Shown here: positions 1-64,000 of the stretch, piece by piece | Layout: each line of letters begins with the position of its first letter | How positions within the stretch are numbered: the first letter of the stretch is position 1 | Origin: Actinopolymorpha cephalotaxi | Lineage (GTDB): Bacteria; Actinomycetota; Actinomycetes; Propionibacteriales; Actinopolymorphaceae | Direction of reading: 5' to 3' | Assembly (NCBI RefSeq): GCF_013408535.1 | Contig: NZ_JACBZA010000001.1 | Span: 2,316,850 to 2,380,849 of the forward strand | Length of the DNA: 64,000 nucleotides | The notes under the pieces: model-generated | What the model was told of the DNA's origin: nothing | Databases searched by the model: none | The model's input: the letters and a program-made list of their open reading frames with translations, nothing else | Made by a program: the position numbers and the translations under genes

Positions 1-2
1 TC

Positions 3-500
3 GCGTTCGCTCCGGCGGTTCCCGCGCTCGGGCTGGTGACCCTGGCCGGCCGGCTGCTCTACGCCCGCGGGAATTCCGCCTGGGCGGCGTGGGGAACGAC
101 GTCCGGGTGGCTGGCTGTCGCCGCCACCGCGGTCGCCGCCACCGCGGGCCTGCCGGCGTCGGCCACCGTCGGTGGTCTGGGCGCGGCCACGTCGGTCGGG
201 TTGGTCCTGGGCACCGTCGTGCTGCTCGGCGGGGTACGCCGCGCGACCGGACCCGGATCGCTGCGCGGACTCGGCCTGTCGGTGCTCGCGGGTAGCGTCG
301 CCGCGACGGCTTCGGCGGCGGCCGGCCGGTGGACGGGACGGGGGTTCGCGGACGGTGACATCGTGCGTGCGGTGACGGGGGCGATGGTGGCCGGGCTGGC
401 GGTGGTGACGGTGTTCGCCGTGCTCGTGGGCCTGCTCATGGCAGTGGTCGATCGTGAGGACCTGTTGTCGGTGTTCCGGCGGATCGGCGGGCGACGGTGA
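3..500 (+). CDS. MurJ/MviN-like lipid II flippase, C-terminal part (5' truncated by window edge)
   Basis: The reading frame is open from the first bases of the window, so the start lies upstream and about 165 C-terminal residues are visible. They form several Ala/Val/Leu/Gly-rich membrane segments with short loops and a basic tail ending FRRIGGRR, which resembles the last helices of polytopic MurJ/MviN flippases. Such proteins move lipid-linked peptidoglycan or cell-surface precursors across the membrane. The stop overlaps the next gene's GTG (GTGA), so the two are probably co-translated; a sugar-lipid flippase beside a glycosyltransferase would fit envelope assembly. The family call rests on composition and context only, because the more conserved N-terminal helices are outside the window. 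Another polysaccharide transporter of the MOP superfamily is possible. Confidence 0.55.
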   Translation, partial: AFAPAVPALGLVTLAGRLLYARGNSAWAAWGTTSGWLAVAATAVAATAGLPASATVGGLGAATSVGLVLGTVVLLGGVRRATGPGSLRGLGLSVLAGSVAATASAAAGRWTGRGFADGDIVRAVTGAMVAGLAVVTVFAVLVGLLMAVVDREDLLSVFRRIGGRR

Positions 501-1567
501 GGGCACCGCGCATCGCCCTGGTGCTCGGGCCGAGCACGGGCGGCATCGGGCAACACGTCCGCTCCCTCGCCGTTCGGCTGGTCGAGTCCGGCCACACCGT
601 CCGGATCGCCGGGCCGGCCGCAACCGATCGCCGGTTCGGGTTCGGCCGGGTGGCGCAGTTCGTGCCCCTGGACGTCCCGGCGCCCGGTTCGGTCCGGAGG
701 GGGCGAGCCGTCCTGGCAGGCGCCGACGTGATCCATGCGCACGGGCACGCCGCCTCGGTGGTCGCGGCGCTGGCCGGCCGGCGTTCGGTGCCACTGGTGG
801 TCAGCTGGCACAACAACGTCTCGGCCACCGGCTGGCGGCGGCTGCCCCTGCACCTGGCCCGCCGGTGGGTCGTCCGCCGGGCGACGGTCGTGCTCGCCGC
901 CTCGGCCGACCTGGCCGAGGCGGCCGTCGGCCTGGGTGCCCGCGACGCCCGGTTCCTGTCGGTGTCCGCGCCGGCGCTCGCTCCTCCCGGCCGCGGCCGG
1001 GATGAGGTACGCAGGTCGCTCGGGCTCGCGGCCAGGCCGCTGATCCTGGCGGTGGGCAGGCTCGCCCCGCAGAAGCGGTACGACGTACTCCTCGACGCCG
1101 TGGTCCGGCTGCTCGACCGGGACGCGCTTCCGCCGCTGGTGCTGGTCGCCGGCGAAGGTCCCCTGCACGCGGAGCTGGCCGAACGCATCGAACGCGAGCG
1201 GCTGCCGGTCCGGCTGGCCGGGCACCGCACCGACGTCGCGGAGCTCCTCACCGCGGCCGACGTCGCCGTACTCACCAGCCGGTGGGAGGCCCGGGCGCTG
1301 GTGGCGCAGGAGGCCCTGCGGTCCGGCGTCCCCCTCGTCGCCACCGCGGTGGGCGGTATACCCGACCTGGTGGGTTCGGCGGCCCTGCTGGTCCCACCGG
1401 ACGATCCCGGTGCGGTGGCCGCCGCGCTCGCGGAGGTCCTTGATCGACCGGAGGTCGCGGCGCGACTGCGTGCGGCCGGCCCGCGACAGGCCGCCACCTG
1501 GCCGGACGAGGACGAGACGGCGCGGGAGATCGCCAAGATCTACCAGGAGGCCGTCACACCCGGATGA
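497..1567 (+). CDS. GT4-family glycosyltransferase
   Basis: A 356-residue GT-B fold glycosyltransferase. The N-terminal acceptor domain has GGIGQHV near residue 15. The C-terminal nucleotide-sugar domain starts around residue 180 with AVGRLAPQKRYD and carries the retaining EX7E motif in SRWEARALVAQEAL. A GG-containing loop (TAVGGIPDLV) follows. Length is normal for GT4 enzymes. It would transfer a sugar from a nucleotide donor to a lipid or polysaccharide acceptor at the inner membrane face, but the substrate cannot be read from sequence. The GTG start overlaps the stop of the upstream MurJ-like gene by four bases, supporting coupled expression and an envelope role. This position upstream of pyrG is commonly occupied by such a gene in Actinobacteria. 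Confidence 0.85.
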   Translation: MRAPRIALVLGPSTGGIGQHVRSLAVRLVESGHTVRIAGPAATDRRFGFGRVAQFVPLDVPAPGSVRRGRAVLAGADVIHAHGHAASVVAALAGRRSVPLVVSWHNNVSATGWRRLPLHLARRWVVRRATVVLAASADLAEAAVGLGARDARFLSVSAPALAPPGRGRDEVRRSLGLAARPLILAVGRLAPQKRYDVLLDAVVRLLDRDALPPLVLVAGEGPLHAELAERIERERLPVRLAGHRTDVAELLTAADVAVLTSRWEARALVAQEALRSGVPLVATAVGGIPDLVGSAALLVPPDDPGAVAAALAEVLDRPEVAARLRAAGPRQAATWPDEDETAREIAKIYQEAVTPG

Positions 1568-1769
1568 CCCGGGCATCCACGGCCGATCCACCGCGTCCCG
1601 CCTCGTCCCACCGTGTCCCGTCGCGGATCCAGCCCTGTCTCAACCGTGTCCCAGTCGTGTCCCCGGGCAGGTCCCCAGGCGTGTCCGGGTGTCACCGCCG
1701 GGGTGTAACGTCCGACCATCCGCCCGGTCCCGCGGACCGGCGTGGTGTGTGGCGGGCCGATCGGCTGTT

Positions 1770-4390
<2,621 letters not shown>

Positions 4391-4415
<25 letters not shown>

Positions 4416-5563
4416 GTCCAGAAGTCCCGCATCACCGGCGGCGCCACCGGGCTGTCCATCGCCACCTGAGTGAGCAACAGCGAGATCGTGCCGCTCGCGG
4501 GGGAGATGTACGCAGCCGTTCCGCTGCCGCCGGTCCATCCGTAGCGGCCGGGTTCGTTCCACGGCCGGGTGGGCGCGAGGTCGACCGATCCGCCGTAGCC
4601 CCAGCCCTGTCCGTCCAGGAACAGCTCGCCGATTTCGCGTTGTCCTGCACTCAGGTGGTCTGTCGTCATCCGGCGTACGGACTCCGCCGTCAGCACCCGG
4701 CGGCCCTCGTGCGTGCCGCCCGCAAGCAGCATCCGTGCGAAGCGGAGCCAGTCGCCGGCGGTGCCGGCCAGGCCGCCGGCGCCGGACGGGAAGGCCGGCA
4801 GGCTGCTCCACTGTCCGTCCGGAGCGTCCGCGAGCACCAGCCCGCCCCCGTCGGGGTCCCTGCGGTACATGCTGGTGAACCGCCCCCGCTTGCCGGCCGG
4901 AACCTCGAACGCCGTGTCGGCCATGCCGAGCGGCTCGAACAGCCGCTCGGCCAGGAACTCCGGAAACGACTGGCCGGTGACCCGGCCGATCAGCACGCCC
5001 TGCAGGTCCGAGCAGGTGTTGTAGAGCCACGCCTCGCCCGGCTGGTAGAGCAGCGGGACGCAGGACAGCGCCGCCAGCCAGGCGTCCGGGGCCTCGACGT
5101 GCTGCGGGTCGAGCCCGCTCTTCTGAATGTCGAAGATCAGCCCGATCGCCGGCAGGGTGAAGTCGGACGGGAATCCCCAGCCGGCCCGGGAGCTGAGCAG
5201 GTGCTCGACGGTGATCGGCCGCACGGCCGGCACCACGTCGTCGACCGGACTGCCCGGCGTGCGCACCACCTTCGGTTCGGCGAGCTCGGGCAGCCACTTG
5301 GCGATCGGGTCGTCCAGGCCCAGCCGGCCGTCCTCCAGGAGCACCATCATGGCGGCGGCCGTGATCTGTTTGGTCAGCGAGGCGAGCCGGAAGATCGAGT
5401 CCCGCGTCATCGGTGCGGTGCCCTCGACGTCGATCGAGCCGGCGACCGCCGACTCCGGATCGTCGCCCCGGACCACGACGGCCACGGCGCCCGGCACCGT
5501 GCCCTCGCGGACGTGCGTACTCAGCAGGTCACTCAGGTCGTTCAGGTCGTTCAGCTCGGTCAT
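4391..5563 (-). CDS. Serine hydrolase, beta-lactamase/penicillin-binding-like (class C fold)
   Basis: A 390-residue serine hydrolase of the beta-lactamase/esterase EstB type. The catalytic SxxK is Ser62-Leu-Thr-Lys65 (RLASLTKQ), and Tyr181 in WLYNTCSD matches the YxN-equivalent motif. A Gly-Gly-Ser segment near the C-terminus (GWTGGSGT) matches the third KTG-like box. No signal peptide is visible, so a cytoplasmic esterase or peptidase is more likely than a secreted beta-lactamase. The ATG at 5563 was chosen over the longer frame because AGGAGAAGG lies just upstream. The first residues are a small repeat (LNDLNDLSDL). It sits alone between the NUDIX gene and the SDR, and probably interrupts the conserved pyrG-xerD order. 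Confidence 0.85.
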
Positions 5564-5723
5564 CGGTCTGGTCCGCCTTCTCCTGGCTCGGTGGCCGCGG
5601 GCCGCCGGTCGGTCGCGACGCTGGGAGGAAGACTGCTCCGGCCACCGGAACTCATCGGCGCCGACACTCCGGCGGCGGCGGTCGGCGGTCGGTGCGCGAA
5701 CTCCGGCGACCTGGACGACCGAG

Positions 5724-6458
5724 TCAGTTCTGCGCGGTGGGGCGGACGACGATGTCGCCCACGTCGACGTTGGCGGGCTGCTCGAGGGCGAAGGCGACCG
5801 CACGGGCGATGGCGTCCGGCGGAATCGCGATGTCGCCCATGCGGTCGAGGACCTGAGCCCGCATCTCCGGCGCCATCGAGTCAGAGAACTCCGTGCGGGT
5901 GACGCCCGGCGAGACGACCGTGACCCGCAGGTTGGCACCGGCCTCCTGGCGCAGGCCCTCGGAGATGGTGCGGACCGCGTTCTTGGTACCGGCATAGACC
6001 GACTGCTGCGGCACGATGCGCAGCCCGGCCGTGGAGACGATGTTCACGAAGTGCCCGAAGCCCTGCTCCCGGAAGACCGGCAGTGCGGCGGCGATTCCGT
6101 ACAGGACGCCCTTGAGGTTGACGTCGATCATCTCCTCCCAGTCCTCGACCCGCAGGTCGTCCAGGGGGGAGATCAGGCCGACGCCGGCGTTGCTGACGAG
6201 GGCGTCGATCCTGCCGTACCGGTCGCGGGCCAGCCCGACCAGACCGGCCACGTCCTCCCGGCGCTTCACGTCCGTGCGTACGTAGGCGGCCTGGCCGCCG
6301 GCATTCTCGATGCGGGCGGCCAGCGTCTCCAGACGCTCCGGCCGACGAGCGCCGAGCACCACCGTCGCCCCCCGCTCGGCCAGCAGCAGTGCGGTCGCCT
6401 CTCCGATCCCGCTGCTGGCGCCCGTGATCACCGCGACCCTGCCTTCGATTCCCGACAC
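5724..6458 (-). CDS. Short-chain dehydrogenase/reductase
   Basis: A 244-residue classical SDR. The Rossmann motif TGASSGIG is at residues 12-19, NAG at 90-92, and the catalytic set is Ser142, Tyr155 and Lys159 (YAGTK). Arg38-Arg39 after the second beta strand suggests NADP preference. The PGVTRT segment is normal. It would reduce or oxidise a small carbonyl or alcohol; the substrate is unknown. The GTG start at 6458 has GGAGGA upstream. It is divergent from a TetR regulator, and the shared spacer holds inverted repeats, so the SDR is the likely target of that repressor. Confidence 0.9.
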   Translation of the reverse strand: MSGIEGRVAVITGASSGIGEATALLLAERGATVVLGARRPERLETLAARIENAGGQAAYVRTDVKRREDVAGLVGLARDRYGRIDALVSNAGVGLISPLDDLRVEDWEEMIDVNLKGVLYGIAAALPVFREQGFGHFVNIVSTAGLRIVPQQSVYAGTKNAVRTISEGLRQEAGANLRVTVVSPGVTRTEFSDSMAPEMRAQVLDRMGDIAIPPDAIARAVAFALEQPANVDVGDIVVRPTAQN

Positions 6459-6497
6459 GACATCCTCCGAAAGTGGAATGAGCGCAGCACACCACCT

Positions 6498-6550
6498 AAA
6501 GTGGAGGCTCCGCCGGTTAGGTTCACCCTAAGTGGACGCGCCTCCACTTT
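6498..6550. promoter_or_regulatory. Inverted-repeat operator region between SDR and TetR genes
   Basis: AAAGTGGAGGC (6498-6508) is exactly mirrored by GCCTCCACTTT (6540-6550). Between them TTAGG (6517-6521) and CCTAA (6527-6531) form a second palindrome. Further AAGTGG copies lie at 6471-6476 and 6531-6535. The set occupies the divergent spacer and is the likely binding site of the TetR protein at 6579, controlling both genes. The inner palindrome may be the actual operator. Confidence 0.6.
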
Positions 6551-6578
6551 GCAAACGGGACGAGGGAGCGAGCCGTCG

Positions 6579-7169
6579 ATGGCACGGGACACGGAACGCC
6601 CACTGAGGGCCGACGCCCAGCGCAACCGGGACAGGATCCTGGCCGCAGCGGTGCGGGTGTTCACCGAAGAGGGGCTCGACGCCCACTTCGAGCGGATCGC
6701 CCGGGAGGCGGGAGTGGGGACCGGCACGCTCTACCGCAACTTCCCCACCCGGGAGATCCTGATCGAGGCGGCCTACCGCAACGAGGTGGCGCGGCTGTGC
6801 GATGCCGTCCCCGATCTGCTGGCGACGATGCCGCCACGGGAGGCCCTGCGCGCCTGGATGGGGCGTTTCATCGACTACGCCACCGCCAAGCTCGGCATGG
6901 CCGACGCCCTGCGCGCGGTCGTCGCCTCAGGAGCCGACCCCTACGGCCACAGCCGTGACCTGATCCAGACCGCGCTCTCCACCCTCATGGAAGCGGGCGC
7001 CGCCGCCGGCGCGCTGCGCTCGGACATCCACCCGACCGACATGTTCGCCGCACTCGCCGGCATCGCCCTCACGTCGGCGAAGCCCGAGCAACGAGACCAG
7101 GCCGAACGCCTTCTCGACCTCACCATGGACGGGCTGAGGCCCGCACCGTCACAGGCGCCCGACGGCTGA
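6579..7169 (+). CDS. TetR-family transcriptional regulator
   Basis: A 196-residue TetR protein. The N-terminal HTH runs over about residues 14-60 and includes RIAREAGVGTGTLYRNFPTR, the usual recognition-helix pattern. The C-terminal ligand domain is helical and resembles the SCO1712-like group only in general shape. ATG 6579 is used because the HTH begins about 20 residues later; the frame stays open far upstream without meaning. It is divergent from the SDR, and the spacer contains paired inverted repeats, so it probably represses the SDR and itself until a ligand binds. The ligand is unknown. Confidence 0.88.
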   Translation: MARDTERPLRADAQRNRDRILAAAVRVFTEEGLDAHFERIAREAGVGTGTLYRNFPTREILIEAAYRNEVARLCDAVPDLLATMPPREALRAWMGRFIDYATAKLGMADALRAVVASGADPYGHSRDLIQTALSTLMEAGAAAGALRSDIHPTDMFAALAGIALTSAKPEQRDQAERLLDLTMDGLRPAPSQAPDG

Positions 7170-7250
7170 CAGGCGTCAGTACCGTCGTCGAGCCGCGGTC
7201 AGGAGCGGATGGTGCCGCCGCTGCGCCGGCACCACCTTTCGCCCACGGAC

Positions 7251-7961
7251 TCAGTGGGAGCGGCCGTCGTCGAGCACGGTGATGGACAACAGAATTCCGG
7301 CGTAGTCGGTGGTCGGGAAGTACAGGTGTCCGTCCGCGTCGGCGAACTTGAAGTGCGCCACGGACGTGCCCGGGATGATGTGCGCCTTGCAGGGAACGCT
7401 GATGTCGACCTCCTCGCCGGGCTCGGTGTCCGGGATCGGGGTCAGCCGCGGGGTGGCCACCTGCCCGGCCGCGACCAGGGTGCCCAGCCGCATCAGGTAC
7501 CGCTCGACCCACCGGACCGAACCGGCGTTGCGGAGCCGCCAGGTCTTGGTGAACGTCTGCGAGGGACGCATCAGGGTGCCGTCGGGAATGGTGACGTCGG
7601 CGACCCACTCGCTGCGGTCTCCGGGTATCGGCCGTTCCGGCGCCGGACGCCTCGGCGCGCGGCGCTGCGGCGAGGTGAGGCGCCGGTGCCGCTCCTCGTA
7701 CCGCATGTCCTCGTAGTAGGCGTTGAGAATGTTGTTCGCGTTCAGCACGGTGTCCCAGGTGTGCACGAGGGCCTCGCCTGGTATCTGGACGCCGCGTTCG
7801 GCCTGCCCGATCGTGGTGACCGAGCAGCCGGACCGGGCCGCCATCGCGGCCAGCCCGAGTTCGTTGATGTGCCGGAGCTCGCGCAGTTGCGCACCGAAGC
7901 GTTCCTTCGCGTTCGTCGGCAGCGGCAACGGCTTCTCCGGCCGGCCACGGTGGCCCGCCAT
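7251..7961 (-). CDS. XRE-type HTH protein with C-terminal NBR1-like FW (Ig-like) domain
   Basis: A 236-residue two-domain protein. Residues about 22-75 form an XRE-like helix-turn-helix (RFGAQLRELRHINELGLAAM, then SVTTIGQAERG). After a basic, Pro/Arg-rich linker, residues about 118-230 match the four-tryptophan FW domain of eukaryotic NBR1: WVADVTIPDGT, then FTKTWRLRNAGSVRW, then PGTSVAHFKFAD and a beta-rich end. In eukaryotes this domain binds cargo in selective autophagy. In bacteria it occurs with HTH or protease domains and its role is poorly known. No membrane segment is seen. The gene stands alone, in opposite orientation to its flanking genes. A transcription factor whose FW domain senses a protein or peptide is an inference. 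Confidence 0.75.
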   Translation of the reverse strand: MAGHRGRPEKPLPLPTNAKERFGAQLRELRHINELGLAAMAARSGCSVTTIGQAERGVQIPGEALVHTWDTVLNANNILNAYYEDMRYEERHRRLTSPQRRAPRRPAPERPIPGDRSEWVADVTIPDGTLMRPSQTFTKTWRLRNAGSVRWVERYLMRLGTLVAAGQVATPRLTPIPDTEPGEEVDISVPCKAHIIPGTSVAHFKFADADGHLYFPTTDYAGILLSITVLDDGRSH

Positions 7962-8151
7962 CCCATCCCCCCGGTGGAATTGATTAGATCTCGCCGCATA
8001 AATACACCCCGATCTACGGTTACGTCCATCGGGTGTGTGGGGTGGGGACTGCTACGACACCCGATGGGGGGAGAGGGTGGGCCCGGCCGGCGGCCGGGCC
8101 CCCGCCCACCGGCCGGGACCCCGCCGGGGTACGGACGTACGGTAGGTCGGC

Positions 8152-8994
8152 ATGACCGACACCACACCAGCCGCGCCTGCCGCGCCGGCAGCACCAGCCA
8201 CCACGGCAGCAGGCACAGCCCCGGCCGCCGGCGGCGTCGACCTGACCGGCCGGACGGCCGTGGTCACCGGTGGCGCCAGCGGAATCGGTCGAGCCTGCGT
8301 CCACCGGCTCGCCCGGGCAGGCGCACGCGTGGTCGTGCTGGACCTCGACGCCGACGGTGCCGCGGCGGTGGCCGCGGAGGTGGGCGGACAGTCGCACCCG
8401 GTCGACCTCGGCGATCCGGCCGCGCTGGACGCTCTCGACGAACTGGACGCGCTCCGCGGGGCCGACATCCTGGTCAACAACGCCGGCCTGCAACACGTCG
8501 CGCCGGTGGAGGAGTTCCCGGTGGAGAAGTTCGCGCTGATCCAGCGGGTGATGCTGGAGGCGCCGTTCCGGCTGGCGCGGCTGGTGCTGCCCGGCATGTA
8601 CGAGCGGGGGTGGGGACGGCTGGTGCACGTCTCCTCCGCACACGGCCAGCGGGCCTCGGCGTACAAGTCGGCCTACGTCGCGGCCAAGCACGGACTGGAG
8701 GGCCTGTCGAAGGTGCTCGCGCTGGAGGCGGCCGGGCGTGGTGTCACGTCCAACACGATCTGCCCGGGGTACGTCCGGACACCGCTGGTGGAAAAGCAGC
8801 TCGCCGCGCAGGCGCAGGCGCACGGCGTGGGGGAGGAGCAGGTGCTGGAGGACGTGCTCCTGGCCCGCACACCGCTCAAGCGCCTGGTCGAACCCGACGA
8901 GGTGGCCGAGCTGGTGGCGTTCGTGTGCGGACCCGCGACCACGTCCCTGACCGGCGCCGCGCTCACCCTCGACGGCGGCTGGACCGCTTCCTGA
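8152..8994 (+). CDS. 3-hydroxybutyrate dehydrogenase-like SDR
   Basis: A 280-residue SDR. After an Ala/Pro/Thr-rich leader of about 28 residues come TGGASGIG (39-46), an Asp at the end of beta-2 (LDLDADG, favouring NAD), NNAG (109-112) and the active-site Ser161/162, Tyr175 and Lys179. The segments NTICPGYVRTPLVEKQ and EEQVLEDVLLARTPLKRLVEPDEVAEL are characteristic of D-3-hydroxybutyrate dehydrogenases, which interconvert 3-hydroxybutyrate and acetoacetate in ketone-body or polyhydroxybutyrate turnover. No PHB genes are nearby. ATG 8152 is the only early start, but the leader is low-complexity and may be non-essential. Substrate assignment comes from family resemblance. Confidence 0.82.
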   Translation: MTDTTPAAPAAPAAPATTAAGTAPAAGGVDLTGRTAVVTGGASGIGRACVHRLARAGARVVVLDLDADGAAAVAAEVGGQSHPVDLGDPAALDALDELDALRGADILVNNAGLQHVAPVEEFPVEKFALIQRVMLEAPFRLARLVLPGMYERGWGRLVHVSSAHGQRASAYKSAYVAAKHGLEGLSKVLALEAAGRGVTSNTICPGYVRTPLVEKQLAAQAQAHGVGEEQVLEDVLLARTPLKRLVEPDEVAELVAFVCGPATTSLTGAALTLDGGWTAS

Positions 8995-9079
8995 CGAGGG
9001 CGGCGTGTCCGCGTGGCGGCGCCTGGAAACCTCAGCAAAACAAGGTGATCCGCCCCACCAGCGGGCGTAGGGTTCCCGG

Positions 9080-9658
9080 ATGTCCCCGCGTCCTGAGGTG
9101 CTGCTGCGTCCGCTCGAGCTGACGGACTGGCCGGCCGTCCACTCCTGGTCCGGCCCGCCCGAGACCTGCCGCTACCAGGCATGGGGACCCGACTCACCGG
9201 CCGAGGCGGAGGCGTTCGTACGCGGTGCGGTCGACGCCTGGTCTGACTTGCCCTTGCTGCGGGAGTCGTACGCCGCGCTGGTCGACGGTGAGGTGCTCGG
9301 CATGGGTGTGCTCGAGGTCGGTCCGCGGGCGCGCCACCGGCAGGGCGAGATCTCCTACGCCGTGCACCCGCGGGTGTGGCGCAAAGGCGTGGGTACGGCA
9401 ATCGGCGGGGCCCTGCTGCGGATCGGCTTCGCCGAGCGCGGCCAGCACCGGATCGCCGCCACCTGCGACCCGCGTAACACCGGCTCCGCGGCACTCCTGC
9501 GCCGGCTCGGCATGACCTACGAGGGCAGGCTCCGCCACACCATGCTGCTGCGCGACGGGTGGCGGGACTCCGAGACGTTCGGCATCCTCGAGGACGAGTG
9601 GCGCGGGACGCCGCGGACCGCGGCCCGCGCCGACACGGCCCAGCGGGTCTTTCTCTAG
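9080..9658 (+). CDS. GNAT-family N-acetyltransferase (RimJ/RimL type)
   Basis: A 192-residue GNAT protein with the RimJ/RimL-like layout: LRPLELTDWPAVHSW at the N-terminus, the acetyl-CoA loop in HPRVWRKGVGTAIGGALL (about residues 95-112), and ATCDPRNTGSAALLRRLGM followed by YEGRLRHTMLLRDGW near the C-terminus. Members acetylate the N-terminus of ribosomal proteins or various small amines; the substrate here is unknown. It lies between the hydroxybutyrate-type SDR and the convergent MurA-like gene, with about 20 bases between the two stop codons. Confidence 0.87.
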   Translation: MSPRPEVLLRPLELTDWPAVHSWSGPPETCRYQAWGPDSPAEAEAFVRGAVDAWSDLPLLRESYAALVDGEVLGMGVLEVGPRARHRQGEISYAVHPRVWRKGVGTAIGGALLRIGFAERGQHRIAATCDPRNTGSAALLRRLGMTYEGRLRHTMLLRDGWRDSETFGILEDEWRGTPRTAARADTAQRVFL

Positions 9659-9678
9659 GTCTGGCCCGCAGGACAGAC

Positions 9679-11205
9679 CTAGATGTCGCGGAAGGACTCG
9701 ATCTGCGCGCCGAGCTGGTTGAGCCGTTCGGCGAGGTCCTCGTACCCACGGTTGATGACGTAGATGTTGCGCAGCACCGACGTGCCCTTGGCGGCCAGCA
9801 TCGCCAGCAGGATGCACACCGCGGGGCGCAGCGCCGGCGGGCAGATGACCTCGGTGCCCGACCAGTGGGTCGGCCCGTCGACGTAGATCCGGTGCGGGTC
9901 GGCCAGCCGGACCCGGCCGCCGAGCTTGTTCAGCTCGGTGAGGTGGATCGCGCGGTTCTCGTACACCCAGTCGTGGATCAGCGTGGTGCCGTTGGCCGCC
10001 GCGGCGATCACCGCGAAGAACGGCACGTTGTCGATGTTCAGCCCGGGGAACGGCATCGGGTGGATCTTGTCGATCGGTGCGTGCAGCGTGGACGGGAAGA
10101 CCGTCACGTCGACCAGCCGGGTCCGGCCGTTGTGGGAGGCGTACTCCTCGCTGCGGGTGAAGTGCAGGCCCATCTCGGCGAGCTGGGCCAGCTCGATCTC
10201 CATGAACTCGATCGGGACCCGCCGGACGGTGAGCTCGGAGGAGGTGGCGATCGCCGCGGTGATCAGGCTCATCGCCTCGATCGGGTCCTCCGAGGGCGCG
10301 TAGTCGACGTCGCGGTCGATGGCCGGCACCCCGTGCACGGTGAGCGTGGTGGTGCCGACGCCGTCGATGCGGACGCCGAGCTCGGCCAGGTAGAAGCAGA
10401 GGTCCTGGACCATGTAGTTGGGGCTGGCGTTGCGGATGACGGTGACGCCGTCGTGGCGGGCCGCGGCGAGCAGGGCGTTCTCGGTCACCGTGTCGCCGCG
10501 CTCGGTCAGCACGATCGAACCGGGGGAGACGGTGCGGTCGACCTCGGCGTTGTAGAACCCGGAGGTCGCCTTGACCTCCAGGCCGAACTTCCGCAACGCG
10601 ACCATGTGCGGCTCGACCGTCCGGGTGCCGAGGTCGCAGCCACCGGCGTACGGCAGCTGGAAACGGTCCTCGCGGTGCATCAGCGGGCCGAGGAACATCA
10701 GCACGCTGCGGGTGCGCCGGGCGGCGGCGACGTCCATGCCGTCCAGGTCGAGGGTGGCCGGCGGGACGATCTCCAGGTCGTTGTTCTCGTTCAGCCAGCG
10801 GGTGCGGACGCCGATGCTGTGCAGCACCTCGAGGATGCGGTTGACCTCCTCGATCCGGGCCACCTGGCGCAGCGTCGTGCGGCCGTGGTTGAGCAGGGAC
10901 GCGCACAGCAGGGCCACGCAGGCGTTCTTGCTGGTCTTGACGTCGATGCTGCCGGACAGCTGCCGCCCGCCGACCACCCGCAGGTGCATCGGACCGGACG
11001 TGCCGAGCGACACGATCTCGCTGTCGAGGGCGTCGCCGATGCGAGCAAGCATCTCCAGGCTGAGGTTCTGGTGGCCGCGCTCGATCCGGTTGATCGCGCT
11101 CTGACTGGTGCCCAACGTCTCGGCGAGCTGGGCCTGCGTCCAGCCGCGATGCTGGCGTGCGTCCCGGATCAGGGTGCCGATGCGGCGTAGGTAGTCCTCG
11201 GTCAT
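9679..11205 (-). CDS. MurA-like UDP-GlcNAc enolpyruvyl transferase with N-terminal XRE HTH
   Basis: A 508-residue fusion. Residues about 6-60 form an XRE helix-turn-helix (GWTQAQLAETLGTSQSAINR). Residues about 73-508 are an EPSP synthase/MurA fold. MurA landmarks are kept: Lys93-Asn94 (SKNACVALL), the catalytic-loop Cys190 in AGGCDLGTRTVEPH, Asp392 (NIDNVP) and Arg460 (ALRPAVC), with RGYEDLAERLNQLGA near the end. This suggests a catalytically competent enzyme that adds enolpyruvate to a UDP-sugar, as in peptidoglycan synthesis. The HTH could make it a DNA-binding enzyme that responds to its substrate. Ordinary MurA has no HTH and is about 420-450 residues. The cell probably has another murA elsewhere, which cannot be seen here. 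Confidence 0.85.
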   Translation of the reverse strand: MTEDYLRRIGTLIRDARQHRGWTQAQLAETLGTSQSAINRIERGHQNLSLEMLARIGDALDSEIVSLGTSGPMHLRVVGGRQLSGSIDVKTSKNACVALLCASLLNHGRTTLRQVARIEEVNRILEVLHSIGVRTRWLNENNDLEIVPPATLDLDGMDVAAARRTRSVLMFLGPLMHREDRFQLPYAGGCDLGTRTVEPHMVALRKFGLEVKATSGFYNAEVDRTVSPGSIVLTERGDTVTENALLAAARHDGVTVIRNASPNYMVQDLCFYLAELGVRIDGVGTTTLTVHGVPAIDRDVDYAPSEDPIEAMSLITAAIATSSELTVRRVPIEFMEIELAQLAEMGLHFTRSEEYASHNGRTRLVDVTVFPSTLHAPIDKIHPMPFPGLNIDNVPFFAVIAAAANGTTLIHDWVYENRAIHLTELNKLGGRVRLADPHRIYVDGPTHWSGTEVICPPALRPAVCILLAMLAAKGTSVLRNIYVINRGYEDLAERLNQLGAQIESFRDI

Positions 11206-11331
11206 GGGGCGAGACCGTATCTCACATGTGGTGTCGTCGCACGCCGGGTGGCGGCGTGTCGCGGTATGAACTGCCTCACGCCGGACCGTCGATTGCGGCT
11301 CATGATGTCACTGGCCGTCAGCGGTCACGTC

Positions 11332-12399
11332 TCATCCGGACCCGGTGAACCCGGGTCCGGTGGCCGGGCGTAACGCGCCGACCGCGCGCTCCACGTCGTC
11401 CTCGGTGGAGTAGAGGTGGAACGATACGCGCACCCGGCCGTTGCGCAAGCCGGCTCGGATCCCGGCCGCCGCCAGCCGCTCCTCGGCGCGCGGCACCTCG
11501 ACCGACACGATCGCGGAGTCGCCCGGGGGCAGGCCGAGTCCCTCCCGGAAGCGGTTCGCCAGCCCGACGTCGTGGGCGTGTACGCGGTCCACGCCGACGG
11601 CCAGCACCAGGTCCAGGGCCGGCGCGGCGCCGACGTAGCAGAACCACGCGGGCGAGATGTCGAACCTCCGCGCGTCCGGGGCCAGCCGCAGCGGCGGGCC
11701 GTAGAAGGACGACGCCACTTCATCGCCGGCGAACCAACCGGCCTGGATCGGGCGCAGCCGCTCACGCACCGAAGGCGCGAAGTAGCCGAACGCCGCACCG
11801 CGCGGCGCCATCAGCCACTTGTACGCCGAGGCCACCACCACGTCGGCGCGGGTCCAATCCCGCGGCAGCCAGCCGGCCGCCTGGCTGGCGTCCACGACCA
11901 CCAGCGCACCGGCGTCGTGGGCCACCTCGACCAGCCGGTCGAAGTCGGCCACCTGCCCGGTCGCGGACTGGACCGCGCTGAACGCGACCACCGTCGTACG
12001 CCGGTCGACGGCCTGGACGAGCTCGTCCACCGGCACGGTCACCACCTCCACGCCCCGGTCGGCGTGCACCAGCCACGGGAACAGGTTGGAGGTGAACTCC
12101 ACGTCCGGCACCACCACCCGTGAGCCCGCCGGGAGGGCCGCGGCCACCGGGGCCAGCAGGCCGGAGGTCGTACTCCCGATCGCGACGTCCGCGGCGGGGG
12201 CGCCGACCAGCCGGGCGAACGCCTCCCGGGCCCGCTGGGTGGCGTCGAACCACGGCTGGGAGCCGGTGGTGCCGTGCCGCCAGCCCGCCAGCGCCTCCTG
12301 CAGCGCGTCCCAGGCCGGGCGGGGCGGCAGGCCGAAACTGGCGGTGTTCAGCCAGCCCGGCTCGGCGTCGAACAGGTCCTGGGCGGCGGCGAGGTCCAT
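11332..12399 (-). CDS. Class V aminotransferase / cysteine desulfurase-like PLP enzyme
   Basis: A 355-residue PLP enzyme of aminotransferase class V. The N-terminus has WLNTASFGLPPRP, the cofactor-binding Ser/Thr loop is GSTTSGLL (about 75-82), Asp170 (VVVDASQ) contacts the pyridine nitrogen, and Lys194 (ASAYKWLMAPRG) forms the internal aldimine. The FG/GFDISPAW-like segment near residue 260 is typical. Reactions in the family include amino transfer, desulfuration and lyase chemistry; this subgroup is usually uncharacterised. ATG 12399 is preferred because the fold starts there; a GTG at 12438 would add 13 residues. It is divergent from ald, which may hint at amino-acid metabolism. Confidence 0.82.
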   Translation of the reverse strand: MDLAAAQDLFDAEPGWLNTASFGLPPRPAWDALQEALAGWRHGTTGSQPWFDATQRAREAFARLVGAPAADVAIGSTTSGLLAPVAAALPAGSRVVVPDVEFTSNLFPWLVHADRGVEVVTVPVDELVQAVDRRTTVVAFSAVQSATGQVADFDRLVEVAHDAGALVVVDASQAAGWLPRDWTRADVVVASAYKWLMAPRGAAFGYFAPSVRERLRPIQAGWFAGDEVASSFYGPPLRLAPDARRFDISPAWFCYVGAAPALDLVLAVGVDRVHAHDVGLANRFREGLGLPPGDSAIVSVEVPRAEERLAAAGIRAGLRNGRVRVSFHLYSTEDDVERAVGALRPATGPGFTGSG

Positions 12400-12580
12400 C
12401 GCCCCATCCTGCCCGGGATCGGCGGCGATCCGCGCCACGCCTGTGGACGGAGCGCCCGGCCCGCCCCGCCAGGTTTACACTCGCCCCGCCGCGACAGGTG
12501 CGCCCCGCCCGGTCCGCGGCGTACAGGCGGTACGGCAACGACGCCGTGCCGCGCGAGCCAGCGGAAGGCAACGAGCGACC

Positions 12581-13696
12581 GTGAAGATCGGTGTCCCCAA
12601 GGAAGTCAAGACCCACGAGTACCGTGTCGCGCTGACCCCGGCGGGTGCGCACGAACTGGTCCGCCACGGTCACCACGTGGTGGTCGAACGCGGGGCGGGG
12701 GAGGGGTCGTCGATCCCGGACCAGGAGTTCGAGCGGGCCGGCGCCAAGATCATCGAGACCGCCGACGACGTGTGGGCCGAGAGCGATCTCGTCCTCAAGG
12801 TCAAGGAGCCGATCGCCTCGGAGTACTCCCGGCTGCGCAAGGGCCAGGTGCTCTTCACCTACCTCCACCTCGCGGCGTCCAGGCAGCTCACCACCGCGCT
12901 GCTGGAGTCCGGGACCACCGCGATCGCGTACGAGACGGTGCAGTTGCCCGACGGCTCGCTCCCGCTGCTGGCGCCGATGAGCGAGGTCGCCGGCCGGCTG
13001 GCGCCGCAGGTCGGTGCGTACCACCTGATGAGCCAGGGCGGCGGCCGCGGCATCCTGATGGGCGGCGTCTCCGGCGTGTACGCCGCGAAGGTCGTGGTGA
13101 TCGGTGCCGGCGTGTCCGGGCTGAACGCCGCCGCCATCGCGCTCGGCATGCAGGCCGAGGTCCTGCTGCTGGACAAGAACATCGAACGCCTCCGCCAGGC
13201 CGACCGGGTCTACCGCGGCCACCTGCAGACGGTGGCGTCCAACGCCTACGAGGTGGAACGGGCCGTCCTGGACGCCGACCTGGTGATCGGCGCGGTCCTC
13301 GTCCCGGGCGCCAAGGCGCCGACGCTGGTCACCACCGAGCAGGTGTCCCGGATGAAGCCGGGCAGCGTGCTGGTCGACATCTCCATCGACCAGGGCGGCT
13401 GCTTCGAGGACTCCCGGCCCACCACGCACGACGAGCCCACCTACCGCGTGCACGACTCGGTTTTCTACTGCGTGGCGAACATGCCCGGCGCGGTGCCGCA
13501 CACCTCGACGTACGCCCTGACCAACGTCACGCTGCCCTACGTGCTCGAGCTCGCCGACCGGGGATGGCAGGAGGCCAGCCGGGCCGACCTCGCCCTCGGC
13601 CTGGGGCTGAACACCCACGAGGGGCACCTGGTCAACGCACCCGTCGCGGAGGCGCACGGACTACCGCACACCGACTTCGCCGCGGTGGTGGCCTGA
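12581..13696 (+). CDS. ald: Alanine dehydrogenase
   Basis: NAD-dependent L-alanine dehydrogenase, interconverting L-alanine with pyruvate and ammonia, 371 residues as usual. The start [20 protein letters not shown] is diagnostic. Arg15, Lys75 and His96 match the substrate-binding residues of the Mycobacterium enzyme. The Rossmann segment [14 protein letters not shown] (about 171-184) binds NAD, and residues around [16 protein letters not shown] follow the family pattern. GTG 12581 is chosen because MKIGVPKE is the universal N-terminus. The next gene, xerD, begins one base after the stop, so they are probably co-transcribed, an arrangement seen in related Actinobacteria. Confidence 0.97.
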
Positions 13697-13697
13697 G

Positions 13698-14627
13698 GTG
13701 ACCGCCACGGGGGTGGAGCGGGCGGTCACCGGCTACCTCAACCACCTCAGCGTCGAACGCGGGCTGGCGGCCAACACGCTGGCGTCCTACCGCCGGGACC
13801 TGCGCCGGTACGCGGAGTTCCTGGCCGGGCGGGGGCTCGACCGGGCCGACCGGATCGGGCCCGCCGACGTCAGCGCGTTCCTCGTCCGGCTGCGGGAGGG
13901 TGACCCCGACCACCCTCCGCTCGGCGCGAGCTCGGCGGCGCGGACCGTGGTCGCCGTACGCGGGTTCCACAAGTTCGCCCACCGGGAGGGGCTGACGACG
14001 GACGACCCGGCGCGGGAGGTGAGGCCGCCGGTGCCGCCGCGCCGGCTGCCGAAGGCGCTGCCGGTGACCGACGTCGAACGCATCCTGGAGGCCTCCGGCG
14101 CCGGCGACACCCCACTGGCGCTGCGCGACCGGGCGCTGCTCGAACTCCTCTACGGCACCGGCGCGCGCATCTCCGAGGCGGTCGGCCTGGACGTCGACGA
14201 CCTCGACCTGGACACCGGCGCGGTCCTGCTGCGTGGCAAGGGCGGGAAGGAGCGGATCGTGCCGGTCGGCTCCTACGCCGGCCGGGCCGTCACCGCCTAC
14301 CAGGTGCGGGCCCGGCCCGCGCTTGCCGCCGGCGGCAAGGGCACCCCGGCGCTGTTCCTCAACGCCCGCGGCGGCCGGCTGTCCCGGCAGAGCGCGTGGA
14401 CCGTGCTGCGGCACGCCGCCGAACGCGCGAACGTGCCCGCGGAGGTGTCGCCGCACACGCTCCGGCACTCCTTCGCGACCCACCTGCTCGACGGCGGCGC
14501 GGACGTCCGGGTGGTCCAGGAACTCCTCGGGCACGCGTCGGTGACGACCACGCAGGTCTACACGCTCGTCACCGTCGACAAGCTGCGCGAGGTGTATGCC
14601 GCGACACACCCCCGTGCGCGGGCGTGA
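13698..14627 (+). CDS. xerD: Site-specific tyrosine recombinase XerD
   Basis: A 309-residue tyrosine recombinase. The N-terminal SAM-like core-binding domain covers about residues 5-100, and the catalytic domain about 118-300. The full active site is present: Arg157 (GTGARISE), Lys181 or Lys184 ([12 protein letters not shown]), His253 and Arg256 ([12 protein letters not shown]), His279 ([10 protein letters not shown]) and nucleophile Tyr288 (QVYTLV). Together with XerC it resolves chromosome dimers at dif during division. Context (ald upstream, parA-scpAB downstream) is the conserved actinobacterial xerD locus and not that of a phage integrase. It starts at GTG one base after the ald stop. 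Confidence 0.95.
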
Positions 14628-14815
14628 AAGCCCGGGTTGGCACTACGGTCGTAGGCAGTACGGCGCATGTGCCGCCGGGATCGCTTCGAGGACCGGCGGT
14701 GGCTCGGTGCCCCTGGCCTCCCCGCCGGGTTCACCGGCAGGTGAGACTAGAGTTCCCAACCGCAGAGTCGCTGCCCGAGAAGGTGGGCCCGACGTGGCAG
14801 GAGGTTACGCGAGCC

Positions 14816-15997
14816 GTGAACGACTCGACGAACGGTGCCGGAACCGAGTCTGCCCAGCAGTCGCACGAGTCCGCGCAACAGTCGTACCAGCCTGAGCATC
14901 AGTCCGACCAGCAGGTGGTGCAGACGCCGGCGGCGCAGCAGTGGGGGACGACTCCCACGATCGACCCCGAGCCGGCACCCGAGCCGGACGTTGCTCCGGT
15001 GATCGACCCGTCCACTCCCGCGGACCCGTCGGTGATACCGCCGCCGACCGAGCCGACCGCACCGACGGTACCGCCGGTCCCGTCAGTCCCGTCAGGGCCG
15101 GTCGAGACCGAGGAGCCCGACCTGACGCCGGTCGCGCCCGCACCCAGCGCCGGTGACGGGGACAGGTCGTCCTCGCCCAAGCCGCGCCCGCAGTTCCCCG
15201 TCCCGCCGCCGCTGGAGAGCCACGGCCCGGCCCGCATCATCGCGATCGTCAACCAGAAGGGCGGGGTCGGCAAGACGACCACCGCCATCAACCTCGGTGC
15301 GTCGCTGGCCGAGCTCGGCCGCCGCGTGCTGCTGGTCGACTTCGATCCGCAGGCGTCGCTGACGATCGGGCTGGGTATCGACCCGCTGGCGCTGGAGGCC
15401 ACGACGTACGACATGGTCATCGACCGTGACGTGACCGCCGAGGACATCCGGGTCAAGACCGCGGTCGACGGCATGGACCTGCTGCCCTCGGACATCTCGC
15501 TGTCCGGTGCGGAGATCCAGCTCGTCACCGAGGTCGCCCGGGAGACCACCCTGGCCCGTCAGCTGGAGTCGCTGCGGCCGGAGTACGACCTGATCCTGAT
15601 CGACTGTCAGCCCTCGCTGGGTCTGCTCACCGTCAACGCGCTCACCGCCGCCGACGGTGTGATCATCCCGCTGGAGTGCGAGTACTTCGCCCTGCGCGGG
15701 CTCGGCTTCCTGGTCGACAAGACGATCAAGACCGTGCAGGAGCGCATCAACCCGCGGCTGAGGATCGAGGGCATCCTCGCCACGATGTTCGACATGCGGA
15801 CGCTGCACGCCCGGGAGATCCTGGAGGAGGTCGTCGGCCGGTTCGGCGAGACGGTATTCCACACCGTGATCTCGCGTACGGTCCGCTTCCCCGAGACCAA
15901 CAAGCTGGGCGAGCCGATCACGACCTACGCACCGAACAGCGTGGCCGCCGAGGCCTACCGCCAGCTCGCCCGCGAGCTGGTCGGCCGGCTCGGCTGA
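14816..15997 (+). CDS. ParA/Soj-family ATPase with long Pro/Gln-rich N-terminus
   Basis: A 393-residue ParA-type ATPase. The deviant Walker A is KGGVGKTT (residues 148-155), followed by VDFDPQAS, DLILIDCQPSLG and the usual ParA C-terminal helices. About 140 residues precede the ATPase core; they are rich in Gln, Ser, Pro and Glu and look disordered. GTG 14816 is chosen for the AGGAGG at 14799-14804. No parB or parS is nearby, so this is not the origin-proximal parAB. It is the second ParA-type gene found beside scpA-scpB in many Actinobacteria, probably linked to chromosome organisation. The partner bound by the N-terminal extension is unknown. Confidence 0.9.
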   Translation: MNDSTNGAGTESAQQSHESAQQSYQPEHQSDQQVVQTPAAQQWGTTPTIDPEPAPEPDVAPVIDPSTPADPSVIPPPTEPTAPTVPPVPSVPSGPVETEEPDLTPVAPAPSAGDGDRSSSPKPRPQFPVPPPLESHGPARIIAIVNQKGGVGKTTTAINLGASLAELGRRVLLVDFDPQASLTIGLGIDPLALEATTYDMVIDRDVTAEDIRVKTAVDGMDLLPSDISLSGAEIQLVTEVARETTLARQLESLRPEYDLILIDCQPSLGLLTVNALTAADGVIIPLECEYFALRGLGFLVDKTIKTVQERINPRLRIEGILATMFDMRTLHAREILEEVVGRFGETVFHTVISRTVRFPETNKLGEPITTYAPNSVAAEAYRQLARELVGRLG

Positions 15998-16032
15998 TCC
16001 GGCTGACTCGGCTGACCACCGCACAGACCTTC

Positions 16033-17028
16033 GTGACCGACCACGTGAGCGTGCCCGCAGACGAGCCCGGAGACGAGCCGGCGCCCGGGGACCCCGCGCA
16101 GGGTGCGGCCGAGGAGGAGCCGGCGGCGGCGATCGGCCGGAGGAGCACGTTCACCGTCCGGCTGGACAACTTCGAGGGCCCGTTCGACCTCCTCCTCGGG
16201 CTGATCTCCAAGCACAAACTGGACGTCACCGAGGTGGCTCTGTCGGTGGTGACCGACGAGTTCATCGCCTACATCCGGGCGAAGGGCCCGGAATGGGACC
16301 TCGACCAGACCACGGAGTTCCTGCTCGTCGCGTCCACCCTGCTCGACCTCAAGGCCGCCCGGTTGCTGCCGCAGGGAGAGGTCGAGGACGAGGAGGATCT
16401 CGCGCTGCTGGAGGCCCGGGACCTGTTGTTCGCCCGGCTGCTGCAATACCGCGCGTACAAGCAGGTGGGTGGGCTGCTGGCGGAGCGGATGACGCGGGAG
16501 GCGCGCCGGTTCCCCCGTGCCGTGGGGCTGGAGGACCGGTTCGCCAAGCTGCTGCCCGAGGTGCTGATCGGCCTCGGCGTGGACGACTTCGCCCGGCTCG
16601 CTGCCCGGGCGATGCGCCCGCGCCCGGAGCCGGTGGTGTCGCTGGCGCACATCCACGCGCCCCGGGTCAGCGTGCGGGAGCAGGGCACCATCCTGGTCGA
16701 ACGCCTGCGCCGGATACGCTCGACGACGTTCCGGGCGCTGGTGGCCGACTCGCCGAACGTCGTGACGACGATCGCGCGGTTCCTCGCTCTGCTGGAACTC
16801 TTCCGCGAGGGCGCGGTGACCTTCGAGCAGGCCGAGGCCCTGGCCGAGCTGACCGTGCGCTGGGCCGGTAGCGACGACGGCGCGGTCACGGTCAGCGACG
16901 AGTTCGACGAGCAGGACGGCGGCGGCGAGCAGGCCGAGCCGGAAGCCACCGACGAGCCAGAAGCGAACGACGAGCAGGACGGCGACGGCGAGCAGGACGA
17001 GCCGGATTCGACAGGAGACAGCACATGA
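16033..17028 (+). CDS. scpA: Segregation and condensation protein A
   Basis: The kleisin subunit of bacterial condensin, bridging the SMC heads together with ScpB. The N-terminal SMC-binding region starts FTVRLDNFEGPFDLLLGLI (about residue 41), followed by KLDVTEVALSVVTDEFI and the EFLLVASTLLDLKAARLLP helix, all characteristic. The winged-helix C-terminal part (TIARFLALLELFREGAV) binds the other SMC head. An acidic tail of about 45 residues (Glu/Asp/Gln repeats) follows and is longer than usual. The start is uncertain: GTG codons at 16033, 16045 and 16051 all lack a clear ribosome site. It overlaps scpB by four bases (ATGA). Confidence 0.92.
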   Translation: MTDHVSVPADEPGDEPAPGDPAQGAAEEEPAAAIGRRSTFTVRLDNFEGPFDLLLGLISKHKLDVTEVALSVVTDEFIAYIRAKGPEWDLDQTTEFLLVASTLLDLKAARLLPQGEVEDEEDLALLEARDLLFARLLQYRAYKQVGGLLAERMTREARRFPRAVGLEDRFAKLLPEVLIGLGVDDFARLAARAMRPRPEPVVSLAHIHAPRVSVREQGTILVERLRRIRSTTFRALVADSPNVVTTIARFLALLELFREGAVTFEQAEALAELTVRWAGSDDGAVTVSDEFDEQDGGGEQAEPEATDEPEANDEQDGDGEQDEPDSTGDST

Positions 17029-18053
17029 GCGGTGCCGACGACGCGCCCGAGGTCGAGCGCCCGGTGCCGTCCACCGACCAGCCGGCGGAGGCCGCTGAGG
17101 CGGCCGAAGTGGGTGGGGTGGGTGCACCGGCCGAGCCGACCGAGGGCACCACGGCCGGCGCGGACGAGCAGGCCCCGGTTGACGAGGGGACTGGCGAGCA
17201 AGCTGCGGTTGACGGTGAGCAAGCTCCGATTGACGAGCAGGCCGCGGAGGCTCCGGCTGACGACGAGGCCGAGGAGACCCTCGACGTCGTCGTACCCGGT
17301 GATCTGCACGGGCCGATCGAGGCGATCCTGCTGATCGTCGACGAGCCGCTGTCTCCGGTCACACTGGCGCAGGTTCTCGGACGGCCCCGGCCCGACATCG
17401 ACGAGGCTCTGCGCACCCTGTCCGCGGAGTACACCCTGCAGGAGCGTGGGTTCGACCTGCGCGAGGTCGCGGGCGGCTGGCGGCTCTACACACGCGAGGA
17501 GTACGCCGAGATCGTCCAGCGGTTCGTCCTCGACGGGCAGCAGGCCAAGCTCACCCAGGCCGCGCTGGAGACGCTGGCCGTGGTCGCGTACAAGCAGCCG
17601 GTCAGCCGGGCGCGGGTGTCGGCGATCCGCGGCGTCAACTGCGACGGCGTGATGCGCACGCTGGTGACGCGGGGGCTGGTGGAGGAGGCCGGCGCGGAGG
17701 GGGAGAGCAACGCGACGCTCTACCGCACCACGTCGTACTTCCTGGAACGCCTCGGCGTCCGGTCGCTGGAGGAGTTGCCGGACCTCGCGCCCTACCTCCC
17801 GGACATCGACGAGATGGAGGCCGAGCAGGTGAGTGCACCCGCGGAGGTGGCGCCGTCGGTTCCCGCGCAGATGCCGTTGGGCGACGCGGAGGACGTGGTG
17901 GAACCAGCCGTGGAGCCCGAGGCCGAGGGTGAGGCCGCGGCGGAACCGGACGACGACGTGGAGCCCGAGGTTGAGGACGACGTGGAGCCCGAGGCCACCG
18001 AGGCCGAACAGCAGGACGTGAGCACCGAACGGAGGACCGACGGCGATGGGTGA
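17025..18053 (+). CDS. scpB: Segregation and condensation protein B
   Basis: ScpB dimerises and stabilises the ScpA-SMC complex. Two winged-helix domains occupy about residues 95-260: GPIEAILLIVDEPLSPVTLA, LREVAGGWRLYTR, LTQAALETLAVVAYKQPVSR and YRTTSYFLERLGVRSLEELP are all family signatures. The protein is 342 residues, against about 190-250 in most bacteria, because of acidic Ala/Glu/Val-rich extensions of about 85 residues at each end. These may be disordered spacers. ATG 17025 overlaps the scpA stop, and the 3' end overlaps rluB by eight bases, so scpA-scpB-rluB look translationally coupled. Confidence 0.94.
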   Translation: MSGADDAPEVERPVPSTDQPAEAAEAAEVGGVGAPAEPTEGTTAGADEQAPVDEGTGEQAAVDGEQAPIDEQAAEAPADDEAEETLDVVVPGDLHGPIEAILLIVDEPLSPVTLAQVLGRPRPDIDEALRTLSAEYTLQERGFDLREVAGGWRLYTREEYAEIVQRFVLDGQQAKLTQAALETLAVVAYKQPVSRARVSAIRGVNCDGVMRTLVTRGLVEEAGAEGESNATLYRTTSYFLERLGVRSLEELPDLAPYLPDIDEMEAEQVSAPAEVAPSVPAQMPLGDAEDVVEPAVEPEAEGEAAAEPDDDVEPEVEDDVEPEATEAEQQDVSTERRTDGDG

Positions 18054-18780
18054 GTCCGAGGGCATTCGGCTGCAGAAGGTGCTCGCCCAGGCCGGGGTCG
18101 GCAGCCGGCGCGCCGGCGAGGAACTCATCGTCGCGGGCCGGGTCGAGGTCAACGGCCAGGTGGTGACGACGCTCGGCACCCGGGTCGACCCGAGCCGGGA
18201 CTCGGTGCGTGTGGACGGCAAGCGGATCGCGGTGGACGACACCAAGGTCTACCTCGTCCTGAACAAGCCGCGCGGCGTGGTCAGCACGATGAGCGACCCG
18301 CAGGGCCGCCGCTGCCTCGGCGACCTGGTCAGCGACCGGCCGGAACGCCTGTTCCACGTCGGCCGGCTGGACACCGACACCGAGGGGCTGATCCTGCTGG
18401 TCAACGACGGGGAGTTCGCCCACCGGCTGGCGCACCCATCGTACGGCGTGCAGAAGACCTACGTCGCCGAGGTGCCCGGTCCGGTCTCCCCGCGGGTCGG
18501 CCGGGCGCTGCGGGAGGGCGTCGAACTCGAGGACGGCCCGGCACGCGCGGACGCGTTCCGTGTCGTGCACCAGTCCGGCGGCAAGGCCATGGTGGAGATC
18601 GTCATCCACGAGGGGCGCAAGCACATCGTCCGGCGGATGCTCGCCGAGGTCGGTCACCCGGTCCGCCGGCTGGCGCGTACGTCACTCGGTCCGGTGAAGA
18701 TCGGCGACCTGGCCCCCGGGCAGGTCCGGCCGCTCAGCCAGGCGGAGCTCGGCACCCTGCTGGACACCATCGAGCTCTGA
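18046..18780 (+). CDS. rluB: 23S rRNA pseudouridine synthase, RluB family
   Basis: A 244-residue RluB/RsuA-type pseudouridine synthase. The S4 RNA-binding domain is at residues about 7-60 (IRLQKVLAQAGVGSRRAGEELI). The catalytic Asp109 lies in HVGRLDTDTEGLILL, and KPRGVVSTMSDPQGR and IHEGRKHIVRRML are typical. RluB modifies U2605 (E. coli numbering) of 23S rRNA near the peptidyl transferase centre. The gene begins eight bases before the scpB stop, so it shares the condensin operon, as is common in Gram-positives. A weak hairpin follows the stop (18782-18798). Confidence 0.92.
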   Translation: MGESEGIRLQKVLAQAGVGSRRAGEELIVAGRVEVNGQVVTTLGTRVDPSRDSVRVDGKRIAVDDTKVYLVLNKPRGVVSTMSDPQGRRCLGDLVSDRPERLFHVGRLDTDTEGLILLVNDGEFAHRLAHPSYGVQKTYVAEVPGPVSPRVGRALREGVELEDGPARADAFRVVHQSGGKAMVEIVIHEGRKHIVRRMLAEVGHPVRRLARTSLGPVKIGDLAPGQVRPLSQAELGTLLDTIEL

Positions 18781-18842
18781 CCCGGGCAGGCAGCCCGGCA
18801 GCCTGGGACCCCGGGAGCCGCGTCGACCTCGCGGGGCGACTC

Positions 18843-21536
18843 CTACCTCGGCAACGCCTCCAGCAGGTCGACGGTGCCGCGCTCGCCGTCCACCCGGATC
18901 CGGTCGCCGCTGCGCAGCCGGACGGTGGCGTTGCCGGTGCCGACGACGGCCGGGATGCCGAGTTCGCGGGCGACGATCGCGGCGTGCGACAGGGGAGCAC
19001 CGATGTCGGTGACCACCGCGGCGGCCCGCGGGAACAGCGGAGTCCAGCCGATGTTGGTGACGGAGGTGACCAGGATCTCGCCCGGTCGCAGTTGCGCACC
19101 GTCCTCCGGGCTGGCGATGACGCGGGCGACGCCCTCCACGACTCCGGCCGCGCCGGCGAACCCGGTCACGGTCTCGGCCACCGGCGCGTGCTCGGCGGTC
19201 GCGTCGTACACGTCGAGCCGCCGGTTCGGGTCGGCGGCCCAGCGCACCGGGTCGAAGGCGCCGCGGATGAGCGTGGGGTAGACCGGCAGCGCGCGGTAGC
19301 GGTCGTACGCCGCCCGGCGCGCCGGAACCCGTGCCAGCGGAGCGTCGTCGCCGTCGAGGATCCGGACGATCTCCTCGATGGCGCAGAAGAAGAGGTCGTC
19401 GCCGTGGCCGGTCAGCTCACCGGCCCGCCGGACGAGGATCCGCATCGCCCAGAACGCCCGGATCACCTCCGACCGCGCGGCCTCACGTGCCCGGGCGGCG
19501 TGCGCCGCGCGGTCGACGTGGCGGCGCAGCGCGGAGAGCTCCCGCGGCCGGAGCCGGGCGCGCGTGCGTTCCCAGGCCGCCTCGCGTGCCTGCTGCTGGC
19601 GGGCGAGCAGGTCGGTCGCGTCTTCGTGGGCGCCGTCCATCGCGGCGAGCTCGCGGTCGACCCAGCCGGGATCCTCGGCCGGACGCGGCACGGACACCTC
19701 GAACTCGTGCGGCCCGCGGTGGCCCCACTGGTGGACGTAGGTGTCCCGGTCGAGCTGTCCCCGGCGTACCCGCGCCAGCCCGACCAGCGGGCCGAGGCTG
19801 GCCAGTTCGCCGTCGGCGGTGTGCAGGCCGGTGAGCAGGGCGTTCGCGTCGCCTTCACCGGCCACCTTGCGGACCCGGCGCCCGATCGTCGCCAGCGCGT
19901 TGCCGTCCATCCGGGAGCCGGCGGCCAGCATCCGGCTGGTGTCCCGCAGGTACGGCTCACCCTCGCCCGCCCACACCCTCGCCAGCGCCGAGGTGGTGTC
20001 CGCGGCTGCGATCGCGGCGCGGACGCGCTCGAAGCGGGCGGGCGCGTCGGCGACCAGGGCCGGGAAGTTCTTCTGGTACGTCCGCAACCGGCGGTAGAAC
20101 GGCACCACCTCGCCGAGCACGCTTGCGACGAGTCGCCACCGCGAGAGCGGCAGCGCCGGGATCGTGACGCCGTCCGGGATCCGGCCGAAGATCTCCGGGA
20201 TGCTCGAGTAGAACAGCTTCGACATGCCGAACGCCTGGGCGGCCGCCGCGGCGACGCTGAGGTTGAGGTAGAACCTGCCGCCGATGTTGCCGGACAGCCG
20301 GTGCTCCCCGACGGCCGACAGCGCCATCGTGTCCGCCATGAAGATGTTGATCAGCGACCAGGTGCAGGGCGTCATCACGTCCGGGATCGCCTCGCCGAGG
20401 TTGCCCGACGTCCACAGGTAGTCACCGCGCAGGCTGTCGTTCCACTCCTCGGTCCCGGTGGCGGGCAGCCCGGTCGGAAGTCCGGTGACCGGCCGGGCCT
20501 GGACGAGGAAGAACTGCCCGTCGTGGCGGGCCCACTCGACGTCCATCGGGCAGCCGTAGAGCTCCTCCACGTCGACGCCGATCCGGGCCAGCTCGCCGGC
20601 CTGCCGGTCGTCGAGGACCGGGGCGTTCCGCAGGTGCGGCGGCACGGGTTCCTCGTGCGTGCCCTGCTCGGTGCGTACCGTCCGTACGGACTTGTCGCCG
20701 GTCTCGCGGTGGGCCACCGCGAAGGTCTCGCGGTCGACGAGCAGGGAGTCGGGGGTGACCTGGCCGCCGACGAGGGCCTCGCCCAGCCCCCAGGTGGCGT
20801 CGACGTGGACGTACGCACGGTCGCCGGTCATCGGGTCGACGGTGAACATCACGCCGGCGGAGTCGGCCGTGACGAGTTCCTGCACCACGACGGCGAGGGC
20901 GACGTCAGAGGCGGGGATGCCGTGCCGGATCCGGTACGCGATCGCGCGGGCGGTCCACAGCGAGGCCCAGCACCGGCGTACCGCGTCCAGCACGGCGTCG
21001 CGGCCGCGGAGGTTGAGGTAGGTGTCCTGCTGGCCGGCGAACGACATCCCCGGCAGGTCCTCCGCGGTGGCCGAGGAACGCACCGCGACCGGGAGGTTGC
21101 CGTCGTCCAGACTCGCGTACGCCTGCTCGACCGGGGCGGAGACCTCGGCCGGTACGGCGCCCTCGGCGAACAGCCGGCCGATCTTTCGCGCCGCCTCCTC
21201 GCATCGGGTGGGCTCGTCGGCGCGCAGTCCGGACACGGCGGCGAGGATCCGGTCCTGTCGGCTGTCCCGGCCGACGAACGCGCGGTACGCCGCGGTCGTC
21301 ACCTGGAAGCCGGGCGGCACCGGCAGACCGGCGCGGGCGAGGCGGGCCAGGGAGGCACCCTTGCCGCCGACCTCGGCGATGCCGGCGGAGGGGTGGTCGA
21401 GGGGGAGGACGTACGGAAGAGGTGTCTCGGGGTGGGCGGTGTCGGGGCGTGCGGAGTCGGGGCCGGTCTGGCCCGGGCCCTGTGGGTGGCCCGGGCGACC
21501 TGGGTGGCGGGCCTGGTCGGTGGAATCGGCGTTCAC
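18843..21536 (-). CDS. PEP-utilising phosphotransferase, rifampicin phosphotransferase-like
   Basis: An 897-residue three-domain enzyme. The N-terminal pyruvate phosphate dikinase-type ATP-binding domain has VGGKGASLARLARAGLPVPP, the AVRSSATAEDLPGMSFAGQQ loop, and VMFTVDPMTGD. A helical central domain contains WGHRGPHEFEVSVPR, resembling the substrate domain of rifampicin phosphotransferase. The C-terminal swivelling domain carries the phospho-His in PLSHAAIVARELGIPAVVG. Rph uses ATP to phosphorylate and inactivate rifamycins; other members handle unknown substrates. GTG 21536, behind GAAGGGAG, is chosen. A longer frame would begin inside a 28-base inverted repeat at 21588-21615 and is unlikely to be translated. 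Resistance activity is an inference from family. Confidence 0.8.
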   Translation of the reverse strand: MNADSTDQARHPGRPGHPQGPGQTGPDSARPDTAHPETPLPYVLPLDHPSAGIAEVGGKGASLARLARAGLPVPPGFQVTTAAYRAFVGRDSRQDRILAAVSGLRADEPTRCEEAARKIGRLFAEGAVPAEVSAPVEQAYASLDDGNLPVAVRSSATAEDLPGMSFAGQQDTYLNLRGRDAVLDAVRRCWASLWTARAIAYRIRHGIPASDVALAVVVQELVTADSAGVMFTVDPMTGDRAYVHVDATWGLGEALVGGQVTPDSLLVDRETFAVAHRETGDKSVRTVRTEQGTHEEPVPPHLRNAPVLDDRQAGELARIGVDVEELYGCPMDVEWARHDGQFFLVQARPVTGLPTGLPATGTEEWNDSLRGDYLWTSGNLGEAIPDVMTPCTWSLINIFMADTMALSAVGEHRLSGNIGGRFYLNLSVAAAAAQAFGMSKLFYSSIPEIFGRIPDGVTIPALPLSRWRLVASVLGEVVPFYRRLRTYQKNFPALVADAPARFERVRAAIAAADTTSALARVWAGEGEPYLRDTSRMLAAGSRMDGNALATIGRRVRKVAGEGDANALLTGLHTADGELASLGPLVGLARVRRGQLDRDTYVHQWGHRGPHEFEVSVPRPAEDPGWVDRELAAMDGAHEDATDLLARQQQAREAAWERTRARLRPRELSALRRHVDRAAHAARAREAARSEVIRAFWAMRILVRRAGELTGHGDDLFFCAIEEIVRILDGDDAPLARVPARRAAYDRYRALPVYPTLIRGAFDPVRWAADPNRRLDVYDATAEHAPVAETVTGFAGAAGVVEGVARVIASPEDGAQLRPGEILVTSVTNIGWTPLFPRAAAVVTDIGAPLSHAAIVARELGIPAVVGTGNATVRLRSGDRIRVDGERGTVDLLEALPR

Positions 21537-21587
21537 CGGGGCAGTGCTCCCTTCGTGGAGCATCCAGCGCGCGCGGCGCCTGGAGTC

Positions 21588-21615
21588 GTTGACCAGATGA
21601 ACGCATCTGGTCAAC
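21588..21615. promoter_or_regulatory. Perfect 12-bp inverted repeat upstream of the Rph-like gene
   Basis: GTTGACCAGATG (21588-21599) and CATCTGGTCAAC (21604-21615) form a perfect inverted repeat with a 4-base AACG centre. It lies about 52-79 bases before the GTG start of the phosphotransferase, in the 5' region of its message. It could be an operator. It has no T-run, so a terminator is less likely. Confidence 0.6.
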
Positions 21616-21703
21616 GTGGAAGCTACTCCCGGCCGATCCGGTGGTCAACGGCGAAACCCGCTGGGTGACGAACGCCACTCGTCGCGGGGGATCCGCGAGT
21701 CAC

Positions 21704-21763
21704 GAACGCGAAGCGCCCGCCGCCCTACCGGCGGCTGAGCCGGATCGGGCGGCGGGCGCGTTC
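21704..21763 (-). terminator. Long GC-rich hairpin after dctA
   Basis: GCGCCCGCCGCCC (21713-21725) pairs with GGGCGGCGGGCGC (21747-21759), and the outer GAACGCG and CGCGTTC extend the stem. It sits about 55-110 bases beyond the dctA stop on the minus strand. There is no U-tract, as is usual for actinobacterial terminators. The rest of the 279-base gap to the next gene shows nothing else. Confidence 0.6.
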
Positions 21764-21815
21764 CTCGTGGGCGCCGGGCTCCGGGGGGAGGCACCGGCAC
21801 CCTGCGTGGCGGACG

Positions 21816-23225
21816 TCAGCCGCGGGCACCGCCTCCGGCGGGTTCCACCTCGCGCGCGCCGGTGTCGTGGCCCGCGCCACCTCTGTCGTGGTCGCCGCGG
21901 TCGCCGTGGTCGTCGACCATCGTGGCCTCGTCGAACGGCGCCCGGCCGGCGAAGACCTCGCGCGCCCGCTCCCGGTCGTACTCACCGGTCCAGGTGCCCA
22001 CCAGGACCGTCGCGACGGCGTTCCCGGCGAAGTTCGTCAGCGCCCGGGCCTCGGACATGAAGCGGTCGATGCCCACGATCAGGCCCACGCCGTCTACCAG
22101 GTCGGGCCGGTGGCTCTGCAGGCCGCCGGCCAGTGTCGCCAGCCCGGCTCCGGTGACTCCGGCCGCGCCCTTGGAGGCGATCACCATGAAGACCAGCAGG
22201 GAGATCTGCTCGCCGATCGCCAGCGGCTTGCCGAGCGCGTCCGCGACGAACAGCGAGGCCATCGTCAGGTAGATCGCGGTCCCGTCGAGGTTGAAGGAGT
22301 AGCCCGTCGGCACGGTGATGCCGACCACGGAACGGCTCACTCCCAGGTGTTCCATCTTGGCGATCAGCCGCGGCAGCGCCGACTCCGACGACGACGTGGA
22401 CACGATCAGCAGGAACTCCCGTGCCAGGTAGCGCAGCAGGGAGAAGATCGACGTCTTCGCGACCAGGCGCAGCAGCAGGCCGAGGACGACCACGACGAAG
22501 ATGAGACAGGTGGCGTAGAACCCGAGCATGATCTGGGCGAGGCTGATCAGCGCGTCCACGCCGGTCGCGCCGACCACCGCGGCGATCGCGCCGAACGCGC
22601 CGATCGGCGCCAGCCACATGATCATGGACAGGATCCGGAAGACCAGGCGCTGGATGACCGCGATCGCGCCGAGCACGGACTCGCCGGGCCGGCCGAGTCC
22701 CTGCACCGCGAAACCGACCAGCAGGGCGACCAGCAGGGTCTGCAGCACCTGCTCACCGGTCAGGGCGGACAGCAGCGTGGTGGGGATGATGCCCAGCAGG
22801 AACTCGCTGGTGGACTTCGCCTCCGAGGACACCTGTTCGTGGCCGGCCGAGCGCAGTGCCTCGGTCAGGTGCAGACCGGAGCCGGGGTGGATCAGGTTGC
22901 CGATCACCAGGCCGATCGCCAGCGCGACCGTCGACATGGCGAGGAAGTACACCAGGGCGAGGCCACCGACCCGGCCCACCTTGGCGGCCTGGCGTACCGA
23001 ACCGACGCCGAGCACGATCGTGCAGAAGATGATCGGGCTGATCATCATCCGGATCAGGGCCACGAAACCGTCCCCGACCGGCTTCAGCGACATGCCGAAG
23101 TCCGGGAACAGCAACCCGACCGCGGCGCCGAGAACCACAGCCACGATCACCGCGGGATACAGGAAGTGGATGCGGTCGCGGCGCGGCGCGGCCGGTCGGT
23201 CCTCGGACGGCGTCTGACCTGTCAT
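21816..23225 (-). CDS. dctA: C4-dicarboxylate/cation symporter, DctA/GltP family
   Basis: A 469-residue member of the DAACS (SLC1-like) family, a trimeric elevator carrier for succinate, fumarate, malate or glutamate with cations. Signatures include the RMMISPIIFCTIVLG helix, the serine-rich hairpin STSSSESALPRLI (HP1), TGYSFNLDGTAIYLTMASLF (TM7, NMDGT-like) and the HP2 region SKGAAGVTGAG. Eight membrane helices with two re-entrant hairpins are expected. The NLDGT and GIDRFMSEARALTNFAGNAVAT segments favour the dicarboxylate branch. The C-terminus is a His/Asp/Gly-rich tail. ATG 23225 has AGGAGAG upstream. It is divergent from the kinase gene across a repeat-bearing spacer. Confidence 0.9.
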   Translation of the reverse strand: MTGQTPSEDRPAAPRRDRIHFLYPAVIVAVVLGAAVGLLFPDFGMSLKPVGDGFVALIRMMISPIIFCTIVLGVGSVRQAAKVGRVGGLALVYFLAMSTVALAIGLVIGNLIHPGSGLHLTEALRSAGHEQVSSEAKSTSEFLLGIIPTTLLSALTGEQVLQTLLVALLVGFAVQGLGRPGESVLGAIAVIQRLVFRILSMIMWLAPIGAFGAIAAVVGATGVDALISLAQIMLGFYATCLIFVVVVLGLLLRLVAKTSIFSLLRYLAREFLLIVSTSSSESALPRLIAKMEHLGVSRSVVGITVPTGYSFNLDGTAIYLTMASLFVADALGKPLAIGEQISLLVFMVIASKGAAGVTGAGLATLAGGLQSHRPDLVDGVGLIVGIDRFMSEARALTNFAGNAVATVLVGTWTGEYDRERAREVFAGRAPFDEATMVDDHGDRGDHDRGGAGHDTGAREVEPAGGGARG

Positions 23226-23691
23226 GGGCTCTCCTGACCTTCCGGCGGAGGAGGACGACCATCCTGGTTGCCGAAGGGGTGCGCCGGCAGTGACCGTCTC
23301 CTGATGATCACGCCGACGGTTCGGCGCGCGGCGAAATCTACCGGCCTGGCGGCCACCCGCATCCCCGGCTGCCGATCATGAGCCGGACCGGTCGCTCTCG
23401 CGGTCCGAACTCGCGGTCCGAACTCGCGGTCCGAACTCGCGGTCCGAACTCGCGGTCCGAACTCGCGGTCCGAACTCGTGGGGACCAGAGGTGGACGACG
23501 AGCCGCTGCCCGGGTACGACTGACGTGCGACCTGGCGAACGACCGAACGTGCGGCCGTCCGGACGCTGCGTGAGTGACGCGCGGGCGCGGCGCGCCGGGA
23601 GGCGGTGTGCGTGCGGTTGCCCGCTGCGCATGCGTACGCTGCTTCGGCGGTGAAAATGAAGATCCGCAACGAATCCGTCGGCTGAGGACTG
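23226..23691. other. 466-base divergent spacer between dctA and the kinase gene
   Basis: No gene is supported here. The spacer holds the dctA ribosome-binding region (about 23228-23245), six tandem 13-base repeats (23401-23478), and the kinase leader. Minus-strand open frames through the repeat are by-products of its 13-base periodicity and show no family resemblance. Confidence 0.7.
23401..23478. repeat. Six perfect tandem copies of a 13-bp unit
   Basis: The unit CGGTCCGAACTCG is repeated six times without a mismatch, then breaks off at TGGGGACC. A partial copy (TCTCG) precedes it. The array lies about 214-291 bases upstream of the Ser/Thr kinase start and about 175 bases upstream of dctA. 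The length is not a multiple of three, so it is not coding. It could be a protein-binding array or simply a slippage-prone minisatellite. Confidence 0.95.
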
Positions 23692-25503
23692 GTGAACGTG
23701 AGTGCGGTGAGGGCCGGAACAACCCTCGGGCGTTACCGCCTCGAGGAGCTGCTGAGTCGCGGCGGCATGGGCGAGGTGTGGCGTGCACACGACTCCACCC
23801 TGGGCCGGCCGGTCGCGGTCAAGCTGCTCCACGCGGGCGTGACCGAGGCCGGTGACCGGGAGCGCTTCGTCCGCGAGGCGCGAGCCGCCGCCCAGCTCAG
23901 CCACCGCAACGTCGTCGCGGTCTTCGACGTCGGCGAGTGGTCCGGTCGGCCGTTCCTGGTGATGGAGCTGCTGGACGGGCGTACTCTCGCCGCCATCCTG
24001 TCCGCCCGCGGCCCGCTGCCTCCCGACGACGTACGCGACCTCGGCGCCCAGGCGGCCGCCGGGCTGCACGCGGCACACCAGGCCGGGGTGGTCCACCGCG
24101 ACGTCAAGCCGAGCAACCTCGTCCGTACCCAGGACGGCTCGCTGAAGGTCGTCGACTTCGGCATCGCCCGGGTGCTCGACGAGGCCTCCACCCGGCTCAC
24201 CCGCACCGGGACGATCGTCGGCACCGCCTCCTACCTCGCCCCCGAGCAGGTCCGCGGCCGGTCCGCCGACGCGCGCAGCGACCTGTACGCCCTGGGCTGC
24301 GTGCTCTACCAGCTGCTGACCGGCCGGACGCCGTTCGTCGGCGGCTCGACCGAGGTGGTGTACGGCCATCTGCACAACCCGCCCACGGCACCGTCCCGGC
24401 TGCGCCCGGGCGTCCCGGAGGACCTGGACCAGCTGGTCCTCGGCCTGCTGGCCAAGGAGCCCGACGACCGTCCGGCCGACGCGGCCGCGGTCCGGACCGC
24501 GCTGCTGACCACCTCCACGACCACGTCCACGGCCTCGAACGGGTCGGCCGGGGCGAACGGCCGGGCCGGGCCGGACCCGGCGGAGGCGGCGACCGCGCTG
24601 ACGCCGGCGGTGGCCGTCGCCGGAGGTGCCGCCGCCGGAGGTGCCGCCGCCGGAGGTGCCGCCGCCGCGAACGGATGGGCCTCGGCCGGGCAGGTCGGTG
24701 CTGGGGACGAGGCCGGTGACGGGGACGGGGCCGGAACGCCCGCCCACTCCGAGCAGGCCACCCGTACCTTCGCCCTCCCCGAGCTGGAACGCGATGACGC
24801 CGCCGGTGAACGGAACGCCGGTGGACGGGACGCCGACGGTGGAGGAGACGGCAGGCCGCCGGCCCGCCCGGTCGCCCCTGCTCGTCCTCGTCGCCGGTCG
24901 GGCAGCCTTGCCGTCCTGGCGGTGGCGGCCGTCCTCGCGGTGGCGTTGCTGGGCGCGTCGTTGTGGGTCTGGAAGAACACCGCGCGGTCCAGTGACACTC
25001 CGGCGGCGGGCGGCCGGCAGGCCGCCCCGTCGGCCACCGGACACCGCAGCCCGAGCCCGAGCAAGACCCAGAGCCGGCCGAACAAGGCAACGCCCGCGCC
25101 GCGCTCCACCACCCGGGTGTCGGAGTCCGGCAACTCCGGGGACGCGAACACTCCCGCCGTCGGCTCGCCGGCCTGGCTGAACCGCCTCGACGCCGCACTG
25201 GCGTTCCTGTCCTCGACCGGGCGGGTCGACCCCAAGGTCGCCGACCGGCTGCGCGAGTCGGTGGACAAGGCCCGCCAGGCGTACGCGGACGGTGACCCGG
25301 AGAAGGCCCGTGAGCGGATGCAGAAGCTGCGTGAGGAGTTCGCGAAGGCCAACCGCGCCAACGACCTTCCGGCGGGCGGGACGCTGGACAGGATCCTCGG
25401 CGCGGGCTGGCAGGGTGAGCAGGGCCCCACTGCCGGCAAAGGCAACGACAGGCACGGAAACAAGGGGCCCGGCAAGAACAACGGGCACGGTAAGAACAAC
25501 TGA
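23692..25503 (+). CDS. Membrane-anchored Ser/Thr protein kinase (PknB/Hanks type)
   Basis: A 603-residue bacterial Hanks kinase. The kinase domain covers about residues 14-275: glycine loop SRGGMGEVW, Lys44 (VAVKLL), HRDVKPSN with Asp137, DFG Asp155, activation loop TRTGTIVGTASYLAPEQ, and DARSDLYALGCVLY. A low-complexity juxtamembrane region, including three GGAAA repeats, leads to a single membrane helix at about 403-426. The extracellular part has a Ser/Pro/Thr-rich stalk, a charged helical segment (residues about 490-560) and a Gly/Asn/Lys/His tail ending GKNNGHGKNN. No PASTA domains are present. It would phosphorylate cytoplasmic targets in response to an external signal that is unknown. 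Confidence 0.93.
   Translation: MNVSAVRAGTTLGRYRLEELLSRGGMGEVWRAHDSTLGRPVAVKLLHAGVTEAGDRERFVREARAAAQLSHRNVVAVFDVGEWSGRPFLVMELLDGRTLAAILSARGPLPPDDVRDLGAQAAAGLHAAHQAGVVHRDVKPSNLVRTQDGSLKVVDFGIARVLDEASTRLTRTGTIVGTASYLAPEQVRGRSADARSDLYALGCVLYQLLTGRTPFVGGSTEVVYGHLHNPPTAPSRLRPGVPEDLDQLVLGLLAKEPDDRPADAAAVRTALLTTSTTTSTASNGSAGANGRAGPDPAEAATALTPAVAVAGGAAAGGAAAGGAAAANGWASAGQVGAGDEAGDGDGAGTPAHSEQATRTFALPELERDDAAGERNAGGRDADGGGDGRPPARPVAPARPRRRSGSLAVLAVAAVLAVALLGASLWVWKNTARSSDTPAAGGRQAAPSATGHRSPSPSKTQSRPNKATPAPRSTTRVSESGNSGDANTPAVGSPAWLNRLDAALAFLSSTGRVDPKVADRLRESVDKARQAYADGDPEKARERMQKLREEFAKANRANDLPAGGTLDRILGAGWQGEQGPTAGKGNDRHGNKGPGKNNGHGKNN
24622..24666 (+). repeat. Three perfect 15-bp repeats within the kinase gene
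   Basis: GGAGGTGCCGCCGCC occurs three times in tandem and encodes GGAAA x3 in the juxtamembrane linker of the kinase. The repeat keeps the reading frame, so copy-number change would alter linker length only. Confidence 0.9.
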
Positions 25504-25538
25504 GAGCCGTCGACGGCTCGCGGCGGAGGGGACCCGAC

Positions 25539-26276
25539 ATGAGCGTCGTCCGGTGGCAGGCACAGACCCGGGACCAGCTGACCGCGTTGCTGCCCGAGGC
25601 GGTGGTGGTGCTCCCGATCGGCGCCACCGAGCAGCACGGGCCCCACCTGGCGACCGGGACCGACGCGCTGCTGGCCGAGACCGCGGCCACCCGGGCGGTC
25701 GAGCTGGCCGCCGAGTCCGCCGCGCGCCCTCTCGTCCTCGCCCCGACCCTGCCGATCGGTGCGTCCGACCACCACCTGCCGTTCGGGGGAACGCTGTCCC
25801 TGCGGCCGGAGACGCTGCTCGCCCTGCTCCTCGACGTGGCCCGCTCCGTGGCCGACTGCGGCGGGCGCCGGCTGGTGATCGTGAACGGCCACGGCGGGAA
25901 CCGCGGCATCTGCTCGGCCGCGGCCGCCGCCGCGTCCGTCCGGTCGCCGATCACCGTGGGCTACCTCGACTACTGGGACGGTGCGGCGGACGCCGATCTC
26001 GGTGGTACGCCGCTGCCCGGGCACGCGGGCGGGTTCGAGACCTCCCTGGTGCTGGCCGTCGACCCCGAGCTCGTCACCGAACGCGCGCCGCGTACAGACG
26101 TACCCACGATCCCGGCGGTGCCCGGGGTGGAGATCCAGCGGCAGGCGTCCTGGCACGACCAGGACGGCTACACCGACGACCCGGCCAAGGCCGACGCGGC
26201 CCAGGGCCGGGAGTGGCTGGACCACCTGGTCCGCCGGCTCGCCGGCCAGCTGGTCGACCTGGCCGCCGCGATCTGA
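25539..26276 (+). CDS. Creatininase-family amidohydrolase
   Basis: A 245-residue creatininase-fold metalloenzyme. The metal ligands typical of the family are present: Glu31 and His33 in GATEQHGPHL, Asp42 in ATGTDALL, a His in VNGHGGN, and the Glu in GHAGGFETSLV. Family members hydrolyse cyclic amides such as creatinine, or act in cofactor maturation (MftE) and riboflavin-type pathways. No mycofactocin genes are nearby, so the substrate is open. It begins 35 bases after the kinase stop with GGAGGGG before the ATG, and precedes a MerR regulator, but common control is not shown. Confidence 0.85.
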   Translation: MSVVRWQAQTRDQLTALLPEAVVVLPIGATEQHGPHLATGTDALLAETAATRAVELAAESAARPLVLAPTLPIGASDHHLPFGGTLSLRPETLLALLLDVARSVADCGGRRLVIVNGHGGNRGICSAAAAAASVRSPITVGYLDYWDGAADADLGGTPLPGHAGGFETSLVLAVDPELVTERAPRTDVPTIPAVPGVEIQRQASWHDQDGYTDDPAKADAAQGREWLDHLVRRLAGQLVDLAAAI

Positions 26277-26304
26277 GGCTGCCCGGAGCCGTCTCGATCC
26301 ACGG

Positions 26305-26341
26305 TTGACCTTGTCGCGGCGTCAACCTGTGCAATGGGTGC
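26305..26341 (+). promoter_or_regulatory. MerR-type promoter with 19-bp spacer
   Basis: TTGACC (26305-26310) and TGCAAT (26330-26335) are separated by 19 bases, the elongated spacing that MerR proteins correct by twisting DNA. The spacer contains GTCAA, which mirrors TTGAC of the -35 (TTGAC-N11-GTCAA). The -10 ends six bases before the ATG, predicting a leaderless merR message and autoregulation. Confidence 0.6.
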
Positions 26342-27100
26342 ATGCGCATCGGTGAACTCGCCACCCTCGTCGGGGTGTCCACGCGTACGGTCCGGCACTA
26401 CCACCACCAGGGGCTGCTGCCCGAGCCCGAACGACTCGCCAACGGCTACCGGGAGTACCGCCTGCGGGACGCGGTCGTCCTCGCCCGCGTCCGCCGGCTG
26501 ACCGAGCTCGGGCTGTCGCTGGAGGAGATCCGCGACGTGCTCGCCGACGAGCGGGGCCGGGACCTGCGCGAGGTGCTGGCCGAGCTCGACGCCGACCTGG
26601 CCCGGCAACAGGAGGCGATCGGTGCCAGACGGGCCCGGCTCACCGCGCTGCTGGCTCAGGGCGAGCTGGATCCGGACTCCACGGTGTCGCCCGAGCTGGC
26701 GGCCCTCCTGCGGGACCTGCCCACCGAGGGGTCGGCGTTCGGGCAGTTCGACCGGGACCTGATCACGGTGTTCGACGCGGGCGCCGACCAGGCCGACCGG
26801 GCGAGCTTCGCCGAGCTGTTCCGGGCACTGCCGGAGGAGACCACCGGCGGGGGAGCGCGCGAGATCTACCGGAAGCTGGACGAGCTCGCCGGCGCCGACC
26901 CGGCCGACCCCCGCGTCGGCGCGCTCGCCGCCGAGCTCGCCGCGTACCTGCCGGAGGAGATCGCCTCGGCGATGGTCGCCAGCGTCGACGACCCGGAGAC
27001 CGGTCAGTGGCTGGCGACGATGACGCGTGAGCTGTCCGCGGCACAGGTCGAGGTCTTCCGGGCGCTGGTGACCAGGCTGCGGGACCGTGGACCATGCTGA
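26342..27100 (+). CDS. MerR-family transcriptional regulator
   Basis: A 252-residue MerR regulator. The N-terminal winged helix is clear: MRIGELATLVGVSTRTVRHY, then GYREYRLRDAVVLARVRRL and ELGLSLEEIRDVL. A coiled-coil helix (about residues 80-112) would mediate dimerisation. The remaining 140 residues form a helical effector domain without metal-binding Cys residues, so a small organic ligand is more likely than a metal. The promoter just upstream has the 19-base spacing of MerR-controlled promoters. The gene overlaps the next one by seven bases, so the membrane protein is probably its co-regulated partner. Confidence 0.9.
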   Translation: MRIGELATLVGVSTRTVRHYHHQGLLPEPERLANGYREYRLRDAVVLARVRRLTELGLSLEEIRDVLADERGRDLREVLAELDADLARQQEAIGARRARLTALLAQGELDPDSTVSPELAALLRDLPTEGSAFGQFDRDLITVFDAGADQADRASFAELFRALPEETTGGGAREIYRKLDELAGADPADPRVGALAAELAAYLPEEIASAMVASVDDPETGQWLATMTRELSAAQVEVFRALVTRLRDRGPC

Positions 27101-27750
27101 CCGCCGTCCGGCGGGTCCGGTCCGCGATCCCGGTCCCGGTGCGCCGGGTGATGAGCTTCGACCTGCGGGGCATGGTCAGCATCGCGCTGTGGATCGCGCG
27201 CCGGCGGCACGGCGTACCCACCGGTGCCACGGCTGTCTCCTACTCCCGCGCGCAGACGCCGCTGACCGCGCTGTTCCTGTTCTTCATGGTGGTCGAGCTG
27301 GTGGCGCTGGAGGTCGTCCTGCGGGCGCTGCACGCACCGGTGGTGCTGCGTTCGGTGTTCCTGCTGGTCGACGCCTACGCCGTCGTGGCCGTCCTCGCGA
27401 TGCTCGCCGCGGCGATCACCCGGCCGCACGTGGTCTCCGCGCAGGAGGTACGCGTCCGGTACGGCGCGTTCTTCGACCTGCGGGTGCCCCGGGACCGGAT
27501 CGCCGCGGTACGCCGGGCCGGCAACCACAACGAGAGCGGCATGGTCACGGTGGCCGGCGACCAGCTCGCGGTGGCGGTCTCGTCCCAGACCAACCTCGTC
27601 CTCGACCTGACCGAACCCGTCACGGTCGTCCGCCCGCTCGGCCGGCAGGCGAGGGTACGCACCGTCCGCTTCTACGCCGACGACCCGGTGGCCGCGCACG
27701 CCGCGCTGCGCCCGGCCGCCGATGACCGACAGCGGCAGGAGTCGGTCTGA
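27094..27750 (+). CDS. Membrane protein with two helices and a PH-like cytoplasmic part (unknown function)
   Basis: A 218-residue protein of unknown function. Two hydrophobic segments are visible at about residues 57-80 ([19 protein letters not shown]) and 87-108 ([18 protein letters not shown]). The C-terminal part is beta-rich and charged: [26 protein letters not shown], then [22 protein letters not shown], which resembles the bacterial PH-like domains that follow short membrane anchors. The ATG lies inside the last codons of merR, so it is probably translated by coupling. I would not assign a role beyond a membrane component under control of the MerR protein. Confidence 0.75.
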
Positions 27751-27814
27751 TCATGGTTTGTGTACGTCTCGCCAGGGCAGGCTGGCAGCGGACGTCCACG
27801 ACTGGGAGGCCGCC

Positions 27815-30283
27815 ATGACCGCCGGATCGGCCGCGACGGACATCACCAACGCCACCGGCCCGGGTGCGACCGTGCCGACAGGGCCGACTGGCCTGGACGA
27901 CGCCGACCTGGCGCTGATCGACGCCTACTGGCGGGCCGCCAACTACCTGTCCGTCGGCCAGATCTACCTGCTCGACAACCCGATGCTGCGCCGGCCGCTG
28001 GAACCCGCCGACATCAAGCCCAGGCTGCTCGGGCACTGGGGCACCACACCGGGACTCAACCTGGTCTACGCGCACCTGAACCGGCTCATCCGCGCCCACG
28101 ACGTGTCCGCGATCTTCGTCACCGGACCCGGTCACGGTGGCCCCGGCCTGGTCGCCAACACCTACCTCGAGGGCACCTACAGCGAGGTCTACCCGCACAT
28201 CAGCCAGAACGTCGCGGGCATGCGCCGGCTGTTCCGTCAGTTCTCCTTCCCCGGCGGCATTCCGAGCCACGTCGCGCCGGAGACGCCGGGGTCGATCAAC
28301 GAGGGCGGCGAGCTCGGCTACTCCCTGGTGCACGCGTACGGCGCGGCGTTCGACAACCCCGACCTGCTGGTGTGCTGCGTCGTCGGCGACGGCGAGGCGG
28401 AGACCGGAGCGCTCGCGGCCGGCTGGCACTCCGACAAGTTCCTCGACCCCCGGCACGACGGTGCCGTCCTGCCGGTGCTGCACCTGAACGGCTACAAGAT
28501 CGCCAACCCGACGGTGCTGGCCCGCATCCCCGAGCGCGACCTGTGCAGTCTGCTGGAGGGGTACGGCTACCGCCCGCTGGTCGTGGCCGGCGACGACCCG
28601 GCCGCGGTGCACCGGAAGCTGGCCGCGGCGATGGAGACCGCGTACGACGGGATCCGGGCGATCCAGCAGGCGGCGCGTTCGGGCCGGGCGACGGCGGCGG
28701 GGGACGGCGAGCGGCCGCGCTGGCCGATGATCGTGCTGCGTACCCCCAAGGGATGGACCGGCCCGCGCGAGGTCGACGGGATCCGGGTCGAGGGGACGTT
28801 CCGCGCGCACCAGGTCCCGTTGAGCGAGGTGCGCACCAACCCCGCCCACCTGGAGCTGCTGGCCGAGTGGATGCGCAGCTACCGCCCGGAGGAGCTGTTC
28901 GACGCCGACGGCCGGCTGCGGCCCGAGCTCGCCGCCCTCGCGCCGACCGGCACCCGGCGGATGGGCGCCAACCCGCACGCCAACGGCGGCCTGCTGCTCC
29001 AGGGCCTGGACCTTCCGGACTTCGCGGCGTACGGCGTGGACGTGCCGGCACCGGGCGCCACCACGGACGCACCGACCAGGGTGCTGGGCACCTGGCTGCG
29101 CGACGTGATCCGCGACAACCCCACGACGTTCCGGATGTTCGGGCCGGACGAGACCGCGTCCAACCGGCTGTCGGCGGTGTTCGAGGCGACCGACCGGGCG
29201 TGGGACGCCGAAGTCGAGCCGGGCGACGACCACCTCGGTCCGGACGGCCGGGTGATGGAGGTGCTGTCGGAGCATCTGTGCCAGGGCTGGCTGGAGGGTT
29301 ATCTGCTCACCGGCCGGCACGGATTGTTCAACTGCTACGAGGCGTTCATCCACATCGTCGACTCGATGGTCAACCAGCACGCCAAGTGGCTGAAGGTGTG
29401 CCGGCAGATCCCGTGGCGGGCGCCGATCGCCTCCCTCAACTACCTGCTCTCCTCCCACGTGTGGCGCCAGGACCACAACGGCTTCTCCCACCAGGACCCC
29501 GGCTTCCTCGACCACGTGGTGAACAAGAAGGCCGAGATCGTACGGATCTACCTGCCGCCGGACACCAACACGCTGCTGTCGGTGTACGACCACTGCCTGC
29601 GCAGCCGCGACTACATCAACGTCGTCGTGGCCGGGAAGAACCCCGCGCCCAACTGGCTGTCGATGCCGGACGCGATCGCCCACTGCACCCGCGGCATCGG
29701 GATCTGGGAGTGGGCGAGCAACGACCACGGCGAGGTGCCCGACGTGGTGCTCGGCTGCGCCGGCGACGTGCCCACGCTGGAGACGCTGGCCGCGGTCGAC
29801 CTGCTCCGCCGGCACCTGCCCGAGCTGAAGGTCCGGGTCGTCAACGTGGTCGACCTGATGCGGTTGCAGCCCGCGTCGGAGCACCCGCACGGCCTGCCCG
29901 ACCGGGAGTTCGACGCGCTGTTCACCACCGACCGGCCGGTGATCTTCGCCTTCCACGGCTACCCGCTGCTGATCCACCGGCTGACGTACCGCCGGACCAA
30001 CCACGACAGCTTCCACGTGCGCGGCTACAAGGAGGAGGGGACCACCACCACGCCGTTCGACATGGTGATGCTGAACGACCTGGACCGCTTCCACCTGGTC
30101 ATCGACGTGATCGACCGGGTGCCGGGCCTCTCGGTCCGGGCGGCCGGGCTGCGCCAGCAGATGGTGGACGCCCGGCTGTGGGCCCGGCGCTACACCCGGG
30201 ACAACGGCGAGGACCAGCCGGAGATCAGTGACTGGACCTGGCCCGGTGGCCATCCCTCCAGGGAACAGGAGAGTGCCCGATGA
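27815..30283 (+). CDS. xfp: Phosphoketolase (xylulose-5-phosphate/fructose-6-phosphate)
   Basis: An 822-residue thiamine-diphosphate phosphoketolase. It cleaves xylulose-5-P or fructose-6-P with phosphate to acetyl-P plus a triose or tetrose phosphate. Signatures include [43 protein letters not shown], the ThDP Mg-binding [10 protein letters not shown] region, [13 protein letters not shown], and [19 protein letters not shown] 27815 has GGGAGG upstream and fits the family N-terminus; the longer frame adds 31 unlikely residues. Acetyl-P made here is converted by the next gene, ackA, whose ATG overlaps the stop, giving an ATP-yielding carbon-saving shunt. Confidence 0.96.
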
Positions 30284-31368
30284 GGGTGCTGGTGGTGAAC
30301 GCCGGGTCGGCGACGCTGAAGCTGTCCCTGCTGGAGGACGACAAGCTGCTGGACAGCCGGCACGTGGAGACCTCCGACCCCGAGTCCGGCCGCAAGGCGC
30401 TGGCCGAGGCGCTGGAGGCGATGGATCGTCCGGACGCGGTCGGCCACCGGGTGGTGCACGGCGGTCCGGCGTACACCCGGGCGGTCCGGATCGACCCGCG
30501 GGTGCGCGCGCGGCTGGGGGAGTACACCTCGCTCGCGCCGCTGCACCAGCCCGCCGCGCTCGCCGGGATCGACCTGGTGTCCGAGCAACTCCCGGACGTG
30601 CCGGCGGTGGCCTGCTTCGACACCGCGTTCCACTCCACGCTGCCGCCGGCCGCCTCGACCTACGCGCTGCCGGCGCGGTGGCGGGAGGAGTACGGCCTGC
30701 GCAGGTACGGCTTCCACGGGCTGTCCGCCGCCTATGCCGCCCGCCGCGCCGCCGAGTTGGTGGACCGCCCGGTGCAGGAGCTGCGAACCGTGGTCTGCCA
30801 CCTCGGCGCCGGCGCGTCGGCGACCGCGGTCCGGGCAGGCCGCAGCGTCGACACGACGATGGGGTTCACACCGCTGGCCGGGCTGGTGATGGCCAGCCGC
30901 CCCGGCGACGTCGACCCCGGCCTGCTGGTGTGGCTGCTGCGCAACGGCGTGGTCGACACAGAGGGCCTGGACGCCGCGCTGGAACACGACAGCGGGCTGA
31001 CCGGCCTGGCGGGTACGCCGGACATGCGGCAGGTGGTCGAGCGTGCGCAGGCGGGGGATGCGCAGGCCAGCCTCGCGATCGGGGTGTACGTCCACCGGCT
31101 GCGCGGGCTGGTCGCGGCGATGACGGCGAGCCTGGGCGACCTGGACGTGCTGGTCTTCACCGGAGGCGTCGGCGAGCACGCCCCGCTGGTCCGGTCCCGC
31201 ACCGTGGAGGGGCTGGCCTTCCTCGGACTGGCGCTGGACGACGAGGCGAACTCCCGGGCCGAGGGAGACACCGACCTCACCGCGCCGTCGGCCCGGGCGC
31301 GGACGCTGGTGATCGAGGCGCGGGAGGACCTCCAGATCGCCGCGGAGGTACGCCGGCTCTGCCAGTGA
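30280..31368 (+). CDS. ackA: Acetate kinase
   Basis: Acetate kinase, converting acetyl-P and ADP to acetate and ATP. At 362 residues it is shorter than the roughly 400-residue enterobacterial enzyme. Family signatures are [16 protein letters not shown] at the N-terminus (Asn7), [20 protein letters not shown] with the catalytic Asp, RRYGFHGLS, and [36 protein letters not shown] near the end binds the nucleotide. The start overlaps the xfp stop by four bases (ATGA), so the two are one functional unit. No phosphotransacetylase gene is present in the window. Confidence 0.95.
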
Positions 31369-31376
31369 GCCGGGCT

Positions 31377-32435
31377 TCAGTCCTGGTGGGCGTTCAGCCC
31401 GGTGTACAGCGCGCGCAGGTGCTGGGTGCGGTCGGCGGCGCTGAGCACGTCGGTGGAGTCGGCGAACTGGTCGACCGACCCGACCAGCGGCAGTGCCCGC
31501 AGCCAGGGATCCTCGATCCTGCTCCGGCACGCCTCCGCGAACCCGCCCGCGTCCGGCACCCGGAACGGCCTGCTGTGATAAGGCCGTACGTGCGGGTCGA
31601 CCGGATCGCTCACCCCGGACTCGTTGTGCCACCTGCCGGCCAGTTCGTACGCCTCGACCAGTGCCTGCTCGCGGCTCGCGAAGTCGGTGGCCGCCACCGC
31701 CCGCCGCAGCGGCGGGACGAGCGCCTCCGCCCTCGGCAGCCGGGCGAACGCGGTGCCGACCCACTTCGTGTACGGGCGGTACTCCCGGGCGAGCAGGAAC
31801 CCCAGCCCCATCAGATCGCGGACCAGCCGGCCGGCCAGCACCGCGGAGCCGAGGTCGTCACCCACCTCGGCGGTCCGGCCCACGAACGCCACCTCCTGCG
31901 CGATCCGGCCCCACTGAGCTGCGACCAGCCACCGCCACACGTCCGGCGGGTACCACGCCAGCGCCTCCCGGGTCGCCGCCAGCTCACCGGCCGGGTCCGC
32001 GTACACCGCGCCGCGGACCACTCCGAGCAACTGCTGCTGCGGCACGGTCAGCCAGTCGAGGGTGCTCATCCCGTCCAGCGGCTGCACGCCGAGCTGGCCC
32101 TGCAGCCAGTCCCGCCAGGTGAGCACGTCGACCCGGTGCTCCTCGGGCGCGTCGTCCCAGCCGAACCGGACCGGCCAGCCGCGGAACTCCCTCGGCAGCC
32201 CGGCGTCGACCCGGGCGCGCACCGCGTCCACGTCGGCCTCGCCGACGAACACCTGCAGCCGGGGACCCCAGCCGTGGTCGGTGGAGCGGTCGGTGTCGTA
32301 GCCGAGGACGTCCGACCCCCAGCCCAGCAACGCCGCGGCGTGCTCCGCGGGTCGTACGAGGGGGGCGACGACCTCGGTGTGGAAGGCTGCATTGAGTTCC
32401 AGGGCGGGAACGAAGGTGGCAGGCACGCGGCCCAT
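31377..32435 (-). CDS. DUF4037 nucleotidyltransferase-like protein
   Basis: A 352-residue protein of the DUF4037 family. The N-terminal segment GWGSDVLGYDTDRSTDHGWG is its hallmark and looks like a nucleotidyltransferase active site, with GS followed by acidic residues. The rest is helical, with RWLVAAQWGRIAQEVAFVGR and ESGVSDPVDPHVRPYHSRPFRV patterns typical of the family. Function is unknown; an aminoglycoside-type adenylyl transfer is possible from the fold only. It is convergent with ackA, with eight bases between stops. The start at 32435 has no strong ribosome site. Confidence 0.7.
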   Translation of the reverse strand: MGRVPATFVPALELNAAFHTEVVAPLVRPAEHAAALLGWGSDVLGYDTDRSTDHGWGPRLQVFVGEADVDAVRARVDAGLPREFRGWPVRFGWDDAPEEHRVDVLTWRDWLQGQLGVQPLDGMSTLDWLTVPQQQLLGVVRGAVYADPAGELAATREALAWYPPDVWRWLVAAQWGRIAQEVAFVGRTAEVGDDLGSAVLAGRLVRDLMGLGFLLAREYRPYTKWVGTAFARLPRAEALVPPLRRAVAATDFASREQALVEAYELAGRWHNESGVSDPVDPHVRPYHSRPFRVPDAGGFAEACRSRIEDPWLRALPLVGSVDQFADSTDVLSAADRTQHLRALYTGLNAHQD

Positions 32436-32518
32436 CCTGGCGGCACCGGCCCGGGCGTACGCAATCGGTTTTCGGTGCTTTCGGGGTTCAGGGTTTCAGC
32501 ACACGGGAGGATCACCCG

Positions 32519-32962
32519 ATGACCAGCACACCGGACCGCGCGAGCGCCCGGCAGTTCTACTACCGCTTCCTCGTCGAGCTGTGGGGCGCCGAACCCGCTC
32601 AGCGCGCCCGGCTCGCCGCCGAGCTCGTGACCGACGACTTCGCCATCCGCCGCGGCGGGCACGACGACCCCGCCCGCGGCCCGAAGGCCCTGCTCGCGCT
32701 GGTCGAGCAGAGCACCGCGCTGTTCGACGACATCGACGTACGGATCGACCAGGGGCCGATCGCGGACGGTGACATGGTGGCCGCGCGCTGGACATTCACC
32801 GGCAGCTACCGCGGCGGACTGCCGGGGGCCCGGGCACCGGAGGGGACGCGGGTGGCATTCTCTGGGCTGGACCTGGTGCGGCTGGCAGACGGCCGCGCCG
32901 CGGAGTACTGGGTGTCCTCGGACGCCGACCATCTGATGCGGCAGCTTCAGGTCCAGAGCTGA
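32519..32962 (+). CDS. SnoaL-like ester cyclase/polyketide cyclase-fold protein
   Basis: A 147-residue SnoaL/NTF2-like protein. The N-terminal helix FYYRFLVELWG, the LVTDDFAIRRGG segment, GPKALLALVEQSTALFDDIDVRID and MVAARWTFTGSYRGG follow the single-domain alpha+beta-barrel pattern, and GTRVAFSGLDLVRLADGRAAEYWV closes the sheet. Such proteins catalyse aldol ring closure or act as small-molecule binding folds. No polyketide genes surround it, so the role is open. The ATG is preceded by GGGAGG. Confidence 0.75.
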   Translation: MTSTPDRASARQFYYRFLVELWGAEPAQRARLAAELVTDDFAIRRGGHDDPARGPKALLALVEQSTALFDDIDVRIDQGPIADGDMVAARWTFTGSYRGGLPGARAPEGTRVAFSGLDLVRLADGRAAEYWVSSDADHLMRQLQVQS

Positions 32963-33009
32963 ACCCCCGCTCAGCGGGGACTTTTCGTCGGTGTCGAAGG
33001 AGGACGTGC

Positions 33010-34011
33010 GTGAGTGAGCTGGACGCGGCTGCGGTGACGGCCTGGCTGGGTGGCGGCGAGGAGTACGCCACATTTGTGGCGGAGCTGGACCGGGTGGGCC
33101 CGCCCGACACCGAGGTCACCCTGGCCGAACCCGCCCAGGTGCAGGCGCTGGCCGAGCCGCTCGGACTGCACGCCGACGACGCGGCCGACATCGTGGCCAC
33201 CAGGTTCACCGCGGCCGAGGACCCGCAGCTGTGGTGGCTCCTGCAGCGGTGCCACGAGCACCTGGTCTCCGGCACGGGCACCCTGGACTCGGAGTGGCTG
33301 CGCTGGCCGAACCTCCCCGCGGAGCTGGGTGCCAAGGGGCGGTTCTTCTACGTCCACGTCTTCCTCGCCTCGATCCCGGCGCTGCTGCGCTACCACGAGA
33401 GCCGCGCCATCCCGGCATCGGACAGCTGGCCGATCCTGGCCGACCTCGGCCGCCAGATCGCGATCTACCGCCGGATCCACGGGGTCGGCGGCCTGGACGT
33501 GCAGGGCTGGTTCGCGCTGCACTTCCGCGGCCTGATCTACGACTTCGGCCGGCTGCAGTTCAACCGGGCGCTGGTCAACTTCGACGACGAGACGATCTCC
33601 GCCGGGGGCGCGCCGTTCCGCAAGGGCGACCCGGTGCTCGGCGTACACATCCCGGAGTCCGGGCCGATGACGCCCGAGGCGTGCGACGAGTCGTTCCGCC
33701 GCGCCCGGGAGTTCTACGACCGGTACTTCCCCGAGGACAAGTACCGCTACGGCGTCTGCTCGTCCTGGCTGCTCGACCCGCAGCTGGCCGAGTACCTGCC
33801 CGAGGACTCCAACATCATCCGGTTCCAGCGGCGGTTCGAGCTCCTGCCGGGCGGCCACGACGGCGACCGGGACGTGTTCCAGTTCGTCTTCCGGATGATC
33901 AATCCGACGGTCGACCAGCTTCCCCGGCGGACGACGCTGGAGCGCGCGGTCGCCGCGCACCTCGAGGCCGGCAAGCACTGGCAGGTGCGCTCGGGCTGGG
34001 TCGCGCTGTAG
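33010..34011 (+). CDS. Acyltransferase-domain protein (GNAT_C-like, DUF5596 type)
   Basis: A 333-residue protein resembling actinobacterial two-domain acyltransferases whose C-terminal half has a GNAT-like fold. The N-terminal half is helical (LWWLLQRCHEHLV, then RFFYVHVFLASIPALLRYHE). The second half contains GWFALHFRGLIYDFGRLQFNR, FRKGDPVLGVHIPESGPMTP and YGVCSSWLLDPQLAEYLPEDSNIIRFQRRFEL, which are recurrent features of the family. The HIPESG and CSSWLLDPQL segments probably shape the active site. Substrate and biological role are not known. It begins 48 bases after the SnoaL-like gene with AGGAGG upstream of the GTG start. Confidence 0.65.
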   Translation: MSELDAAAVTAWLGGGEEYATFVAELDRVGPPDTEVTLAEPAQVQALAEPLGLHADDAADIVATRFTAAEDPQLWWLLQRCHEHLVSGTGTLDSEWLRWPNLPAELGAKGRFFYVHVFLASIPALLRYHESRAIPASDSWPILADLGRQIAIYRRIHGVGGLDVQGWFALHFRGLIYDFGRLQFNRALVNFDDETISAGGAPFRKGDPVLGVHIPESGPMTPEACDESFRRAREFYDRYFPEDKYRYGVCSSWLLDPQLAEYLPEDSNIIRFQRRFELLPGGHDGDRDVFQFVFRMINPTVDQLPRRTTLERAVAAHLEAGKHWQVRSGWVAL

Positions 34012-34059
34012 GGCGTACGCCAAGGTCGGTAGGAACCGCGTGGCAGTGGGTGGCCGTCC

Positions 34060-34965
34060 TCAGACGAGGGCGGCCACCACGCGTTCGCAGCGCGGCGGGT
34101 CGATGGTGAGGCCGACGTCCAGCCCCCACAGCCAGTAGTCGACCGCGCGGACGATCGCCCAGGCGCGGGCCCGGTCGGGGTCCAGCCCGCCGGCCGCGGT
34201 CAGGACGCTCAGCAGACGGCGGATCGACCAGGCGTCCGGGGCCTCGTCGACCCGGGTCCACATCAGCTCCGGCACCGCGAACTCCGGATCGCCGGCGACC
34301 GGTTTGGGGTCGATCGCCAGCCAGGGTTCGCGGTCGGCCGCCAGCACGTTGCCGTAGTGCAGGTCGGCGTGCACCAGGTCGGTGCCCGCGTCGGCGGCGA
34401 GGTCGCGGGCCGTCGCGGCGACCCGGTCGATCCACCGCGCCGGCACCGGATCACCGAGAGCGCGCTGCCGCTCGTGTGCCGTCGCCGCGATCTCGGCGCC
34501 GAGGTCGGCGAGCTTCGGGGTTCCGGCGGGCAGCGGCTGGTCCGTCGTGAGCGGCACCGTGAGCCGACGCAGCAGCCCGCCGGCGATCCCGGCCGCGTCG
34601 TACAGCTCGAGGTCGGCGAGCGAGCGCCCGGCGTCCAGGCGCTCCAGCAGCAGGGCGCCGTCCTCGGGTCGGGCGGCGAGCAGCCGGACGATGCCCCGCC
34701 CGTCCCACGCCCGCAGCGCCTCGGCCTCCCTCGCCGTGCTCAGCGGATCCCAGCAGACCTTGAGGACGCACGGCTGCGAGCCGTGCAGGGCGGTGAAGAC
34801 CAGGCTGTTGGCGCCGTGCCGCGGCGGATCGGGCAGCACCTCCACCGCCCACTGCCGGGCCAGTTCGGCCACGAGGTCGGGCAGCCGGTCGAGCCAGGTG
34901 TGGGCGTCCGGTCCGGCGAGCAGGACCCGCTCGTCCACGAAGCTCGGGGGTACGACGATCCGCAT
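34060..34965 (-). CDS. Streptomycin 6-kinase-like aminoglycoside phosphotransferase
   Basis: A 301-residue kinase of the APH(6) type. The N-lobe has GANSLVFTALHGSQPCVLKV with the ATP-binding Lys. The C-lobe has the Brenner motif VHADLHYGNVLA with the catalytic Asp, and LAIDPKPVAGDPEF provides the Mg-binding Asp; the DPKP sequence is typical of streptomycin phosphotransferases. Members inactivate streptomycin or phosphorylate hydroxyurea-type substrates. ATG 34965 is chosen for the GGGAG just upstream. No aminoglycoside biosynthesis genes are near, so it may be intrinsic resistance or a housekeeping small-molecule kinase. Confidence 0.82.
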   Translation of the reverse strand: MRIVVPPSFVDERVLLAGPDAHTWLDRLPDLVAELARQWAVEVLPDPPRHGANSLVFTALHGSQPCVLKVCWDPLSTAREAEALRAWDGRGIVRLLAARPEDGALLLERLDAGRSLADLELYDAAGIAGGLLRRLTVPLTTDQPLPAGTPKLADLGAEIAATAHERQRALGDPVPARWIDRVAATARDLAADAGTDLVHADLHYGNVLAADREPWLAIDPKPVAGDPEFAVPELMWTRVDEAPDAWSIRRLLSVLTAAGGLDPDRARAWAIVRAVDYWLWGLDVGLTIDPPRCERVVAALV

Positions 34966-35232
34966 GGTGCTCCCTGTGCCGGTCCTCACCCGCTCGGGCC
35001 GCGACAGATCGGCGGCGGGTCCGGACGTGCCGAGCGCGCGTCCCCGGCGGGGACGATACCGGCGGCCGGCCGGGGTGGTCACGCGGGTTTCGGCCCAGGA
35101 TCGCGTACGCCCGGTTCGCGCGGTCCGTCCCGCTACGCGGCGTCGCCCGGGAGGCGCCCGGGGAGCGCCCGGGGACGGCACTGTGGGGCACGTCGATAGG
35201 CTGGCCCGGAACCCGTACGGAAGGAAACCACG

Positions 35233-35625
35233 GTGGCTGTCCGGGCAGTGCGTGGCGCGACCCAGCTCGAGGTCGACGAACGAGAACACCTGCTGGAGCG
35301 GGTCGCGGAGCTCGTCCGCACCGTCCTGCACAGCAACGACCTCACCAACGACGACCTGATCAGCGTCATCTTCACCGCCACCTCCGACGTGCAGTCGGAG
35401 TTCCCCGCCTACGCCGCCCGGCTGATGGGGATGACCGACGTCCCGCTGCTGTGTGCGCGGGAGCTGGAGATCGGCGGCGGGATGCCGCTGGTGGTGAGGT
35501 TGCTCGCCCACGTGGAGACCGACCTCACCCGTGACGAGGTGACGCACGTCTACCTGCACGGTGCGGCCGCGCTGCGACGCGACCTGGCCCACGTGCACGC
35601 CGTACCCGACGAGACACAGGCATGA
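35233..35625 (+). CDS. aroH: Chorismate mutase, AroH class
   Basis: A 130-residue monofunctional chorismate mutase of the trimeric AroH (Bacillus-type) fold. It converts chorismate to prephenate for Phe/Tyr synthesis. AVRAVRGATQLEVDE carries Arg7, SVIFTATSDVQSEFPAYAAR is the signature segment, and CARELEIGG, VRLLAHV and VTHVYLHGAAALRRDL supply the remaining active-site residues. GTG 35233 follows GGAAGGAAACC. The tyrA ATG overlaps its stop (ATGA), placing two consecutive pathway steps in one operon with cmk downstream, a conserved actinobacterial order. Confidence 0.95.
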   Translation: MAVRAVRGATQLEVDEREHLLERVAELVRTVLHSNDLTNDDLISVIFTATSDVQSEFPAYAARLMGMTDVPLLCARELEIGGGMPLVVRLLAHVETDLTRDEVTHVYLHGAAALRRDLAHVHAVPDETQA

Positions 35626-36740
35626 CCGAGCCGCCGTTCCGCCGCGTGGTGGTGATCGGGGCCGGCCTGATGGGCACCTCGGTCGCGCTGGCGCTGCGCC
35701 GGTACGGCGTGGAGGTGCTGCTGGAGGACGCCGACCCGGGCAACCTGCGGGTCGCGGTGTCGCTCGGCGCCGGCGTGCCCGTGACTCCGGCCGAGGCGCT
35801 GGCCAACAACACGGCGGACTCCGCGGACCTGGTGGTGGTCGGCGTACCCCCGTCGGCGCTGGGCACGGTGATCGCCGACGCGCTGACCCGCTTCCCCGGT
35901 GCCGCCGTCACCGACCTCGGCAGCGTCAAGGCCGCCGCCCTCGCCGGCACCCGGGCACACGCTTCCACGCAAGCAGGGCTGGACCGTTACGTCGGCGGGC
36001 ACCCGATGGCCGGCAGCGAGCAGTCCGGTCCGCTGGCAGCCCGCGCCGACCTGTTCGACGGCCGGGCCTGGGCGGTGACCCCGCACGCCGACAGCCGTCC
36101 GGACGCGGTGGCCGCGGTGGAGCGGTTGGCCCGTACGTGCGGAGCGTTTCCCGTCCAGCTCTCACCAGGTGAGCACGACGAGGCGGTCGCGCTGGTCTCC
36201 CACCTTCCCCAGGTCGCCTCGACCGTGGTCGCCGGCCTGCTGACCACCGCCGCGGAGGGGCACCTCGTCCTCGCCGGCCAGGGGTTGCGGGACGTGACCC
36301 GGATCGCCGGCGGCGACCCGGAGCTGTGGACGCAGATCCTGTCCGCCAACGCCGAGCCGGTCGCCCGGCTCCTGCACGAGGCCGCCGACAACCTGCACCG
36401 GGTCGCGCACACCCTGGAGAAGCGGGACGCGGCCGAGGCCGGGCTGGCCGACCTGCGTACATCCCTGGAACGCGGCGCGACCGGCGTACGCCGGCTGCCC
36501 GGCAAGCACGGAGCGCGACCGGAGGCGTTCAGCCCGGTACCCGTCCTGCTGCCCGACCAGCCGGGGGAGCTGGCGCGGCTGTTCGCCGATGTGGGCGCCG
36601 CCGGGGTCAACATCGAGGACGTACGCATCGATCACAGCCCGAACACCCCGGCCGGCCTGGTCGAGCTCTGGGTCCACGAGGATGCCGTTCCCGCCCTGTT
36701 GGAGGCCCTGGCTCACCACGGGTGGGACGTGCACGGGTAG
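35622..36740 (+). CDS. tyrA: Prephenate dehydrogenase with ACT domain
   Basis: A 372-residue prephenate dehydrogenase. The Rossmann domain opens VVVIGAGLMGTSVALALRR, and VTDLGSVKAA and YVGGHPMAGSEQSGP are catalytic-region signatures, including the His of HPMAGSE. A helical dimer domain follows. The C-terminal 80 residues form an ACT domain (VLLPDQPGELARLFADVGAAGVNIEDV), which usually binds an amino acid such as tyrosine for feedback control. It acts on the product of aroH, with which it overlaps by four bases. The next gene, cmk, starts 33 bases later. Confidence 0.94.
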   Translation: MTEPPFRRVVVIGAGLMGTSVALALRRYGVEVLLEDADPGNLRVAVSLGAGVPVTPAEALANNTADSADLVVVGVPPSALGTVIADALTRFPGAAVTDLGSVKAAALAGTRAHASTQAGLDRYVGGHPMAGSEQSGPLAARADLFDGRAWAVTPHADSRPDAVAAVERLARTCGAFPVQLSPGEHDEAVALVSHLPQVASTVVAGLLTTAAEGHLVLAGQGLRDVTRIAGGDPELWTQILSANAEPVARLLHEAADNLHRVAHTLEKRDAAEAGLADLRTSLERGATGVRRLPGKHGARPEAFSPVPVLLPDQPGELARLFADVGAAGVNIEDVRIDHSPNTPAGLVELWVHEDAVPALLEALAHHGWDVHG

Positions 36741-36772
36741 CCTCCCCACGAGTACCCGGAGGGAGACGACAG

Positions 36773-37507
36773 GTGGAGCGAGCCGACCAGGCCGACCGAG
36801 CAGACCAGGCCGACCAAGCCGGCACGGCGGGGATCGTGGTGGCCATCGACGGGCCGTCCGGTTCCGGCAAGTCCAGCGCCGCCCGCGGCGCCGCGCGCCG
36901 GTTGGGCCTGCGCTACCTCGACACCGGTGCGATGTACCGCGCGATCACCTGGTGGATGATGCGCGCCGGCACCCCGGTCGACGACGCCGACGAGGTGGCC
37001 GCGCGTTCCGGTGAGCCCGACCTGCGGGTCGGCACCGACCCCGACCTCCCGACGATCACCGTCGACGGCATGGACGTCTCCGGGCCGATCCGGTCCCGCG
37101 AGGTGACCAACGCGGTCAGCGCGGTGTCCGCGGTCCCGGCCATCCGGCAGCGCCTCGTCGCGATGCAGCGCGAACTCATCGGGGACGGCGGGATCGTCGT
37201 CGAGGGACGCGACATCGGGACGACCGTCGCGCCCGACGCCACTGTCAAGGTCTACCTGACAGCGCACGAGCAGGAGCGCGCGCGCCGCCGGGCCGCCGAG
37301 GGCCTGGGCGGTGCGAAGGCCGAGGTGACGCTCACCCAGCAGGAGCTCGCCGTCCGGGACCGGCTGGACTCCACGCGAACGACCTCGCCGCTCAACCAGG
37401 CGGCCGACGCGATCGTGCTGGACACCACCGAGCTCAACCTCAACCAGGTCATCGAGCGCATCTGCGCCCTCGCCGACGAGCGCGCCGGCACGCCCGGCCG
37501 GCGCTGA
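36773..37507 (+). CDS. cmk: Cytidylate kinase
   Basis: A 244-residue (d)CMP kinase. The P-loop is VAIDGPSGSGKSSAARG (about residues 22-38), followed by LGLRYLDTGAMYRAITW and VVEGRDIGTTVAPDATVKVYL, the CMP-binding signature. TRTTSPLNQAADAIVLDTT closes the lid region. The first 20 residues are a repetitive ADQADR stretch absent from most relatives. GTG 36773 is favoured by GGAGGGAGA upstream. It phosphorylates CMP and dCMP for RNA and DNA synthesis, and its position between tyrA and plsC-der is conserved in Actinobacteria. Confidence 0.94.
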   Translation: MERADQADRADQADQAGTAGIVVAIDGPSGSGKSSAARGAARRLGLRYLDTGAMYRAITWWMMRAGTPVDDADEVAARSGEPDLRVGTDPDLPTITVDGMDVSGPIRSREVTNAVSAVSAVPAIRQRLVAMQRELIGDGGIVVEGRDIGTTVAPDATVKVYLTAHEQERARRRAAEGLGGAKAEVTLTQQELAVRDRLDSTRTTSPLNQAADAIVLDTTELNLNQVIERICALADERAGTPGRR

Positions 37508-37556
37508 CCGAGCCGACCGACGCCGACCGAGCGAGCTGACTGATGGGCTGCCGACG

Positions 37557-38291
37557 ATGAGTGAGCCGGCTGTGACTCCGTACTGGCGAGACGTGCCCGG
37601 GCCACCCCGGCGCAGTCTGGCGGTGTCGCGTCCTCTGGTGGAGAGGTTGGTACGCGCGACCTGGAAGGTCCGGGTGCACGACGACCACCACGTGCCCTCC
37701 ACCGGCCCGGTGATCCTCGCGTCCAACCACGTCGGCATCCTCGACGGCCCCCTGCTGTGCGCGGTCGCGCGGCGGCCGGTGCACGCCATCGTCAAGAAGG
37801 AGATGTTCCGCGGCCCCGTCGGTCGCGCACTGCGCGGGATGGGGCAGATCCCCGTCGACCGGCGCGCGACCGACCCGGCCGCTGTCAAGGCGGCGTTGGC
37901 GGTGCTGCACCGCGGGGACGCGCTGGCGATCTACCCCGAGGGCGCTCGCGGGGCCGGCGACTTCACGGTGATCAAGTCCGGAGTCGCCTATCTCGCGCTG
38001 TGCACGGGTGCGCCGGTGATCCCCGTGGTGTGCCTGGGGACCAGGCTGACGGGATCCTCGATCGGTTCGGTGCCGCCCGCGCGGTCGCCGGTCGATCTGG
38101 TGTTCGGCCCGGCGGTGACGTTGCCGCGCACGGACTGGCCGCGCCGCCAGAACGTCGTCCGCGAGCAGGCTCAGTGGCTGCAGAAGTGGCTGGTGGGTCA
38201 TCTGCGTTATGCCTGCGAACTGACCGGCCGGGAGCTGCCCGGACCGGTCGCGCACCCGGAGCCCGAAACCGGTCCGGTGGTCACGCCGTAG
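37557..38291 (+). CDS. plsC: 1-acylglycerol-3-phosphate O-acyltransferase (PlsC family)
   Basis: A 244-residue PlsC/LPLAT protein. The catalytic NHX4D motif is in [34 protein letters not shown] contains the second block; and [12 protein letters not shown] is the glycerol-phosphate-binding block. It would acylate lysophosphatidic acid at sn-2 on the inner membrane surface. The fused cmk-plsC or adjacent arrangement before der is typical of Actinobacteria. ATG 37557 is the first start after cmk and has only a weak ribosome site. Confidence 0.87.
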
Positions 38292-38457
38292 CCTGGGACA
38301 CCGGTGCGCGCCCACCACCCCACGCGGGGGCCGAGCCGGGCGCGGACCGGCCGTACGGGCAGTTCGCACAGCTCGACCGTTCAGCACCACCGCGGGGCAC
38401 CCTGATGCGCCCGCGACGAAGGCCTGGGGACACCGGGCCCGACATAGAGGACTTTTT

Positions 38458-39876
38458 GTGAGTAACGAGGAGCAGAGCCGCGTCGAGAACCACGTCGATG
38501 ATCTCGACGGGTTCGAGCAGTTCGACGGAACGGCATTCGAGGCCGAGGACGAGGCGGCCGAGAACGTACCTGTGGTGGCCGTCGTCGGGCGGCCGAACGT
38601 CGGCAAGTCCACCCTGGTCAACCGCATTCTCGGGCGGCGCGAGGCGGTCGTGGAGGACCTGCCCGGCGTCACCCGCGACCGGGTGGCCTACGACGCCGAC
38701 TGGCGAGGGCGCAGGTTCACGCTGGTCGACACCGGCGGCTGGGACCCGGACGCGAAGGGCTTCATGGCGCGGGTGTCCGCGCAGGCCGAGCTGGCCGTGG
38801 AGGCCGCCGACGTGGTGCTGTTCGTGCTGGACGCCAGCGTCGGGGCGACCGACGTGGACGAGACCGTGGTGAAGATCCTGCGGCGCTCGGGCAAGCCGGT
38901 CGTGGTCGCCGCCAACAAGGCCGACGACCACCGCGGCGAGGCCGACGCCACCGCCTTGTGGTCGCTCGGACTGGGCGAGCCGCAGGCTGTGTCGGCGATG
39001 CACGGGCGGGGGACCGGTGACCTGCTCGACGCCGTGTTCGAGGTGTTGCCGGAGGCGCCGGCCGAACGCGAACCCGGCACCGGAGGCCCGCGCCGGATCG
39101 CCCTTGTGGGCAAGCCGAACGTCGGGAAGTCCAGCCTGCTGAACCGGCTCGCCGGGCAGGAGCGCGTGGTCGTCGACTCCGTGGCCGGCACCACCGTCGA
39201 CCCGGTGGACGAGCTCGTCGACCTCGGCGGCAAGACCTGGCGGTTCATCGACACCGCCGGGATCCGCCGCCGGGTCCGCGAGGCGTCCGGGCACGAGTAC
39301 TACGCGAGCCTGCGTACCTCCGCCGCGATCGACCGCGCCGAGGTGGCCGTCGTACTCCTGGACGCCGCCGAGCCGCTGTCGGAGCAGGACCTGAGGATCA
39401 TCACCACCGTCGTGGAGGCGGGCCGCGGCCTGGTGCTGGCGTTCAACAAGTGGGACCTCGTGGACGAGGACCGCCGGCTGCGGATCGAGAAGGAACTCGA
39501 CCGGCAGGTACGCGTGCAGTGGGCGCCGCGGATCAACGTCAGCGCCCGCACCGGCTGGCACGTCGACCGGCTGGTCCGGGCGATGGAGACGTCGCTGGCC
39601 GGCTGGCAGACCCGGATCCCGACCGGGCAGCTGAACGCGTTCCTCGGCCGGCTGGTCGCCTCGCACCCGCACCCGGTCCGTGGTGGCAAGCAGCCCCGCA
39701 TCCTGTTCGGCACCCAGCCGCAGACGTCGCCGCCGAAGTTCCTGCTGTTCACGACGGGCTTCATCGAGGCGTCGTACCGCAGGTTCGTCGAACGGCGGCT
39801 GCGGGAGGAGTTCGGCTTCGCCGGGTCGCCGATCATGATCTCGGTGAAGGTACGGGAGAAGCGGAAGAAGGCCTGA
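38458..39876 (+). CDS. der: GTPase Der (EngA), ribosome assembly factor
   Basis: A 472-residue tandem GTPase needed for 50S ribosome assembly. The first G domain has [14 protein letters not shown], the DLPGVTRDR switch, VDTGGW and NKADD. The second has [33 protein letters not shown] and NKWDLV. The C-terminal KH-like domain runs from about residue 385 ([20 protein letters not shown]) to the basic end. An acidic leader of about 35 residues precedes the first domain. GTG 38458 follows GAGGACTTTTT. The gene closes the conserved aroH-tyrA-cmk-plsC-der block and is followed by a hairpin and tRNA-Pro. Confidence 0.96.
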
Positions 39877-39892
39877 GTTCTCCGCGTGTGCG

Positions 39893-39928
39893 GCGACGGG
39901 GAGCCGGGCTTCGGCCCGCTCCCGTCGC
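39893..39928 (+). terminator. Hairpin after der
   Basis: GCGACGGGGAGCCGGGC (39893-39909) pairs with GCCCGCTCCCGTCGC (39914-39928) around a TTCG tetraloop, with single-base bulges. It starts 17 bases after the der stop and ends 84 bases before tRNA-Pro. No U-tract follows. Confidence 0.65.
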
Positions 39929-40012
39929 GGCGCTCGGGGGAGTGGAGCCGGTGGCAGATGGTCAGCGGCCCATGCGGTAAGGTTTCGGTCGGTTCGGCGG
40001 AGTCGCCGGCCA

Positions 40013-40086
<74 letters not shown>

Positions 40087-40147
40087 CACACGAAGTAGAC
40101 GAACGTCCGTCGCAGTTGAGAAGCCGTCACCGCGAGCAGTAGAGACC

Positions 40148-41053
40148 TCATCGGGGAGCTGCGAGCACCTCGCGGATGACGTTCCGCGCGTAGTTCGATA
40201 TCGCCGGGTTGGTTTTCCTGTGGTCCGCCGACACGATCAGCGCCTGGGACAGCACGCGCCCGCGTCCGCGGAGCCACGTCGCGTCGTCCACGTCCAGCGC
40301 CGCACAGAACTCGTCGCGGAGGTTCGCGCGCAGCAGGTGCCACACGGGGAACAGGTCGCACGCCGGGTCGCCGACACCGCTCGTCTCGAAGTCGAGCACC
40401 GCGGTCAGCCGGCCCTCCGCCGACACGAGCAGGTTGCTCGGTGTCAGGTCCGAGTGCACCCACACCTCGCGCCCGTCGTATGGCGCCGCGAGCGACTCCT
40501 CCCACGACGCCAGTGCCGCGCGGGTGTCGATCAGGCCGTCCAGCTCGCCGATCGCCTTCCGGGTCGAGAAGTCCATCGAGGCCATCGGAGCGCGCGTCCG
40601 GCGCTCGCCCGGATACGCCGGCGGCCGGTCCGGCAGGTCGATCCGCCGGAACGCGTCGACGAACGCCGCGAGGTCCGTCGCCAGACCACGCGGATCAACC
40701 AGCGCGTCGGGGGAGGGGTGCGTACCGGCGAGCCAGCGGTGGACGGACCATTCGCCCGGGAAGTCGTCGGTGGGTGAGCCGATCGCCTCGACAGAAGGGA
40801 TGGCCACAGGCAGGAACGGCGCGAGTGCCGCGAGTTTCTCCTGCTCCCGCCGGACTTCGTCGGTGACCGAGGGCCGGAGCGGCAGCCGTACGGACAGGTC
40901 GGAACCGAGGCGGTAGATCGCGTTCACCAGTCCACCGGAGTCGACCCGCTCCACCGGCAACGCGGCCCACTGCGGGAACTGCGCGGCCACCAGCTCGCGG
41001 ACGAGCGGCGTGCCGATGTCGGCCTGGTGGGCGTGGATCTTGCCGGAACTCAC
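40148..41053 (-). CDS. Aminoglycoside phosphotransferase-fold kinase
   Basis: A 301-residue APH-family kinase. The N-lobe contains VDSGGLVNAIYRLGSDLSVRLP. The catalytic loop is VWVHSDLTPSNLLV, with the catalytic Asp and Asn, and VLDFETSGVGDPACDL provides the metal-binding Asp. RWLAGTHPSPDALVDP and the flanking helices match a large actinobacterial group of predicted phosphotransferases with unknown substrates. GTG 41053 is preferred because the fold starts there; the frame is open upstream without resemblance to anything. It is the first gene of the accessory stretch after tRNA-Pro. Confidence 0.8.
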   Translation of the reverse strand: MSSGKIHAHQADIGTPLVRELVAAQFPQWAALPVERVDSGGLVNAIYRLGSDLSVRLPLRPSVTDEVRREQEKLAALAPFLPVAIPSVEAIGSPTDDFPGEWSVHRWLAGTHPSPDALVDPRGLATDLAAFVDAFRRIDLPDRPPAYPGERRTRAPMASMDFSTRKAIGELDGLIDTRAALASWEESLAAPYDGREVWVHSDLTPSNLLVSAEGRLTAVLDFETSGVGDPACDLFPVWHLLRANLRDEFCAALDVDDATWLRGRGRVLSQALIVSADHRKTNPAISNYARNVIREVLAAPR

Positions 41054-41168
41054 GAGCGCCCATCCGAACGGTCGGACCCGTCCGCTGTCAACCCGGTATC
41101 GGATCGAGTGGTCCCACGTGATCCACCGAGGCCCCTGCTGGGGCCCGACCGTGCGGTGAGTCAACCGG

Positions 41169-41849
41169 CTACAGGAGCCATTGGCTGAGCGGGTGCACGA
41201 AGTACCGCAGCGAGTACGCCTCCCAGACCGCGCCGATGATGAGCAGGGCAAGTGCGGGCAACGCGAGCAGGCCAAGCCGCTGCAGACCTCGGACATAGCC
41301 TTGCCGCCGGTTCTTCGCGTCGACGGTGCGGGGGAACAGCCAGTGCCTGCCGAGAAGGTACGCGCCGAGCAGGACGAGCACGTACGCCTGGAGCTCGATG
41401 ACGATCGTCAGAGAGTGCGGGATGAGCGCCACCCACCCCAGCGAAGATGTCGGCGCCATGGTGATTCCGGTCTGGAACGCCCAGTAGCCGAAGAAGGCGA
41501 GCCCGGCGAAGGGCACGACGAGCGACGGCACAACGATGGTCAGCAGGCTCAGCCGGAAGACGTTGACGCCGAGGATCGTGAGCGCGAACAGCGGAGGGAT
41601 GTTCACCAGCCGGCGTACCAGCTCGCCGGTCCCGTCGTCCTCCAGGGCCGTGGCTCGCGCCGCGATGAGATCGGGGAAGGCCAGGCCGACGACGATCCCG
41701 ACGAGGACGAGGCCGTAGGCGGCCGCGTTGATGAGGAGGTAGGCGCGCCTGTTCTCGCGGATGAGCCGGAAGGGTCGCCGCCAGAACGCCGCGCGCGTGG
41801 GGTGGTCGAGGGAAGTCTGTTCGATTGTCACGCCCCTATCGCATCTCAT
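41169..41849 (-). CDS. SpoIIM-like (DUF95) membrane protein
   Basis: A 226-residue integral membrane protein of the stage II sporulation protein M family. Helices are visible at about residues 38-58 (LLINAAAYGLVLVGIVVGLAF), 88-110, 117-133, 147-170 and 195-213. The LIPHSLTIVIELQAYVLVLLGAYLLG stretch corresponds to the conserved PHG/PHS...E helix of the family, which in Bacillus works in engulfment together with peptidoglycan hydrolases. In other bacteria the family is widespread with unknown roles. GTG within VTIEQT is an alternative start seven codons in. Confidence 0.72.
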   Translation of the reverse strand: MRCDRGVTIEQTSLDHPTRAAFWRRPFRLIRENRRAYLLINAAAYGLVLVGIVVGLAFPDLIAARATALEDDGTGELVRRLVNIPPLFALTILGVNVFRLSLLTIVVPSLVVPFAGLAFFGYWAFQTGITMAPTSSLGWVALIPHSLTIVIELQAYVLVLLGAYLLGRHWLFPRTVDAKNRRQGYVRGLQRLGLLALPALALLIIGAVWEAYSLRYFVHPLSQWLL

Positions 41850-41924
41850 CGTCCGCCGAGCGTGCAGTGGCGTGGTGTCACCGAGAGATGTGACACCACG
41901 TCACGATCTGCAGTGGATGACGCG

Positions 41925-42527
41925 TCACCGGCAGCCGCACGAGGGCGGCCCCGCCGGGCGGTGGCCGGTGTCGAACCCGCCGAGGAACTCCCTGATCGCC
42001 CGCTTGGACTTGAGCACGTGACGGGTCGCGTGCTGCCCGTGCTGGGCAATGATCGAGAGCTCGCCTTCGTTCGCGCGCCGGTCCCGCCAGATGGCCGGGA
42101 TCAGGCGCCATTCGTCGCGCAACCGTTGCCAGGCGGAGTACTCACATCCTTCAGGTAGCTGGCCAGGCATCCGGAAGCCGCGCAGGAACGCTCGTCCCGC
42201 GCACCGCCACCATGGCGTGGTGAGGACCACCACGGTGTCGGCGCGTTCGAGACGAAGATCGAGCGTCTCCGTGTAGTTGCCATCGGCGATCCACGCGTCG
42301 CCCGCAAGGACGCGACGTTGCTTCTCGCGCCACTCGGCTTCCGACGGTTCGACCCAGCCGGGCTTCCAGAACGCGAGGTCGAGATGGATGAGGGGCAAGC
42401 CGGACCTGGCCGCAAGGGCGTGTGACAACGTGGATTTGCCGGCCCCGGCCTGCCCGGTCACGATGATGCGGCGTCCTGGCGGTGCAGTTCGATCAAAATC
42501 GGATACAGCTGAGGAAGTAGACGACAC
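41925..42527 (-). CDS. P-loop kinase, DNA topology modulation (FlaR)/adenylate kinase-like
   Basis: A 200-residue P-loop NTPase. Walker A is VTGQAGAGKSTLSHALAAR (about residues 23-41), followed by LPLIHLDLAFWKPGW, then WIADGNYTETLDLRLERADTVVVL, an arrangement shared by adenylate kinase-like proteins annotated as DNA topology modulation protein FlaR. TPWWRCAGRAFLRG is the typical next block. The real substrate is unknown; nucleotide or small-molecule phosphorylation is likely. GTG 42527 has AAGGGG upstream. The C-terminus ends SCGCR, with two extra Cys of unclear use. Confidence 0.75.
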   Translation of the reverse strand: MSSTSSAVSDFDRTAPPGRRIIVTGQAGAGKSTLSHALAARSGLPLIHLDLAFWKPGWVEPSEAEWREKQRRVLAGDAWIADGNYTETLDLRLERADTVVVLTTPWWRCAGRAFLRGFRMPGQLPEGCEYSAWQRLRDEWRLIPAIWRDRRANEGELSIIAQHGQHATRHVLKSKRAIREFLGGFDTGHRPAGPPSCGCR

Positions 42528-42797
42528 GGAGACCCCTTCGGGTTAGCGAGAACGAGGCCACTGCCCGGCGTACGACAGGCACTCCGGCAGTGCAGGCGGA
42601 CAAGGCTCGCTGTGCCGCACATCAAGGGCAGCACGCGATGACAGGTCACTCAGGACCTACGACGTCAACGCGCGCTTGAACGACCGGGCATTCCTCAGCT
42701 CCTCGCGGGGTCACTCGCTGCCCGCAGCCTAGCGCGGTCCGGGAAAAAACCGCCCGTCCGTGTAGGTGCACGGCCGCCGAACCGGGAGACTGGGGCT

Positions 42798-43178
42798 GTG
42801 GACGAGGTGCTGAGGCAGGCGCTGGAGCCGATTTTGTGCGACCTACGAAGTGCCGGCATCAGGTTGCCGCGCGTCGTGGACGACTGGCCGTACCCGACGA
42901 GTAGCCCGGGTGCCGGCGAGGGGATGGTGCTGGACCCTGACGGCACCGGTGCGACCGGGATCTGGGCGGACGGTTCCGCACCCGAGTTCGAGCGCGTCGC
43001 GATGGTGGCTGATCAACTTCAGGACATCGCGATCGAGGGACGATGGGTACCGACGAACTGGCCTCCATGTCCACACCACCCGGACAAGCATCCGCTCGTG
43101 GTTTCGGCCCACGAACGCCGAGCTGTGTGGATCTGCCCGGTGGACGAGGTGCTGATCGCACCGGTTGGGATGCTGTAG
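42798..43178 (+). CDS. Hypothetical protein with CPHHPDKH motif
   Basis: A 126-residue protein I do not recognise. The N-terminal helix is amphipathic (VLRQALEPILCDLRSAG). A middle part contains DWPYPTSSPGAGEGM and GIWADGSAPEFERVAMVADQLQD. The C-terminal part, NWPPCPHHPDKHPLVVSAHERRAVWICPVD, has two Cys and several His in a spacing that could bind zinc. Similar short proteins with a CPxHPxxHPL segment are frequent hypotheticals in soil actinomycetes. GTG 42798 is the only early start. It is isolated on its strand between the P-loop kinase and the VOC gene. Confidence 0.65.
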   Translation: MDEVLRQALEPILCDLRSAGIRLPRVVDDWPYPTSSPGAGEGMVLDPDGTGATGIWADGSAPEFERVAMVADQLQDIAIEGRWVPTNWPPCPHHPDKHPLVVSAHERRAVWICPVDEVLIAPVGML

Positions 43179-43258
43179 TCGACCGGGCCGACGCCGTTGC
43201 GATGCTTGAGACCGACGCCTCCGACCGGTCGTCGATCGACGTGTTCGCGGGTGGGTTG

Positions 43259-43606
43259 TCACCCGGTCGTCGGGACCTCGCCGCCGATTCCGGTCTCGTT
43301 GCCGTCGCCGTCGTGGAAGACGTACTTCCAGACCGAGCCGTGCTTCTCGACGTCGACGGGCTCCAGGCCCTGTCCGGAGATCCTCGCAACCTCGGCGGTC
43401 GGATCGTCGACCCAGATCATGCTGACGGCCCCGCCCGCCCTGCCGAGATCCTGAATGATGTACACGTACCGGTCCTCGGCCAGCTGCCAGACCGCCTCGA
43501 TGTCGTTGGGATAGAAGGCCGGTTCGGCACCGAACAGCCGCTTGTACCACTCCAACGCGCTGGCGTAGTCCCGCACCGGGATGCCTGCGAACACTCCGAC
43601 CGCCAT
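43259..43606 (-). CDS. VOC-superfamily (glyoxalase/bleomycin resistance) protein
   Basis: A 115-residue single VOC module. It starts VGVFAGIPVRDYASALEWYK, continues LFGAEPAFYPNDIEAVWQL and YVYIIQDLGRAGGAVSMIWVDD, and ends KYVFHDGDGNETGIGGE, following the paired beta-alpha-beta-beta-beta pattern of vicinal oxygen chelate proteins. These bind metals or hydrophobic drugs, or act as isomerases and dioxygenases. ATG 43606 is preferred because GAGGAGA lies upstream; a longer frame to 43717 has no family match. Function is not assignable. Confidence 0.78.
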   Translation of the reverse strand: MAVGVFAGIPVRDYASALEWYKRLFGAEPAFYPNDIEAVWQLAEDRYVYIIQDLGRAGGAVSMIWVDDPTAEVARISGQGLEPVDVEKHGSVWKYVFHDGDGNETGIGGEVPTTG

Positions 43607-43790
43607 GCCTGTCTCCTCACTCGACGTCGGACCCGACCGGTTCGGGCACCGGAACACAGACCGGAGCCCGCCTCGAAACTCAGCGGTGACAGTCGTGCCG
43701 ATCCAGGTGCGGACCAATGCGGGCCCCAGCTCGTACGATCCTGCCCGGATCTTGTAACGGGATCTGCCGTACGGATAGGTTCAATCCTCT

Positions 43791-44579
43791 ATGCGGCATC
43801 ACGAGGACACGCTGGATACGTACGTCCGACGGGTGAAGGCCGATCCGAACGCGATCGCGGTCATCCTCGTGGGATCGGTGGCTCGTGGTACGGAACGACC
43901 CGACTCCGACGTCGACGTGTATCTCGTGGTGCCCGACGACGTGTTCGATTCGGCTGTCGCCGCTCATCGGGTGATCTTCGACGAACGCCTCGACGCGACG
44001 TATCCAGGCGGCTGTGTCGACGTCAAACTCGCCACTGTCGCGTTTCTGGATGCCGCCGCCGAGCGTGGGGACGATCCTGTTCGCGCATCATTCGAAGGCG
44101 CCCGGGTGGCCTGGGTCCGCGATGGTTACGACGTCGCCGAGCGGGTCGCCGCCATCCCTGAGCTTCCGCCGAACGTGTGGGAGAGCCGGGCCATCTCGTT
44201 CATGTCCGAGGTCTGGTGGCACGGAACGGACTTCCTGCCACAGGCTGTCCTGTCGGACAACACCTTCCTGCTGCATCACGCCGCTGTGCACACGGTGAGC
44301 GCCGGCGGGCGGGCCCTACTCGCGTTGAACCGGACGCTCTTTCGCGGGCCGAGGTATCTCGACGCCACGCTCGCCACGTTGGACCGGATACCGGACGGAT
44401 ACAGCACCCTCGCTCGGCAGCTCCTCACCCAACCCAGCCGAGAAAGCGCAGACGCATACGTGCGGGCACTGGAATCCATTCACCCCTGGCCGGTGGATCG
44501 TGCGACGGGCGCCTCGATCTTCATTCGAGACAACGAACTCGCCTGGCTCACCGGAATACTCCCGCCCGAGCTGAGCTGA
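43791..44579 (+). CDS. Nucleotidyltransferase-domain protein
   Basis: A 262-residue protein with an N-terminal minimal nucleotidyltransferase domain. The active-site block VILVGSVARGTERPDSDVDVYLVV (about residues 24-47) has the GS and DxD metal ligands, and a third acidic residue lies in GGCVDVKLATV. The C-terminal 150 residues are helical (HTVSAGGRALLALNRTLF), typical of aminoglycoside or unknown-substrate transferases. Codon use looks less G/C-biased at third positions than in the housekeeping genes, which fits an acquired origin. Confidence 0.8.
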   Translation: MRHHEDTLDTYVRRVKADPNAIAVILVGSVARGTERPDSDVDVYLVVPDDVFDSAVAAHRVIFDERLDATYPGGCVDVKLATVAFLDAAAERGDDPVRASFEGARVAWVRDGYDVAERVAAIPELPPNVWESRAISFMSEVWWHGTDFLPQAVLSDNTFLLHHAAVHTVSAGGRALLALNRTLFRGPRYLDATLATLDRIPDGYSTLARQLLTQPSRESADAYVRALESIHPWPVDRATGASIFIRDNELAWLTGILPPELS

Positions 44580-44673
44580 CCGGCAAGAGCCGAGCTGCCT
44601 CGATCCGCGAGACCTGTCGACCGGGATCAGCCCGCTTCGTTCGCCTGGAGGAACGATCACTCAAGCTGAGTTC

Positions 44674-45011
44674 GTGAGTTCCCGCAGCCGCGAGGGAATG
44701 AGGCTGGTGTCTGGGCCCCTCGTGTTCGACCGTGCCGCGATTGCCGCTGTCTGCGAGCGGTACGGCGTCAAGCGTCTCGTCCTCTTCGGCTCCGCCGTCA
44801 CGAACGGTTCGACGAGACGGCCAGCGATGTCGACTTCCTCGTCGACTTTCGTGACGACGTGGCGAGCCGCTTCGACGCCTACTTCGGTCTGAAGGAGTCA
44901 CTCGAATCTCTGCTCGGCCGCCCAGTCGATCTTGTTTCTCCCGTCGCCCCGGAGAACCCGTACTTCGCCGCGTCGGTCGCGGGGGACAGCCACGAGGTCT
45001 ACCCAGGCTGA
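44674..45011 (+). pseudogene. MntA-type nucleotidyltransferase (antitoxin-like), broken by a -1 frameshift
   Basis: The first frame reads FDRAAIAAVCERYGVKRLVLFGSAVTNG and then diverges. From 44808 the next frame continues FDETASDVDFLVDF, GLKESLESLLGRPVDLVSP and ENPYFAASV, exactly the C-terminal order of MNT-domain proteins (the antitoxin of HepT/MntA pairs). Joining them needs one extra base near 44806-44807 (AAC GGN TTC). The gene is therefore either a recent pseudogene or carries a sequencing error. No HepT toxin gene is adjacent on either side. The second half ends with TGA at 45009-45011. Confidence 0.75.
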
Positions 45012-45074
45012 AAGCCTGCACGAGGTCAGCGAGATGGCACGACCGGCCGGACACGGAGTCTCCGAAGGGCCGGT

Positions 45075-45986
45075 TCAGGCGTGGGCGCGGTGGAGACGTT
45101 CCTCGCCCTGCGCAAGAATCTCGGCCAGCGCAACGGCCGGTTGACACCACAGGATCTCGGCCCGCGCGTTGTGCAAGGCCGGCCACAGGCTCGCCGCCCA
45201 CGCCACCTGCCGCTCCTCGACGGTGAATCGCCGTCGGCGCGCATCCTCGTACGCCGCGATGAACGCTTCCGAGCTGTCGACCGGTGCAAGCGTGGGAATC
45301 TCGGCACTGGCGAAGGACCCGCTCGCCGCACCGACAAGTGCGGCTTCGGGCAGCCAGGCGATGCTGTCCCAGTCGTACACCGTGTGGATGCCCTCGGTGC
45401 TCCACCGCAGGTTCTGTGCTTCCCAGTCGGCATGGCCCAGGACGCGCGGGCCTTCGTCGGCTATCGTCAGCCGGGCACGAGCACGGGCGGCGACTTTCAC
45501 CAGCTCACCCGGGAGATCATCCGCACCCGGTCGGGTGTCGTGACGCGGATTGGACGGCCAGATGCCGGGACCGGCGTGATCCCAGTGCACCCACTCGGGA
45601 TTCGGTAGCGGCGGCGGGAGTTCGATGCGCGCCGTGATCGCGGTGAGCTCGGCGAACAGCTGCGCCGAGCGCTCCGCGATCGCCGGGCCGTCTCCCCGCA
45701 GCATTTCGCCACCAGGCCGCCATTCCTCGGCATGGACTGCGTGCCCGTCCACGTAGGTCGCGTCGGTGAGCGGGCGAGCACAGGGGAAACCCGCGTCGGC
45801 GACGCGGCGCTGGACCCCGACGCAGGTGGTCGTCCGCCTGGTGGGGTCAGGGCGGGTCTTGATGAAGACCGTACGTCCGTCGTCGAGACGGGTGCCCCCG
45901 GCGTCCGGCATCCCAGGCGTGGAAAGGGTTCCGACGGGCACGGCGCCCAGCTCCTGCCGGCACCACGCCCGCGATCCGCGGATCAA
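45075..45986 (-). CDS. Aminoglycoside phosphotransferase-family protein
   Basis: A 303-residue APH-fold kinase. TRLDDGRTVFIKTRPDP provides the ATP-binding Lys, VLGHADWEAQNLRW is the catalytic loop, and TVYDWDSIAWLPEAALVG holds the second metal-binding Asp. The middle part (AVHAEEWRPGGEM, then LPNPEWVHWDHAGPGIWPS) is common in a family of predicted small-molecule phosphotransferases. The frame opens at TTG 45986, with a stop just upstream, so the start is either this weak codon or a later GTG. Substrate unknown. Confidence 0.75.
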   Translation of the reverse strand: MIRGSRAWCRQELGAVPVGTLSTPGMPDAGGTRLDDGRTVFIKTRPDPTRRTTTCVGVQRRVADAGFPCARPLTDATYVDGHAVHAEEWRPGGEMLRGDGPAIAERSAQLFAELTAITARIELPPPLPNPEWVHWDHAGPGIWPSNPRHDTRPGADDLPGELVKVAARARARLTIADEGPRVLGHADWEAQNLRWSTEGIHTVYDWDSIAWLPEAALVGAASGSFASAEIPTLAPVDSSEAFIAAYEDARRRRFTVEERQVAWAASLWPALHNARAEILWCQPAVALAEILAQGEERLHRAHA

Positions 45987-46026
45987 CCTCGGGCTCGATC
46001 ACCCGAGCGATCCAACCACACCGGCA

Positions 46027-47286
46027 CTATCGACCTTCGGCATGGCTTTCCCGATCGATCGCGGAGGGCGGGCGCATGTGCCTGATGGCGGAGCTGAGAA
46101 GCACTACAGCGGTGAGGGCCGCTGACATGCAGGTGAGGACGACGAAGGTCGCGCGTACGCCGAAGTCCTGCAGCAGCCATCCGCCGGCGAGCGGGCCCAG
46201 CGGCGCGGCGAGGCCGGCCACGAGCATGGCCGCGCTCAGCACCCGTCCCTGTAGCTCCGGTTGGGTGATGCTGATCTGGACCGCGGCGAGCATTCCGTTG
46301 GCCGGGGCAGAGGTGAAGTACGTCAGTGCCAGCAGGGCACCGATGAGGAAGGGGCTGTACGCGAACGTCAGGGCGCCCAGCGCGAGGGTCGTGGTCGTAC
46401 AGAAGAGGTACACCAGCACCGGAGGTGGCAGCCTTCGCTGGAGTTGCGGCGACAGCCAGGCGCCCAGGATCCCGCCGACACCGGCAAGGGAGAGGGCCGC
46501 GCCGATCTCGGCGGCCGGTGCTCCCCGGGCCCTGGTCGACGCGATCACCACCAGGACGACGGCGGGGAAGATGAACGAATACCCCGCCGCGCTCAGCAGG
46601 GTGACCCGCAGGAACGTGTTGGCCCACACCACCCGGATGCCGGTGAGGAGGTCATGGCGCAGCGGACGGAGGTTCGCCCGCTGCCCTTGCCCGCCGTGCA
46701 GTTTCTGCCTGATCGAGCCGATGAGGAGACCGCTGGTCACGAAGCTTGCGGCCTGCGCCGCGATCGGCAGGGCGGCCGCGACACCGAAGAGGAGGCCGCC
46801 CAGTGGCGGGCCTCCGAGTGCGGCCAGGTGACCGCGGGCCTCGTTCTGCGCCATGGCGTTCGGCAGTTGCGCCGTGGGCACGACCTGCCGGACGGTGACC
46901 ATCTGGGCAGGATCGAAGAACGCGTCACACGCGGCGTTGACGACGGCCGCGACGACAAGGTGCGCCATGCTCAGCCGGCCGGTCACGACAGCCAGCGCGA
47001 CCGATGCGGTGGTGACCGCCCTGATCGCGTCGCAGGTGACCAGGAGCGCCCTGCGCGGCAGCCGGTCCACGAACACTCCGGCCGGCAGCCGCAGCACCGC
47101 CCCGGCGGCCATACCGACGAAGGCGATCAGGCCGGCCGTACGCGCGGAGCCGGTCGCCAGTAGCGCCAGCAGGGGATAGGCGATCATCGCGATGCTGGAT
47201 CCCAGGGCCGAGATCGCGTGCCCGGTCCACAGCACCATGAAGTCGCGGTTCCTTCGCAAGGGTGTCACCGCGTGGGGGACTGGCAC
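46027..47286 (-). CDS. MFS exporter, 12-TM (enterobactin/macrolide efflux-like)
   Basis: A 419-residue major facilitator with about 12 helices. It begins RNRDFMVLWTGHAISALGSSIAMIAYPLLAL, typical of the MefA/EntS-type exporters. FVDRLPRRALLVTCDAIRAVTTAS is the conserved loop between helices 2 and 3, and FFDPAQMVTVRQVVPTAQLPNAMA follows. Likely a proton-driven exporter of a drug or siderophore, with the substrate unknown. It is divergent from the DinB gene across 257 bases in which I see no clear operator. The next gene on the same strand, the APH-family kinase, begins 40 bases after its stop. Confidence 0.88.
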   Translation of the reverse strand: MPVPHAVTPLRRNRDFMVLWTGHAISALGSSIAMIAYPLLALLATGSARTAGLIAFVGMAAGAVLRLPAGVFVDRLPRRALLVTCDAIRAVTTASVALAVVTGRLSMAHLVVAAVVNAACDAFFDPAQMVTVRQVVPTAQLPNAMAQNEARGHLAALGGPPLGGLLFGVAAALPIAAQAASFVTSGLLIGSIRQKLHGGQGQRANLRPLRHDLLTGIRVVWANTFLRVTLLSAAGYSFIFPAVVLVVIASTRARGAPAAEIGAALSLAGVGGILGAWLSPQLQRRLPPPVLVYLFCTTTTLALGALTFAYSPFLIGALLALTYFTSAPANGMLAAVQISITQPELQGRVLSAAMLVAGLAAPLGPLAGGWLLQDFGVRATFVVLTCMSAALTAVVLLSSAIRHMRPPSAIDRESHAEGR

Positions 47287-47543
47287 AGCGCCTCCGGTGG
47301 TTGCCGATCCGGTTCGGTTCGTTGACTCCGATCAACGCTCCGCAAGTCTTGGAACCGGCAGCGGCCGATGTCCATCACCTTCGCTGACAGCGGATCGTGT
47401 TCGCCGGCAGCCGAACGTCGTCAACCCGGGGGAGCGGCGGCGACCGTGCGCTTGTCGGTGGCGTCTGCCATCCTCACCGCCATGAATCGCACAGGCGGTC
47501 GAGGCGTTTGCCGGCGATCGCCGGGGCCATGGAGGGACAGGCG

Positions 47544-48014
47544 ATGAACAGTCTTTTCGAGGAGGAGATTCGTGGGCACCACAGCATGCGGGACCACCTC
47601 CTGAGCGTGGTGTCCGATGCCGACCTCGGCTACAAGCTGCCGGGCTACAACCCGACGCTGGGCGAGCTGCTGGTCGAGCTGGGCGACCTCCAGGGCGTCT
47701 ACACCCATTCGTTCGAGGCGTTCACTCTCGACTGGGCGCACCGGCAGCTCCCGCCGCCACCGGCGCCGATCACCACCGCCGGTTTGCGCGCGTGGTTCCA
47801 GGCGCAGGACGACGCGATGAAAGCGGCGCTGGACCGCTTCACGGAGGAGGAGCTGCACATCGACCGGATCGACCGCGGCGGTTTCGTCGCCTCGCCCTTC
47901 GTCCAGCATCAGGTCTACCGCGAGGCGGTGTACATCTTCTACGGCAAGCTCAGTGTCTATCTCAAGGCGCTGGAACGCGACGCCGGCGAGCAGTGGGCTG
48001 CCTGGGTGGGCTGA
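47544..48014 (+). CDS. DinB-superfamily protein
   Basis: A 156-residue four-helix bundle protein of the DinB/YfiT type. It starts MNSLFEEEIRGHHSMRDHLLSVV, with LGELLVELGDLQGVYTHSFEAFTLDW forming helix 2 and QHQVYREAVYIFYGKLSVYLKAL the last helix. The expected metal-binding His set is incomplete: His is seen in the second-helix region (YTHSF) and near QHQ. Members include thiol transferases and many unknown stress proteins. ATG 47544 is preceded by GGAGGG. It ends four bases before the convergent DUF1772 gene. Confidence 0.7.
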   Translation: MNSLFEEEIRGHHSMRDHLLSVVSDADLGYKLPGYNPTLGELLVELGDLQGVYTHSFEAFTLDWAHRQLPPPPAPITTAGLRAWFQAQDDAMKAALDRFTEEELHIDRIDRGGFVASPFVQHQVYREAVYIFYGKLSVYLKALERDAGEQWAAWVG

Positions 48015-48018
48015 TCGC

Positions 48019-48447
48019 TCAACCGGCCGTCGTTCGCGGAAGGACGAGGAGGCCGAACGACGCGCAGGCCAGGACGGTGCGTACGACGTGCCAGGTGATC
48101 CACGGTGTCTCGAAGGCCGCCCTGGCTCCGCCGTCGGCGAGTGCGTTGTTGAGCGGGATGTTCGCGGCGACGGTGACCACCACGGCCAGCACGGCCGCGA
48201 CGACCGCCGACACCGTGAGGACGTCCCGGTGCCAGCGGAGCAGGACGGCGGTGACGATCGGCGCGCCGAGGAAGAGCACCATGAAGATCGGATTGACGAT
48301 CACGACGTTGATCCGGTTCATGACTTTGACGAAGACATCGTCCGGCTGGCTGTGAAGCGCGGGCATCACGGCGAGGAGGAAGGCCAGGTAGACGCCGGCG
48401 AGAAGGCCGGTGAGCACCCGGCCCACGGCCAGGACGAGCTCAGCCAT
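48019..48447 (-). CDS. DUF1772 membrane protein
   Basis: A 142-residue four-helix membrane protein of the DUF1772 (anthrone oxygenase-like) family. Hydrophobic segments are at about 5-26, 52-68, 76-98 and 119-139. NRINVVIVNPIFMVLFLGAP and ANIPLNNALA match the family's conserved NxxxxNP and NxPLN motifs. Such genes are often coupled to NmrA-like oxidoreductases. Here the ATG overlaps the stop of an NmrA-like remnant (ATGGCTGA), suggesting a once-complete two-gene operon. Confidence 0.8.
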   Translation of the reverse strand: MAELVLAVGRVLTGLLAGVYLAFLLAVMPALHSQPDDVFVKVMNRINVVIVNPIFMVLFLGAPIVTAVLLRWHRDVLTVSAVVAAVLAVVVTVAANIPLNNALADGGARAAFETPWITWHVVRTVLACASFGLLVLPRTTAG

Positions 48448-48538
48448 GGTGTGCCTTCACGGAGGGGCGGTTGGCGAGGAAGCTGCCCAGCGATCGTGGT
48501 GCGCGGCCGAATTCGCCGCCGGTGGTGAAAACCGTCAT
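48440..48538 (-). pseudogene. Possible remnant of an NmrA-like oxidoreductase C-terminus
   Basis: A 32-codon frame reads VFTTGGEFGRAPRSLGSFL and ends in a TGA that overlaps the DUF1772 start. The pattern resembles the C-terminal tail of NmrA-family NAD(P)-binding proteins (xTGRxPRSxxxF). Nothing upstream continues the family, and the frame meets a stop at 48587-48589. I read it as the leftover 3' end of a deleted gene. A short translated leader for DUF1772 is the alternative. Confidence 0.4.
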
Positions 48539-48685
48539 GCATCCACCATGCCCGTAGCGGCTGGACGATGAGAATGCTTGAGACGCTCACAAGCATGTGT
48601 GGTCGTCCAACCGCACGGGCTGGCTGCGCTCTGCTCGACGACCCGCGCTTCGCGTGGACAGCGGTCGGCGGGGGTCATCATCGCC

Positions 48686-49369
48686 TCAGCCTCCGAACGC
48701 CCAGGCCACCATCAACGAGAACTCGGTCCGCCAGAACGGGTCGCCATGGTTGCCGGCCCGCTCGGTCATCACGACATCCACACCGGCGTCACGCAGGGCG
48801 TCCGCCCACCGTGTGGCGTTCTCGAGGAAGAACGGCTCCTCCGTGCCGGCGACAAGGTAGGTACGCGGGAACGGCTTCGGCAGCTCCGCGGGCGGACGGT
48901 AGCCGCCACCGGGTGAGGCGGAGAAGACCGCGCCGTAGACGTCCGGGTGGCGAAGCCCCATCGCGAGCGAGAGCTCTCCACTCGCCGACACCCCGCACAC
49001 CGCGGTGCGTCCGGCCGGCAGGTTGACGCCGAAGCGGGTCCGCACCCGGCTGCCGACGTCCTCGACGAAGAACCTCTCGTGGGCCGCGAACCGCTTCTCG
49101 TCGAACGGCGGCGAGTATTCCCGGATGCGCACCATCTCGTCCTGGTCGTCGGTCCGGTGGGCACCGACGATCATCGTCGGCGGAACGTCGGCCGACTCGA
49201 GATCCACGCCCCACCGGGAGATCAGCTGACCGTCGCCCGCGTACACGACCGCCTCCGGCGGTTCCGGCGGCACGTAGACCGTGACCTGGCGTCCGCCGTT
49301 GTAATCGAAGGACTCGGTGACGAACTCTCCCGCCATCCCATCGGCACGAGCGGGTTCCGGAGCAGGCAT
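48686..49369 (-). CDS. Esterase, Fes/IroE-like alpha/beta hydrolase
   Basis: A 227-residue alpha/beta hydrolase of the putative esterase (esterase D/Fes) group. The nucleophile elbow is GVSASGELSLAMGLRHPDVYG with the Ser in GxSxSG. YNGGRQVTVYVPP opens the sheet, MIVGAHRTDDQDEMVRIREYSPPFD is the usual oxyanion-side block, and AGNHGDPFW supplies the catalytic His. It would cleave an ester such as an enterobactin-like or acyl ester. ATG 49369 has GGAAGGGA upstream. The neighbouring MFS exporter is of the EntS-like type, but a siderophore link is only a guess. Confidence 0.8.
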   Translation of the reverse strand: MPAPEPARADGMAGEFVTESFDYNGGRQVTVYVPPEPPEAVVYAGDGQLISRWGVDLESADVPPTMIVGAHRTDDQDEMVRIREYSPPFDEKRFAAHERFFVEDVGSRVRTRFGVNLPAGRTAVCGVSASGELSLAMGLRHPDVYGAVFSASPGGGYRPPAELPKPFPRTYLVAGTEEPFFLENATRWADALRDAGVDVVMTERAGNHGDPFWRTEFSLMVAWAFGG

Positions 49370-49501
49370 GATCGCGTCCCTTCCTCGGCGGTGGCCCACA
49401 GTATTACGTTGCCGGCCGACAGCGGGCCGGTCATGCTCGACGGTCGTACGGCGACAGCGAGATCTTCGACACCACTACCGCGCCGGAATCGACCGCGCAC
49501 T

Positions 49502-50187
49502 TCACTTCTTCGGCTGACGGTTCGAGGCCGGTCGTTCGAGTTCGTCGGCGCGCCGATGGTCCTTCGCCCGCCCGGCAGCCCGACGCATCCGAATCAGGTC
49601 CACGCGATCCAGGTAGCGGATCTCGAACCCGTCGGCCCTCGCAACTTCGTACTGGGTAAGGAATTCGGCAATCGGCAGATCACCCCACGGCAGAGCGGGG
49701 GTGCAGCAATCGCCGCTTGCGCCCGGAGTACGAAACAGCACCTTCGGCAGCCCTAACGCAGCCGGCTCGCAGCGCAGAGGAGCGCCGTCGTCGTCGGTGA
49801 GCTCGGCCACACCGAGGCGAAGGCGGCGGCCATCGCGTCCGCCTGAACGGAGTGGCCGTCCCAGAGCAGGTCCAGGTCCCCGGTCAGCTCACGCGAACCG
49901 TGCATGATTCCGGCGACCTGTCCGATGACGACGACGTGCGCGCCGAACTCGTACAGCGCCCGGAGCAGCGGCAGTGGATCGAACCCCACCGCGTCGTCGG
50001 TGCCGACGGTGCCAACGGTTTCGTCGGCACCGTGATGTGCGAGGCCGTTGCGGGGGCGTGCACGGGTCTCCTGTGCCAGACGCGACAGCGCGTCGCGGAG
50101 CCAATGGATGGCGACATCGCCCGAGTCCGTGCACCCGCCGCGCGATCCGGGCACGTCCACGCACCGTCCGGACTCGGCGCTCTCCAT
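49502..50187 (-). pseudogene. Nucleotidyltransferase-like gene with a one-base frameshift
   Basis: The upstream frame (from ATG 50187) carries LLRALYEFGAHVVVIGQVAGIMHGS and ELTGDLDLLWDG, a nucleotidyltransferase-fold pattern of the AbiEii/MNT-like kind. At about 49811 the frame shifts: the next frame continues VAELTDDDGAPLRCEPAAL and ends RPASNRQPKK. Adding one base (TCG GTN GTG GCC) rejoins both parts into about 228 residues. The long N-terminal part before the fold is poorly conserved-looking. It is either inactivated or mis-sequenced. It is divergent from the FAD monooxygenase gene. Confidence 0.65.
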
Positions 50188-50226
50188 GCCGCGCAAGTTA
50201 GCAGAACCACCTCGATGGGGGTACGG

Positions 50227-50250
50227 TTACGAACCGATACCGTTTCGTAA
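50227..50250. promoter_or_regulatory. 24-bp palindromic operator (TetR type)
   Basis: The 24 bases starting TTACGAACCGAT and ending CCGTTTCGTAA are palindromic at 20 of 24 positions. The site lies 16 bases before the monooxygenase ATG, where a bound repressor would block initiation. The TetR gene that ends the same operon (51777) is the obvious candidate regulator. Confidence 0.65.
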
Positions 50251-50265
50251 ATGAAATGAGCCGCC

Positions 50266-51780
50266 ATGGACACCACCGAGGTTCTTGTCGTCGGCGCCGG
50301 GCCGACCGGGCTGACGCTGGCGTGCGTACTCCGGCTGCACGGAGTCGCCGTCCGCGTCGTCGACCGGGCACCCGGACCGGCCACCACTTCCCGGGCCAAC
50401 TTCCTGCATGCTCGCGGCTCGGAAGTACTGCACCGGCTGGGCGCGCTCGGCACATTGCCCGAGGAGTCCCTGCGGGCCATGCGGATCACGACATATCTGG
50501 GCGACCGCCCGGTGATGACGCTGAGGTTCGGCGACCCCGGCGGCAGGACGGCAGCGCCGCCGATGGTGGTGTCCCAGGCGAAGGTCGAAGCCGCTCTGCG
50601 GGACCGGCTGGCAGACCTCGGCGGCGCGCCCGAGTGGAACACCGCGCTCGTCGACGTCGACCAGGACGCCGACGGTGTCACCGTCTCGTTGGCCGACGGG
50701 CAGGTGGTTCGCGCCGGCTGGGTGATCGGCTGCGACGGCACCGGAAGCACGACCCGCAAACTGGCCGGTGTCGGTTTCCCCGGTGTCAAGCTCAGCGAGC
50801 GCTTCCTGCTGGCCGACCTGCGCCTGGACTGGGACCTCGATCGCAGCGGAACCAGCGGCTGGATTCACCCGGCCGGCATGCTCGGTGCGATGCCGATGCC
50901 CGACCAGGTGAGCGGCCGCGACGACCTGTGGCGGCTGATCGCCTACGACCCGGGAGCCGGCGACCACGACAAGCCCGGTGAGCAGGAGATCCTGCACCGG
51001 CTGCGGCGGATCCTGCCGGAGCGCACCGGCAGGCACGTACGCATCGGCGAAGCCGAATGGGTCTCGCAGTTCACCATCCATCGCCGGCTGGCCGAGCGTT
51101 ATCGAAGCGGCCGCGTCTTCCTCGCCGGCGACGCCGCGCACGCCCACGCACCGTTCGGCGGCCAGGGGATGCTCACCGGCGTGGGCGACGCGGAGAACCT
51201 CGCCTGGAAGCTCGCGCTCGTCGTTCGGGGCAGGGCGGATGCGGCGCTGCTCGACACCTACGAGGCCGAACGCCGCCCGCTCGCGACCGAGGTGCTGCGC
51301 GGCACGGCGAACGTCACAAAGATCAACATCGCCAGCAGTTCGGTCGGGCGATTCCTGCGGGACCACGTGCTGGTGCGGCTGTTCAACCTGGCGATCGTCC
51401 AACGCTGGACGACCTACACCACGTCGCAGCTGTGGGTGAGTTATCGCAAGGGGCCGCTGGGGGATGGCGGTCGCGGCGCCAGGCCCCGCCCGGGTGATCG
51501 GGTGTCCGACCGCGCTGTCGTACGCGCTGACGGCAGCGCCTCCGGTCTGCATGCCGAGCTCGGCGGGCGCTGGGCACTCGTGGTGCCGCAGGTCGGTGCG
51601 GACGAACTCGAAACCGTCGCCAGGCAACGGCTCGGCGAGCATCTCGGGGTACTTCGGCACGACGAGGAGCAGACGATGCTCGTACGCCCGGATGCCCACC
51701 TGGCCTGGAGAGGCAGCGATCCGGCCGGACTGGAGCGGTGGCTGGATGGGACGTTGCGGCGCGGGCAGGTCTCCCGGTGA
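50266..51780 (+). CDS. FAD-dependent aromatic monooxygenase (PheA/TetX-like)
   Basis: A 504-residue class A flavin monooxygenase. The FAD motif is VLVVGAGPTGLTLACVLRLHG (residues about 5-25), the DG motif is WVIGCDGTGSTTRKLAG, and the second FAD motif is VFLAGDAAHAHAPFGGQGMLTGVGDAENLAWKL in abbreviated form GDAAHAHAPFGGQG. A thioredoxin-like C-terminal domain (residues about 400-504) lacks a CxxC pair. These enzymes hydroxylate phenols, polyketides or drugs such as rifampicin or tetracycline using NAD(P)H and oxygen. The TetR gene overlaps its stop by four bases, and a palindrome lies just before its ATG. Confidence 0.88.
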   Translation: MDTTEVLVVGAGPTGLTLACVLRLHGVAVRVVDRAPGPATTSRANFLHARGSEVLHRLGALGTLPEESLRAMRITTYLGDRPVMTLRFGDPGGRTAAPPMVVSQAKVEAALRDRLADLGGAPEWNTALVDVDQDADGVTVSLADGQVVRAGWVIGCDGTGSTTRKLAGVGFPGVKLSERFLLADLRLDWDLDRSGTSGWIHPAGMLGAMPMPDQVSGRDDLWRLIAYDPGAGDHDKPGEQEILHRLRRILPERTGRHVRIGEAEWVSQFTIHRRLAERYRSGRVFLAGDAAHAHAPFGGQGMLTGVGDAENLAWKLALVVRGRADAALLDTYEAERRPLATEVLRGTANVTKINIASSSVGRFLRDHVLVRLFNLAIVQRWTTYTTSQLWVSYRKGPLGDGGRGARPRPGDRVSDRAVVRADGSASGLHAELGGRWALVVPQVGADELETVARQRLGEHLGVLRHDEEQTMLVRPDAHLAWRGSDPAGLERWLDGTLRRGQVSR

Positions 51781-52385
51781 CGCAGCAACGTGGTCGCGGC
51801 CGCCCACGCGATCCGGAGGTCGACCGCGCGATCCTGCAGGCCGCGTTGGAGTTGTTCATCGAACGCGGCGTCGAGGGGATGAGTATCGAACAGGTCGCCA
51901 GGCAGGCCGGGGTGGGCAAGGTGACGGTGTACCGGCGGTGGGCGTCGAAGGAGGAACTGGCGGCCCAGGCCATCGAGTGGATGGTCGAAAGCCGTCGCGA
52001 CCGGCCTTCGAACGCCGAAGTGGAACAGGTGAAGCCAGAACAACTCCTGGAGAACATGCTGGACGAGTCGGCCGAACTGGCCGCGAGCCATGACTTCCGC
52101 GCCCTGGTCGCGCGCATCCTCGGCTCGAGTGTGAGCCACCCCGCGCTGATGAGGACGTACTGGAAGCACTACGTCCTGCCCCGCAGGAAAGCCGCGAGCG
52201 CGATGCTCGAGCACGCGAAACAGGCGGGCAGACTGGCACCGGATGCCGACCTGGACGTGCTGATCGACATGATGGCCGGCGCGGTCGTCTACCGGGTGCT
52301 CCAGCCGGACCCGCCCGACCGCGCGGAGATGCGACGCTACCTTCGCCAGATCTACCGCCAGGCCGGCCTGCTCCCCGACAACTGA
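51777..52385 (+). CDS. TetR-family regulator of the monooxygenase operon
   Basis: A 202-residue TetR protein. The HTH covers about residues 15-60 (AILQAALELFIERGVEGMSIEQVARQAGVGKVTVYRRW, quoted here only as its span 18-55). The C-terminal domain carries a TetR_C pattern (ARILGSSVSHPALMRTYWKH). GTG 51777 overlaps the monooxygenase stop (GTGA) and gives a normal N-terminus. It likely represses its own operon through the palindrome at 50227-50250, being released by the monooxygenase substrate or product. The ligand is unknown. Confidence 0.88.
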   Translation: MTQQRGRGRPRDPEVDRAILQAALELFIERGVEGMSIEQVARQAGVGKVTVYRRWASKEELAAQAIEWMVESRRDRPSNAEVEQVKPEQLLENMLDESAELAASHDFRALVARILGSSVSHPALMRTYWKHYVLPRRKAASAMLEHAKQAGRLAPDADLDVLIDMMAGAVVYRVLQPDPPDRAEMRRYLRQIYRQAGLLPDN

Positions 52386-52398
52386 GATGTGCCGTGCG

Positions 52399-52464
52399 TA
52401 TATGGTGTCGACCATGCGTACCCATGTGTATGTGGCCGAGTCGCGCCGGATGCCCTCGCTGTAG
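52399..52464 (+). other. Possible 16-residue leader peptide preceding rpmF
   Basis: ATG 52414 opens a short frame, MRTHVYVAESRRMPSL, ending at TAG 52462-52464. A TATATG -10-like box at 52399-52404 would make it leaderless. The last codons and stop lie inside the hairpin at 52448-52475. This arrangement recalls an attenuator or a translated leader, but codon content alone does not prove expression. Confidence 0.3.
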
Positions 52465-52475
52465 AGCGAGCATCC
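52448..52475 (+). promoter_or_regulatory. Hairpin in the region upstream of rpmF
   Basis: GGATG (52448-52452) and CTCGCT (52455-52460) pair with AGCGAG (52465-52470) and CATCC (52471-52475), with a two-base bulge and a GTAG loop. It lies 150 bases before rpmF. It may be a regulatory structure. No Zur-like AT-rich palindrome was seen nearby. Confidence 0.45.
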
Positions 52476-52624
52476 AGCGCCAGGTCCACCACCGCGATCC
52501 GCCTTACCGGCAAGGCTGGACGCGATCTTCGCCGCATGCTGTTCTGTTCTGCTTCGAGACCGCGGCGACGTGTGTCCGGCATCCGGAGATGGTGGTTCGC
52601 GGACCACACATCGGGAGCGACGCA

Positions 52625-52801
52625 ATGCAGGAACCGAAGCGAAGGAAGTCACGTTCGAGAACGCGGTCTCGCCGAGCGCGGTGGAAGGCGACCGCACCCT
52701 CATTGGTCCCATGCAGCAACAAGGAATGCCGCGAACCCAGGCTCGCGCATCGGGCCTGTCCCACGTGCGGCCAGTACGGAAACAGGTCGGTCACAAACTG
52801 A
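52625..52801 (+). CDS. rpmF: 50S ribosomal protein L32 (stand-alone paralogue)
   Basis: A 58-residue L32. It begins with PKRRKSRSRTRSRRARWKAT, the basic L32 signature, and ends with a four-Cys zinc ribbon: Cys30 and Cys35 (CSNKEC) and Cys45 and Cys48 (CPTC), then GQYGNRSV. The first Cys pair is CX4C rather than the CX2C I expect in Cys4 L32. ATG 52625 follows GGGAG. Unlike the main rpmF it is not next to the DUF177/rnc genes, so it is probably the second copy many Actinobacteria carry. Zinc-retaining (C+) status follows from the four Cys. It is followed by a perfect hairpin terminator. Confidence 0.92.
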   Translation: MQEPKRRKSRSRTRSRRARWKATAPSLVPCSNKECREPRLAHRACPTCGQYGNRSVTN

Positions 52802-52816
52802 TCTGCGCCAGGAGTG

Positions 52817-52847
52817 CCCGGGCGGCGACGTATCGTCGCCGCCCGGG
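52817..52847 (+). terminator. Perfect 14-bp hairpin after rpmF
   Basis: CCCGGGCGGCGACG (52817-52830) and CGTCGCCGCCCGGG (52834-52847) pair perfectly around a TAT loop, 16 bases after the rpmF stop. There is no long U-tract, as usual in Actinobacteria. Confidence 0.8.
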
Positions 52848-52999
52848 TCGGGCAGTCCTTCAATCCCACAACCGGTGCGCTGCCTGAGACTTCGTTCCCT
52901 TTGTGTTTGAAGGAAGGCCGACGCGGCATCCACCTACCGAGCACGTGCTCAGCTCGTGCGGATATCTCCTCATGTGCCGGTTCTGCTTAGGAGGACGTC

Positions 53000-53563
53000 G
53001 TGGGTCGTTGGAAAAGGATGGGCGTACGTGCCGCTGTCGCGGCGTTGACGACTGTGGGTGGACTCCTGCTGGCGATGGCGACACCCGCGTCGGCGTCGGC
53101 ATCGGCGCAGGTCGCTGCGCAGGAATGGCGCGTCTTCTCCACCTATCACGCGTGTTCGAAGACCGACTACAGCGGCTGGCGGTTCGTCGCGGCGACGGCG
53201 ACGTGCCGGTCGGGTGAGTTCGGCGTCAAGTGGTACAACGGCCGGCCTCCGGCGGCTCGGGTGGGTGTGCAGACGTGGCGCGTCTTCTCGGTCTACCACG
53301 CGTGTGTGAAGACCGACTACAGCGCCTGGCGGTTCGTCCCGGGGTCGGCGACGTGCCGGTCGGGTGAGTTCGGCGTGAAGTGGTACAACGGCCAGGCTCC
53401 GGCGGCTCGGGTGGGCGCGCAGGAGTGGCGCGTGTTCTCCACCTATCACGCGTGTTCGAAGACCGACTACAGCGGCTGGCGGTTCGTCGCGGCGACGGCG
53501 ACGTGCCGGTCGGGTGAGTTCGGCGTCAAGTGGTACAACGGCCAGGCTCCCGCGGTGCGGTGA
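53000..53563 (+). CDS. Secreted protein of three 50-residue Cys-containing repeats (unknown family)
   Basis: A 187-residue protein. Residues 1-35 form a signal peptide (basic start, hydrophobic AAVAALTTVGGLLLAMA, then ASASA), so it should be exported by Sec. The mature part is three tandem units of exactly 50 residues beginning near residues 41, 91 and 141. Each contains EWRVFSTYHACSKTDYSGW, a second Cys in TCRSGEFGVKWYNG, and four Trp. The two Cys per unit (52/69, 102/119, 152/169) probably form a disulfide. I do not recognise the fold. GTG 53000 has AGGAGG (52989-52994) upstream and a hairpin follows. Confidence 0.85.
   Translation: MGRWKRMGVRAAVAALTTVGGLLLAMATPASASASAQVAAQEWRVFSTYHACSKTDYSGWRFVAATATCRSGEFGVKWYNGRPPAARVGVQTWRVFSVYHACVKTDYSAWRFVPGSATCRSGEFGVKWYNGQAPAARVGAQEWRVFSTYHACSKTDYSGWRFVAATATCRSGEFGVKWYNGQAPAVR
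53120..53562 (+). repeat. Three tandem 150-bp units encoding 50-aa repeats
   Basis: The unit period is exactly 150 bases, with the first Trp codons at 53126, 53276 and 53426. Units 1 and 3 differ at only about one base over their first 120 bases, while unit 2 differs at many. This suggests recent duplication or gene conversion between the outer units. Confidence 0.9.
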
Positions 53564-53597
53564 GAAGGCTCGGCACGGACTGACACGTCGTGCGGGT

Positions 53598-53628
53598 GGC
53601 CCGGGTGGAGATCGTCTCCGCCCGGGCC
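53598..53628 (+). terminator. 14-bp hairpin after the repeat-protein gene
   Basis: GGCCCGGGTGGAGA (53598-53611) pairs with TCTCCGCCCGGGCC (53615-53628) around TCG, with a single G-U pair. It lies 34 bases after the stop and before the convergent flavoprotein gene. Confidence 0.75.
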
Positions 53629-53699
53629 ATCGGCACGCGCCCTTGTGGACAACGAGACTCGCGCTCCGGACGCGGTCTTGTTCGGCGCCGTGCACGCGC

Positions 53700-54710
53700 T
53701 CAGGCGTGCACGGCGCTCCCGGTCGCGGCAAGAGCGGCATCGGTGTCGGCGACGGCGAGCTGGGCGTTCATCTGGGCGCCGGCGAGAGCGCCCGCCGCGG
53801 CGGAGGCGCCTACCTGGGCGGTCAGTTCGGTGGCGTTGCCGGCCACCCACACCCCGGGCACGTCGGTGACGCCGGCCACGCCGGAGGTGTAGCGACGTCC
53901 CATGCCGTTTGACAGGTCCTCCATCGCCAGGCCGAGGCCGTCGACGCCCGCGGTGCGGGCCAGCATGGTGGTCGCGACGGCGAGGACCCTGCGGGGGACT
54001 ACCTCGCCGTCGGTCAGTCGTACGCCGGAGATCCTCCCGTCGTCGGCGGTGACGACTTCGGCAACAGGGGTGTCGACGACGCGGACGTTCCGTGCGGCGA
54101 GCCGCGAACGGGTTCCGGCATCGAGGTCGGTGCCTCGGGTGAAGTAGACGAGGTCCTCGGTCAGCTGGCGGAACAGCAGCGCGTGGTGGAGTGAGGCGGG
54201 ACCGACGGCGAGGATGCCGATGGGTTCGTCGCGCACCTCCCAGCCGTGGCAGTACGGACAGTGCACGACGCCGTGTCCCCAGTGCTCCGCCAGACCGGGA
54301 ACGTCCGGCAACACGTCGCGCAGCCCGGTCGCCACCAGCAGCCTGCGCGCGGTCAGGGTTCGGCCACTGGCCAGAGCGACTGTGAAGCGGAGATCGCCGC
54401 CGGCGGACGGTTCGGCGCGCAGGGCGGACGTCACCTCGTCGGACACGACCAGGCCGCCGTAGCGGCGGACCTCGTCACGTCCCCGTTGGTACAACTCGGC
54501 GGGCGGGGTGCCGTCCAGCCCGAGGAGCCCGTGCACGCCCTCCGCGGGTGCGTTGCGGGGAGTGCCGCTGTCGATCACGACCACCGAACGGCGGGAGCGG
54601 GCGAGCATCAGCGCACCGTTCAGGCCCGCCGCACCGCCGCCGATCACCACGGCGTCGACGGTCCCGACCGGCAGCGTGTCGCTCGCGGGAGGGTCGGCCT
54701 GCACTGGCAT
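53700..54710 (-). CDS. Thioredoxin reductase-like FAD/NAD(P) oxidoreductase
   Basis: A 336-residue TrxR-like flavoprotein. The FAD motif is AVVIGGGAAGLNGALMLARSRR (about residues 20-41). The redox pair is Cys-Pro-Tyr-Cys in HGVVHCPYCHGWEVRD, matching the CxxC-containing low-molecular-weight TrxR group. The NAD(P) region GILAVGPASLHHALLFRQL lacks the canonical GxGxxA, so cofactor use may differ. GVWVAGNATELTAQVGASAAAGALAG is the C-terminal FAD-binding motif. No thioredoxin gene is adjacent. The PVPR-type start at ATG 54710 is reasonable. Role in thiol reduction is an inference. Confidence 0.85.
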   Translation of the reverse strand: MPVQADPPASDTLPVGTVDAVVIGGGAAGLNGALMLARSRRSVVVIDSGTPRNAPAEGVHGLLGLDGTPPAELYQRGRDEVRRYGGLVVSDEVTSALRAEPSAGGDLRFTVALASGRTLTARRLLVATGLRDVLPDVPGLAEHWGHGVVHCPYCHGWEVRDEPIGILAVGPASLHHALLFRQLTEDLVYFTRGTDLDAGTRSRLAARNVRVVDTPVAEVVTADDGRISGVRLTDGEVVPRRVLAVATTMLARTAGVDGLGLAMEDLSNGMGRRYTSGVAGVTDVPGVWVAGNATELTAQVGASAAAGALAGAQMNAQLAVADTDAALAATGSAVHA

Positions 54711-54874
54711 GGTTCGTACCTTTCGTCGAGCCGGGACTCCGCTGAACGGGCCCTCTGCGTCCGACGCTAACTCCCAGCTTGCCCGCAGGACATGAGGGTT
54801 CGCCCTGACGCGACGTCAGCCGGTCCAGCGCGTCGCCTGGACCGCTCGTCGCGCCGGCCGAGCCGCCGGCGAAC

Positions 54875-55444
54875 CTACGGCCGGATGCCGCCTCCGTCGT
54901 CCTCGGGCAGCAGCGAGAACATCACGCTGTCGCGCCGCCCGTTCGGCGTCGCCATCCAGGCCCGGAGCAGTCCTTCCCGAGTGAAGCCCGCGCGGTGCGC
55001 CACGCGCTGCGAGGCGGAGTTCTCCGGGTGGGTCTGCAGGCCGAGCCGTTTGATGCCGAGGTGCCCGAACGCCCAGCCGGCCACCAGTCGTACGGCGATC
55101 GTCGCGGCGCCGCGGCCGCGTGCCTCCCGGCGCAGCCAGTAACCGACCTCGGCCACCTCCGAGTCGCGCGGGGACGGGTGGAGGGCAACGGCACCGAGGC
55201 TCTCCCCGCTGGTTGCCTGGGCGATCACGAACAGCGCGGCGCGTCCCTGCGCCCAGTCCTCGGCGGCACGGTCGATGAACGTCCGGGCATCCGATTCGGA
55301 GTAGGGGTAGGGAATGGACGGGACGTAGCGGCTCAACTCGCGATCACTGCAGGCCGCGGTGATCCAGGGCGCGTCGCCGGCTTCGGCCTGCCGGAGGACG
55401 ATGCCGGCGGCGGCCAATGCCGGGTCCGGAAACGTGAGGAGCAC
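54875..55444 (-). CDS. GNAT-family N-acetyltransferase
   Basis: A 189-residue RimJ/RimL-like [25 protein letters not shown] is the first block, [23 protein letters not shown] holds the acetyl-CoA pyrophosphate loop (RxxGxG/A), and [23 protein letters not shown] is the C-terminal block. It may acetylate protein N-termini or small amines. ATG 55444 has GGAGCAC-like weak signals. It is divergent from the DGPF/ECF42 operon, whose putative promoter lies in the 205-base spacer. Confidence 0.85.
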
Positions 55445-55569
55445 GCCCGGCAGCGTATCGGGCGATCGGAGATTCGCCGCCGTCCCTTCGGGTGCGATCG
55501 AGCGTGGACGCGCCCGCGACGCCCGCTGTGTCGGGCGCCACTCCGCGTCGCGAAGAAGGCGGGCCGGGA

Positions 55570-55596
55570 TGTCGAGATACGGTCTGCGTGTTCGTC
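55570..55596 (+). promoter_or_regulatory. Putative ECF42-dependent promoter P1
   Basis: TGTCGA (55570-55575), a 17-base spacer and CGTC (55593-55596) lie 54 bases before the DGPF gene. The same layout occurs at 58207 and 61057. It matches the form I recall for ECF42 promoters (TGTCGA and CGWC) but was not tested. Confidence 0.55.
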
Positions 55597-55649
55597 ATCC
55601 TCTCCGACAGGCCCTTCCGGCAGAAAGTCTCCGGGTGAGTGGAGGACAC

Positions 55650-56036
55650 ATGCAGTACATGCTGCTGATCTACGACTGCGAGCGGCCCGAGCCGGGCGAT
55701 CCGGGTTTCGCGGAGGCCCTCGCGAGAGTGAACGCCTTCGCCGACGAGTGCCGCCGGCGCGAGGCGTTCGTCTACGGACATCCGCTGCAGGGCGAGCACA
55801 CCGCGACCACCGTCAGCGTGCGCGACGGCAGGACGATGATCACCGACGGCCCGTACGCCGAAACCCACGAGCATCTCGGCGGCGTCTACGTTCTGGACTG
55901 CCGGAACCTGGACGAGGCTCTGGAACTCGCGGCGATGTGCCCGATGGCCGAGCTGGGTGGGATCGAGGTACGCCCGATCGCCGGGGTGCAGGGCCTGGAC
56001 CACCGCCGTTCGGGCCTGGCGGCCACCGGCGAATGA
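55650..56036 (+). CDS. DGPF/YCII-domain protein of ECF42 locus 1
   Basis: A 128-residue YCII-related protein. It starts [16 protein letters not shown] and has [21 protein letters not shown], where the name-giving DGPF motif is DGPY, and [21 protein letters not shown] at the end. These small ferredoxin-like fold proteins accompany ECF42 sigma factors; their biochemical role is unknown, possibly an enzyme or sensor. ATG 55650 follows GGAGGACAC. The sigma factor gene starts at ATGA overlapping its stop, so they are co-translated. Confidence 0.85.
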
Positions 56037-57304
56037 ACGCCGGACCGGTCGCCGCACCGGTACTGGAGCGGGTCTACCGCGCTCACCGGGCCCGGATGCT
56101 CGCCGCGCTGATCCGCGTCCTCGGTGACTTCGAACTCGCCGAGGACGCGCTGCAGGACGCGTGTGCCCTCGCGCTGCGCACCTGGGGCGACCCACCGCCG
56201 GACGACCCGATGGCGTGGCTGCTCACCGCGGCCCGCAACAGCGCGATCGACCGGCTGCGGCGGGCCCGGCTCGGCAAGGAGAAACTCGCACTGCTCGGGG
56301 AGCTCGGCCGGCTTCGGGCGACGCCGGGAGAGCTGACGACGATGACGGAGTTCGGCGAGGACACCCTGCGCAGCATGGGAGATGAGCGCCTCGCCCTGAT
56401 CTTCACCTGTTGCCATCCCGCCCTGGCCGAGGACGCCCGGGTCGCGCTGACCTTGCAGGCCGTCGCCGGGTTGACCGCCGGGCAGATCGCCCGGGCGTTC
56501 CTGGTCGGTGAGCCCACGCTGGCCCAGCGGCTGGTGCGCGCGAAGCGGAAGATCCGCGATGCCGGCATCAGTCTGGAGGTGCCCGCCGACTCGCTGCTGC
56601 CCGAGCGGCTGTCCAGCGTTCTCGCGGTGATCTACCTGATCTTCACCCAGGGCTACACCGCCGCGTACGACCGGCCCGAACGCCGCACATTGCCGGCGGA
56701 GGCAATCAGGCTCGGCAAGCTCGTCGCCACCCTCATGCCCGACGAGCCCGAGGCGCTCGGTCTGGTCGCGTTGTTGTTGCTGCAGGACTCGCGCAGTGCC
56801 ACCCGCTACACCGCCGGCGGTGACGTGGTGCTGCTGGCCGACCAGGACAGGTCCCGCTGGGACCGGAAGGAGATCGTCGAAGCCGTTGGCCTGCTGGACC
56901 GGGCGCTGCGCGTGGGCAGGCCGGGTCCGTACCAACTGCAGGCCGGGATCGCCGCGCTGCACGCCCAGGCCGGCTCCGGCGAACGTACGGACTGGCCGGG
57001 CATCGCCGCCCTCTACGCCGAGCTGCGCACGCTGACCCCGTCGCCGGTGGTCGCGCTCAACCATGCCGTCGCCGTCGCCGCGGCCACCAGCCCGGCCGAG
57101 GGTCTGGCGCTGGTCGACCGGATCGAGGGGCTCGACCGCTACCACCTGCTGCACGCGTCCCGGGCGGACCTGCTGCGCCGCCTCGGCCGCACCGCCGAGG
57201 CGGCGTCGGCGTATCGACGTGCCCACGAACTCGCCACCAACCCCGCCGACCGAAGGTTCCTCGCCGACCGGTTGCGCGAGCTCGACCTCACGGAGTCCCG
57301 ATGA
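56033..57304 (+). CDS. ECF42-type RNA polymerase sigma factor (locus 1)
   Basis: A 423-residue sigma factor of the ECF42 type. Sigma2 covers about residues 8-75 ([35 protein letters not shown]). Sigma4 is at about 120-175 ([20 protein letters not shown], then RAKRKIRD). The large C-terminal part of about 240 residues ([13 protein letters not shown], then helical TPR-like repeats such as [19 protein letters not shown]) is the hallmark of the group and probably replaces an anti-sigma factor. No anti-sigma gene is present. The gene overlaps its DGPF partner and the following AhpD-like gene. Confidence 0.93.
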
Positions 57305-58194
57305 GACTGCCCATCCTGGACCACGGCCACCGCCGCCGTGTCAAGCTCTTCTTGACATTCACCTCCGCCACGTCACGGGTGGCCAGTCCGGACATCGTGA
57401 AGATGCTGCTGTACCGGCCGGGATTTCTCACCCGCCCGTTGCTGGAGCTCACCGCCGAGGCGATGCGCGGGCCGTCGTACTGGACGGCGGGGGAGCGGGA
57501 GTACCTCGCGATGCGCACCGCGCAACTGCACCGGTGCCTGTTCTGCGTCGACTCCCACGCCGAGCTCACCCGGATCGCCGGCGACGGCGAGATCGACCCG
57601 GACGACCCGGCATCCGCCCGGCCGCACCTGCGCACGGTGGGGAACTTCCTCGATCTGGTCAGCCGTACGCCGGACGACGTGAACGCCACCGAAGCTCGTG
57701 CAGGAATGGCCGGCATTCCCGACGACGCGGTGCTGCAGGCACTGCGGGTCAACCTGGTGTGGAACGTCGTCAACCGCCTCGCCAACGCGTTCGGCTTCGT
57801 GCTCCGCGAAGGTCAACTGCACAGCGGGACCCGCGCGCTGCACCGGTTCGGCTACCGCTTCCCGTCCTTCCTGCTCGCCGACGGACCTGCGGTCGATCAG
57901 GGCGACGACGTGGCCAACCTGCGCCACTCGGTGCTGGACGCACCGGTCACCACCGCCCCTGCACTGCGCTCTGCCGTCGCGGCTGGTGGGCCGATCCCGG
58001 AGCACTGGCAGTCCTACGCCCGCGCGGTGCGCGACGCGTCGTACCGGATCACCGATGCCGACGTCGACCGGCTCCTCACGGCCGGGTGCTCGCAGGACCA
58101 GATCTTCGAGGTCACCGTCGCGGCGGCACTCGGCGCCGCGCTCCGCAGCTTCGACGCCGGCCGGAAGGTACTGGCGCAGGAGACCAGGCGCTGA
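57301..58194 (+). CDS. AhpD-like / carboxymuconolactone decarboxylase-family protein
   Basis: A 297-residue AhpD-like protein. [20 protein letters not shown] has the CxxC-x3-H redox motif, and the surrounding helices ([33 protein letters not shown]) match the CMD superfamily used in peroxide defence or ring decarboxylation. A second, non-catalytic CMD-like part follows ([12 protein letters not shown], then [18 protein letters not shown]). The ATG overlaps the ECF42 stop by four bases, so a DGPF-ECF42-CMD operon is likely. It is a plausible effector of the sigma factor. Confidence 0.82.
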
Positions 58195-58206
58195 GTTGTC
58201 GAGGAC

Positions 58207-58233
58207 TGTCGAGAACGGTCCTTGTCGTTCGTC
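58207..58233 (+). promoter_or_regulatory. Putative ECF42-dependent promoter P2
   Basis: TGTCGA (58207-58212), 17 bases and CGTC (58230-58233) lie 42 bases before the VOC gene. The layout is the same as P1 and P3. Confidence 0.5.
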
Positions 58234-58274
58234 CTCCGGTGTGTCAACCGACGCTTGCACGAGAGGAACGACAA

Positions 58275-58625
58275 ATGCCAACAGTCCCCGGACAGATCGA
58301 CTGGATCGAACTACCTGCCGCCGACACCGCCAAGGCCCGTGCTTTCTACGGGAACCTGTTTGGCTGGGACACCAGCGAGTTCCCAGGCGACTACCACGTG
58401 ATCGGCAACGGACCGGAGGGTGCTATCGCCCCACGGGAGGACGGCTTCGCCCATCCCCGGGTGTACTTCGCCACCGATGACATCGACACCTCGGTCAAGC
58501 AGGTCCACGATCTCGGCGGCGTGGCTGAGGGAGTGCATGCCGTTCCCGGCGTCGGGCGGATCGCGCACTGTCACGACGATCAGGGCACGCCGTTCAGCCT
58601 CTTCGAACCCGCGCCGCAGAACTGA
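58275..58625 (+). CDS. VOC-superfamily protein (glyoxalase-like)
   Basis: A 116-residue VOC protein. GQIDWIELPAADTAKARAFYGNLFGWD is the classic N-terminal half (shown as its span, residues 6-32), followed by YHVIGNGPEGAIAPREDGF and HPRVYFATDDIDTSVKQVHDLGG, with GVGRIAHCHDDQGTPFSLFE closing the fold. The His and Glu of the last strand could bind a metal. ATG 58275 has GAGAGGA upstream. It has its own TGTCGA-type promoter, so it may belong to the ECF42 regulon. A strong hairpin lies just after the stop. Confidence 0.8.
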   Translation: MPTVPGQIDWIELPAADTAKARAFYGNLFGWDTSEFPGDYHVIGNGPEGAIAPREDGFAHPRVYFATDDIDTSVKQVHDLGGVAEGVHAVPGVGRIAHCHDDQGTPFSLFEPAPQN

Positions 58626-58634
58626 CCGACCGGG

Positions 58635-58682
58635 GCTGCCTCGATCACCGGCCGGACGAGGGCGCCCGGTGATCGAGGCAGC
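58635..58682 (+). terminator. 17-bp perfect hairpin between VOC and methyltransferase genes
   Basis: GCTGCCTCGATCACCGG (58635-58651) is perfectly mirrored by CCGGTGATCGAGGCAGC (58666-58682), with a 14-base loop. It begins 10 bases after the VOC stop. Because it ends directly at GTG 58683, that codon is an unlikely start for the next gene. Confidence 0.8.
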
Positions 58683-58706
58683 GTGACCGTGCCTACGCTA
58701 CCGGGC

Positions 58707-59453
58707 ATGTCCGTGCCACCGACGCATCGCGCACTTGAGGCAATCGACCGGTTCAACCGCGCTCACCCCTGGGACCACAACGCCCACTACCACCGGTGGA
58801 TCCTGCGACGGCTGCCCAGGAGGTTCGGGACCGCTGTGGACGTGGGCTGTGGGCGTGGTGAGCTTGCCAGGCTCCTGGCCGAGCGCTCCGAAGCCGTGGA
58901 CGGAATCGACTCCGACCCGCAGATCATCGCTGCCGCTCGGGAGTCGACCGCACCGGGCGCCCGAGTGAGCTTCTCGGCCGGGGATGCACTCACCGACGTC
59001 CCGCCCGGGTCGTTCGACGTCATCACCTGTGTGGCGACCGTCCACCATCTGCCGTTCGCCGAGGCGATCGGTCTGTTCCGCCGGCGGCTTGCTCCCGGCG
59101 GGACGCTGGTGATCGTCGGTCTGTACGAGGAACGGACGCTCGGGGACCACCTGCTCGGCGCCGCGTCCGTGCCGCTGAACCTCGTCATCGGCCTGCTCAA
59201 GAACACACGCGCACTCCGGCGAAATCCCGGACCTGCGTCCATGGCCGCCAGGACACGTCCGGCGGGCATGACCTTCGCCGACATCACTCGCCAGGCCCGC
59301 GCCGCCCTGCCCGGCGTACGACTCCGTCGCCGGTTGTTCTGGCGCTACACGTTGGTCTGGCACCGGCCCTCCCGGCCGGCGTCCGGCCGAGGTCGACCGA
59401 CCGCCTCGCGGGGCGCATGGTCGCGACCAGCACGGCGAGTCCGGCGAAGATGA
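58707..59453 (+). CDS. Class I SAM-dependent methyltransferase
   Basis: A 248-residue SAM methyltransferase. Motif I is AVDVGCGRGELARLLAERS, followed by VDGIDSDPQIIAAARES (acidic end of beta-2), FSAGDALTDVPPGSFDVITC and LAPGGTLVIVGLYEE. The last 35 residues after LFWRYTLVWHRP look like run-on sequence, because related proteins stop there. ATG 58707 is preferred over GTG 58683: a TACGCT -10-like box (58694-58699) predicts a leaderless start, and the terminator hairpin abuts 58683. The substrate is unknown. It overlaps the convergent MFS gene by 170 bases. Confidence 0.82.
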   Translation: MSVPPTHRALEAIDRFNRAHPWDHNAHYHRWILRRLPRRFGTAVDVGCGRGELARLLAERSEAVDGIDSDPQIIAAARESTAPGARVSFSAGDALTDVPPGSFDVITCVATVHHLPFAEAIGLFRRRLAPGGTLVIVGLYEERTLGDHLLGAASVPLNLVIGLLKNTRALRRNPGPASMAARTRPAGMTFADITRQARAALPGVRLRRRLFWRYTLVWHRPSRPASGRGRPTASRGAWSRPARRVRRR

Positions 59454-60849
59454 CCGCGGCGAGCACACCGGTGACGTGCAGGCCGGAGGTGAAGGCCTCT
59501 CTCGCTGCGTGCAGCAGTTCGGCGCCCTGGCCGGCGGGGAGGTGCCGGCTCTGGGCGACCGCACCGGCCAGTGAGTCCGACGTACCGTCCATCCCGGCGC
59601 GGTAGACGACCGCGGCCACCACACCGAGCACCGCGAACCCGAGCGATCCGCCGAGGTAGTTTCCGGTCTCCGACATCGACGCCGCGGACCCGGCGCGCTC
59701 CGGTGGCACGGATCCGACGACCAGCCCGGTGCCCAGCGCGAACAGTGGGCCGGTGCCCAGCGCCAGTACGGCGATGCTGGCCATCACCAGCGGCAGGGAG
59801 AACACGCCGCCGACAGCGACCAGGAGCAGAGCGCCCGACGCCGACACCACCAGGCCGCCGGCGATCGCGGAGGTGCGGCTCACCCGCCGGGTCAGCGCCG
59901 GCGCGGCCAGGGTGCCGATCGCCACGGCCAGGCCCATGGGGGCGAACGACACCGCCGACGCGAGCGGAGACAAGCCCAGCACGCTCTGGAGGTACTGCGT
60001 CACCGCCAGGCCCGTGCCGGCCATGGCGACACCGGCGAACACGAGGGCGACGAGAGCGGCCGTCAACGGCCGGTTGCGCAACAGTCGCAGGTCGAGCAGT
60101 GGCGACTCCAGCCGAAGTTGCCTGCGTACGAACACGTATCCGACGACGGCGCCGACGACGACAGCCGCCACCGGTACGCCCCGAACGCCCTCCACGGCCA
60201 GTTGCTTGACTCCGTACACGGTCGTCAGCACCGCCAGCAACGACAGTCCGACGCTGGTCAGGTCCGGCCACCCGGCACGGTCGCTGCGAAACTCCGGCAA
60301 CAGGAACGGTCCGGCAAGCGGCAGCATCACCATCGCCGGCACGGCGGCCAGGAACACCGACCCCCACCAGAAGTGCTGGAGCAGGAGTCCGGCGAGCACG
60401 GGCCCGAGGGCGCCACCGGTGAACTGGCACGCCGCCCAGACCGCGATGGCCTGTCCCCGTCTCCGGTCGTCGCCGAACATGGTGGTGATCAACGCCAGCG
60501 TGGACGGTGCCAGGGTCGCGCCGGCCACGCCCAGCAACCCGCGGGCGATGATCAGCGTCAGCGGACTGGACGCGAACGCGGCCACGACCGACATCACCGC
60601 GAACGCCGCTCCGCCGATCATGAGCAGCCGCCTGCGGCCGAACCGGTCGCCGAGGGTGCCCATGGTGATGACCAGTCCGGCCACCAGGAAGCCGTAGCTG
60701 TCGCTGATCCACAACTGCTGGACGTTGGTGGCGCCCAGGTCGGCACTCAGCTGCGGCAGCGCCAGGAGCAGCGCCGTCTGGTCGACGGCGACGAAGAGTG
60801 CCGGCAGCACGAGGACGCCCAGCCCCAGCGCCGCCCGGTTGATTCGCAT
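59284..60849 (-). CDS. MFS transporter, DHA2 family (14 TM)
   Basis: A 521-residue DHA2-type drug:proton antiporter. It opens with the helix GVLVLPALFVAVDQTALLLALPQL, has SDSYGFLVAGLVITMGTLGDRFGRRRLLMI (motif A) and RGLLGVAGATLAPSTLALI (motif C-like), and shows about 14 membrane segments up to residue 490. ETGNYLGGSLGFAVLGVV is the usual late helix. The C-terminal 35 residues are Arg/Gly-rich. ATG 60849 is chosen (GGAG upstream); the longer frame runs into the intergenic promoter region. It may export a toxic compound, and it lies between the two ECF42 loci without a matching promoter. Confidence 0.9.
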   Translation of the reverse strand: MRINRAALGLGVLVLPALFVAVDQTALLLALPQLSADLGATNVQQLWISDSYGFLVAGLVITMGTLGDRFGRRRLLMIGGAAFAVMSVVAAFASSPLTLIIARGLLGVAGATLAPSTLALITTMFGDDRRRGQAIAVWAACQFTGGALGPVLAGLLLQHFWWGSVFLAAVPAMVMLPLAGPFLLPEFRSDRAGWPDLTSVGLSLLAVLTTVYGVKQLAVEGVRGVPVAAVVVGAVVGYVFVRRQLRLESPLLDLRLLRNRPLTAALVALVFAGVAMAGTGLAVTQYLQSVLGLSPLASAVSFAPMGLAVAIGTLAAPALTRRVSRTSAIAGGLVVSASGALLLVAVGGVFSLPLVMASIAVLALGTGPLFALGTGLVVGSVPPERAGSAASMSETGNYLGGSLGFAVLGVVAAVVYRAGMDGTSDSLAGAVAQSRHLPAGQGAELLHAAREAFTSGLHVTGVLAAVIFAGLAVLVATMRPARRSVDLGRTPAGRAGARPTCSARTTGDGVVRRAGRRGPGE

Positions 60850-60913
60850 TCTGAACTCCGCGTTATCTCGATGTTCTGTGCTGTCGCCCGTCTGTCGGAG
60901 CGGCCGGGACCTT

Positions 60914-60937
60914 CTTGACGTCGACCTTGACGTCGAC
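60914..60937. repeat. Tandem 12-bp direct repeat
   Basis: CTTGACGTCGAC occurs twice in tandem in the spacer between the MFS gene and ECF42 locus 2. Each copy contains the palindrome GTCGAC. It might be an operator for the divergent MFS gene. Confidence 0.8.
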
Positions 60938-61056
60938 GCGGTGGAACGATCGGCTCGAGTCGGTCTCGGTTCGCGGTGTGGTCCGCGGGAAGGGGCGAAA
61001 CGCACCGATTCGGGCACCGGGCGGGCGGAAACTCGTGCGAAAGTTCTGTCCGGGGA

Positions 61057-61083
61057 TGTCAAGACGGCCTTTGCGGCTCCGAC
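61057..61083 (+). promoter_or_regulatory. Putative ECF42-dependent promoter P3
   Basis: TGTCAA (61057-61062), 17 bases and CGAC (61080-61083) lie 51 bases before the second DGPF gene. It differs from P1 and P2 by one base in the -35 and one in the -10. Confidence 0.5.
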
Positions 61084-61133
61084 CAACCGGTCGAAGGGCC
61101 CGCCCGGGGCCCGCGAAGCACGAGGAGTTCGAC

Positions 61134-61505
61134 ATGAAGTTCCTGATCAGCATGCACATCAACCCCGCGGTCCTGGAATCGCTGACCGAGGAGGAGAAGG
61201 CGGCGATCGGCGAGGGCCACGGCAGGTTCATCCAGGGGCTGAAGGAGTCCGGTGAGCTGATCAACACGCTGGCGCTGGTCGACCCGTCCCAGGCGGCCGT
61301 GGTGTCGGTACGAAACGGCCAGCCGGCGGTGACCGACGGACCGTTCCTGGAGTCGAAGGAGTTCCTCGGCGGCTTCTACCTGATCGACTGCGAGAGCAAG
61401 GACCGTGCACTCGAACTCGCCGCCCAGATTCCGGACACCGCGATCGAGGGGCTGGGAGTCGAGGTGCGGCAGGTGATGTTCGCCGACGGAAACCTGGACG
61501 CATGA
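61134..61505 (+). CDS. DGPF/YCII-domain protein of ECF42 locus 2
   Basis: A 123-residue YCII-related protein. MKFLISMHINPAVLESLTEE opens it, and TDGPFLESKEFLGGFYLIDCE holds the canonical DGPF motif. ALELAAQIPDTAIEGLGVEVRQV closes it. It is clearly related to the DGPY protein of locus 1 but diverged. ATG 61134 is preceded by GAGGAG. The sigma gene starts with ATG overlapping its stop (ATGA), the standard ECF42 arrangement. Confidence 0.9.
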   Translation: MKFLISMHINPAVLESLTEEEKAAIGEGHGRFIQGLKESGELINTLALVDPSQAAVVSVRNGQPAVTDGPFLESKEFLGGFYLIDCESKDRALELAAQIPDTAIEGLGVEVRQVMFADGNLDA

Positions 61506-62728
61506 CCGCACCGGCTGTCGAGGACCTGCTGCGTGAGCTGACGCCGCGGGTCCTCGGCGCGCTGGTACGTCGGCACGGCCAGTTCGAGGACTGCGAGGAC
61601 GCCGTACAGGAGGCCGTCCTGGCCGCCACCGTGCAGTGGCCGGCCGACGGTGTACCGGACAACCCGTACGGCTGGCTGGTGACCGTCGCGTCCCGCCGGC
61701 TGATCGACCATCTGCGCAGCGACCACGCGCGCCGGGAGCGGGAGTCCGCGACCGCCACCGAGGTGGTGCCCGAGGAGCTGCCGGACACCGACGACACGCT
61801 CGTGTTGCTGTTCCTGTGCTGCCATCCGGCGCTGACGCCGTCCTCGCAGACCGCCCTGACGCTGAGGGCGGTCGGCGGCCTCACCACGGCCGAGATCGCC
61901 CGCGCGTTCCTGGTGCCCGAAGCCACGATGGCGGTCCGGATCAGCCGCGCCAAGCAGCGCATCAGGGCCGCGGGCAGCTCGTTCACGCTGCCGTCGGGGC
62001 CTGAGCGTGAGGAGCGGCTACGGGTGGTCCTGCACGTGCTCTACCTGATCTTCAACGAGGGCTACACCGCCTCCTCCGGCAGCGAACTGCACCGGGCCGA
62101 CCTCGCGCACGAGGCGATCCGGCTCACCCGCATGGTGCACGCACAACTGCGCGACGACGACGAGGTGACCGGGCTGCTCGCGCTGATGCTGCTCGGCCAC
62201 GCCCGCCGGGAGGCGCGGACGACAGCGGCCGGTGACCTGGTGCCGCTGGACGAACAGGACCGCACGAGGTGGGACCGGGACCTGATCGACGAGGGAACCG
62301 CACTCGTCAAGGCCGCACTGGCCGGCCCGGCGCTCGGGCCTTACCAGCTCCAGGCAGCGATCGCGGCCACCCACGCCGACGCGGACTCGGCCGCGGACAC
62401 CGACTGGGCACAGGTGCACGCGCTGTACCTCATCCTGGAACGCATCGCGCCCAACCCGATGGTCACCCTCAACCGCGCGATCGCGCTCGCCGAGACCGAA
62501 GGTCCCACGGCCGGGCTGGCCCTGCTCGCCACCCTCGACGGCGACGCGCGGATGGCCGGCCACCACCGGCTGTTGTCCGTACGAGCACATCTGCTGGAGA
62601 AGACCGGCGACCCGGCCGGGGCGTACGAGCACTACCGGCGCGCTGCGAAGGCCACCGCGAGCCTCGCCGAACAGCGTTACCTGCAAGGGCGCGCCGCCCG
62701 ACTGAGGCCACGGCCAGGCGGACCGTAG
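61502..62728 (+). CDS. ECF42-type RNA polymerase sigma factor (locus 2)
   Basis: A 408-residue ECF42 sigma factor. Sigma2 is at about residues 5-75 (LTPRVLGALVRRHGQFEDCE, then PYGWLVTVASRRLIDHLR). Sigma4 follows (LRAVGGLTTAEIARAFLVPE, RISRAKQRIRAAG). The C-terminal TPR-like extension begins LRVVLHVLYLIFNEGYTASS and carries IAPNPMVTLNRAIALAETEG. It is a paralogue of the locus 1 sigma factor, with only moderate similarity outside the motifs, so the two probably read related but separate signals. No anti-sigma factor gene is adjacent. Confidence 0.93.
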   Translation: MTAPAVEDLLRELTPRVLGALVRRHGQFEDCEDAVQEAVLAATVQWPADGVPDNPYGWLVTVASRRLIDHLRSDHARRERESATATEVVPEELPDTDDTLVLLFLCCHPALTPSSQTALTLRAVGGLTTAEIARAFLVPEATMAVRISRAKQRIRAAGSSFTLPSGPEREERLRVVLHVLYLIFNEGYTASSGSELHRADLAHEAIRLTRMVHAQLRDDDEVTGLLALMLLGHARREARTTAAGDLVPLDEQDRTRWDRDLIDEGTALVKAALAGPALGPYQLQAAIAATHADADSAADTDWAQVHALYLILERIAPNPMVTLNRAIALAETEGPTAGLALLATLDGDARMAGHHRLLSVRAHLLEKTGDPAGAYEHYRRAAKATASLAEQRYLQGRAARLRPRPGGP

Positions 62729-62779
62729 ACACGGTCTCGGTACTTCGATGGACGACTGCGCTCGGCCACTCAGGACCGC

Positions 62780-63985
62780 TCAGGGCCGCTCGGGACGCGC
62801 GCGCTCCTTCGCCAGCGGCCCGCCCTCGCCGAAGGCCAACTGGGCGAAGCGTTCACCGATGAGGCGATGGGTCGCGGAGTCCGGGTGCACCCCGTCGGGG
62901 AGCGGGAGCTCGGCGAAGTCCTTCTCACCGTAGAGTTTCAGGCCGTCGAGGTAGTGCAGGTTGGGGTCGTCGACCGACCGTTGCGCGACGATGCGGGCCA
63001 GCTCGTCCCGGATCACTGTCAACGTGAGCTTGCCGGCGGCGCGTTCGTCCGGATCGCCGGTGGCCCGGAACCGCACCTCTCCCGCGGCGAGGGCCTCGAA
63101 GTCGAACGCCAACGGGCCGGGAGTGTCCTCCTGGATCGGACAGTGGATCGCGGACACCACCAGCAGGGGAGTGGTCGGGTGGCCCTCGCGAACGGTGTCG
63201 AGAAACCCGTGCACAGCGGGGGTGAACGCGCGCAGCCGCATCAGGTCGGCGTTGACCAGGTTGATGCCGAGCTTGACGCTGATCAGGTCGGCGCGGCTGT
63301 CCCGCATCACCCGTGCGGTGAACGGGTCCAGGAGTGCGCCGCCGCCGAAGCCGAGGTTGGTGAGCTCGACCTCGCCGAGAGATGCGGCGAGCGCCGGCCA
63401 GATCGTGCTGGGGCTCGTGGCGTTGGATCCGTGGCTGATGGAGCTTCCGTGGTGCAGCCACACCGGACGCCCGTTGTCCGGCGCGGGCTGGACGGACGCG
63501 TTCGTACGCAGGGCGACGAGTTCGGTGGCCTCGTTGTGCGGCAGCCAGATCTCGACGTCCTTCGTCCGCGCGGGCAGGCCGTCGAAGACGATGGTGCCGG
63601 CGGGCCCGGTCCGGTGCTCGCTGGTGCCGGTGGCCAGGTCGACGGTGATGGTGTCACCACCGGTCGCGACCGCCTGGCCGGCGAGCTGTCCGTCGACCAG
63701 CAGGTCGTAGACGCCGTCCGGGCGAGGCGGTGCGCCCGGATAGACCCGCCTGGTGGGCGCCACGTCCAGTTCCACGACGGTGGCCTCGCTACGAAAGACC
63801 AGTCGTACGCCGGACGGCTGGGACTCCGCCATGGCCAGCTGCGGGTCGGCGCACTGGGCGCGGGCCCACGCGGGGAGCCGGTGCGGCGCCAGGCCGCGTT
63901 CGGTCCGCTCCCACTCCACCGCACCGCGCAGGAGGCCGGGGCCGATCGGCGTGCTGATCAGGTCGTTTCGCTCGTGCATGGTCAT
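62780..63985 (-). CDS. SGNH/GDSL-type lipase/esterase with N-terminal carbohydrate-esterase-like domain
   Basis: A 401-residue protein of the SGNH family. The first 165 residues form a beta-rich jelly-roll-like domain (VRLVFRSEATVVELDVAP). The hydrolase part starts LHHGSSISHGSNATSPSTIWP, where the Ser in GSS replaces the usual GDS. GFGGGALLD and LGINLVNAD provide the oxyanion Gly and Asn, and LPDGVHPDSATHRLI the catalytic Asp and His. Such proteins deacetylate sugars or cleave acyl esters. ATG 63985 follows GAGGTAACG; a second ATG two codons later is possible. No signal peptide is seen. Its operon partners lie outside the window. Confidence 0.8.
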   Translation of the reverse strand: MTMHERNDLISTPIGPGLLRGAVEWERTERGLAPHRLPAWARAQCADPQLAMAESQPSGVRLVFRSEATVVELDVAPTRRVYPGAPPRPDGVYDLLVDGQLAGQAVATGGDTITVDLATGTSEHRTGPAGTIVFDGLPARTKDVEIWLPHNEATELVALRTNASVQPAPDNGRPVWLHHGSSISHGSNATSPSTIWPALAASLGEVELTNLGFGGGALLDPFTARVMRDSRADLISVKLGINLVNADLMRLRAFTPAVHGFLDTVREGHPTTPLLVVSAIHCPIQEDTPGPLAFDFEALAAGEVRFRATGDPDERAAGKLTLTVIRDELARIVAQRSVDDPNLHYLDGLKLYGEKDFAELPLPDGVHPDSATHRLIGERFAQLAFGEGGPLAKERARPERP

Positions 63986-64000
63986 CGTTACCTCGGGTTC

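Follow-up and report, generated by a model that had tools for sequence, protein, structure and literature searches.

A predicted exported protein of Actinopolymorpha cephalotaxi with three tandem copies of a putative two-cysteine cap domain

The gene and its three repeat units

The window (the whole stretch of 64,000 nucleotides of Actinopolymorpha cephalotaxi DNA that was analysed) contains a gene whose 187-residue product is composed of a leader and, head to tail, of three units of 50, 50 and 49 residues (Table 1). The N-terminus of the open reading frame (ORF) displays basic residues, a hydrophobic core whose mean hydropathy reaches 2.03 over a 15-residue span, and Ala-Ser-Ala among repeated Ala-x-Ala motifs; export of the protein is predicted on this basis. 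An earlier sequence-only reading of this DNA had described a secreted protein with disulfide-type repeats: the signal-peptide-like leader and the paired cysteines are there to be seen, whereas export and disulfide formation are predictions made from them.

Table 1 Features of the gene and its immediate flanks (window coordinates)
Feature	Position	Strand	Basis
Ribosome-binding-site-like AGGAGG, five bases 5' of GTG	52989..52994	+	Direct sequence reading
Whole gene, 187 amino acids and stop	53000..53563	+	ORF with GTG start
Signal-peptide-like N-terminus, residues 1-36 (predicted)	53000..53107	+	Hydropathy and Ala-x-Ala motif
Unit 1, putative two-Cys cap domain copy	53114..53263	+	Repeat; 24.9 bits with a profile free of window sequence
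Unit 2, putative two-Cys cap domain copy	53264..53413	+	Repeat; 30.3 bits with a profile free of window sequence
Unit 3, putative two-Cys cap domain copy, 49 residues followed by stop	53414..53560	+	Repeat; 24.9 bits with the same non-window profile
Inverted repeat, 23-nt arms, 87% complementary, 3-nt loop	53589..53637		Sequence

The 150-bp array formed by the units (period 150, 2.9 copies, 88% matches) has a score of 731, the highest among the 20 rows that Tandem Repeats Finder returned for the window. Cysteines occupy positions 14 and 31 of every unit and are thus 17 residues apart, exactly as first read, and tryptophans occupy positions 5, 22 and 40, which makes three per unit rather than the four originally counted. 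The description of three exact 50-residue units holds for their number but not for their exactness: units 2 and 3 are 78% and 92% identical to unit 1, respectively, and the last unit is one residue shorter. Elsewhere in the window lie a perfect 13-bp tandem repeat (23397-23478; 6.3 copies, 100%) and a single tRNA-Pro gene with the anticodon ggg (40013-40087).

The inverted repeat downstream of the gene begins 26 bases after the stop codon ends; it is possibly a terminator lacking a T-run, and it was not called in a terminator scan. GC-rich inverted repeats flank the gene on both sides, at 52817-52847 and 53589-53637, and a hairpin like the former is conserved at the corresponding site of the relative L078 (approximately 2297-2329), where it is followed by a different ORF. 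A comparison with Rfam at gathering score yielded no RNA element in 52386-53700.

On the upstream side lie genes for an oxidoreductase of the FAD_binding_3 family and for a TetR regulator; downstream, a convergent gene for a Pyr_redox_2 oxidoreductase is accompanied by genes for an acetyltransferase (GNAT), for a YCII protein and for a sigma factor. Three relatives conserve the Pyr_redox_2 gene (85-89%). The place beside it is taken by other ORFs in L078 and L076, and neither blastn nor a motif search revealed any remnant of the window gene in L078, L076 or L077. It seems to be an accessory, stand-alone gene.

A two-cysteine cap domain in Actinomycetota

Many actinobacterial collagen-like proteins start with a two-Cys stretch similar to the units. 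A search of 57 genomes of the neighbourhood (including the window's own) gave matches in six at E <= 0.01, the own genome among them, and a reading of the other five left L003, from the same genus, as the sole true relative. L003 comprises one unit and, behind it, Gly-X-Y repeats that Pfam recognises as Collagen (E 3.6e-11); its domain, when compared with 198 genomes of the phylum, had no match at E <= 0.001 other than the window gene (units 1 and 3). An alignment of the three window units with L003 (A1) matched, at E <= 0.01, at least 19 of the 391 genomes searched in the order, one of which is the window's own. The seed of the family search was a consensus typed by hand, which matched 29 of 148 genomes of the class at E <= 0.01; the profiles themselves were built from real loci. 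For the wider genome searches, an alignment of 24 rows that include two window units (A2) was used. It matched at least 46 of 394 genomes sampled within the class and at least 18 of 296 of the phylum (both at E <= 1e-5 and both including the window's own), as well as 24 of 151 genomes in one family of small-genome actinomycetes and 39 of 179 in another class of the phylum (both at E <= 1e-3); the genomes of the last of these searches largely overlapped with those of a further one. In the window's own genome, one further convincing member, L022/L040, was found among the candidates scored. No match to the whole protein was confirmed in a collection of contigs, where A1 returned one locus, L069. 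The origin of the gene in a mobile element was considered and rejected, as tblastn at E <= 1 gave no match among 50,697 records of phages and 72,556 of plasmids, and no match was confirmed in viral contigs. Another locus of the own genome, L002 (841-2085; G000:C1:5572649), encodes a leader and W/GG repeats of approximately 45 residues with a propeller-like look; its match to the window query is at chance level (E 0.07).

The domain that emerges from these comparisons spans approximately 42 residues, with one copy in each window unit, and the window units very probably belong to this family. With the profile of 30 non-window domains from which the unit scores in Table 1 were obtained, the window protein reached 73.1 bits in total, compared with 19.2 bits for the best of 5000 repeat-preserving shuffles and 9.8 bits for the next best among 844 window ORFs. 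Both cysteines are invariant in the 101 non-window domains of the family, in which an arginine (84/101), a glutamate (81/101) and a tryptophan (91/101) are also conserved; all five of these residues are intact in each of the three window units. The conserved tryptophan is that at position 40, which may be structural, and conservation in the family does not extend to the tryptophans at positions 5 and 22.

The initial impression that the protein belongs to no named family was borne out by Pfam, NCBIfam and PDB searches, none of which gave a meaningful family match. Pfam returned five weak rows for the 187-residue protein, all below the cut-off (E 0.066 or worse) and taken as chance, and NCBIfam returned no match above its cut-off. 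For the 24 rows of A2 there was likewise no meaningful match in Pfam or NCBIfam (best E 0.18 and 0.066, respectively), and the family profile found nothing better than E 1.1 in the PDB. Rows from PHROGs (best E 0.0068 for the protein and 0.0097 among the 24 domain sequences) were also taken as chance. Among the matches listed in searches of the open-access PMC literature, no description of the two-Cys cap domain was found.

The architectures in which the domain occurs were compared in 114 distinct ORFs drawn from 162 loci, the window included; this table contains matches with fetched loci, mostly the best-scoring ones, and is not a random sample. All 114 ORFs pass a test for a hydrophobic leader, which is a loose stretch test without a control. 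A search of these homologues for other repeat numbers returned single copies in 112. Gly-X-Y repeats follow the cap in 99 of the 112 single-copy ORFs, within 40 residues in 95 of them and further on in 4. Of the 13 that have no Gly-X-Y, L154, L160 and L162 among them, ten were inspected: four appear truncated or frameshifted (L034, L064, L083 and L144), two are HtrA-like (L127 and L128) and four are other proteins (L118, L129, L140 and L142). By motif, HtrA-like proteases account for 17 of the 112 (L026, L110-L116 and L120-L128), a label that relies on two hand-typed motifs and that Pfam confirmed, as Trypsin_2, for 2 of the 17 (L120 and L128). A short Gly-X-Y stretch lies behind the cap in 15 of the 17 HtrA-like ORFs. 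In L023, L028 and L138, a W-S...Y..G stretch is found between the cap and the Gly-X-Y region.

Only two of the 114 ORFs carry three copies, the window protein and L108, and neither has Gly-X-Y after its copies; in the window protein, no run of three or more such triplets follows the last unit, and Pfam Collagen gives no match. L108 (1274-6601; G895:C59) encodes a surface-type protein of 1776 residues with a hydrophobic leader, copies that start at residues 56, 102 and 155 and, behind these, the Pfam domains He_PIG, TIG and Lcl_C. Its middle copy is weak, with scores that range between searches from 14.5 to 20.4 bits (E 0.0065 to 8.9e-5). The host is a 1.9-Mb genome of the same class as the window's, and no further array within one protein was seen among the matches listed for the 151 genomes of its family. 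On two other contigs, G323:C19 and G267:C20, three adjacent ORFs with one cap each lie approximately 1.0-1.2 kb apart; these are tandem gene families and not tandem domains.

Within the genus, the tandem gene was found in one of six genomes (the window's), which, together with the differing spot in the three relatives, suggests that it may be dispensable. Counting the stop codon of unit 3, the units differ per 150 nucleotides at 18 (unit 1 versus 2), 12 (1 versus 3) and 22 positions (2 versus 3), and the corresponding numbers of silent and replacement codon differences are 3 and 11, 3 and 5, and 6 and 10. Replacements outnumber silent differences, so that the comparison offers no argument for strong constraint. 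This excess, the accessory position and the presence in a single genome of the genus would be in line with a decaying or neutral offshoot of a collagen-like gene, which would have lost its collagen part while slippage multiplied its cap without any selected function. However, such an origin is improbable in view of an open frame that retains its ribosome-binding site, its leader and, in all three units, both cysteines and the family's R, E and W; furthermore, units 1 and 3 have cores of the same protein sequence, encoded by silently different DNA.

Models of the unit and of the full protein

Modelled with the 24-row alignment, a single unit is a three-stranded beta sheet (mean pLDDT 80.4, and 88-91 over residues 11-40). 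The full-protein model also contains three strands in each unit, and additional strands at residues 132-138 and 141-144 around the second linker, but has low confidence overall (mean pLDDT 58.4, pTM 0.30), with pLDDT values of 38-41 for the stretches between units. The homologues in its alignment covered unit 1 only, and the model is hence uninformative on how the units pack against each other. Fold searches in the PDB, with the unit and with the full model, and a search of viral models gave nothing at E <= 0.001. The leading rows for the unit were small chains of entries for NRPS adenylation domains and MbtH-like proteins (E 1.9 or worse), the best MbtH-like protein having a Z score of 2.2 and an r.m.s.d. 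of 2.8 with 40 residues aligned. Rows for IL-1beta, FGF21 and a chain of an IL-33 complex, which we take to be possible trefoils, were obtained with the low-confidence full model at E 0.58 or worse and TM scores of at most 0.29.

The sequence-only reading had proposed a propeller-like or trefoil-like lectin. A closed three-repeat propeller or beta-trefoil would account for the three-fold repetition and for a phmmer match of the whole protein to designed Kelch (SAKe) propellers in the PDB (E 6.5e-10). With unit 2 alone, however, no PDB sequence matches at E <= 10, and the Kelch match is read as a weak resemblance amplified by the repeats of query and target alike; as Pfam lists no Kelch family either, a Kelch propeller was rejected. 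A unit that occurs singly in 112 of the 114 ORFs need not close a ring with neighbouring units, and it is modelled on its own with fair confidence. No fold match reached significance. Closure of this kind is thus very improbable.

The lectin part of the proposal can be considered separately, as aromatic-rich repeats in which each unit binds a glycan of the cell wall or of the environment. The three tryptophans, the tyrosine and the histidine of each unit are compatible with such binding, as is the W-S...Y..G stretch behind the cap in L023, L028 and L138, which by eye we presume to resemble CBM5/12. At E <= 0.001, however, Pfam has no match to L023, and its sole match to L138 is Collagen; moreover, two of the three tryptophans, those at positions 5 and 22, are not kept in the family, with a possibly structural role for the third. 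No lectin family was listed for the window protein by Pfam or NCBIfam, the ricin-B-type trefoil lectin family being absent from their rows up to E 10, and no fold match was significant. Overall, glycan binding of this kind is doubtful.

Possible roles and likeness to known systems

Judged by comparison of sequences, the window protein is a collagen-free triplicate of a widespread cap domain for which no curated name was found. The reading preferred is that of a collagen-free, stand-alone three-copy cap protein that would be multivalent outside the cell; its chances are about even, and what it says of function goes beyond the architecture and is our inference. The gene product would be exported, with the leader preceding three small tandem domains, each a three-stranded beta domain clamped by a predicted disulfide between Cys14 and Cys31. 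The cap would have been triplicated in this protein, and the collagen-like part either lost or never present. The mature protein may then resemble three beads on flexible linkers outside the cell, all of which would offer the same binding face; three copies could confer avidity, most likely for a component of the cell envelope or of a neighbouring surface.

A different account, which is unlikely, starts from the number three itself. Collagen-like proteins trimerise, and the cap might function in threes, brought together in trans by a collagen triple helix or in cis by a single chain. The copy number is exactly three in both multi-copy proteins, and neither has Gly-X-Y behind its copies, whereas 99 of the 112 single-copy ORFs do; at the single-copy rate of 13 in 112, both arrays would be free of Gly-X-Y with a chance of approximately 0.013, on an assumption of independence that related loci do not satisfy. 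A precedent exists in the streptococcal collagen-like protein Scl, whose N-terminal V domain can nucleate trimerisation of the collagen part (PMC8968730). However, only two arrays are known from the searches made here, several of the 13 single-copy ORFs that lack Gly-X-Y look untruncated (L127, L128, L129, L140 and L142), and packing of the units finds no support in the full-length model, whose confidence is low. The HtrA-like carriers, moreover, are no proof of trimers, as HtrA of S. pneumoniae and its homologues in other Gram-positive bacteria are reported to be monomeric (PMC12745498). It is quite unlikely, on the present evidence, that the window protein represents a natural, fibre-free single-chain head of an actinobacterial collagen-like fibre, and that the cap is a three-part extracellular device found throughout the phylum. 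If the cis arrangement were true, the protein would be a single-chain version of the head of such a fibre.

As a stand-alone three-copy cap protein, which is the reading preferred here, the gene product has a wider significance as well. What had looked like an orphan repeat protein is now tied to a domain widespread in Actinomycetota, as illustrated by the class-wide search with A2, and a small protein with three copies would be a practical object for studying the fold, the binding and the trimerisation of the cap at the front ends of collagen-like and HtrA-like proteins.

Among known systems, the closest are the collagen-like proteins L003/L047 and L066 (G003, Actinopolymorpha pittospori), which, like the window protein, have the cap behind a leader. 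No other non-window row of A2 comes closer than L003, which is 38% or 43% identical to unit 1 according to the alignment used and shares with the window units Y-S-G and the pattern C...R.V...C...E...KW. By contrast with the three copies of the window protein and its lack of Gly-X-Y, these relatives have one copy that runs into Gly-X-Y, recognised by Pfam in L003 and by direct reading in L066. The same holds for the member in the window's own genome (L022/L040; G000:C1:3502102-3502233), where a single two-Cys domain behind a leader is followed by Gly-Pro-Gln repeats. In the HtrA-like proteases (for example, L120 and L128), the cap is also placed directly behind the leader, but one cap is followed by a protease domain (Trypsin_2 in L120 and L128, and recognised by motif in the other 15). 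L108 matches the window protein in having a leader, three copies and no collagen after them, and differs from it in continuing into He_PIG, TIG and Lcl_C, whereas the window protein stops after unit 3. The V domain of Scl, as described in PMC8968730, is a non-collagenous N-terminal domain that precedes Gly-X-Y, and its likeness to the cap is one of position only.
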